From NCBI GenBank assembly GCA_024641925.1, contig JAHECB010000014.1:1-33802 (forward strand): DNA of 33,802 nt. The letters run 5' to 3'. The DNA is from Betaproteobacteria bacterium. Its GTDB lineage: Bacteria > Pseudomonadota > Gammaproteobacteria > Burkholderiales > Burkholderiaceae_C. Positions 1 through 33,802 of this stretch are shown here, in pieces (the stretch's first letter is position 1; every line of letters starts with the position of its first letter). The position numbers were made by a program, and so were the translations under genes. The notes beneath the pieces are model-generated. The model ran no database searches, was not told where the DNA came from, and saw only the letters and a program-made list of their open reading frames with translations.

Positions 1-849
1 CGGTGCTGGGCGCGGTTGCCAGCCCAGCCGGTTGGAGATGTCCGCGGCGGCCTGGCGCACGGCCAGTGCGGGTGCCGAGTCCCACTCTACCGGCATGTGG
101 TCCTGGTGGCCCAGCACGGTGATGACGATGGCCGGTTCACCTTCGTGGTCCAGCGCCGCGGCACTGAAGGCATTCACGCCGGGCACTGGGCGTCCGGCGG
201 CGCGTGCCACCCCATGTTCACGCACTTCGTTGCACGCGGCACGCAATTCAGCCACTTTGTCCACCACCAGCGGCCGGGGTTCGGTTTCGTCGTCGCCCAG
301 GGCCACGGCCATAGCGCCCGCAATGCGTTCCAGCGGCATGGCCGCTGCAAAGGCTCGGCCGGTCGCGGTGCCCAGGATGGACATCACCGTGCCGGCCTTC
401 ATGGCCAGGTGCAGCGGGTGCCGGGCTTCGTGCATGCGCACGATGGTGGGGCCGAAGTTGCCCCACACCGCCAAGCCCACCGCATAGCCCGTGCGGCTGG
501 CCAGTTCCTGGGCCACCGGCCAGGCGGCTTTCACAGGGTCCAGCTGGTGCAGGCAGGTCAACCCCAGTTGCAGTGCTGCCGGCCCCAGGGCATAACGGCC
601 GCTGTCGCCGTCTTGCACGATCAGTTGCAATTTGGCAAAACTGACCAGGTAGGGGTGGGCCCGTGCTGGCGGCAGGCCAGCCTTGGCCGCCAGACTTTTC
701 AACGTCATCGGTTCCGGGCTGGCGGCCAGGGCCAGCAGCAATTGGCCGCCCACTTCAATGGACTGCACTGCACGCTGGCCCTTGTTGACGGGACTGGCAG
801 CTTGGGTAGGGATTTGCAACATCGCTGGATTGGTCATGTGCTGCTGCAT
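1..849 (-). CDS. IclR-family transcriptional regulator (partial at left edge)
   Basis: The frame reads leftwards from ATG at 849 and is still open at base 1, giving 283 codons, so only the last few residues can be missing (IclR proteins are about 250-290 aa). The N-terminal winged helix-turn-helix is at about residues 22-85 (KGQRAVQSIEVGGQLLLALA, then LKSLAAKAGLPPARAHPYLV). The effector-binding domain follows, with the usual GTVMSILGTATGRAFAA stretch. A second in-frame ATG at 837 is possible; neither start has a strong ribosome binding site. The gene diverges from the homogentisate operon. IclR-type repressors such as HmgR of Pseudomonas control homogentisate genes, so a local regulator role is likely, but the effector is inferred only. 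Two matching palindromes lie just upstream. Confidence 0.9.
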   Translation of the reverse strand, partial: MQQHMTNPAMLQIPTQAASPVNKGQRAVQSIEVGGQLLLALAASPEPMTLKSLAAKAGLPPARAHPYLVSFAKLQLIVQDGDSGRYALGPAALQLGLTCLHQLDPVKAAWPVAQELASRTGYAVGLAVWGNFGPTIVRMHEARHPLHLAMKAGTVMSILGTATGRAFAAAMPLERIAGAMAVALGDDETEPRPLVVDKVAELRAACNEVREHGVARAAGRPVPGVNAFSAAALDHEGEPAIVITVLGHQDHMPVEWDSAPALAVRQAAADISNRLGWQPRPAP

Positions 850-860
850 GTTAGTTCAGC

Positions 861-874
861 GCAAATCGATTTGC
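861..874. promoter_or_regulatory. Perfect 14-bp palindrome, candidate IclR operator 1
   Basis: The sequence GCAAATCGATTTGC is a perfect inverted repeat 11 bp upstream of the IclR start. It has the same GCAAA-N4-TTTGC plan as the site at 900-913, with centres 39 bp apart. An operator role is inferred from position and symmetry. Confidence 0.55.
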
Positions 875-899
875 AAAGAGGAAAGGATGGGTCTAAACT

Positions 900-913
900 G
901 CAAAGCTGTTTGC
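900..913. promoter_or_regulatory. Second GCAAA-N4-TTTGC palindrome, candidate IclR operator 2
   Basis: GCAAAGCTGTTTGC repeats the arms of the 861-874 palindrome with a different 4-bp centre. It lies between the IclR gene and the metallo-beta-lactamase gene, where a repressor of the divergent operon would bind. Confidence 0.5.
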
Positions 914-1036
914 TGATGACAAATTCCATAAGGCGTTCAGCGTGCCGTGACCAAGTCATTGGCTCTGAAGCGACCCCAAATTCTTTGGCTGGGTCTGCTC
1001 GCCACCGCTCAAATAACAAACTCGTTTGGAGATTGC

Positions 1037-1996
1037 ATGTCCACTGAAAAAAAATTCGCCAGCCAGGCTGACCTGGAAGAAAAAAAGGTCACGTTTGAAC
1101 AATTGTCAGAACATGCCTGGGCCTACACCGCTGAAGGCGACCCCAACACCGGCATCATCATCGGCGACGACTGCGTGCTGGTGGCCGACACGCAGGCCAC
1201 ACCGGCGATGGCGGCCGATGTCATCCGCCGTATCCGCACGGTCACCGACAAACCCATCAAATATGTGGTGCTGACGCATTACCACGCGGTGCGGGTGCTG
1301 GGTGCTTCGGCTTACGGCGCGCAGCAGATCGTGAGCAGCGAAGATACACGCGACCTGATCGTTGAACGTGGTGAGCAGGACAAGGCCAGCGAGATCGGCC
1401 GCTTCCCGCGTCTGTTTCAGAATGTGGAATCTGTGCCGTCGGGCATGACCTGGCCGACCATGACCTTTTCGGGCCGCATGACGCTGTGGCTGGGCAAGCT
1501 GGAAGTGCAACTGCTGCAGCTGGGCCGTGGCCACACCAAGGGCGACACGGTGGTCTGGCTGCCGGCGGAACGCACGCTGCTATCGGGCGACCTGGTGGAG
1601 TTTGACGCCACACCCTATGCGGGCGACGCCTATTTCAGCGACTGGCCGCAGACCCTGAGCAACGTGGCCGCCCTGAAGCCGCTGGCCCTGGTGCCCGGCC
1701 GTGGGCCTGCACTGAAAGGCGAGGAGCAGGTGCAGGCCGGCCTGGCCTCCACCGGTGCGTTCATTTCCGAGCTGTACGCCAGCGTCAAAGCCGGCGCTGC
1801 CGCCGGCAAGGACCTGAAGGCCGTCTACCGCGAAACCTATGCCAAGCTGAAGCCCAAGTATGGCCAGTGGGTCATCTTCGACCATTGCATGCCCTTTGAC
1901 GTCACCCGCGCCTACGACGAGGCCACCAGCCATGTGCACCCCCGCATCTGGACGGCTGAGCGTGATCAGGCCATGTGGGAAGCCCTGGAAGGCTGA
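1037..1996 (+). CDS. Metallo-beta-lactamase-fold protein with degenerate metal site
   Basis: First gene of the homogentisate operon, 319 aa. I chose the ATG at 1037 because GGAGA lies 6 bases upstream; the frame is open further left (GTG at 947) but without a ribosome binding site. The fold is recognisable from IIIGDDCVLVADTQATP, LTHYHAVRVLGA (residues 79-90), RGHTKGDTVVWLP (H166) and LLSGDLVEF (D185). The canonical HxHxDH motif is instead H81-x-H83-x-V85-R86, and the late histidine is replaced by R222 in VPGRGP. The first metal site could survive (H81, H83, H166); the second is largely lost. The catalysed reaction is unknown. Position suggests hydrolysis or binding of an aromatic-pathway intermediate. 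No signal peptide is seen. Confidence 0.85.
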   Translation: MSTEKKFASQADLEEKKVTFEQLSEHAWAYTAEGDPNTGIIIGDDCVLVADTQATPAMAADVIRRIRTVTDKPIKYVVLTHYHAVRVLGASAYGAQQIVSSEDTRDLIVERGEQDKASEIGRFPRLFQNVESVPSGMTWPTMTFSGRMTLWLGKLEVQLLQLGRGHTKGDTVVWLPAERTLLSGDLVEFDATPYAGDAYFSDWPQTLSNVAALKPLALVPGRGPALKGEEQVQAGLASTGAFISELYASVKAGAAAGKDLKAVYRETYAKLKPKYGQWVIFDHCMPFDVTRAYDEATSHVHPRIWTAERDQAMWEALEG

Positions 1997-2016
1997 GTGA
2001 GGCAGAGGAAACCGCC

Positions 2017-3693
2017 ATGACCGCAGTTTCGACCGCAACCTTGGACTACGCGGCCACAGGCGCGCAGATCCAGGCGCACGAATACGCCTACCAACGTTCG
2101 CCCGACCAGGACGCGCCCACACCGGCCACACACCCGGTGGTGGTGGTGGGTGCGGGCCCGGTGGGCCTGAGTCTGGCCATCGACCTGGCGCAGCGTGGCC
2201 AGAAGGTGCTGCTGCTGGACAACGACAACCGGTTGTCCAGCGGCTCTCGCGCCATCTGTTTTGCCAAGCGCACGCTGGAGGTCTGGGACCGGCTGCAGGT
2301 CGGCGAGGTCATGTGCGCCAAGGGGGTGGAATGGAATCGGGGGCGGGTGTTTTTCAAGGATCAGCCGCTGTACAGCTTTGACCTGCTGCCCGAGCCCGGC
2401 CACGAGCGCCCGGCCTTCATCAACCTGCAGCAGTACTACGCCGAGGCCTACCTGGCCGTGCGCGCAGCGGCGTTGCCCAACATCGACATGCGCTGGAAAA
2501 ACGCGGTGGTCGGGGTGCAGCAGGGCGCCGACGGGGTGCAGCTGGACGTCGACACGCCCGAGGGTCGATACCGCATCCAGGCTGACTACGTGGCGGCTTG
2601 TGACGGGTCACGTTCCGCCATGCGCAGCCTGCTGGGGCAGGAAAGCAAGGGCCGTGTGTTCCGCGACCGGTTCCTGATTGCCGACGTGCGCATGCAGGCC
2701 GACTTCCCGGCCGAGCGCTGGTTCTGGTTCGACCCGCCGTTCCACCCCAACCAGAGTGTGCTGCTGCACCGCCAGCCCGACGGTGTCTGGCGCATCGACT
2801 TCCAGCTGGGCTGGGACGCCGACCCCGAGCTCGAAAAACAGCCGGACCGCATCGTGCCCCGTGTCAACGCCATGATGCGGCAGGCCCTGGGCCACGAAGT
2901 GCCGTTCGAGCTGGAATGGGCCAGCGTCTACACCTTTGCTTGTCTGCGCATGGCGCAGTTTGCCCATGGCCGTGTGCTGTTTGTGGGTGACTCTGCACAC
3001 GGAGTCTCACCGTTTGGCGCGCGCGGTGCCAATTCCGGCGTGCAGGACGCCGACAACCTGGCCTGGAAGCTGGACCTGGTGTTGCGTGGCCAGGCGGGCA
3101 AGGCGCTGCTGGACAGTTATGCCAGCGAGCGCGAATTTGCGGCTGACGAAAACATCCTGAATTCCACCCGCGCCACCGACTTCATCACGCCCAAGAGCGA
3201 GGTGTCGCGCCTGTTCCGGGATGCCACGCTCAGTCTGGCGCGCCAACATGCCTTTGCGCGCAAGCTGGTCAACAGCGGGCGTTTGTCGACACCGTCTGCG
3301 CTGACCCAGTCGCCGCTGAACACGGCCGACCAGCCCGACGACGGCTTCACAGCAGGCCTGCCACCGGGTGCACCCGCCGTGGACGCGCCGCTGACCGTGC
3401 CCGGTCAGCCGGCGTGGCTGTTGCGATGCCTGTCAGGCAACACCTTCACCGCGTTGGTGTTCGACGGCGCCGACACGGAAACCATCCAGCGCGCGGTGCA
3501 AGCTGCCAGCCTGGGCCTGCAACCGGTGCAGGTGCTGGTGTTGCCCAGCGAAGGCCCGCTGGCCGAACGCTACGACGCGCGCCCCGGCACCACCTACTTG
3601 CTGCGCCCCGACCAGCACGTGTGCGCGCGCTGGCGACATCCCACCACCACCCAGCTGGCTGGCGCGCTGCGCCGCGCCCTGGCACGGGCTTGA
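2017..3693 (+). CDS. FAD-dependent aromatic hydroxylase (MhpA/PheA-like)
   Basis: Class A flavoprotein monooxygenase of 558 aa. The ATG at 2017 has GAGGAAA upstream. Landmarks are the dinucleotide-binding GAGPVG at residues 45-50, the DG motif (D196-G197) and the GD motif in FVGDSAHGVSPFGARGAN (D325), followed by a C-terminal thioredoxin-like extension typical of the phenol/3-hydroxyphenylpropionate hydroxylase group. These enzymes use NAD(P)H and O2 to add a ring hydroxyl group. The gene sits 20 bp after the metallo-beta-lactamase gene and upstream of DUF2783 and hmgA. A substrate leading to homogentisate, such as 3-hydroxyphenylacetate, is an attractive inference, but the sequence alone does not fix it. 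Automated names such as 3-(3-hydroxyphenyl)propionate hydroxylase may be wrong in this context. Confidence 0.92.
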   Translation: MTAVSTATLDYAATGAQIQAHEYAYQRSPDQDAPTPATHPVVVVGAGPVGLSLAIDLAQRGQKVLLLDNDNRLSSGSRAICFAKRTLEVWDRLQVGEVMCAKGVEWNRGRVFFKDQPLYSFDLLPEPGHERPAFINLQQYYAEAYLAVRAAALPNIDMRWKNAVVGVQQGADGVQLDVDTPEGRYRIQADYVAACDGSRSAMRSLLGQESKGRVFRDRFLIADVRMQADFPAERWFWFDPPFHPNQSVLLHRQPDGVWRIDFQLGWDADPELEKQPDRIVPRVNAMMRQALGHEVPFELEWASVYTFACLRMAQFAHGRVLFVGDSAHGVSPFGARGANSGVQDADNLAWKLDLVLRGQAGKALLDSYASEREFAADENILNSTRATDFITPKSEVSRLFRDATLSLARQHAFARKLVNSGRLSTPSALTQSPLNTADQPDDGFTAGLPPGAPAVDAPLTVPGQPAWLLRCLSGNTFTALVFDGADTETIQRAVQAASLGLQPVQVLVLPSEGPLAERYDARPGTTYLLRPDQHVCARWRHPTTTQLAGALRRALARA

Positions 3694-3712
3694 ACGGCCG
3701 GTGAACACTGCC

Positions 3713-3943
3713 ATGACCCTGATCACCACACCCCACTTCGAGTCAGCCGACGACTTTTACGAAGCCCTGATCGACTGCCACCGCGACCTGGACAGTGCTC
3801 AGAGCCATGCTCTGAACGCGCGACTGGTGCTGCTGCTGGCCAACCACATCGGTTCGCAAGACGTATTGCGGCAGGCTTTGCAGGCTGCACGTGACAGCGC
3901 AGATATGTCTGCGGCCAACAACTCCACCGGAGCAACGCCATGA
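3713..3943 (+). CDS. DUF2783 small protein
   Basis: Small acidic, helical protein of 76 aa beginning [20 protein letters not shown], which I recognise as the DUF2783 family. The ATG at 3713 is preferred because GGTGA lies about 9 bases upstream; an in-frame GTG at 3701 would add four residues. Its stop overlaps the hmgA start by 4 bp (ATGA at 3940-3943), so the two are probably translationally coupled. The family is known to me mainly from its place between an FAD hydroxylase and hmgA in betaproteobacteria, and its function is not established. A partner or small subunit of the upstream hydroxylase is a reasonable guess. Confidence 0.85.
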
Positions 3944-5259
3944 ACCCAGCCACCGCACCCGACATCGATGCGCCAGGCAGCACCGGCCTGTCGGGCTTCG
4001 GCAACCACTTTGCCACCGAGGCCGTGCCCGGCGCGCTGCCGCAGGGCCGCAACAGCCCACAGCGTGCGCCCCACGGGCTGTACGCCGAACTGCTGTCGGG
4101 CACCGCCTTCACCGCGCCGCGCGCCGAAAACCGCCGCAGCTGGTTGTACCGACGCCAACCTGCGGTGGTCACCGGCGCCTACCAGCCCTATGAACAGCCC
4201 TGGTGGATCACCGGCGCCGCCCGTGCCGCCGCGGTGGCACCCGACCCGCTGCGCTGGCACCCCTTTGCCATGCCCGGCGTGCCCACCGACTTTGTCGACG
4301 GCCTGCATACGGTGGCCGCCTGCGGCGACGCTGACGCGCAAGCCGGTATCGGCGCCCTGGTCTACACCGCCAACCAGTCCATGCAGCGCCGCGCGCTGGT
4401 CAACAGCGATGGCGAGATGCTGCTGGTGCCGCAGATGGGCCGTCTGGTGCTCATCACCGAACTCGGCATCCTGCACGTGCGGCCTGGCGAAATCGCCCTG
4501 GTGCCGCGCGGCCTGGCCTTCAAGGTGGAACTGCCCGACGGTCCGTCGCGTGGTTATGTCTGCGAAAACTACGGCGCAGCCTTGCGCCTGCCCGAACTGG
4601 GCCCCATCGGCAGCAATGGTCTGGCCAACCCGCGTGACTTCCAAGCGCCGCAGGCAGCCTTTGAAAACACGCCCGGCGCCTATGAACTGATCAAGAAGTT
4701 TGGCGGCAAGCTGTGGCGCAACACCCAGTCCGACACACCCTTCAACGTGGTGGCCTGGCACGGCAACCTGACGCCGATGAAGTACGACACGGCCCACTTC
4801 ATGACCATCGGCAGCATCAGCTTCGACCACCCCGACCCCAGCATCTTCACCGTACTGACCAGCCCCAGCGACACGCCCGGCGTGGCCAACTGCGACTTCG
4901 TGATCTTCCCGCCGCGCTGGATGGTGGCTGAAGACACCTTCCGCCCACCCTGGTACCACCGCAACATCATGAGTGAATTCATGGGCCTGGTGCTGGGCGA
5001 ATACGACGCCAAGCCCGAAGGCTTCAAACCCGGCGGCGCCAGTCTGCACAACTGCATGGTGCCGCACGGACCCGACGCTGACGCTTTCACCAAGGCCAGC
5101 AACGCCGCGCTGGCGCCCCACAAGCTGGACAACACGCTGGCCTTCATGTTCGAGAGCCGTTATCGCTTTGTGCCTACGCCTTATGCCATGCAGGGTGGTG
5201 CGCTGGACACCGCCTACGCCAACTGCTGGCAGGGCCTGAAGGATCAATTTCAAGCATGA
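3940..5259 (+). CDS. hmgA: Homogentisate 1,2-dioxygenase
   Basis: Opens the aromatic ring of homogentisate to maleylacetoacetate with Fe(II) and O2, in tyrosine and phenylalanine catabolism. At 439 aa it has the family length. The N-terminal signature [19 protein letters not shown] is at residues 11-29. The iron ligands are H340, E346 ([10 protein letters not shown]) and H376 (NCMVPHGPD); their spacing of 6 and 36 residues equals that of human H335/E341/H371. The catalytic-base histidine is H297 in FDHPDPSIF. The start is set by GGAG 8 bases upstream and by the overlap with the DUF2783 gene. The stop overlaps the fahA start, so the operon is tightly coupled. Confidence 0.98.
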
Positions 5260-6572
5260 CACTGGACAGCACCCACCAAGCCGACCTGCGCAGCTGGGTT
5301 GTGTCGGCCAACACGTCGGAAACCGAATTTCCGATCCAGAACCTGCCGTTCGGGCGCTTTCGCCCTGCAGGCAGCATGGCGCCGTGGCGCGTCGGCGTGG
5401 CCATTGGCGATCAAGTGCTGGACCTTCACCAGGCGCTGTCGGCGGTGGTCTGGCCAGCCGATATAGCGAGCCTGCTGCAACCCCTGGCCGCTGGCAACCT
5501 GAACGCCTTCATGGCGCTGGGGCGTGGTGCCAGCCGCACACTGCGGGCGGCCCTGTCGAAAGCGCTCAGCCAGGGCAGCGCACAAGAAACCGCGCTGGCG
5601 CCGTGCCTGCTGCCCCAAACCGCCACCGAGATGACCGTGCCTTGCGCCATCGGTGACTACACCGACTTCTACACCGGTATCCACCACGCCACCACGGTGG
5701 GCAAACTCTTCCGGCCCGACAACCCGCTGCTGCCCAACTACAAGTGGGTGCCCATCGGTTACCACGGCCGGGCGTCATCCATCGTGGCCAGCGGCCACCC
5801 CATCCGCAGGCCGCAAGGGCAGACCAAGGGCAGCGCCGACACGCCCACGGTCGGCCCCTCACAACGGCTGGACTACGAACTGGAGCTGGCGTTTTTCATC
5901 GGCGCCGGCAACCCGCTGGGTGAACCGGTGCCCATGGCGCAGGCCGAAGAGCACCTGTTTGGCGTCGCGCTGTTCAACGACTGGTCGGCGCGCGACATCC
6001 AGCCTTGGGAATACCAGCCTCTGGGGCCCTTTCTGGCCAAGAACTTTGCCAGCACGGTGTCGCCCTGGGTGGTGACGATGGAGGCGCTGGCGCCGTTTCG
6101 CAGCGCCTTCACGCGGCCGGCCGATGACCCGCAGCCGCTGCCTTACCTGGATTCACCTGCCAACCGCGCCAGCGGCCAGCTGGACATCACCCTGCAGGTC
6201 TGGTTGCAGACCGCCGCCATGCAAGCGGCGGGCGAACCGGGTGTTTGCCTGTCCACCAGCCTGGTGCGTGATGCCGCGTACTGGACGGCGGGGCAGCTGG
6301 TGGCGCACCACACCATCAGCGGCTGCAACCTGCAGCCCGGTGACCTGCTGGGTTCGGGCACCTTGTCGGGGCCGCTGCCCACCCAAACGGGTTCGATGCT
6401 GGAACTGTCCATGGGTGGCAAGCAGCCACTGACCTTGCCCAACGGAGAAACCCGCAGTTTTCTGGCGGACGGCGACACGCTGACGCTGCGCGGCTGGTGT
6501 GAACGGCCGGGGTTCAGGCGCATTGGTTTGGGCACTTGCGCCGGCACGGTGGTGCCAGCGCGCTTGCTGTAG
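5256..6572 (+). CDS. fahA: Fumarylacetoacetase
   Basis: Last step of the homogentisate pathway, hydrolysing fumarylacetoacetate to fumarate and acetoacetate. It is 438 aa, and the ATG overlaps the hmgA stop (ATGA at 5256-5259). All metal and catalytic residues of mouse FAH have counterparts: D137 in [10 protein letters not shown]144 in IHHATTVG, E208 and E210 in [10 protein letters not shown]242 in NDWSARDIQ and K262 in FLAKNFAST, with matching spacings. The N-terminal SH3-like domain contains [20 protein letters not shown]. No maleylacetoacetate isomerase gene is in the window; it may lie elsewhere, or isomerisation may be glutathione-dependent through another locus. No clear terminator follows the gene. 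Confidence 0.98.
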
Positions 6573-6680
6573 ATGGACGCTGGCAGCGCCGGACTGCGCC
6601 AGGCGCCAAATCCCCCAAAACCCCAGGGCTGCAGTTGTCGCGCATAGGATGGTCGCTGACCTTTCAACACAGCGCAAACC

Positions 6681-7511
6681 ATGCACCACCGTCTGCCCTT
6701 GGCACTTGCCGCTTCCCTGCAGCTGAGCCTGATCTCGGCGGCAACGGCCGCACCGCTGCCCATCTTCGATTCGCACCTGCACTACAGCCACGATGCCTGG
6801 GAGCAGTTGCCGCCCAAGGCCGCGGTGGCGATTCTGCGCCAGGCCGGCCTGAAAGCCGCCATGGTGTCCAGCAGCAGCGACGACGGCACGCAGTTGCTGT
6901 ACGCCGAAGCGCCCGACCTGGTGATTCCGGTGCTGCGGCCTTATCGCCAGCGTGGCGAACTGTCGTCCTGGGTGCGCGACCCCAGCATCATCCAGCATCT
7001 GGAAACCCGGCTGAAGAACCACCGTTATGCCGCCATTGGCGAATACCACGTCTATGGCGCCGATGCCGACCTGCCGGTGGTCAGGCGCGTGGTGGAACTG
7101 GCGCGGCAGTACAAGCTGTACCTGCATTCGCATTCCGACGCCGATGCCATCGAGCGCCAGTTCAAGCAAGATCCGCAGGCGCGCATCCTGTGGGCGCACT
7201 CGGGCTTTGATTCGCCCGAGAAGGTGCGGGACATGCTGCGCAAGCACCCGAACCTGTGGTGCGATCTGGCCTTTCGCAGCGACCATGCCAGCCGCGGTCA
7301 GGTCGACCCCGGCTGGCGCGCCGCCTTCATGGAGTTCCCCGACCGGTTTCTGGTGGGCACCGACACCTTCACACCCGAGCGCTGGCACTTTGTGGTGGAG
7401 CACGCCAACTGGTCGCGTCAATGGCTGGCTGACCTGCCGCCAGCGGTGGCCGAACGCATCGCCTACAAAAACGGCGAGGCCTTGTTTGGCAGCATGGTCA
7501 AGCGGCCATGA
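6681..7511 (+). CDS. Secreted amidohydrolase-family (Amidohydro_2-like) protein
   Basis: A 276-aa protein with a signal peptide (about residues 1-24, ending SAATAA), so it is probably periplasmic. The mature part is a TIM-barrel metal hydrolase with complete ligands: H32 and H34 in FDSHLHY, E121 in IGEYHVYG, H149 and H151 in LYLHSHSD, H173 in LWAHSGF and D228 in GTDTF. This is the pattern of the Amidohydro_2 family (decarboxylases and hydrolases of small ring compounds or lactones). The substrate is unknown. The stop overlaps the next gene by 4 bp (7508-7511). The start lacks a strong ribosome binding site but is the only one that keeps the signal peptide. Confidence 0.85.
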   Translation: MHHRLPLALAASLQLSLISAATAAPLPIFDSHLHYSHDAWEQLPPKAAVAILRQAGLKAAMVSSSSDDGTQLLYAEAPDLVIPVLRPYRQRGELSSWVRDPSIIQHLETRLKNHRYAAIGEYHVYGADADLPVVRRVVELARQYKLYLHSHSDADAIERQFKQDPQARILWAHSGFDSPEKVRDMLRKHPNLWCDLAFRSDHASRGQVDPGWRAAFMEFPDRFLVGTDTFTPERWHFVVEHANWSRQWLADLPPAVAERIAYKNGEALFGSMVKRP

Positions 7512-7888
7512 AAACGGTGTTGCTGTCGCTGGGCTTGCTGTCAGCGGCTGGTGGTGCCGCAGCGGCGTGTCCGCTGCCCGACAAGGCACTGCACAAAGGC
7601 GTCGTGCAGCTGGCCTGGAAACCGGTTGGCGGCGCCATCACGGTGGGGCAGCCCTTCACGCTGGACATGCAGGTGTGCCCGAGCAGCGCAACGCTGGTTC
7701 GGGTGGACGCCACCATGCCGGCCCATCGCCATGGCATGAACTACCGCCCCAGCATCCAGGCCACCGGTGACGGCGCATGGCGCGCGGAGGGGCTGATGTT
7801 CCACATGCCCGGCCACTGGCAACTGCAGTGGCAGGTGCGCACGCCAGATGGCGTTGAGACCTTGGTTGACGGTGTTGATTTGAAATGA
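7508..7888 (+). CDS. Small secreted YtkA/FixH-like protein
   Basis: A 126-aa protein with an N-terminal signal peptide (about residues 1-19, ending AAA before CPLPDK). The rest looks like the immunoglobulin-like YtkA/FixH fold: TVGQPFTLDMQVCP, then the His/Met-rich MPAHRHGMNY, then FHMPGHWQLQWQVRTPDG. The histidines and methionines could bind copper, as suggested for related domains; that is inference. Two cysteines (in CPLP and QVCP) could form a disulfide. It is overlapped by ATGA junctions on both sides (7508-7511 and 7885-7888), so it is made with the amidohydrolase and the diheme enzyme and is a likely partner or protein substrate of the latter. Confidence 0.8.
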   Translation: MKTVLLSLGLLSAAGGAAAACPLPDKALHKGVVQLAWKPVGGAITVGQPFTLDMQVCPSSATLVRVDATMPAHRHGMNYRPSIQATGDGAWRAEGLMFHMPGHWQLQWQVRTPDGVETLVDGVDLK

Positions 7889-9084
7889 GTGTGCCGCGTG
7901 GCAGGCGGTGGCGCGCACAGATGCTGGCGCGTTGCGTGGGGTCAGCCTTGGCCGCGCTGTCAATGCTCGCACCTGTGGCGCACGCGCAGGGCGAGGCCGC
8001 CGAGGGCCTGCTGCGCTTCAGTGCACAGGAACGCGCCCGCATCGCCACACATGGCCCATGGCCACCAGCGCCTGCGGCAGACGCCGGCAACCGCGTTCAG
8101 GGCGATGCCGCGGCGGCAGCGCTGGGGAAGCGGTTGTTTTTCGACAAGCGTCTGTCGGCCAGCGGCCAACTGGCTTGCGCCAGTTGCCACGACCCCGGGC
8201 GCGGCTTCCAAGACGGCCTGCGCTTCTCGCGTCATGGCCGCAACACGCCCAGCCTGCTCAACACCGGACATCAACGCTGGTTTGGCTGGGACGGTGCCAA
8301 GGATTCGCTGTGGGCAGCCGCCTTGCTGCCGTTGACCGCGCCTGACGAAATCGGCGCGACGCCCACGTCGGCGCTGACGTTGCTGCAGCAAGCACCGGAT
8401 CTGCGAGTGCCTTACGAAGTGTTGTTTGGTGCGCCTGTTGCCGACACCACGCTGATGGTCAACCTGGCCAAGGCGCTGGCGGCCTACCAGGCCACCTTGG
8501 TGTCACGCCGTACCCCGTTTGACGATTTTCGCGATGCGCTGCTGAAGGGTGACAGCCTGGCCGCGCAGCGTTTCCCGCCGGCGGCCCAGCGTGGGCTGAA
8601 GATCTTCATCGGCGAGGGCCGGTGCTTTTTCTGTCACACCGGTCCGACCTTCAGCAACGGCGAGTTCGCCGACATCGGGCGGCCGTTTTTCACGCCGGTG
8701 GGTGCGGACCCGGGCCGCTGGGGCGGGCTTCAAGCCTTGCTGGCCAGTCCTTTCAATCGCTTGGGCAGTCATTCAGACGCCCGGCCGCAGCATGCCAGCG
8801 CCGTGGCCACGCGTCATGTGCAGCCCGAGCCCCGCAATTTTGGCGAATTCAAGGTGCCGGGTTTGCGTGGTGTGGCGGGCACGGCGCCGTACTTTCACGA
8901 TGGCAGTGCGGCCACGCTTGAAGGTGTGGTGATGCACTACTCGACGCTGGACGAACGACGTTTGCACGCCGACGGCGCTCGCATCCTGCGTGCGCTGCAT
9001 CTGTCGGCGGCACAGGCTGCCGATCTGGCGGCGTTTTTGCGGTCGTTGACTGCATCGGACGGCCCCAACCTGCGCACACCTTGA
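7885..9084 (+). CDS. Diheme cytochrome c peroxidase / MauG-like enzyme
   Basis: A 399-aa exported protein (hydrophobic segment and cleavage near AHAQ, residues 32-35) with two c-type heme motifs, CASCH at residues 98-102 and CFFCH at 247-251. LGKRLFFDKRLSASGQLACASCH and VPGLRGVAGTAPYFHDGS are typical of the bacterial peroxidase/MauG superfamily. Members reduce peroxide or, like MauG and MbnH, oxidise residues of a partner protein. The sequence does not settle which, because I cannot assign the distal ligand of the high-potential heme. The gene is coupled to the upstream YtkA-like gene by an ATGA overlap and ends 46 bp from a convergent gene. Confidence 0.92.
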   Translation: MSVPRGRRWRAQMLARCVGSALAALSMLAPVAHAQGEAAEGLLRFSAQERARIATHGPWPPAPAADAGNRVQGDAAAAALGKRLFFDKRLSASGQLACASCHDPGRGFQDGLRFSRHGRNTPSLLNTGHQRWFGWDGAKDSLWAAALLPLTAPDEIGATPTSALTLLQQAPDLRVPYEVLFGAPVADTTLMVNLAKALAAYQATLVSRRTPFDDFRDALLKGDSLAAQRFPPAAQRGLKIFIGEGRCFFCHTGPTFSNGEFADIGRPFFTPVGADPGRWGGLQALLASPFNRLGSHSDARPQHASAVATRHVQPEPRNFGEFKVPGLRGVAGTAPYFHDGSAATLEGVVMHYSTLDERRLHADGARILRALHLSAAQAADLAAFLRSLTASDGPNLRTP

Positions 9085-9130
9085 TGACCGATCGACGTGC
9101 CACCATCGGCCGGTTCACATTGTCTGCGGG

Positions 9131-9844
9131 TCAGGCTTCGAAGCCGCCTTTTTCCCGAAGAGACAACGACCCCGGGCCGCCCATCAGTTCCAGAAAGCGC
9201 CGTGCCAACGCGGGCTGTGCTGCTCGCGCTGAAACGGCAGCGCTGTAGACCGTGTTCAGGCCGTGTGGCTCGGGCAAGGCGCCCACCAGGTCTACACCCG
9301 GTGTGTAGTTGATCTCGGTCACTTGCGTGCTGCCGATGGCGTTTGCCGAGGTGCTGGCGGCCAGTTCACGCATCGACGTGGCGCCGTTGGGGAAGTTCTT
9401 GAACCGCGGCTGCAGTTCATCGTGCACGCCCAGCGCGCGCAGCACATTGGCAAAGTGGATGCCGGCCGTGGCGCGTTGCGGATCGGGGAAGTAGATGCTG
9501 TCGGCGGCCCGCAATGCGGCCTTCAAGGCCTGCGGTGTGCTGACGTCGGGGCGAGGCTGACCGCTGCGAACGGCCACCCCGGTGGCCACACGGCCCAGCG
9601 GCACCCGGGTGTTCCCCACCAGCAGTCCGTCGGCCGCCAGCGCGCTGACCATGGCGTCGGTGACCACCATCACGTCGCAGGCCTCGCCGGCCAGCAGGGC
9701 TTCTTTCAGGCCGCCCACGGCGCCAAAGCGGCCTTGTGTGGCCGCGCCGGCCACGGCCAGCCATTCGTCGGCCAGGGCGCGCACCAGGCCTTGTGCGGCA
9801 CCGGCGCACAGCAGGTTCAGGGGTTGGGGTGTGGTGTTGTTCAT
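9131..9844 (-). CDS. ModA-like substrate-binding-domain protein without signal peptide
   Basis: A 237-aa protein of the molybdate/tungstate-type periplasmic binding fold (LLCAGAAQGLVRALADEW, GLKEALLAGEACDVMVVTD, IYFPDPQRATAGIHFANVL). Binding proteins of this type are normally exported, but this one starts MNNTTPQPLNLLCAG directly at the first beta strand and has no signal peptide. The start overlaps the stop of the molybdopterin subunit by 4 bp (9841-9844), which fixes it. Context suggests a cytoplasmic role linked to the molybdenum hydroxylase, for example ligand or oxyanion binding; this is inference. No permease or ATPase is nearby. Confidence 0.8.
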   Translation of the reverse strand: MNNTTPQPLNLLCAGAAQGLVRALADEWLAVAGAATQGRFGAVGGLKEALLAGEACDVMVVTDAMVSALAADGLLVGNTRVPLGRVATGVAVRSGQPRPDVSTPQALKAALRAADSIYFPDPQRATAGIHFANVLRALGVHDELQPRFKNFPNGATSMRELAASTSANAIGSTQVTEINYTPGVDLVGALPEPHGLNTVYSAAVSARAAQPALARRFLELMGGPGSLSLREKGGFEA

Positions 9845-11769
9845 GTGGCTTGGTCCATGGCAGCGACGATGCGCTCGGGGGTCAGGGGCAGTTCACGCAC
9901 GCGCACGCCCAAGGCGTCAAACAAGGCGTTGGCAATGGCGGCGGCGGTGGGGCCGAGTGCAGCTTCACCCGCACCCAGCGAGGGTTCTTCGGACGGCATC
10001 ACGGTGACCGTTACCGCAGGCACTTCGGTGAAGGTCAGTATGGGGTAGTCGGCCCAGCCGGCATGAGCGGGTGCGGCCGATTCTTTCAGCGCCCAGCTGG
10101 TGGCCTGGATGGCGCCGCCTTCGATCTGGTTGACGACGCCTTCAGGGTTGACCGGCAGGCCCACGTCCACGGCGATGTGCAGGCTCAGCACCTGCAAGGT
10201 GGCGCCGACCCGCACCTGAGCCACCACCGCGCACCAGGCGCCGTTGTTCTTGTAGCGGGCAAAACCCAGGCCGTAGCCCAGGCCCTCGTCGCGCGGGTCC
10301 GATTTTTCGCGATCGGACCAGCCGGCGCTGCGCGTTACCGCGGCCAGCACGGCCAGTGCACGCGGGTCGTGTTGCAGATGGTGTTGCCGCAGCGCCAACG
10401 GGCAGTGACCGGTTTGGCTGGCGATCTCGTCCATGAAGCTTTCGGCCGCAAACACATTGGCAAAGGCGCCCAAAGCTCGCAAGGCCGAACTGCGCCGGCG
10501 TGTGGCCACACTGTGGCAGCGCACCTGTACGGCATCAAACTGGTAGTCGGGTACGGCGTTGCGCTCTGCGCCGCCGCCCTGAGCCAGCGGCACGTCGATG
10601 GAGACGGGCATTTCATGCGCGGGCTCCACCTGCCAGGCACCCAGCAGGGCCGGGCTGGGGCTGCGACCCGGTCGACGGCTGTGGCCGGGGCTCCAGACGT
10701 CGTGTTGCCAGCTGGTGATGTGGCCTTCGGTGTCCAAGCTTGCCTGCAACTGCACATGCATGGCGGGGCCCTGGGGCGACTGCGTCAATTCATCGGCACG
10801 GCTCCACATCACCCGCAACGCACGCCCGGGCACTTCGTGGGCCAGCCAGGCAGTGTCAAAGGCCACATCGTCCGCGCCGTTGTGACCGTAGCAGCCGGCG
10901 CCCGGCACGTGATGCACATGCACGGCGGTGAGGTCCAGGGCAAACGCCAGCGCCAGGTCTCGCCGCAGGTTGAAGATGCCCTGGCTGTGGCACCAGACCC
11001 GCAGGTCGGTGCCGGATTCATCCCATTGCGCCAGCGCACAGGACGGTGCAATGGAGGCGTGTGCAATCCAGGGCTTGCTGTACGCCGCCTGCAGGGTCTT
11101 CGCCGGCTCAGGCATGGCTGTGCCCTCAGGCGGCCTGCGCTGAAACACGTCGCGGGTGACTGCGGGCAATGCCAGCAGATCGGTGGCTTCTTCCGGTTGG
11201 GCGGTGATGCTCGGGTCTGCCTCCACCCAAGTTGTCGCTGACGCCAACAATGCCGTTGCCGCATCGGCCTGCGCCGATGTTGCCGCCACCACGCCCAACA
11301 GCGAGCCGCTGCGCACAACGGCGACGACGCCTTCAGCGGCGCGTGCTTGCGTGTCATCGCAAGCCTGCAGAACGTCGCCCAGGTGCGGCGGGTGCAGCAC
11401 ACGGCCGTGCAGCAGGTCGGGCATCTCCAGGTCGTGAATGAACGACGCCTCGCCGGCCAGCTTGGCGGACAGGTCGCGTGCCGTCACTGACTGGCCTACT
11501 GCACGGCGTTGAGCAGGTGCCGCCCGCAGTGCCGAGCAGGCGTCGCGCAAGGCGGCGCCGGCCTGCTGCAGCGACAGGCTGCCCGAGGTCACGCCCTGGT
11601 CCGGGCTGGTGTCGGTGTCCACCGGCAGCATGTCGACCTGGGCCAGGGGCACACCCAAGGCATCGGCCACGATCTGCGCCAGCGCGGTGTGCAGACCCTG
11701 GCCCAGTTCAACCTTGCCCGTGCGCACCTGCACGCGGCCGTCGGCCAACAGCTCGACCTGCGGTTTCAT
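9841..11769 (-). CDS. Molybdopterin-binding large subunit, xanthine dehydrogenase family (IorB/NicB-like)
   Basis: Catalytic subunit of a molybdenum hydroxylase, 642 aa. It begins with the molybdopterin-binding stretch VQVRTGKVELGQGLHTALAQ at about residues 12-31. A domain with LSAKLAGEASFIHDLEMPDLLHGRVLHPP (aldehyde oxidase a/b hammerhead-like) lies in the middle, and the C-terminus carries GAGEAALGP with the conserved glutamate expected next to the Mo centre. The ATG at 11769 overlaps the stop of the [2Fe-2S] subunit by 4 bp. No Tat signal is visible, unlike many IorB proteins, so a cytoplasmic enzyme is likely. Neither an FAD subunit nor a cytochrome subunit is adjacent, so the electron acceptor is unclear. 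It probably hydroxylates an aromatic or N-heterocyclic ring; the substrate is unknown. Confidence 0.88.
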   Translation of the reverse strand: MKPQVELLADGRVQVRTGKVELGQGLHTALAQIVADALGVPLAQVDMLPVDTDTSPDQGVTSGSLSLQQAGAALRDACSALRAAPAQRRAVGQSVTARDLSAKLAGEASFIHDLEMPDLLHGRVLHPPHLGDVLQACDDTQARAAEGVVAVVRSGSLLGVVAATSAQADAATALLASATTWVEADPSITAQPEEATDLLALPAVTRDVFQRRPPEGTAMPEPAKTLQAAYSKPWIAHASIAPSCALAQWDESGTDLRVWCHSQGIFNLRRDLALAFALDLTAVHVHHVPGAGCYGHNGADDVAFDTAWLAHEVPGRALRVMWSRADELTQSPQGPAMHVQLQASLDTEGHITSWQHDVWSPGHSRRPGRSPSPALLGAWQVEPAHEMPVSIDVPLAQGGGAERNAVPDYQFDAVQVRCHSVATRRRSSALRALGAFANVFAAESFMDEIASQTGHCPLALRQHHLQHDPRALAVLAAVTRSAGWSDREKSDPRDEGLGYGLGFARYKNNGAWCAVVAQVRVGATLQVLSLHIAVDVGLPVNPEGVVNQIEGGAIQATSWALKESAAPAHAGWADYPILTFTEVPAVTVTVMPSEEPSLGAGEAALGPTAAAIANALFDALGVRVRELPLTPERIVAAMDQAT

Positions 11770-12227
11770 GGGCTTGGTGCCGCTGCGGCTCGCAGCACCG
11801 CGCGCACGATGCGGTTGTGGGCGCCGCAGCGGCACAAGTGGCCATCCAGCGCCTGACGGACCTGGGTCGCTGTGGGTTGGGGCGTGGCTTGCAGCAAAGC
11901 CGCGGCACTGATCAACATGCCCGAACTGCAGTATCCACACTGCGCCGCGCCTTCAGCTTCAAAGGCCTGGCGCAGGCGGGCGGGCAGGCCTTCAACCGTC
12001 GTGACCTCGTGGCCCTGCGCCGCCCACAACGGGGTGTCGCAGGCTGCCACCGAGCGTCCGTCCAGCAGCACATGGCAGGCACCGCAGGCGTTGGCACCGC
12101 AGCCAAACCGCGTGCCCTTCAGGCCCAGGTCGTCACGCAGCACGTCCAGCAGCCGGGCCTGGGGCGACGCTTTCAGCGTCTGGGTTTGTCCATTGACCCG
12201 AAGCTGATGGATGACGGGTGCGCCCAC
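11766..12227 (-). CDS. [2Fe-2S] small subunit of molybdenum hydroxylase
   Basis: Electron-transfer subunit of 153 aa. The plant-type cluster is C43, C48, C51 and C63 (GCGANACGACHVLLDG), and the second cluster is C97, C100, C132 and C134 (QCGYCSSGM and LCRCGAH). It shuttles electrons from the Mo centre of the next gene product. I chose GTG at 12227 because it lies just after the stop of the upstream TctC gene (12250) and gives the usual N-terminus before the ferredoxin strand HQLRVNGQ; no ATG is available there and the ribosome binding site is weak. The frame is open further upstream within the TctC gene, so a longer form cannot be excluded. Confidence 0.88.
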   Translation of the reverse strand: MGAPVIHQLRVNGQTQTLKASPQARLLDVLRDDLGLKGTRFGCGANACGACHVLLDGRSVAACDTPLWAAQGHEVTTVEGLPARLRQAFEAEGAAQCGYCSSGMLISAAALLQATPQPTATQVRQALDGHLCRCGAHNRIVRAVLRAAAAPSP

Positions 12228-12249
12228 GGCAGATTGGCTGACCTGGCGC

Positions 12250-13227
12250 TCAGTCGACCTTGGCGCCCGAGGACTTGACCACGGCGGCCCATTTGGTGAT
12301 GTCGCTGTTGACGTAGCGGGTAAACTCATCCACGCCCATCGTCATCGGTGTGGTGCCCTGTGCGCCCCAGGCCTTGCGGGTTTCGGGATCGGACGTGATC
12401 TTGGCCACGGCGGCATTCAGCTTGCCGACGATGGCAGCCGGTGTGCCCTTGGGCGCCATCAAGCCCAGCCAGATGGTGGTTTCGTAGCCCGGCACGCCGG
12501 CCTCGGACAGGGTGGGCACGTCGGGCAGCAAGGCCACGCGGGTCTTGCCCGATGTGGCGATGGCCTTCACCTTGCCGGCCTTGATGTGCTCGATCATCGT
12601 CGGGATGGCGTCGAACATCATTTCAAGCTGGCCACCCAGCACGTCGGTCCGTGCGCCCGAACTGCCCTTGTACGGCACGTGCAGGATGTCGATGCCGGCC
12701 ATCGACTTGAAGAGTTCGCCGGCCATGTGGTACGGCGTGCCCGGGCCAGAAGAGGCGTAGGACATGCCGCCCGGTTTGGCCTTGGCCGCAGCAATCAGCT
12801 CGCTCAGGTTGTTGAATGGCGCGCCGGCCTTGGCCACCAGCACCAGGTCGGAATAGCTGATGGGCGCAACGGGCTCGAAGTCGCGCATCAGCACAAAGGG
12901 CTTTTTGCTGCGCAGGGACTCGTTGACCGTGTGCGTGTTGGACATCAACAGCAGCGTGTAGCCGTCAGGGGCCGACTTGGCCACCGCATCGGTGCCGATG
13001 ACCGAGCCCGCGCCGGGCTTGTTTTCAACGATGAAGTTCTGGCCCAGTGATTCCTGCAGTTTCTGCGCCACGTAGCGCCCGAACACGTCGGCCGAGCCGC
13101 CGGCCGCAAAAGGCACCACGATGCGCACCGGGTGGTTCGGGTAGTCCTGCGCCACGGCGGGCAGCGCCGCGGCCAGTGCAACGGCACAGAACAAACGGCG
13201 GCCAAGGCGTTTTTGGGTCAGGGTCAT
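12250..13227 (-). CDS. TctC/Bug-family periplasmic substrate-binding protein
   Basis: A 325-aa protein with a signal peptide (MTLTQKRLGRRLF..., cleavage near AVA-QDYP). The family hallmarks are YPNHPVRIVVPFAAGGSADV and YTLLLMSNTHTVNESL. Bug proteins bind carboxylates or small aromatic acids in the periplasm, sometimes for the TctAB transporter. No tctA or tctB is in the window, which is usual for the expanded Bug sets of Burkholderiales. The ATG at 13227 has GGAGA 6 bases upstream. It is the first gene of the operon with the molybdenum hydroxylase (22-bp gap), so its ligand may be the hydroxylase substrate. A good promoter lies at 13285-13313. Confidence 0.92.
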   Translation of the reverse strand: MTLTQKRLGRRLFCAVALAAALPAVAQDYPNHPVRIVVPFAAGGSADVFGRYVAQKLQESLGQNFIVENKPGAGSVIGTDAVAKSAPDGYTLLLMSNTHTVNESLRSKKPFVLMRDFEPVAPISYSDLVLVAKAGAPFNNLSELIAAAKAKPGGMSYASSGPGTPYHMAGELFKSMAGIDILHVPYKGSSGARTDVLGGQLEMMFDAIPTMIEHIKAGKVKAIATSGKTRVALLPDVPTLSEAGVPGYETTIWLGLMAPKGTPAAIVGKLNAAVAKITSDPETRKAWGAQGTTPMTMGVDEFTRYVNSDITKWAAVVKSSGAKVD

Positions 13228-13284
13228 TCGGGTCTCCGTTGCTTTATTGGGTCTGATTGGTTGCATTTGGCTCAATGCGGGTTG

Positions 13285-13313
13285 AATGTAACTTCAGGCG
13301 ACAGGGTCGTCAA
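13285..13313 (-). promoter_or_regulatory. Sigma-70-type promoter of the tctC / molybdenum hydroxylase operon
   Basis: Reading on the - strand, TTGACG (13313-13308) is followed by a 17-bp spacer and TACATT (13290-13285). The -10 box ends 57 bp before the tctC ATG. This is a 5/6 and 4/6 match to consensus at the optimal spacing. Confidence 0.5.
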
Positions 13314-13411
13314 TGTGGCGGACCCGAAGCGCAGCGATGGAACAAAAGGGTGCATTCAGGACCATGCAACCGGCATGCGGACAAGCACGGACCGCCGCCT
13401 TGCCGCCGGCT

Positions 13412-14083
13412 TCAATGCCCCAACATGTTGATCCGCACGTGGACCAGGTGCGCCAGGCACAGGGCGCGTGCGCGCTCGGCATCGCGTTGTTTCAACGCGT
13501 CCACCAAGGCGCGGTGTTCCTGCTGGTATTCCAGCCGGCGTTCGGGTGTGGCACTGCGGCGCTTGAGCATGCCCCATTCGGCCTGGGCCCGTGCGGCACT
13601 CATCAGCCGAAAGACGCTGCTGATGAAGCCGTTGTGCGCGGCTTCGGCAATGGCTTCGTGCAGCGCCGTGTCCCATTGTTCAAACTCTTCCAGCGTCTGG
13701 GCTCGTTCCGCGCGGTGGTTGCACTCGTCCATACGCGCAAAGTCTGCGGTCGTGGCGTTGCCGATGGCCATGTCGATCAACGACGGCTCCAGCGCCAGCC
13801 GTGCACTCATCAATTCCGCGGGGCTCACGGCCTTGGCGTTGCTGGCTGGCCCCAGGTCAGCCAGGGCGTCTTGCACCTGGTCGGTGACGTAGGTGCCACT
13901 GCCCACGGTCTGTGTGATCAGGCGGCTGCGCTTCAGGTCGCCCAGAACGCGGCGTACGGTGCTGCGGCTCAGGCCGAACTCGGTGCTCAGCGCGCGCTCA
14001 GTGGGAATGCGGTGGCCGGCGCGCCAGGTGCGGGTGCGCAGTTTTTCAAGCAGGGTTTCCCGCAGGATGGCAGCAGCGTCCAT
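13412..14083 (-). CDS. GntR-family regulator, FadR subfamily (FCD domain)
   Basis: A 223-aa regulator. The winged helix is at about residues 1-68 (IPTERALSTEFGLSRSTVRRVLGDLKRSRLITQTVGSGTYV), followed by an all-helical FCD effector domain (SARLALEPSLIDMAI, WDTALHEAIAEAAHN, EYQQEHRALVDALKQRD, CLAHLVHVRINML). FCD regulators usually sense carboxylic acids and often bind a metal through Asp/His residues such as those in WDTALHEA and HLVHV. The gene diverges from the FAH-family hydrolase and precedes the molybdenum hydroxylase operon, so it probably controls one or both. Inverted repeats in the divergent region are candidate operators. Confidence 0.92.
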   Translation of the reverse strand: MDAAAILRETLLEKLRTRTWRAGHRIPTERALSTEFGLSRSTVRRVLGDLKRSRLITQTVGSGTYVTDQVQDALADLGPASNAKAVSPAELMSARLALEPSLIDMAIGNATTADFARMDECNHRAERAQTLEEFEQWDTALHEAIAEAAHNGFISSVFRLMSAARAQAEWGMLKRRSATPERRLEYQQEHRALVDALKQRDAERARALCLAHLVHVRINMLGH

Positions 14084-14143
14084 CGGGTTTCAATCCAGGC
14101 TGGTCAACATGGGCTCAAATGGTAGCATTTGGGCTGCCGCCTG

Positions 14144-14160
14144 AATCGACAATTTCGATT
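14144..14160. promoter_or_regulatory. Inverted repeat AATCGA-N5-TCGATT, candidate GntR operator
   Basis: Perfect 6-bp arms separated by 5 bp, in the region between the divergent GntR gene and the FAH-family hydrolase. A TTGTCG hexamer that could be a - strand -35 element overlaps it. The regulatory role is inferred. Confidence 0.4.
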
Positions 14161-14182
14161 GCTTTTCTGAAATTCATCATCT

Positions 14183-14200
14183 GAATCACCAGACTGATTC
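14183..14200. promoter_or_regulatory. Inverted repeat GAATCA-N6-TGATTC, candidate GntR operator
   Basis: Perfect 6-bp arms with a 6-bp spacer, ending just before the ribosome binding site (AAGGAGA at 14204-14210) of the hydrolase at 14216. A repressor bound here would block that transcript. It is related in sequence to the 14144-14160 repeat (AATC/GATT cores). Confidence 0.4.
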
Positions 14201-14215
14201 GTCAAGGAGACCCGC

Positions 14216-15103
14216 TTGCGACTTGCCACCATCATCCACGAAGGCCGCCGTCAGGCCGGCCGCCTGGCCGCCGACGGCCAGCACATCGAACTGTTCGACA
14301 TGCCGGGCGACCGGGGCCTGCTGCCGCTGATCGAGGCGGCCGCCAACGGCGCCGCGCTACCGGCCGTGGTGGCGCGCGTGCCTTTGACCCAGGCGAAGTT
14401 TGATGCCCCGCTGCCCGTGCCACGCCGCAACCTGTGGTGCGTGGGCCGCAACTACCACGCACACGCCAAGGAATTGGTGGACTCGGTGTTCAAGGACAAC
14501 GCCAAGACCGTGGACGCCTGGCCCATCGTCTTTACCAAGGCGCCGGAAACCGTGGTGGGGCCGGGTGCGCAGGTGATTCTGCCCACGGGCATCTCCACGC
14601 AGATCGACTACGAGGCCGAGATCACCATCGTCATTGGCCGTGGGGGCAAGAACATTTCACGTGCTGATGCACTGAAACATGTCTTCGGCTACACCATCAT
14701 CAACGACGTGACGGCGCGCGACGTGCAGATGCGCCACGCGCAATGGGACCTGGGCAAAAGCTTCGACACCTTCTGCCCCATGGGCCCCTGGGTGGTGACG
14801 GCCGACGAACTGGACGGCACCGACACGCGGGTGCGCTGCTGGGTCACGCCCGCAGGCGGCATTGCCGAACTGCGTCAGGACGCACGCACCACCGACCTGA
14901 TCTTCGACATCCCCACGCTCATCGAGACCTGCTCACGCGGCATCACGCTGCTGCCGGGTGACCTGATTGCCACCGGTTCACCCGCCGGTGTCGGTATGGG
15001 CATGAAACCACCACGGTGGCTGGGCCATGGCGACACGGTGCGCATCGAGGTCGACGGCCTGGGTGTGCTTGAAAACACGTTTGTACAGGAGGCCACCGCA
15101 TGA
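14216..15103 (+). CDS. Fumarylacetoacetate hydrolase family protein
   Basis: A 295-aa FAH-fold enzyme. The start is TTG at 14216, chosen because AAGGAGA ends 5 bases before it and no ATG or GTG fits. The metal ligands are probably E133 and E135 (QIDYEAEITIVIG) and D164 (IINDVTARDVQ), with K181 in the active site. Family members hydrolyse or decarboxylate beta-diketo acids or isomerise ring-cleavage products such as fumarylpyruvate or 2-hydroxyhepta-2,4-dienedioate. It is distinct from fahA at 5256. It overlaps the downstream TctC gene by 4 bp, so a carboxylic acid taken up there may feed this enzyme. The exact substrate is unknown. Confidence 0.9.
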   Translation: MRLATIIHEGRRQAGRLAADGQHIELFDMPGDRGLLPLIEAAANGAALPAVVARVPLTQAKFDAPLPVPRRNLWCVGRNYHAHAKELVDSVFKDNAKTVDAWPIVFTKAPETVVGPGAQVILPTGISTQIDYEAEITIVIGRGGKNISRADALKHVFGYTIINDVTARDVQMRHAQWDLGKSFDTFCPMGPWVVTADELDGTDTRVRCWVTPAGGIAELRQDARTTDLIFDIPTLIETCSRGITLLPGDLIATGSPAGVGMGMKPPRWLGHGDTVRIEVDGLGVLENTFVQEATA

Positions 15104-16074
15104 ACAGAACCTTCAAACTGATCGCAGCCACCGCGCTGTGCCTGACCGCCGCTGGCGCTGCCTGGGCCCAGTCCGACTGGCCCAGCAAACCCATCACCCT
15201 GATCGTGCCGTTCCCGCCCGGCGGCGTGGCCGATACCGTGGGCCGTCCCGTGGCCGAGGCCCTGGGGCGTGCACTGAAGCAGACCGTGGTGGTGGAAAAC
15301 AAGTCGGGCGCCGGTGGCGCTTTGGGCATCGGCACCGCGGCGCGTGCAGCGGCCGACGGCTACACCGTGTTGCTGAGCCTGAGCTCCATCTCCATCCTGC
15401 CGCAGGCCGACGCCATCCTGAACCGCAAGCCGCAGTTCACCATCGACCAGTTCACGCCCATTGCGCGCTTCACCGCAGACCCCACCGTGCTGGTGGTGCG
15501 GGCTGATGCGCCCTGGAAAACACTGAAGGAATTCCTGGCCGACCTGAAGGCCCACCCCGGCAAGTACAACTTCGGCAGCTCGGGCAACTACGGCACCATG
15601 CATGTGCCCATGGAAATGCTCAAGGCCAGCGCCGGTGTGCGCATGACGCACATTCCCTACACCGGAGCAGGCCCCGCCATTGTCGCCTTGCTGGCAGGGC
15701 AGGTTGACGCGATTGCCAGCGGGCCCAGTTCGATTGCGCAGCACGTCAAGGGTGGACGCATGCGGGCTCTGGCCCACTGGGGTGACAAACCCGTGCAATC
15801 GTTGCCCGATGTACCGGGCCTGAAGCAATTGGGCTATCCGGTGGGCTTTGCGCAATGGTCAGCCCTGTTTGTGCCGGCTGGCACACCCGATGCCGTGGTG
15901 CAGAAACTGCGCGAGGCCGCCGCCACTGTGGCCAAGGACCCTGCCGTCATCGCCACCATCAACCGTGCCGGCAGCCCCATCGAGTACATGGATGCGCCCG
16001 AGTTCAAGGCGTATTGGGACGCCGACGCCAAGGTCATGGTGGACGCCGTACGCCGTATCGGCAAGGTCGAATAG
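15100..16074 (+). CDS. TctC/Bug-family periplasmic substrate-binding protein (second copy)
   Basis: A 324-aa protein with a signal peptide cleaved near AWA-QSDW. Hallmarks are WPSKPITLIVPFPPGGVADTVG and YTVLLSLSSISILP; MTHIPYTGAGPAIVALLAGQVDAI matches the ligand-binding region. The ATG overlaps the stop of the FAH-family gene (15100-15103). It is divergent in sequence from the copy at 12250, so this is not a recent duplication. No membrane components are nearby. A GC-rich hairpin follows the stop. Confidence 0.92.
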   Translation: MNRTFKLIAATALCLTAAGAAWAQSDWPSKPITLIVPFPPGGVADTVGRPVAEALGRALKQTVVVENKSGAGGALGIGTAARAAADGYTVLLSLSSISILPQADAILNRKPQFTIDQFTPIARFTADPTVLVVRADAPWKTLKEFLADLKAHPGKYNFGSSGNYGTMHVPMEMLKASAGVRMTHIPYTGAGPAIVALLAGQVDAIASGPSSIAQHVKGGRMRALAHWGDKPVQSLPDVPGLKQLGYPVGFAQWSALFVPAGTPDAVVQKLREAAATVAKDPAVIATINRAGSPIEYMDAPEFKAYWDADAKVMVDAVRRIGKVE

Positions 16075-16091
16075 CGCGGAATCGGTGTTGA

Positions 16092-16114
16092 GCCGGCCCC
16101 GTAACGGGGCCGGC
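16092..16114 (+). terminator. GC-rich hairpin after the second tctC gene
   Basis: A perfect 10-bp stem (GCCGGCCCCG / CGGGGCCGGC) closes on a 3-base TAA loop, 17 bp after the stop codon. There is no T run, so it may act as a weak terminator or as an RNA-stabilising hairpin. Confidence 0.5.
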
Positions 16115-16192
16115 AGAGGCTGTCAAATGCCAAGTCCGGTGGTACGCTGGCGTTGAGCACGCCATGCCGGCGTGCGCCTGCCGGAGAGACCC

Positions 16193-16645
16193 ATGGCCGA
16201 CGAAAATTTGAACTTCAACAGTGCTCGTTTGGTCAGTGTTGCGGCCAACGACACCCTGAACGTGGGTGGATCCAGTTCCACCACGGTCGGGCTCAACCAG
16301 CAGACCACCGCAGGCGGCAGCAGCACCCTGACGGTCGGGCTGAACCGCAGCGTGACAGTGGGCGCCGCAGACGCATTGAACGTGGCGGGGGCGCGCACCA
16401 TATCCATCGGCCGCGACGACCGCACCAGCGTCAGCGGCAACAGCAGCCACGCAGTGGGCAAGACGCTGACCGTGACGGCCGGTGACGCCCTGGAATTTGT
16501 CGTTGGCAAGTCCAGTCTGACGCTGAAGAAAGACGGCACCATCGTGCTGCGCGGCAAGGACATCCAGATCGTGGGCAGCGGCACCATCGACATCCGTTCA
16601 ACCCGTGATGTGGTCATCAAGGGCAGCAAGCTGCTGCGCAACTGA
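16193..16645 (+). CDS. Orphan VgrG/gp5 C-terminal-like beta-helix protein
   Basis: A 150-aa protein starting at ATG 16193 with GGAGAGA upstream. It consists of short repeats of the kind x-L-T-V-G-x-N (TLNVGGSSSTTVG, TLTVGLNRSVTVG, ADALNVAG, LTVTAGDALEFVVG) ending in SSLTLKKDGTIVLRGKDIQI and an IDIRSTRDVVIKGSK tail. This is the pattern of the triple-stranded beta-helix needle of VgrG and phage gp5. The gp27-like and OB-fold parts of a VgrG are absent, and no type VI secretion or phage genes are adjacent. It could be a stand-alone spike tip, a degraded remnant, or a module that works with a remote system. No signal peptide. Confidence 0.75.
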   Translation: MADENLNFNSARLVSVAANDTLNVGGSSSTTVGLNQQTTAGGSSTLTVGLNRSVTVGAADALNVAGARTISIGRDDRTSVSGNSSHAVGKTLTVTAGDALEFVVGKSSLTLKKDGTIVLRGKDIQIVGSGTIDIRSTRDVVIKGSKLLRN

Positions 16646-16719
16646 GGTGCTGGCTCGCCGTGTCTCGGCTACGGCCCGCCGCACGACGGCCGTGGCGCTG
16701 ACCAGGCCGACCTGAACGA

Positions 16720-16738
16720 CGCCCCGGTCCCCGGGGCG
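16720..16738 (+). terminator. Short GC hairpin after the beta-helix gene
   Basis: An 8-bp stem (CGCCCCGG / CCGGGGCG) with a 3-base loop, followed by a G run rather than T. It is a possible terminator between the beta-helix gene and the LexA-box promoter. Confidence 0.35.
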
Positions 16739-16744
16739 GGGGGC

Positions 16745-16773
16745 TTGCATCATTAACTGTATGCCCATACAGT
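16745..16773 (+). promoter_or_regulatory. Sigma-70-like promoter overlapping the LexA box
   Basis: TTGCAT (16745-16750), a 17-bp spacer and TACAGT (16768-16773) form a plausible promoter whose -10 half lies inside the LexA box. Transcription would start near 16780, just ahead of the AAGGGG ribosome binding site of the 28-codon ORF. Confidence 0.45.
16756..16773. promoter_or_regulatory. LexA (SOS) box
   Basis: ACTGTATG-CC-CATACAGT is an 18-bp palindrome with perfect 8-bp arms and contains CTGT-N8-ACAG (16757-16772). The 20-base context AACTGTAT....ATACAGTA differs from the E. coli-type consensus core only at its first base and in the central bases. Betaproteobacterial LexA uses the same CTGT-N8-ACAG motif. 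Its position over a promoter and 24 bp before a small ORF supports a functional site. Confidence 0.8.
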
Positions 16774-16797
16774 ACTGGCTTTCCAAGGGGTAAAGCC

Positions 16798-16884
16798 ATG
16801 AGCAAGTCTGATTTCCGCCACGTCTACAAGCCCGTGCCTGACCGCCTGCCACGTTGGGTTTGGCGAGTCTGGGGCTGGTTCTAG
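16798..16884 (+). CDS. 28-residue cationic Trp-rich small protein under LexA box
   Basis: ATG at 16798 with AAGGGG 9 bases upstream; stop TAG at 16882. The peptide is 28 aa, starting MSKSDFRHVYKPVPDRL and ending PRWVWRVWGWF. It carries about +4 net charge and four tryptophans in the last nine residues, so the C-terminus could insert into a membrane interface, although there is no full-length transmembrane helix. I do not recognise a family. SOS-controlled peptides of this size are known (TisB in E. coli, SidA in Caulobacter), but they have longer hydrophobic segments, so homology is not claimed. Coding status rests on the LexA box, promoter spacing and ribosome binding site. Confidence 0.55.
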   Translation: MSKSDFRHVYKPVPDRLPRWVWRVWGWF

Positions 16885-16928
16885 ACGGTGGCCCAGGTCA
16901 ATTGCTGACACAAACTTCATACCGAACC

Positions 16929-16945
16929 GCCTGGCAAAGCCGGGC
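16929..16945 (+). terminator. Hairpin after the 28-codon ORF
   Basis: GCCTGGC-AAA-GCCGGGC forms a 7-bp stem with one G-T pair, followed by ATTTC. It could end a short SOS transcript of about 170 nt. The T tract is weak. Confidence 0.3.
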
Positions 16946-16975
16946 ATTTCACGTTCCGCTTCTCTTCACACCAAA

Positions 16976-17179
16976 ATGAATGCGCCGCTCTTCAAAGAGG
17001 TGTTGCTTCGCCGCACCGACGATCGCCAACCTCTCTTGCCTCTGGCCACCGATGGCGTGGCGCGGTGGGTCTGGGAGAGCCGTTACGGGTCGATGTTGAT
17101 CGAGGTGGTTGAAGGACGCGTGTACGTCAATGGCTTACCTGTCGAGCCGCATGCACCGCCGGCCAAGGCCGGGTCCTAG
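16976..17179 (+). CDS. 67-residue conserved-looking hypothetical protein
   Basis: Begins MNAPLFKEVLLRRTDDRQPL and continues with ARWVWESRYGSMLIEVVEGRVYVNGLPVEP, which reads like a compact folded beta-type domain (two or three strands) rather than random coding. No strong ribosome binding site is seen at the ATG. It follows the LexA-box ORF by 91 bp on the same strand and might share its transcript, though a hairpin lies between. I do not recognise the family. Both this protein and the 28-residue peptide contain RWVW, which may be chance. Confidence 0.6.
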   Translation: MNAPLFKEVLLRRTDDRQPLLPLATDGVARWVWESRYGSMLIEVVEGRVYVNGLPVEPHAPPAKAGS

Positions 17180-17359
17180 GCCAGCCCTGCCAGTCCCGGC
17201 GGCGATTGCCGCTGTCTTCATGGCGTCGGCCTGAAACTCGCATGCGCCATGCTGTTGAACCCGGCCTGCGCGGACAGGCGCTCTGGCCCTCTATCGAGCC
17301 AGTGCGAAACAATGATCACCTGATGTTGCCAACATCGTTTGTCGGCGACACTGACACGC

Positions 17360-18025
17360 ATGGCCACCTTGCCCCCAACACCGTTTTTCGACACCCTGCT
17401 CGCAGGTGCTACCGGGCTGGTCGGACGAGCCCTTGTGCAAGGATGGGACGGTCCGGGCGCTCTGCATCTGGTGGTGCGGCGGCCCATGGATGCGCCCGCC
17501 CCGGACACACAGGTGCTGGTTGTCGACTTCGCAGCACTGCCACCCTTGCCACCGGCACGCGACGCCTATTGCGCTCTGGGCACGACGATCAAACAAGCGG
17601 GCTCACAAGCTGCGTTTCGGGCGGTGGACTTTGATGCCGTGCTGGCTTTTGCCCATGCCGCCCAAGCCGCCGGTGTCGAACGCTTCGGCGTCGTTTCTGC
17701 CTTGGGTGCAAACCCGCAATCAGGCACGTTCTACAGCCGCGTCAAGGGCGAGATGGAAACCGCCTTGATGACATTGGGCTTTCCGACGCTGGTCATCGCT
17801 CGGCCGTCGCTGCTGGCGGGCGACCGGGCAACGCTGGGCCAGGCGCCTCGTCTGGCTGAACGTTTGTCGCTGGCGGCGTTGCTGCCGGTGGCAGGGCTGA
17901 TACCGCCGGCGTGGCGCCCCGTCGAAGCTGCTGTCGTGGCGCGGGCGCTGCGCCGGGCCATTGCCGGCGGTGCGTCCGGTATCACAGTCCTGAATTCGGC
18001 AGATCTGCAGCGATTGGGACATTGA
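17360..18025 (+). CDS. NAD(P)-binding Rossmann protein (atypical SDR, HTATIP2/YtfG-like)
   Basis: A 221-aa protein starting at ATG 17360; an in-frame TTG at 17339 is less likely. The nucleotide-binding GATGLVG is at residues 16-22. VSALGANPQSGTFYSRVKGEME contains a YxxxK-type pair (Y and K of YSRVK), and the LVIARPSLLAGDR stretch is typical of the atypical short-chain dehydrogenase group with NmrA- or HTATIP2-like members. It probably binds NADP(H); substrate unknown. No strong ribosome binding site is seen. The stop is followed at once by a hairpin. Confidence 0.85.
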   Translation: MATLPPTPFFDTLLAGATGLVGRALVQGWDGPGALHLVVRRPMDAPAPDTQVLVVDFAALPPLPPARDAYCALGTTIKQAGSQAAFRAVDFDAVLAFAHAAQAAGVERFGVVSALGANPQSGTFYSRVKGEMETALMTLGFPTLVIARPSLLAGDRATLGQAPRLAERLSLAALLPVAGLIPPAWRPVEAAVVARALRRAIAGGASGITVLNSADLQRLGH

Positions 18026-18027
18026 AT

Positions 18028-18045
18028 GCCCCGTGCTAGCGGGGC
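18028..18045 (+). terminator. Hairpin after the Rossmann-protein gene
   Basis: GCCCCG-TGCTAG-CGGGGC starts 2 bp after the stop. It has a 6-bp perfect stem but no T run, so it is a weak terminator candidate. Confidence 0.35.
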
Positions 18046-18289
18046 GCCACTGACCAGCCTGCAGGCACCATCGCCTGGGGCAAGGTGTCGAACACGGTGG
18101 CGCAGGCGTTCACGCACAAAGCGGCTGTGAAAGGTCTCGGGAACCACCGCATGCTGTCCTGAACGCTTTGCGCTTGCTGCAGGGCGCAGTAGAGGCCCGC
18201 GACAAGCTCGGCTGTGCAGGTTCAGCGAATTCCCGCAGGAATCATGTGATCTCAGTCTGGATCCGTGGTGGTCGACTGAAAACGCATTA
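18046..18289. other. Intergenic stretch without a supported gene
   Basis: Between the Rossmann-protein gene and the tRNA I see no ORF with a ribosome binding site or family resemblance and no repeat or RNA fold I can support. Confidence 0.5.
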
Positions 18290-18305
18290 CGGGCCAAGAG
18301 GCCCG
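18290..18305 (+). terminator. Intrinsic terminator-like hairpin near the tRNA 3' end
   Basis: CGGGCC-AAGA-GGCCCG is followed on the + strand by CATTTGCATTTTT. On the - strand it lies 12 bp beyond the tRNA CCA and is followed by TAATGCGTTTTC. It may terminate transcription from both sides. Confidence 0.5.
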
Positions 18306-18317
18306 CATTTGCATTTT

Positions 18318-18408
18318 TGGCGGAAGGAGCGGGATTCGAACCCGCGGGGGGCGATTAACCCCCACACGCTTTCCAGGCGTGCGACTTAAACCACTCATCC
18401 ATCCTTCC
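18318..18408 (-). tRNA. tRNA-Ser(GGA)
   Basis: On the - strand the acceptor arm GGAAGGA pairs with TCCTTCC, followed by discriminator G and an encoded CCA (18320-18318). The anticodon stem CACGC/GCGTG encloses the loop CTGGAAA, giving anticodon GGA (18374-18372), which reads UCC and UCU. A long variable arm (TGGGGGTTAATCGCCCCCC) and the T arm GCGGG-TTCGAAT-CCCGC are present, as expected for a class II serine tRNA. It begins 18 bp after the stop of the DUF2237 gene on the same strand. Confidence 0.97.
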
Positions 18409-18426
18409 GGGTTTAACACGAGAATT

Positions 18427-18825
18427 CTAGCCCGGCGCCGGGTTCTCGCTGGACGAAAGAACACTCTTCTTGCGCAGCCATTCCAGCAACACGTATTCCA
18501 AGGCGCGTTGATGTGTGCATTCCAGCACCACCGGCGGAGCGCAGCCGAACTCATAAGCCTCGCGCCAGCGCAGGGCACATACACACCATCGGTCGCCCGG
18601 CTTCAGGCCTTTGAAGCGATGCTCCGGTCGCGGTGTGATGAGGTCGTTGCCACGCTCGAACTGGAAGTTCAGAAACTCCACCGTCATGCGTGCACACACC
18701 ACATGACTGCCTGCGTCGTGCTGATCGGTGTGACAGCAACCGTCGCGGTACCAGCCCGTCAAGGGGTCGTACGAACACGGCATCAGTGCCGTGCCCAGGA
18801 CGTTCAAGGCTTTTTCGCGGTCCAT
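18427..18825 (-). CDS. DUF2237 family protein
   Basis: A 132-aa protein recognised as DUF2237 by NVLGTALMPCSYDPLTGWYR (residues 8-27), DGCCHTDQHDAGSHVVCA, RGNDLITPRPEHRFKGLKPG and DRWCVCALRWREA. The conserved cysteines and histidines suggest metal binding, but no function is established. It starts 16 bp after the SPFH gene ends and is probably in that operon. Its TAG stop is part of TAGAAT (18429-18424), which could serve as a -10 element for the tRNA downstream. Confidence 0.9.
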   Translation of the reverse strand: MDREKALNVLGTALMPCSYDPLTGWYRDGCCHTDQHDAGSHVVCARMTVEFLNFQFERGNDLITPRPEHRFKGLKPGDRWCVCALRWREAYEFGCAPPVVLECTHQRALEYVLLEWLRKKSVLSSSENPAPG

Positions 18826-18841
18826 CGTTTCGGCGTGGGCT

Positions 18842-19762
18842 TTACTTGGAGGCGCCGGGCGTGGCGCCCTTGAACAGCGCCATAGCGGTGCCGATCAGAC
18901 CCGAAACTTCGGTCATGTTGCTGGGCACGATCATGGTGTTGTTGGTGCGCGCCAATTCGGCGTAGGCCTCGACGGCCTTTTCGGCCACCTTCAATTGCAC
19001 GGCTTGTTCGCCGCCGGGTAACTGAATGGCTGCTGCAACCTTGCCGATGGCGTCAGCGGTGGCCTCGGCCACCGCCACGATGGCGGTTGCTTCGCCTTGT
19101 GCCTTGTTGATTTCGGCCTGTTTTTCGCCTTCGGAACGCGCGATGAAGGCTTCCCGTTCACCGGTGGCGATGTTGATCTGTTCCTGACGACGGCCTTCAG
19201 AGGCGGCGATCAGCGCACGCTTTTCGCGCTCGGCCGTGATCTGGGCCTGCATGGCGTGCAGGATGGCAGCCGGCGGGGTCAGGTCCTTGATCTCATAGCG
19301 CAGCACCTTGACGCCCCAGTTCAGCGCGGCTTCGTCCAGCGCGCTGACTACGGCGGCATTGATCAGGTTTCGCTCTTCAAAGGTCTTGTCCAGCTCCATC
19401 TTGCCGATCACGCTTCGCAGCGTGGTCTGCGCCAGCTGGGTGATGGCGATGATGTAGTCGCTGCTGCCGTAGCTGGCGCGCATGGGGTCCGTGACCTGGA
19501 AGTACAGGATGCCGTCAACCTGCAACTGCGTGTTGTCCTTGGTGATGCAAACCTGGCTGGGCACGTCCAGCGGCACCTCTTTCAGGGAATGCCGGTAGGC
19601 CACGCGGTCGACAAAGGGTATGACCAAGGTCAGGCCGGGCGTGAGCGTGCGGTCGTATTTGCCCAGTCGCTCGACCACCCAGGCGTTCTGCTGGGGCACG
19701 ATCTTGAAGGTCCGGGCGATGAAGATGACCGCGATGACGGCAAGAATGAAGGCCAATTCCAT
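18842..19762 (-). CDS. qmcA: SPFH/band 7 membrane protein (paraslipin/QmcA-like)
   Basis: A 306-aa stomatin-type protein with an N-terminal membrane anchor (MELAFILAVIAVIFIA), an SPFH domain (VERLGKYDRTLTPGLTLVIPFVD, VDGILYFQVTDPMRASYG, QTTLRSVIGKMELDKTFEER) and a long Ala/Glu-rich coiled coil (about residues 180-245). It forms large oligomers in membrane microdomains and is implicated in membrane protein quality control. The NfeD gene upstream (66 bp gap) is the usual partner of this SPFH class. The length equals E. coli QmcA (about 305 aa). Confidence 0.92.
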   Translation of the reverse strand: MELAFILAVIAVIFIARTFKIVPQQNAWVVERLGKYDRTLTPGLTLVIPFVDRVAYRHSLKEVPLDVPSQVCITKDNTQLQVDGILYFQVTDPMRASYGSSDYIIAITQLAQTTLRSVIGKMELDKTFEERNLINAAVVSALDEAALNWGVKVLRYEIKDLTPPAAILHAMQAQITAEREKRALIAASEGRRQEQINIATGEREAFIARSEGEKQAEINKAQGEATAIVAVAEATADAIGKVAAAIQLPGGEQAVQLKVAEKAVEAYAELARTNNTMIVPSNMTEVSGLIGTAMALFKGATPGASK

Positions 19763-19828
19763 GGGGTGTTTCCTGTGTGTGGCCGGCAGCTCGCGCCGCT
19801 GGCCGTAAGGTGTTTGAAGGCAGGTCCG

Positions 19829-20278
19829 TCAGTCGGTAGGTGCGGTGACGGGTGCAAGGAGCAGTTCGCTGCCCTGGATGGCAACGATCTGGAAGTCGCC
19901 GCCAGCGGTGGGAACAGCGCCTTTTGCCAAGCGAACGGACCATTGCGCGCCCCGGTAGCTGACACGAGCCGTGCCATCGGCCTGCCACAGCGGTACGTGA
20001 AGCTGCTGGCCAATGTCCAGATTGACATCCCGGTTGAATTCGGCAGGCGCGACTGGGGGGTGCCTCAGTCGCCGCCAATGCCATGCACCGGTGGTGGCCA
20101 AGCCAACGACCGCTGCGGCCACCATCTGCCCGGTGGCCGACATGCCTGTGTGCGCCGCCACGGCACCCGCACCAGCGCCCAGCGCCACCATCAACAGGTA
20201 AAAGGTGCCTGTGGCCAACTCGGCGGCCACCAGCATGCCTGCCAAAAGCCACCACCAGGTGCTTGCATTCCAGTCCAC
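19829..20278 (-). CDS. NfeD-family membrane protein (short, OB-fold)
   Basis: A 149-aa protein. Two to three hydrophobic segments cover about residues 7-65 (WWWLLAGMLVAAELATGTFY, GAGAGAVAAHTG, MVAAAVVGLATTGAW). A C-terminal soluble OB-fold domain follows (RDVNLDIGQQLHVPLW, GTARVSYRGAQWSVRL, GDFQIVAIQGSELLL). This is the short NfeD type without a protease domain, equivalent to E. coli YbbJ, and it is paired with the SPFH gene downstream. The two are thought to assemble together in the membrane. Confidence 0.92.
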   Translation of the reverse strand: MDWNASTWWWLLAGMLVAAELATGTFYLLMVALGAGAGAVAAHTGMSATGQMVAAAVVGLATTGAWHWRRLRHPPVAPAEFNRDVNLDIGQQLHVPLWQADGTARVSYRGAQWSVRLAKGAVPTAGGDFQIVAIQGSELLLAPVTAPTD

Positions 20279-20301
20279 GCCGTAGCCTTTTGTTCAAGAT
20301 C

Positions 20302-20315
20302 CTGCAGATCTGCAG
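20302..20315. repeat. 14-bp perfect palindrome CTGCAGATCTGCAG
   Basis: Lies between the divergent NfeD and decarboxylase genes, 24 bp upstream of the NfeD ATG. The core GCAGATCTGC also occurs at 17999-18008 inside the end of the Rossmann-protein gene. It could be an operator for NfeD/SPFH or simply chance. Confidence 0.3.
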
Positions 20316-20417
20316 TGTAGCGATGCGCGCTCCGCAACGCCTACACGGCCCCGGCGCCCCTACACTGCGCGGTCTTGTTCGAAGCAACCTCACCTTCCAC
20401 ATCAAAGGGCCACGCCC

Positions 20418-22682
20418 ATGCTGCGCTTTCGTTTCCCCATCGTCATCATCGACGAGGACTACCGTTCTGAAAACACATCAGGCCTGGGCATCCGTGCACT
20501 GGCCCAGGCCATTGAAAAAGAGGGCTTCGAGGTGTTGGGTGCCACCAGCTATGGCGACCTGAGCCAGTTCGCGCAGCAGCAAAGCCGGGCCAGTGCCTTC
20601 ATCCTGAGCATTGACGATGAAGAATTCCAGGGCGGGCCCGACCTAGACCCCGTGGTGCTGAACCTGCGCAAGTTCATTCAGGAAATCCGCTTCAAGAACG
20701 CCGACATCCCCATCTACATCTACGGTGAAACGCGCACCAGCCAGCACATTCCCAATGACATCCTGCGGGAATTGCACGGCTTCATCCACATGTTCGAGGA
20801 CACGCCGGAATTTGTGGCGCGCCACATCATCCGCGAAGCCACCAGCTACCTGGACGGCCTGGCACCGCCGTTTTTCAAGGCGCTGATGGACTATGCACAG
20901 GACGGCTCTTATTCCTGGCACTGCCCAGGACACAGTGGCGGCGTGGCCTTCCTGAAAAGCCCGGTGGGCCAGATGTTCCACCAGTTTTTTGGTGAAAACA
21001 TGCTGCGCGCCGACGTGTGCAACAGTGTTGAAGAGCTGGGCCAGTTGCTGGACCATACCGGCCCTGTGGCACAGAGCGAGCGCAACGCCGCCCGGATCTT
21101 CAACGCCGACCATTGCTTTTTTGTCACCAACGGCACCAGCACCAGCAACAAGATGGTGTGGCACCACACGGTAGCGCCGGGCGATGTGGTCGTGGTGGAC
21201 CGCAACTGCCACAAGAGCATCCTGCACAGCATCATCATGACGGGCTCGGTGCCTGTGTTCCTGACGCCCACGCGCAACCACTACGGCATCATCGGTCCGA
21301 TCCCGAAGAGCGAGTTTTCACGGGAAGCCATACGCCGCAAGATTGCCAACAACCCCCTGCTGGCCGGCGTGGATGTGGATGCCATTCAGCCCCGCATCGT
21401 GACGCTGACACAAAGCACCTACGACGGTGTTCTGTACAACACCGAAGACATCAAGCATTCGCTGGACGGCTACATCGAGACCCTGCATTTCGACGAGGCC
21501 TGGTTGCCGCACGCGGCGTTCCACAGCTTCTACGGCAGCTTCCACGCGATGGGCAAGAAGCGCCCACGGCCCAAGAACCAGATCGTCTTTGCCACCCAAA
21601 GCACACACAAGCTGCTGGCCGGCATCAGCCAGGCCAGCCAGGTGCTGGTGCAGGACGCGCAAGACCGCAAGCTCGACCGTCACCTGTTCAATGAAGCGTA
21701 TCTGATGCATACCAGCACCAGCCCCCAGTACGCCATCATCGCCAGTTGCGACGTGGCTGCGGCCATGATGGAAGCGCCCGGGGGGCCGGCGCTGGTTCAG
21801 GAAAGCATCAAGGAGTCGCTGGACTTTCGTCGTGCCATGCGCAAGGTCGAACAGGAATTCGGAGACAAGGACTGGTGGTTCACCGTCTGGGGCCCGGATG
21901 AGTTGCCCGAAGAGGGCATCGGCGACAGCAGCGACTGGGTGTTGAAGGCGGGCGACACCTGGCACGGGTTTGGCGAGTTGGCCGAGGGCTTCAATCTGCT
22001 GGACCCCATCAAGTGCACCATCATCACGCCCGGCCTGGACATGACGGGCAAGTTTGGTGAAACCGGCATCCCGGCCAGCATCGTGACCAAGTTTCTGGCC
22101 GAGCACGGCGTGGTGGTCGAAAAAACCGGCCTGTACTCGTTTTTCATCATGTTCACCATCGGCATCACCAAGGGTCGCTGGAACACCCTGTTGACGGCGC
22201 TGCAGCAGTTCAAGGACGACTACGACCGCAATGCGCCCATGTGGCGCGTGCTGCCGGAGTTCTGCGCCGCGCACCCACGTTACGAACGCATGGGTCTGCG
22301 GGACTTGTGCAAGTCCATCCACGACCAGTATGCCAAGTCCGACATTGCGCGCCTGGTGACGGACATGTACCTGTCAGACTTGCAGCCGGCCATGAAACCC
22401 ACCGACGCCTTTGCCTACATCGCACACCGAAAGACCGAGCGTGTGCCCATCGACAAGCTGGAAGGGCGCATCGCCACCTCGCTGCTGACGCCTTACCCGC
22501 CGGGTATTCCGCTGCTGATTCCGGGTGAACGTTTCAACCGCAAGATCGTGGAGTACTTGCGCTTCACGCGGGCCTTCAACGAAGCCTTCCCGGGCTTCGA
22601 CACCGACGTGCACGGCTTGGTGGAAGACGACTCCGCGCCGGGGCAGCGCAGCTATTACGTGGACTGCACCCGGGAAGAGTGA
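20418..22682 (+). CDS. Orn/Lys/Arg decarboxylase (AdiA-like, PLP-dependent)
   Basis: A 754-aa fold-type I PLP decarboxylase of the large bacterial biodegradative group; the length matches AdiA (about 755 aa). An N-terminal flavodoxin-like wing (VIIDEDYRSENTSGLGIRALA) is followed by the PLP core: WHCPGHSGGVAF, TNGTSTSNKMVWH, VVVDRNCHKSI, LHFDEAWLPHA, and the Schiff-base lysine K398 in ATQSTHKLLAGISQAS. The C-terminal domain contains LLTPYPPGIPLLIPGE. It makes a polyamine or agmatine while consuming a proton. Whether arginine, lysine or ornithine is preferred cannot be told from sequence. AAAGGG lies 9 bases before the ATG. It stands alone, divergent from the NfeD gene and convergent with fabI, with no antiporter gene beside it. 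Confidence 0.93.
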   Translation: MLRFRFPIVIIDEDYRSENTSGLGIRALAQAIEKEGFEVLGATSYGDLSQFAQQQSRASAFILSIDDEEFQGGPDLDPVVLNLRKFIQEIRFKNADIPIYIYGETRTSQHIPNDILRELHGFIHMFEDTPEFVARHIIREATSYLDGLAPPFFKALMDYAQDGSYSWHCPGHSGGVAFLKSPVGQMFHQFFGENMLRADVCNSVEELGQLLDHTGPVAQSERNAARIFNADHCFFVTNGTSTSNKMVWHHTVAPGDVVVVDRNCHKSILHSIIMTGSVPVFLTPTRNHYGIIGPIPKSEFSREAIRRKIANNPLLAGVDVDAIQPRIVTLTQSTYDGVLYNTEDIKHSLDGYIETLHFDEAWLPHAAFHSFYGSFHAMGKKRPRPKNQIVFATQSTHKLLAGISQASQVLVQDAQDRKLDRHLFNEAYLMHTSTSPQYAIIASCDVAAAMMEAPGGPALVQESIKESLDFRRAMRKVEQEFGDKDWWFTVWGPDELPEEGIGDSSDWVLKAGDTWHGFGELAEGFNLLDPIKCTIITPGLDMTGKFGETGIPASIVTKFLAEHGVVVEKTGLYSFFIMFTIGITKGRWNTLLTALQQFKDDYDRNAPMWRVLPEFCAAHPRYERMGLRDLCKSIHDQYAKSDIARLVTDMYLSDLQPAMKPTDAFAYIAHRKTERVPIDKLEGRIATSLLTPYPPGIPLLIPGERFNRKIVEYLRFTRAFNEAFPGFDTDVHGLVEDDSAPGQRSYYVDCTREE

Positions 22683-22717
22683 GGTCGCCCGTGTGATGTG
22701 GGGCGACGGCGCGGCGA

Positions 22718-23512
22718 TCAGGCCGCGCTGTCCAGTGCGCCGCCCATCATGGCCTGGCTGAAGCCACCGTCCACATAGGTGATTTCGGCGGTCACGCCGG
22801 CTGCCAGGTCAGACAGCAGGAACGCTGCCACGTTGCCCACGTCATCGATGGTCACATTGCGGCCCAGGGGCGAAGCGGCAGCCACCACCCCCAGCAATTT
22901 GCCAAAGTCCTTGATGCCCGAAGCCGCCAGCGTCTTGATGGGGCCGGCGCTGATGCCGTTGACCCGCACGCCCTGAGGGCCCAGGTTGGCGGCCAGGTAG
23001 CGCACGCTGGCTTCCAGCGCAGCCTTGGCCAGGCCCATGGTGTTGTAGTTGGGCACGGCGCGCAAGGCGCCCAGGTAGGTCAGGGTCAACAGGGCCGCAC
23101 CCGGGCGCAGCAACGGCTGGGCGGCCTTGGCCATGGCCGGAAAGCTGTAGGCCGATATGTCCATGGCAATGCGGAAATTCTCGCGGCTCAGGCCTTCCAG
23201 AAAGTCACCGGCAATCGCTTCACGAGGCGCAAAACCGATGGAGTGCACAAAACCGTCAAACTGGGGCCAGACCTTGCCCAGGTCGGCAAACATGGCGTCG
23301 ACCTGGTTGTCGTTGCCGACGTCGCAGTCATAAATCAGCGACGAGCCGAATTCGGCGGCAAACTCACTGACGCGGCCTTTGAATCGCTCGCCCACGTAGC
23401 TGAAAGCCAGTTCGGCGCCCTGTGCATGGCACGCCCTGGCGATACCGTAGGCAATGGAGCGGTTGGACAACACACCGGTGATCAAAAATCGCTTGCCTTG
23501 CAGAAAACCCAT
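22718..23512 (-). CDS. fabI: Enoyl-[acyl-carrier-protein] reductase (NADH)
   Basis: Reduces enoyl-ACP in each round of fatty acid elongation. At 264 aa, starting [20 protein letters not shown], it aligns without gaps to E. coli FabI over the catalytic part: Y146 (TLTYLG), Y156 and K163 ([11 protein letters not shown]) fall at the same numbers. [10 protein letters not shown] and [16 protein letters not shown] are also typical. The ATG at 23512 has GGAG upstream; the frame is open further, but the extension has no family resemblance. Monocistronic, convergent with the decarboxylase and divergent from the rimP operon. Confidence 0.97.
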
Positions 23513-23617
23513 GGTGGCTCCGGCTGTTCCGTTGAAAACGCAGCGATTTTGGCACGCTGACCGGAGTTGATCCGGCAACGGGCGCGTGGCCGTCAAGGCC
23601 TGAAATACATTCTCATC

Positions 23618-23646
23618 TTGAAGCAGTTTCAAACCGCCGCTATAAT
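23618..23646 (+). promoter_or_regulatory. Sigma-70 promoter of the rimP-nusA-infB operon
   Basis: TTGAAG (23618-23623), a 17-bp spacer and a perfect TATAAT (23641-23646). The predicted start is near 23653, about 190 nt upstream of the longest rimP frame and just upstream of an intrinsic terminator. Confidence 0.75.
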
Positions 23647-23671
23647 GCGTGGTTTTCCGGGTAAAGCTGCG

Positions 23672-23700
23672 TGGGCTGAGATAACCAGCCCATTTTTTTT
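23672..23700 (+). terminator. Leader terminator/attenuator upstream of rimP
   Basis: TGGGCTG-AGATAAC-CAGCCCA (7-bp stem) is followed by eight T residues (23693-23700), a textbook intrinsic terminator only about 20 nt after the predicted transcription start. It must be read through for rimP, nusA and infB to be expressed, so it probably works as an attenuator. Leader attenuators before rimP have been described in proteobacteria; I cannot test membership of that class here. Confidence 0.7.
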
Positions 23701-23839
23701 GCTCGATCGTCTCCGAGGGTGGGCCCGCTGTTTCATGCAATGGGCCCCGTGCCTGAAGAACGCGGTCCAGGCGGCGGCCCGGCGGCAACGGTCGGGTGCA
23801 CGGCGCGCCGGTCGGTTTTTCAACTGAGGCCACACGGCA

Positions 23840-24613
23840 GTGGGGCATCAGCAGGTCACAGTAGACGAGAATTCACACTTGATCCCAGGCGAATTTCAAT
23901 CCAAGCAGCGGAGCAAACCGCAGCAAAAGCGCAACACAGCCGGCACCCCTGCCGCTGTGGTTGATGTCGCGCCGGCCATCGCCGATGCGGCAGTGGTGCG
24001 TGTGGGTTGGCAAAACGCGGTTGACGCCACCGTGACGGGCCTGGGATACGAGGTGGTGGACATCGAGCGTGCACAGCGGGGGCTGTTGCGTATCACCATC
24101 GACCGGGTGCCCGGGCGCTTGTACAGCGCACGTGGCGGCGCCGCACCCGAAGGCGAGGCCGGTGACGGCGGTGAGTTCATCACGGTTGAAGACTGCGAAA
24201 AGGTCACCCGCCAGTTGCAGTACGCGCTTGAAGTCGAGGGCCTGGACTATGCCCGGCTTGAAGTGTCTTCGCCTGGCCTGGACCGGCCGCTCAAGCGCGA
24301 GGCCGACTACCAGCGATTTGCCGGACAAGCGGTGCAAGTGGTTTTGAAGCAGCCTTTCAAGGGCCGCAAGAATTGGCAAGGCATCTTGACCGCGGCGGAA
24401 CCCGCTGCGGCGGATCCTGAAGGCCACCAGCCTGCGACTGCAGCTTGGAGCCTGGTGATCAAAGAGGGCAAGGCCGAGCAGGTGCTGGGTTTTGCGCTGG
24501 ACGAAGTGCGTGAAGCCCGGCTGGTGCCGGTGATCAATTTCAAGGGCCGCAAGGTCGAGGACAGCGATGGTGCCGGCAGCCCTGCTGCCGCGCCCAAGCA
24601 AGACGGAGGCTGA
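23840..24613 (+). CDS. rimP: Ribosome maturation factor RimP
   Basis: Needed for 30S subunit maturation. The conserved domain begins at about residue 55 ([20 protein letters not shown]), then [56 protein letters not shown] and the C-terminal SH3-like part ending [10 protein letters not shown]. As a 257-aa frame from GTG 23840 it is longer than usual (about 150-200 aa); the first 50 or so residues are low-complexity and resemble nothing. Other starts are TTG 23879 and GTG 23993 or 23996, none with a convincing ribosome binding site (GAGG at about 23826-23829 slightly favours 23840). It is the first gene of the operon, 7 bp before nusA. Confidence 0.85.
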
Positions 24614-24620
24614 GGATCCA

Positions 24621-26099
24621 ATGAATCGCGAAATGTTGATGCTGGTTGATGCCATCTCGCGCGAGAAGACGGTTGAACTCGACGTGGTGTTCGGCGCCGT
24701 TGAAGCAGCGCTGGCTTCCGCCAGCAAGAAGCTGCACGGCGGTGAGGTCGACATGCGGGTGGCCGTTGATCGTGAAACGGGCAACTACGAAACCTTCCGC
24801 CGCTGGCTGGTCGTGCCCGACGAAGCCGGTCTGCAAAACCCCGACGCCGAAGAAATGCTGTCAGACGCACTGGACCGCATTCCCGACATCGAAGAGGGCG
24901 ACTACATCGAAGAGGCCGTTGATTCGGTGCCCATCGGTCGCATCGGTGCGCAAGCGGCCAAGCAGGTCATCCTGCAGAAGATCCGGGATGCAGAGCGCGA
25001 GCAGTTGCTGAACGATTTCCTGTCGCGCGGCGAGAAGATCTTTGTCGGCACCGTGAAGCGCCTGGACAAGGGCGACATCATCGTTGAAAGCGGTCGCGTC
25101 GAAGGGCGCCTGAAGCGCACCGAGATGATCCCCAAGGAAAACCTGCGCACGGGTGACCGTGTGCGCGCTTACCTGATGGGTGTGGACCCGACGCAGCGCG
25201 GCCCGCAGATCATGTTGTCGCGCAACGCGCCGGGCTTCATGATCGAGCTGTTTGCGCAGGAAGTGCCCGAAATCGAGCAAGGCTTGCTGGAAATCAAGAG
25301 CTGTGCACGTGACGCCGGCAGCCGAGCCAAGATTGCCGTGGTCTCGCACGACCGCCGGGTCGACCCCATCGGAACTTGCGTGGGTGTGCGCGGCTCACGT
25401 GTCAATGGCGTCACCAACGAACTGGCGGGTGAGCGTGTGGACATCGTGCTGTGGTCCGACGACCCGGCGCAGTTTGTCATCGGCGCCCTGGCGCCGGCCA
25501 ATGTGCAAAGCATCGTGGTTGACGAAGAGCGCCACGCCATGGACGTGGTGGTGGACGAAGAGAACCTGGCCATCGCCATCGGTCGGGGCGGGCAGAACGT
25601 GCGGCTGGCCTCTGAATTGACGGGCTGGCGCATCAACATCATGTCCGCCGAAGAGTCGCAGGCCAAGCAGGCCACCGAAAGCGACTCGGTGCGCAAGATC
25701 TTTGTCGAGAAGCTCGACGTGGACGAAGAGGTCGCCGACATCCTGATCGCCGAGGGTTTCACCAGCCTGGAAGAGGTGGCGTATGTGCCGCTGCAGGAGT
25801 TCCTGGAGATCGAAAGCTTCGACGAAGACACGGTCAACGAACTGCGCACACGTGCCAAGGACGCCTTGCTGACGGCGGAAATCAAGATCGAGGAGCAGGT
25901 GGACGAGGTTTCGCAAGACCTGCGTGACCTCGAGGGCTTGAGCCCCGAGCTGATTCCGCAACTGGCTGGCGGGGGTATTCACACCCGGGACGACCTGGCG
26001 GACCTTGCGGTTGACGAGTTGACCGAGCTCACCGGTATTGATGATGAAACTGCGAAGGTGCTGATCATGAAAGCGCGTGAACACTGGTTCACGGCCTGA
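24621..26099 (+). CDS. nusA: Transcription termination/antitermination factor NusA
   Basis: A 492-aa protein with all expected domains: the RNA-polymerase-binding N-terminal domain ([18 protein letters not shown]), S1 domain (about 135-200, [20 protein letters not shown]), KH1 ([10 protein letters not shown], from G255) and KH2 ([11 protein letters not shown], from G321), and two C-terminal acidic helix-hairpin-helix repeats (about 360-492), as in E. coli and other proteobacteria. GAGGA precedes the ATG at 24621. NusA commonly regulates its own operon through the leader, which fits the attenuator found upstream of rimP. Confidence 0.98.
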
Positions 26100-26175
26100 T
26101 CCGGCGGCAATCCCCCGGACCAGCGCCCCCGCTTCATGACAACGCACACCGAACACCCCTGAGGAAATTGAATTT

Positions 26176-29016
26176 ATGGCCGTGACTACAGTCGCCCAGT
26201 TTGCCGAGCAGCTTGGCCGTCCGACGGCAACGCTGCTGGAGCAACTGCAATCGGCCGGCGTGACCAAGCGCTCGCCTGACGCCGAGATGACCGAATCAGA
26301 CAAGGAAAGTCTGCTGGAATACTTGCGTAACGCGCATGGCACTGCCGCCAGCCCGGAACGCAAGAAAATCACCATCACGCGCAAGACGTCGACCGAGATC
26401 AAGCAGGCCGACGCCAGCGGCCGTGCGCGCACCATCCAGGTGGAAGTGCGCAAGAAGCGGGTGTTTGTCAAGCGCGATGGGGTGGCCCCGGTTGAGGAGC
26501 CGCCAGGCCCCAGCGTCGAAGAACTGGAACTGCAGCGCCGTGAAGAAGCCGCGCGTGCGCAGGCCGAGGCCATCCGTCTGCAGGAAGAGGAATTGGCGCA
26601 GGCACAGCGCGTGCGTGAAGAGCAGGAGCGTGCGGCGCGCGAGGCTGCCGAAGCAGCCGAGGCTGCAGCACAAGCCGCGGCGCAGGCCCAAGCTGAAGTT
26701 GCACGAGTGGCGGCGGAAGCTGCCGCTGCATCAGGCAAGGCAGCGCCCAAGGCGGAGCCCGCGCCCGAGCCTGAAGAGGTCGCCAAGCCCGTCGAGCCCG
26801 CCAAGCCCACGCTGCGAGTGGTCAAGGCTGCCGACAAGGCCGCTGAAGACGGTGTGAAGCAGGCTGACCTGGCCCGCCGGCGCAAGGCTGCTGAGACCGA
26901 AGCCGCAGCCATTCGGGCGATGATGAATGCGCCCAAGAAGGTGCTGATCGCCAAAAAGCCGGAAGATCCAAAAGCTGCCGAAGCGGCCGCCAAGGAAGCC
27001 ATCAAGGGCACCATCCACAAGCCCAAGGGCGCACCGGGCGCCACGGCCACCACGGCCGCCAAGCCGGGTGACAAGAAGCAGGTCAAGTCCGAAAAACTGT
27101 CCTCCAGCTGGGCCGACGACGCCGCCAAGAAGCGCGCGGCGCTGAAGACCCGTGGCGACAGCTCGGGGGGACGTGCCGGCTGGCGTGCCCCGCGTGGCGG
27201 CGGCCGCCGTGGCGATCGCAATGACGACAGCAATTACAGCGCAGCGCCGGCCGAAATGCAGGTGCAAGAAGTGCACGTGCCCGAAACCATCTCGGTGGCC
27301 GACCTGGCCCACAAGATGAGCGTGAAGGCCAGTGAAGTCATCAAACAATTGATGAAGCTGGGACAGATGGTCACCATCAATCAGCAGCTGGACCAGGAAA
27401 CGGCCATGATCGTGGTCGAAGAAATGGGCCACACGGCCATGGCCGCCAAGCTGGACGACCCTGAGGCATTCACCGAAGAAGAACAAGCCTCGCAGGATGC
27501 GGAGCAACTGCCCCGCGCGCCCGTGGTCACCGTCATGGGCCACGTGGACCACGGCAAGACATCGCTGCTGGACTACATCCGCCGTGCCCGTGTCGCGGCG
27601 GGCGAAGCTGGCGGCATCACGCAGCACATCGGTGCCTACCACGTGGAAACACCACGCGGCATGATCACCTTCCTGGACACCCCGGGTCACGCGGCCTTTA
27701 CCGCCATGCGTGCCCGTGGCGCACAGGCCACCGACATCGTCATTTTGGTGGTGGCGGCTGACGACGGCGTCATGCCGCAGACCAAGGAAGCCATTGCGCA
27801 CGCCAAGGCTGCCGGGGTGCCCATCGTCGTGGCCATGAACAAGATCGACAAGCCCGATGCCAACATCGAACGCCTGAAAGGCGAATTGGTCGCCGAAGGT
27901 GTGATCCCTGAAGACTTTGGCGGTGACGCGCCGTTTGTGCCGGTTTCGGCCAAGGTCGGCACGGGTATGGACACGCTGCTGGAGCAAGTGCTGCTGCAGG
28001 CCGAAGTTCTGGAACTCAAGGCGCCAACCGCAGCGGCAGCCAAAGGCCTGGTTATTGAAGCCCGCCTGGACAAGGGCCGCGGCCCGGTGGCCACGGTGCT
28101 GGTGCAAAGTGGCACGTTGCGCAAAGGCGACGTGGTGCTGGCTGGTAGCAGCTACGGTCGTGTGCGTGCCATGCTGGATGAAGACGGCAAGCCTTGTGAA
28201 GAAGCCGGGCCTTCGCTGCCGGTTGAAATTCAGGGCCTGACCGAAGTGCCGCAGGCAGGTGACGAATTCATGGTGCTGTCGGACGAGCGCCGGGCCCGCG
28301 AAATCGCCACATTCCGCCAGGGCAAGTATCGCGAGGTCACGCTCAACCGCCGCCAGGCTGCCAAGCTGGAAGGCATGTTCGAGAACATGGGCGAGGGCGC
28401 GGCGCAGACGCTGTCCCTCATCGTCAAGGCCGACGTGCAGGGCTCGCAAGAGGCCTTGGCGCAGAGCCTGGTCAAGCTGTCGACCGACGAGGTCAAGGTG
28501 CAGATCGTGCACGGCGCGGTGGGTGGCATCAGCGAGAGCGACGTCAACCTGGCCATCGCTAGCAAGGCGGTCATCATCGGCTTCAACACCCGCGCTGACG
28601 TCGGCGCGCGCAAGCTGGCCGAGGGCAACGGCGTCGAAATCAAGTACTACAACATCATTTATGACGCGGTAGACGAGATCAAGGCGGCCATGACCGGCAT
28701 GCTGGCGCCCGAGCAGAAGGAAGAGACCATCGGCACGGCCGAGATCCGCACCGTGTTCGTGGCCAGCAAGATCGGCACCGTCGCGGGTTGCATGATCACC
28801 GCCGGCCTGGCCCGACGCGATGCGCGCTTCCGCCTGCTGCGCGAAAACACCGTCATCTACACCGGCGAGCTGGAATCCCTCAAGCGCATGAAAGACGATG
28901 TGCGCGAGGTCAAGGAAGGCTACGAGTGCGGTATCAAGCTCAAGAACTACAACGACATCAAGGAAGGTGACCAGTTGGAATTCTTCGAGGTCAAGGAAAT
29001 CGCCCGTACGCTTTAA
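26176..29016 (+). CDS. infB: Translation initiation factor IF-2
   Basis: GTPase that delivers initiator tRNA to the 30S subunit, 946 aa. An N-terminal IF2_N domain ([20 protein letters not shown]) is followed by a long Ala/Glu/Lys-rich helical linker (about residues 100-270), an Arg/Gly-rich patch ([17 protein letters not shown]), a second IF2_N domain ([20 protein letters not shown]), the G domain with G1 GHVDHGKT at 455-462, DTPGH and NKIDKPDAN, then domains II-IV (C-terminal [16 protein letters not shown]). GAGGAAA lies 9-15 bases before the ATG. Internal starts giving shorter IF2 forms, as in E. coli, are possible but not evident. Confidence 0.98.
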
Positions 29017-29038
29017 CGGCGGATTTGCTCCTACCTGC

Positions 29039-29070
29039 AAACCCCGCCCTCTGAAAAGCAGGCGGGGTTT
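29039..29070 (+). terminator. Hairpin between infB and rbfA
   Basis: A perfect 10-bp stem AAACCCCGCC / GGCGGGGTTT with a 12-base loop, 23 bp after the infB stop, followed by GTGTTT. It looks like an intrinsic terminator with a mixed T tract in the middle of the operon, and could reduce downstream expression or protect the infB mRNA end. Confidence 0.55.
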
Positions 29071-29106
29071 GTGTTTGGACTGGGCACCGTCAGAGGCACC
29101 TTATTC

Positions 29107-29475
29107 ATGCGACATAAAAAAGCCACCCCCAACCGCAGCTTTCGCGTCGCCGACCAGATCCAGCGTGATGTGGCCGAGCTCATCCGCGACCTGAAGGACC
29201 CCCGCATCGGCATGGTCACCATCAACAGCGTTGAGGTGACGCCAGATTACGCCCATGCCAAGGTGTACTTCTCGCTGCTGCTGGGCGACCACGTGGCCTG
29301 CGAAACAGCGCTGAACGAGGCTGCAGGGTTCTTGCGCAATTCGCTTTTCAAGCGGCTGGCCATCCACACCGTGCCGACGCTGCACTTCCAGTTTGACCGC
29401 ACCACAGAACGCGCGCTGGAACTGTCTGCGCTGATCAACCGTGCCAACGCCACGCGCGCCAAGGACGACGAGTGA
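29107..29475 (+). CDS. rbfA: 30S ribosome-binding factor RbfA
   Basis: A KH-fold cold-shock assembly factor of 122 aa, starting [49 protein letters not shown] is the family signature, with [19 protein letters not shown] near the end. ATG 29107 is preferred over GTG 29071, which would add 12 atypical residues overlapping the hairpin. The stop overlaps the truB GTG start by 4 bp. Confidence 0.96.
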
Positions 29476-30433
29476 CAACCGTTGCTGCAACGGCCTCTGC
29501 AACCCGACCGGCGCGCTTGCCGCGCAGGGCGCTGCACGGCGTGCTGTTGCTGGACAAGCCGTTGACCTGGACCAGCAACGACGCGCTGCAAAAGGTCAAG
29601 GGCATGCTGCGCGCTGAAAAAGGCGGCCACACCGGCACGCTGGACCCGCTGGCCACGGGGCTGTTGCCGCTGTGTTTTGGTGCAGCGACCAAATTTTCAC
29701 AAGCCAGCCTGGACGCCGACAAAGCGTATCGCGCCACGCTCAGGCTGGGCCAGCGCACCCGCACCGGTGATCGCGAAGGCGAGCTGCTGCAAGAGCGCGA
29801 CATTCCCACCAGCCGCCAGGCCGTGGAAGCAGCCTGCGCACGCTTTGTGGGTCCGCAGCTGCAGACCCCACCCATGCATTCCGCGCTGAAGCACCAGGGC
29901 AAGGCGCTGTACGAATATGCGCGGCAGGGCATAGACGTTGAACGGGCCGGTCGCGATGTGGTCATCCACCGGCTGGACATCGTGCATTGGCATGCTGAAA
30001 CGCTGGAAATCAACGTCGTCTGCAGCAAAGGCACCTACATCCGCACCCTGGCCGAGGACATCGGCGAGGCGCTGGGCTGCGGCGCGCACCTGAGTGCCTT
30101 GCGGCGCACAGGCAGCGGCACCCTGAAGGTGGAGCAGGCCATCACCATCGAAGCGCTGCAGGCGCTGGAGCCTGCGGAGCGCGAAGCCCGTCTGCTGCCG
30201 CCCGAAGTGCTGGTGGCGGCCTGGCCCCAGATTTGCTTGCCCGACGACGAGGCCGGCCGTTTCCTGTGCGGGCTGCGCCGCCGGGTGGCGTTTGACGATG
30301 CGCAGGCCGTTCGCGTTTATCGCACCGCGCCCACGCCACAACAGCGGCCCGCCTTTTTGGGAACCGCCCACATCACTGCAGGCGAACTGATCGCTGACCG
30401 CCTGCTCAGCCCTATCGAAGTCCAGGACGCTCC

Positions 30434-30437
<4 letters not shown>
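29472..30437 (+). CDS. truB: tRNA pseudouridine(55) synthase
   Basis: Makes pseudouridine 55 in the T loop of tRNAs. It is 321 aa from GTG 29472, which overlaps the rbfA stop (GTGA). The nucleophile is D58 in [15 protein letters not shown], and the [19 protein letters not shown] and [16 protein letters not shown] motifs follow. A C-terminal PUA-like region is present ([13 protein letters not shown]). The stop overlaps the typA ATG by 4 bp. GTG is the only start near the overlap. Confidence 0.97.
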
Positions 30438-32272
<1,835 letters not shown>

Positions 32273-32330
32273 GCCGGGGCTTGCGCTTGTGTGAACCGTG
32301 GCGGCAGAGGTGGTTTGAAGGGTTGCCCAA

Positions 32331-33254
32331 GTGACGCACCGACGTGCTGTTTGGCTCATGGTGGCCGCCGCTGCCTTGTGGAGCGTGGCTGGCGTGGTGA
32401 CCCGCCACCTGGACGCAGCGCGAGGGTTCGAGATCACGTTCTGGCGCAGCGCCTTCAACGCAGTTTCCCTGGTGCTGTTGCTTGGTGCCCTGCGCGGACC
32501 GCTGAGCCTGTGGACCTCGTTGGTTGACGGCGGGCGCGCGCTGTGGATCTCAGGGTTGTGCTGGAGCGTGATGTTCACGGCTTTCATGCTGGCGCTGACG
32601 ATGACCTCCGTTGCCAACGTGCTGGTCACCATGGCCTTGGCGCCACTGTTCACGGCCTTGATGGCCCGCGGGGCATTGGGCCATCGCCTGCTGCCCCGAA
32701 CCTGGCTGGCCATTGCGGTGGCTGGCGTGGGTGTGGCCTGGATGTATGGCGCCGATTTTCGCGCCAGCCACACCGAGCATCTGATCGGCACCCTGGTGGC
32801 ATTGGCCGTGCCCACCGCCGCCGCGATCAACTGGACGCTGCTTCAACACCTGAAACAGCGTGATGAAGCCAGCGGCGACATGCTGCCGGCCGTGCTGATC
32901 GGGGCCGTTGTATCGGCGGCCGCGACCTTGCCGCTGGCCTGGCCGCTGAATGCAACCGCCCATGACCTGACCTGGCTGGGGACCCTGGGGCTGTTTCAGC
33001 TGGCCATTCCTTGCCTGCTGTGCGTGGCGGCGGCGCGCGTTCTGCCGGCGCCTGAATTGGCGCTGTTGTCGCTGCTGGAGGTGGTGCTGGGTGTTGTCTG
33101 GGTCTGGTTGGGTGCTGGCGAGGTGCCCACTGCGCCGGTCCTGGGCGGCGGTGCCCTGGTTTTGCTGGCCCTGGCAGGCAACGAGGTGCTGGCGCTGCGT
33201 GAGGCCCGCACCATCGGGCCATCGCGCAAGTCGCGGGAATATCTGCCCGGATGA
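32331..33254 (+). CDS. EamA/DMT-superfamily membrane transporter
   Basis: A 307-aa hydrophobic protein with about ten transmembrane segments arranged as two EamA repeats. The first begins VWLMVAAAALWSVAGVVTRHL and includes FEITFWRSAFNAVSLV; the second ends APELALLSLLEVVLGVVWVWLGAGEVP, a typical DMT signature. GTG 32331 is chosen because GAAGGG lies 8 bases upstream; ATG 32358 is an alternative inside the first segment and would damage it. DMT transporters usually export amino acids or metabolites; the substrate is unknown. It lies 58 bp after typA. Confidence 0.9.
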   Translation: MTHRRAVWLMVAAAALWSVAGVVTRHLDAARGFEITFWRSAFNAVSLVLLLGALRGPLSLWTSLVDGGRALWISGLCWSVMFTAFMLALTMTSVANVLVTMALAPLFTALMARGALGHRLLPRTWLAIAVAGVGVAWMYGADFRASHTEHLIGTLVALAVPTAAAINWTLLQHLKQRDEASGDMLPAVLIGAVVSAAATLPLAWPLNATAHDLTWLGTLGLFQLAIPCLLCVAAARVLPAPELALLSLLEVVLGVVWVWLGAGEVPTAPVLGGGALVLLALAGNEVLALREARTIGPSRKSREYLPG

Positions 33255-33337
33255 GTCCGTATATGCGCTGAAACGTCGCGGTTCGCGCTCAGCCGCTCTG
33301 GCCGAAAATCAGCGGGCTTTCACCGCACCACGGAGAC

Positions 33338-33802
33338 ATGCCTGCACAAGCCCTGAGCCCCATCGTTGCCTGCATTCCGCACCTGCGGCGCTATGCGCGT
33401 GGCTTGCTGCGCGACCGCGACCTGGCGGACGACCTGGTGCAGGACACCCTGGAGCGGGCCTGGGCCAAATACGCCCTGTGGCAGGAAGGACGAGGCGAAT
33501 TGCGGGTCTGGCTGTTCAGCATCATGCACAACCTTTTTATCGACCGCGTTCGCAGCCAGCAGCACCGGCGCGAGGACGCCTGGAGTGAACAAACGCCCGA
33601 AATGGCCGACCACCGCCAGCCTGGCGACAACCTGGGCCTGCGTGATCTGGACCGCTTGCTGCAGCGCTTGCCGGACCCACAGCGTGAAGTGCTGCTGCTG
33701 GTGGCGGTTGAAGGCCTGACCTACCAGGAAGTGGCTGAACTGCTCGCGGTACCCGTGGGCACCGTGATGTCGCGGTTGTCGCGAGCGCGTGAGCGGCTGC
33801 GC
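33338..33802 (+). CDS. ECF-type RNA polymerase sigma factor (partial at right edge)
   Basis: ATG at 33338 with GGAG 3 bases upstream; the frame is open for 155 codons to the end of the window, so only a few C-terminal residues should be missing (family about 160-180 aa). Region 2 is at about residues 15-75 (YARGLLRDRDLADDLVQDTL, LRVWLFSIMHNLFIDRVRS) and the region 4 helix-turn-helix at about 105-155 (LQRLPDPQREVLLLVAVEGL, YQEVAELLAVPVGTVMSRLS). An anti-sigma gene would be expected just beyond the edge. The promoters it reads cannot be told from here. Confidence 0.93.
   Translation, partial: MPAQALSPIVACIPHLRRYARGLLRDRDLADDLVQDTLERAWAKYALWQEGRGELRVWLFSIMHNLFIDRVRSQQHRREDAWSEQTPEMADHRQPGDNLGLRDLDRLLQRLPDPQREVLLLVAVEGLTYQEVAELLAVPVGTVMSRLSRARERLR

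What the first reader, a model, noticed from the sequence alone, without database searches (positions are those of the whole stretch)
16745..16884. LexA box driving a 28-codon ORF: candidate SOS-induced small protein
An 18-bp palindrome containing CTGT-N8-ACAG lies on the -10 region of a TTGCAT-N17-TACAGT promoter. The first ORF downstream starts 24 bp later behind AAGGGG and encodes 28 residues, with about +4 charge and four Trp in the last nine positions. Known LexA-controlled peptides of this size (TisB, SidA) act on the membrane or the divisome. This one has no obvious relationship to them, so it may be a new type of SOS peptide.
Basis: partly seen in the sequence, partly recalled or inferred. 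Interest (0 to 1): 0.75.

Follow-up and report, generated by a model that had tools for sequence, protein, structure and literature searches.

The report
LexA-controlled tryptophan-tailed microprotein family
A 28-residue protein with a tryptophan-rich tail, encoded behind a binding site for the DNA-damage repressor LexA, is conserved with that site in many relatives of this bacterium, often next to a second small gene of the same kind, and the function of both is unknown.

Summary
The LexA box alone is unremarkable (one in the window, 0.38 expected). With relatives it is not: of 81 distinct loci encoding this peptide (window included), 78 carry a box with at most one mismatch (67 exact) in the 110 bases upstream, against 0 exact and 2.0% in 11,044 control windows. 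The frame evolves as coding sequence. The family (mostly 27-28 aa, consensus R..Y.P...R.P.WLRR.W.WF) was found in one taxonomic family in the samples searched; named carriers include Rubrivivax, Ideonella, Roseateles, Azohydromonas and Aquabacterium. No Pfam, NCBIfam or PHROGs model matches. The tail is predicted to be a short amphipathic helix with strong affinity for the membrane surface. It lies beside the peptide in either order, or alone; when alone, 17 of 19 loci have their own box (at most one mismatch). ORF2 carries a [Q/E]xxLPL segment resembling a sliding-clamp-binding motif. Best explanation: a membrane-surface SOS effector, possibly a division brake. LexA binding, induction and function are untested.

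The parts
16745..16750 (+). -35 element TTGCAT
   Evidence: sequence; TTGC core at 85, 77, 82 and 76% over 78 promoters aligned on the box
16768..16773 (+). -10 element TACAGT, overlapping the right half of the LexA box
   Evidence: sequence; the T after ACAG is 94% (ACAG itself was required for the alignment)
16757..16772 (+). LexA box CTGTATGCCCATACAG (near-palindrome 16756-16773)
   Evidence: box in 78 of 81 distinct loci
16786..16791 (+). likely ribosome-binding site AAGGGG
   Evidence: sequence; similar purine runs in many, not all, relatives
16798..16884 (+). ORF1, 28-aa microprotein MSKSDFRHVYKPVPDRLPRWVWRVWGWF
16849..16881 (+). codons of the last 11 residues: predicted amphipathic, membrane-surface helix
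   Evidence: helix in the model of a 36-aa relative
16976..17179 (+). ORF2, 67-aa conserved small protein, second gene of the cassette
17027..17044 (+). ORF2 segment QPLLPL, resembling a beta-clamp-binding motif (hypothesis)
   Evidence: motif consensus from passages of PMC12309361
17057..17128 (+). ORF2 predicted three-strand beta meander (residues 28-51)

Best explanation
ORF1 is a translated microprotein of a new family whose promoter is blocked by LexA and opens on DNA damage. Shown by comparative sequence: conserved coding, and a conserved LexA operator on the -10. Inferred: when made, the C-terminal P-x-W-[LV]-x-R-[IVL]-W-x-W-F segment folds into a short amphipathic helix that docks on the inner face of the cytoplasmic membrane, while the exposed R-x-x-Y-x-P segment binds a partner. 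The most likely outcome is a brake on an envelope process during the SOS response, first choice cell division (a SidA- or SosA-like role, not homology). ORF2 is a second LexA-controlled effector, often made from the same transcript. The confidence below is for a LexA-controlled gene that acts at the membrane surface.
For: Box in 78 of 81 loci against about 2% of controls. Promoter pattern TTGC...TACAGT over 78 loci; 32 of 81 have two or more box-like sites, with 23 spacings of exactly 18 bp. The genome has a LexA gene over the curated cut-off, with two one-mismatch sites 18 bp apart upstream of the match. Coding pattern: pN/pS and frame controls. The last 11 residues have a mean interfacial free energy of -5.3 kcal/mol over 81 members, against +2.6 (sd 2.2) for 962 C-termini of long frames, of which 0.3% reach -5.17; 78% of members against 0.4% of controls pass both cut-offs used (energy -4 or lower and moment 0.5 or higher). 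The helical moment peaks at 100 degrees. The AlphaFold2 model puts a helix at residues 27-35 of a 36-aa relative. The best 19-residue Kyte-Doolittle mean in 80 members is 0.37, below the usual transmembrane threshold of 1.6 (recalled).
Against: No expression, binding or phenotype data. An amphipathic tail could equally make protein-protein contacts. The gene is patchy: 29 of 81 genus genomes have no match (some are incomplete), so it is not a universal checkpoint. No target is identified. PF03846 (SulA) hits are not depleted among carriers: 13 of 53 ORF1-hit genomes against 46 of 299 overall, 4 of them over the cut-off, so there is no sign that the peptide replaces SulA. The helix model is of modest confidence (mean pLDDT 69.5, pTM 0.25). 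46% of 80 members have a favourable octanol-scale 19-residue window, so deeper insertion is not excluded.
Confidence: 0.62

Rival explanations
1. The peptide is a TisB/DinQ-like membrane-depolarising toxin that slows the damaged cell, held down by LexA and perhaps an antisense RNA.
For: LexA operator, similar size, cationic and Trp/Arg-rich with strong predicted membrane affinity. DinQ, a LexA-controlled 27-aa single-transmembrane peptide, depolarises the membrane (PMC3567139, passages).
Against: No transmembrane-length hydrophobic stretch by Kyte-Doolittle. No Rfam match at 16500-17400 and no consensus antisense promoter at 16600-17400, though that scan also missed the LexA-box promoter itself.
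Confidence: 0.2
2. ORF1 and ORF2 form one complex: ORF2 binds a replication protein, possibly the sliding clamp, and ORF1 tethers or regulates it at the membrane, so the pair pauses replication and envelope growth together.
For: 26 of 45 distinct ORF2 loci have ORF1 beside them, in both orders (20 ORF1-ORF2, 6 ORF2-ORF1), with stop/start overlap TGATG in three cassettes of genome G165. The [Q/E]xxLPL segment is conserved in the low-confidence N-terminal part of ORF2. Hda of this genome has QMPLAL near its start.
Against: 19 of 45 ORF2 loci lack ORF1. ORF2 was recognised next to ORF1 in only 12 of 48 loci and 8 of 28. So neither needs the other. Several ORF2 proteins have E where clamp motifs have Q (3 of 19), and position 2 is free. 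No docking was possible.
Confidence: 0.2
3. ORF1 is a toxin and ORF2 its antitoxin.
For: Two small, often adjacent genes, one of them cationic.
Against: Both carry LexA boxes and both occur alone; the order is reversible. No family hit in Pfam, NCBIfam or PHROGs; PADLOC was not searched.
Confidence: 0.07
4. ORF1 is only a leader whose translation controls ORF2 (an attenuator), and the peptide itself has no function.
For: It is short, upstream of ORF2 in 20 of 26 pairs, with several Trp codons.
Against: Non-Trp residues (Y, P, P, R) are conserved with synonymous change. ORF1 occurs without recognised ORF2 (20 of 28 loci) and after ORF2 (6 pairs). No terminator-like site was found at 16600-17400.
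Confidence: 0.05

Closest known systems
SidA of Caulobacter (29 aa, SOS-induced division inhibitor)
   Same: Size, LexA control (here: operator only), expected action at the inner membrane; SidA is described as a 29-aa inner membrane protein that inhibits division through FtsW (PMC4211646, passages).
   Different: No transmembrane-length hydrophobic stretch by Kyte-Doolittle; polar N-terminal half with R..Y.P; Trp/Arg tail. Sequence not compared directly with SidA.
TisB / DinQ of E. coli
   Same: SOS-induced peptides of similar size with membrane affinity (PMC3567139, passages).
   Different: DinQ is a single-transmembrane toxin with an antisense RNA; here a short surface helix is predicted and no antisense RNA was seen.
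SosA (Staphylococcus), YneA (Bacillus)
   Same: SOS-induced division inhibitors (titles and abstract starts in listings).
   Different: Membrane-spanning proteins (recalled); no sequence comparison was made.
hypA and hypB, predicted LexA targets of Betaproteobacteria
   Same: Genes for hypothetical proteins predicted under LexA in Burkholderia and relatives (PMC3323433, passages).
   Different: No sequences in the passages seen; hypB is said to be exclusive to Burkholderia. ORF1 and ORF2 gave only weak partial matches outside the window's own taxonomic family in the samples searched. Identity with hypA is unlikely but not excluded.
FtsA-type membrane-targeting tails
   Same: Short C-terminal amphipathic tail with aromatic residues; FtsA of this genome ends MFGRAKDWFLGNF. 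The function of that tail is recalled.
   Different: Analogy only, no homology claimed.

Membership tests
LexA (SOS) regulon | LexA box at the promoter, conserved with the gene | tested here: met
   78 of 81 loci, controls about 2%; box on the -10
LexA (SOS) regulon | genome encodes LexA | tested here: met
   TIGR00498 E 1.8e-66, over cut-off
LexA (SOS) regulon | LexA binds and DNA damage induces | not testable with these tools
   needs bench work
SidA-type transmembrane division inhibitors | transmembrane helix | tested here: not met
   best 19-residue Kyte-Doolittle mean in 80 members is 0.37; the octanol scale is ambiguous (46% favourable)
SidA-type transmembrane division inhibitors | binds FtsW/FtsN, blocks division | not testable with these tools
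   no binding or phenotype data
TisB/DinQ type I toxin-antitoxin | hydrophobic transmembrane toxin | tested here: not met
   same caveat
TisB/DinQ type I toxin-antitoxin | antisense RNA antitoxin | tested here: inconclusive
   no Rfam or consensus promoter hit, but the scan is weak
SulA (PF03846) | homology to SulA | tested here: not met
   no Pfam match at E<=1 for ORF1, ORF2 and three relatives
beta-clamp-binding proteins (ORF2) | QxxLF-type motif or a hexapeptide such as QLSLPL | tested here: inconclusive
   [Q/E]xxLPL largely conserved, but Q not invariant and position 2 free

The most novel reading that the evidence does not exclude
A two-protein SOS cassette: a membrane-surface peptide that restrains division or envelope growth, and a clamp-binding protein that restrains or redirects replication, so that one LexA operator couples both checkpoints.
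Probability: 0.15. Interest if true: 0.85.

Novelty: new variant of a known kind. Interest (0 to 1): 0.62.

Why it matters
SOS-induced microproteins such as SidA, DinQ, SosA and YneA differ between bacterial groups, and each gave a handle on division or the membrane. Here is a sequence-defined family with an operator conserved across many genera, very short and with no family model in the libraries searched. It gives an exact target for testing how the Rubrivivax-Ideonella-Roseateles group handles division or its membrane after DNA damage, and it links a second unknown protein with LexA boxes to it.

Tried and rejected
Chance box: rejected by the comparative controls, although the single box in the window is not significant alone. 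A neighbouring large gene as the real target: not supported, because the only neighbour cluster recurring in more than three of 48 loci is ORF2; three trios of loci (such as L139/L144/L158) do share longer stretches. Known families: no match in Pfam, NCBIfam or PHROGs at E<=1 for ORF1, ORF2 and three relatives, four PDB sequence matches for ORF1 at E 2.1-4.5, no Foldseek match at E<=0.001 for ORF2, no plasmid or phage record for ORF2 at E<=0.1. ORF1 was searched in plasmids with a relative's sequence (one hit, E 0.5, in a tss gene) and not in phages. Spread beyond the family: one search lists weak partial matches in other families (best E 6.5e-4 over 16 of 28 positions), which I did not inspect one by one; one search has two partial ORF2 matches at E 0.008. 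SulA: PF03846 has matches at E<=0.01 in 46 of 299 genomes, 16 over the cut-off, none in the window's genome. 15 of those 16 lie in open frames of 252-350 aa, which I read as ImuA-like (label recalled). This does not prove SulA absent, and ORF1 carriers are not short of such hits (13 of 53, 4 over the cut-off), so the idea that the peptide fills a SulA gap has no support from co-occurrence. Fold of ORF2: three strands, pTM 0.46, too small to classify.

Rows dropped: L147, L162 and L167 before the 81-locus count. L147 and L167 look like chance pattern matches without a box; L162 is family-like with a one-mismatch box but no in-frame ATG. The 105 ORF1 loci were merged to 81 by the DNA of the last 22 codons. 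ORF2 rows L050, L051, L053, L209, L210, L211 (weak or partial) and the duplicate L186 were dropped before the 45-locus count. Nine of 81 loci were left out of the codon analysis. The three G165 pairs were read by eye after the script's pattern missed them. The A1 row of L002 lacks its first Met. The motif regex mis-read a few rows, so I do not quote its letter counts. A notebook entry calls two Pseudorhodoferax cassettes 'in tandem'; one search shows the two stretches do not overlap, so that statement is withdrawn.

Full report
Observation. Every stated element is in the sequence at the stated place. CTGTATGCCCATACAG lies at 16757-16772 on the -10 of a TTGCAT-N17-TACAGT promoter, followed by AAGGGG and a 28-codon ORF at 16798-16884. 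One exact CTGT-N8-ACAG in this window is not unusual (0.38 expected). In the whole genome the pattern occurs 28 times, against 10 for the pattern read backwards.

Conservation of the ORF. A protein search of 100 relatives gave 64 genomes with a match at E<=1; the 30 best places were fetched. All 30 (window included) encode a peptide with a similar C-terminus, and all 30 have a LexA box with at most one mismatch upstream (26 exact; for L003 the script chose a wrong start, the true ATG shows). The alignment of 27 members has invariant Y10, P12, P18 and W25, with R7, W20 and W27 at 90% or more. A profile finds it in 52 of 81 genomes of the genus at E<=0.001 and in 53 of 299 of the family, 31 of 141 genera, at E<=0.01, the weakest hits being partial. 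In 250 genomes of the order, mostly from other families, only weak partial matches appeared apart from the window's own. A C-terminal DNA pattern that knows nothing of the box found 50 stretches in the named genome collection. Of these, 16 are labelled Rubrivivax; Azohydromonas, Ideonella, Roseateles, Aquabacterium and Pseudorhodoferax also appear, and most others are metagenome bins labelled Burkholderiales or beta-proteobacterium. I did not check the taxonomic family of each named record.

Conservation of the box. Over 81 distinct loci, 78 have a box with at most one mismatch and 67 an exact one in the 110 bases before the peptide. None of 11,044 random windows is exact and 2.0% have at most one mismatch. 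The three misses: L177 has a one-mismatch box before ORF2, which lies in front of the peptide; L094 has an exact box 164 bases upstream of its start; L102 has ORF2 in front and only a poor one-mismatch site further up. Aligned on the box, 78 promoters share a -35 core TTGC (85, 77, 82 and 76%) and T after ACAG (94%); 32 of 81 loci have two or more box-like sites, with 23 spacings of exactly 18 bp. The lexA locus of this genome has two one-mismatch sites 18 bp apart, 135-168 bases before the lexA match.

Coding evidence. For the last 23 codons of 72 loci, pN/pS is 0.06 in the 2 closest pairs and 0.29 in the next 14, and rises with distance. The overall value is 0.57 in frame against 0.98 and 1.40 in the shifted frames. 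In the first 30 loci third codon positions differ most and second positions least.

The second gene. ORF2 (16976-17179, 67 aa) has matches at E<=0.0012 in 23 of 100 relatives and is the only neighbour cluster in more than three of 48 loci (12 loci). Its consensus reads MNAPLxPEVL...QxxLPLAxxGVxRxVWESRFGxMLIEVxxGxVFVNGxxVEP. Of 45 distinct ORF2 loci, 26 have ORF1 adjacent: 20 as ORF1-ORF2 and 6 as ORF2-ORF1. The latter include three cassettes in genome G165 in which the ORF2 stop overlaps the ORF1 start as TGATG. Of the 19 loci without ORF1, 17 have a box with at most one mismatch within 150 bases, 8 of them exact (the control rate was measured for 110-base windows only, about 2%). Of the 6 swapped pairs, 4 have such a box within 150 bases of ORF2, L215 has an exact one at -267, and L198 has none of that quality. 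ORF2 occurs in 26 of 299 genomes of the family (E<=0.001, a few partial); in 399 genomes of the order only the window's own match was credible. So each gene keeps its own link to LexA boxes, and the two are often together. Pseudorhodoferax sp. Leaf265 has two cassettes on one contig, each with its own box, in stretches that do not overlap.

Physical character of ORF1. The last 11 residues have a mean Wimley-White interfacial energy of -5.3 kcal/mol over 81 members (window -6.3), against +2.6, sd 2.2, for 962 C-termini of frames of 250 aa or more, of which 0.3% reach -5.17. The hydrophobic moment peaks at 100 degrees, as for a helix. AlphaFold2 on a 36-residue relative gives a helix at residues 27-35 and no regular structure before it, with modest confidence. 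No member reaches transmembrane hydrophobicity on the Kyte-Doolittle scale; on the octanol scale 46% of 80 have a favourable window. This is the profile of a surface-docking tail, inferred from sequence and not measured.

Function. The division-brake reading rests on the operator, the predicted membrane tail, and precedent. Caulobacter SidA, a 29-aa inner membrane protein acting on FtsW, is the model (PMC4211646, passages). A DinQ-like depolarising role is the main alternative (PMC3567139, passages). Canonical SulA was not evident: PF03846 is over its cut-off in 16 of 299 genomes, 15 of them in frames of 252-350 aa. But such hits are not rarer among ORF1 carriers (13 of 53 against 46 of 299), so co-occurrence gives no support for a replacement of SulA, and I lowered the division reading to 0.25. 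For ORF2, the [Q/E]xxLPL segment in the low-confidence part of the model resembles the clamp-binding hexapeptide QLSLPL of E. coli Hda; the general consensus is QL[S/D]LF or QxxLF (PMC12309361, passages). Hda of this genome reads MQMPLAL near its start. The Q is not invariant in ORF2, so this stays a hypothesis.

Literature. Nine searches of the paper library (listings capped at 6-15 rows, with none) listed no paper whose title or abstract start describes this peptide or ORF2. Rows beyond the caps were not seen. A comparative SOS study that includes Betaproteobacteria predicts two unnamed genes, hypA and hypB; I saw passages only, without sequences (PMC3323433). No annotation of the named genomes was available, so I cannot say whether ORF1 or ORF2 is annotated there.

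Verdict. A real, conserved, LexA-operated microprotein family of unknown function, linked to a second one. It is new as a family in the libraries searched, and a variant of the known kind 'SOS-induced small protein'.

Noticed in passing
L160 396-431 and L184 1101-1136 (Pseudorhodoferax sp. Leaf265, contig NZ_LMMT01000013.1): Two ORF1-ORF2 cassettes on one contig, each with its own LexA box; the 8-kb stretches do not overlap, so the distance is unknown. Suggests duplication or transfer.
   Followed up: partly
L200, L212, L215 (genome G165): Three copies of a swapped cassette, ORF2 then ORF1 with overlapping stop and start (TGATG), on three contigs; L215 has its exact box 267 bases upstream.
   Followed up: partly
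L162 1367-1402 (minus), MAG labelled Gammaproteobacteria: Family-like reading frame behind a one-mismatch LexA box, but without an in-frame ATG; a decayed copy or an assembly error.
   Followed up: no
L076 1333-1366 (lexA locus of the window's genome): Two one-mismatch LexA boxes 18 bp apart upstream of the lexA match, the same spacing as in many ORF1 promoters.
   Followed up: partly
window 16172-16645: ORF with Gp5-type C-terminal trimerisation repeats (PF22178, PF06715), between a TctC-type receptor gene and the LexA box.
   Followed up: no
L201 (genome G350): ORF2 relative interrupted by an in-frame TAG about half way; apparently a broken copy.
   Followed up: no
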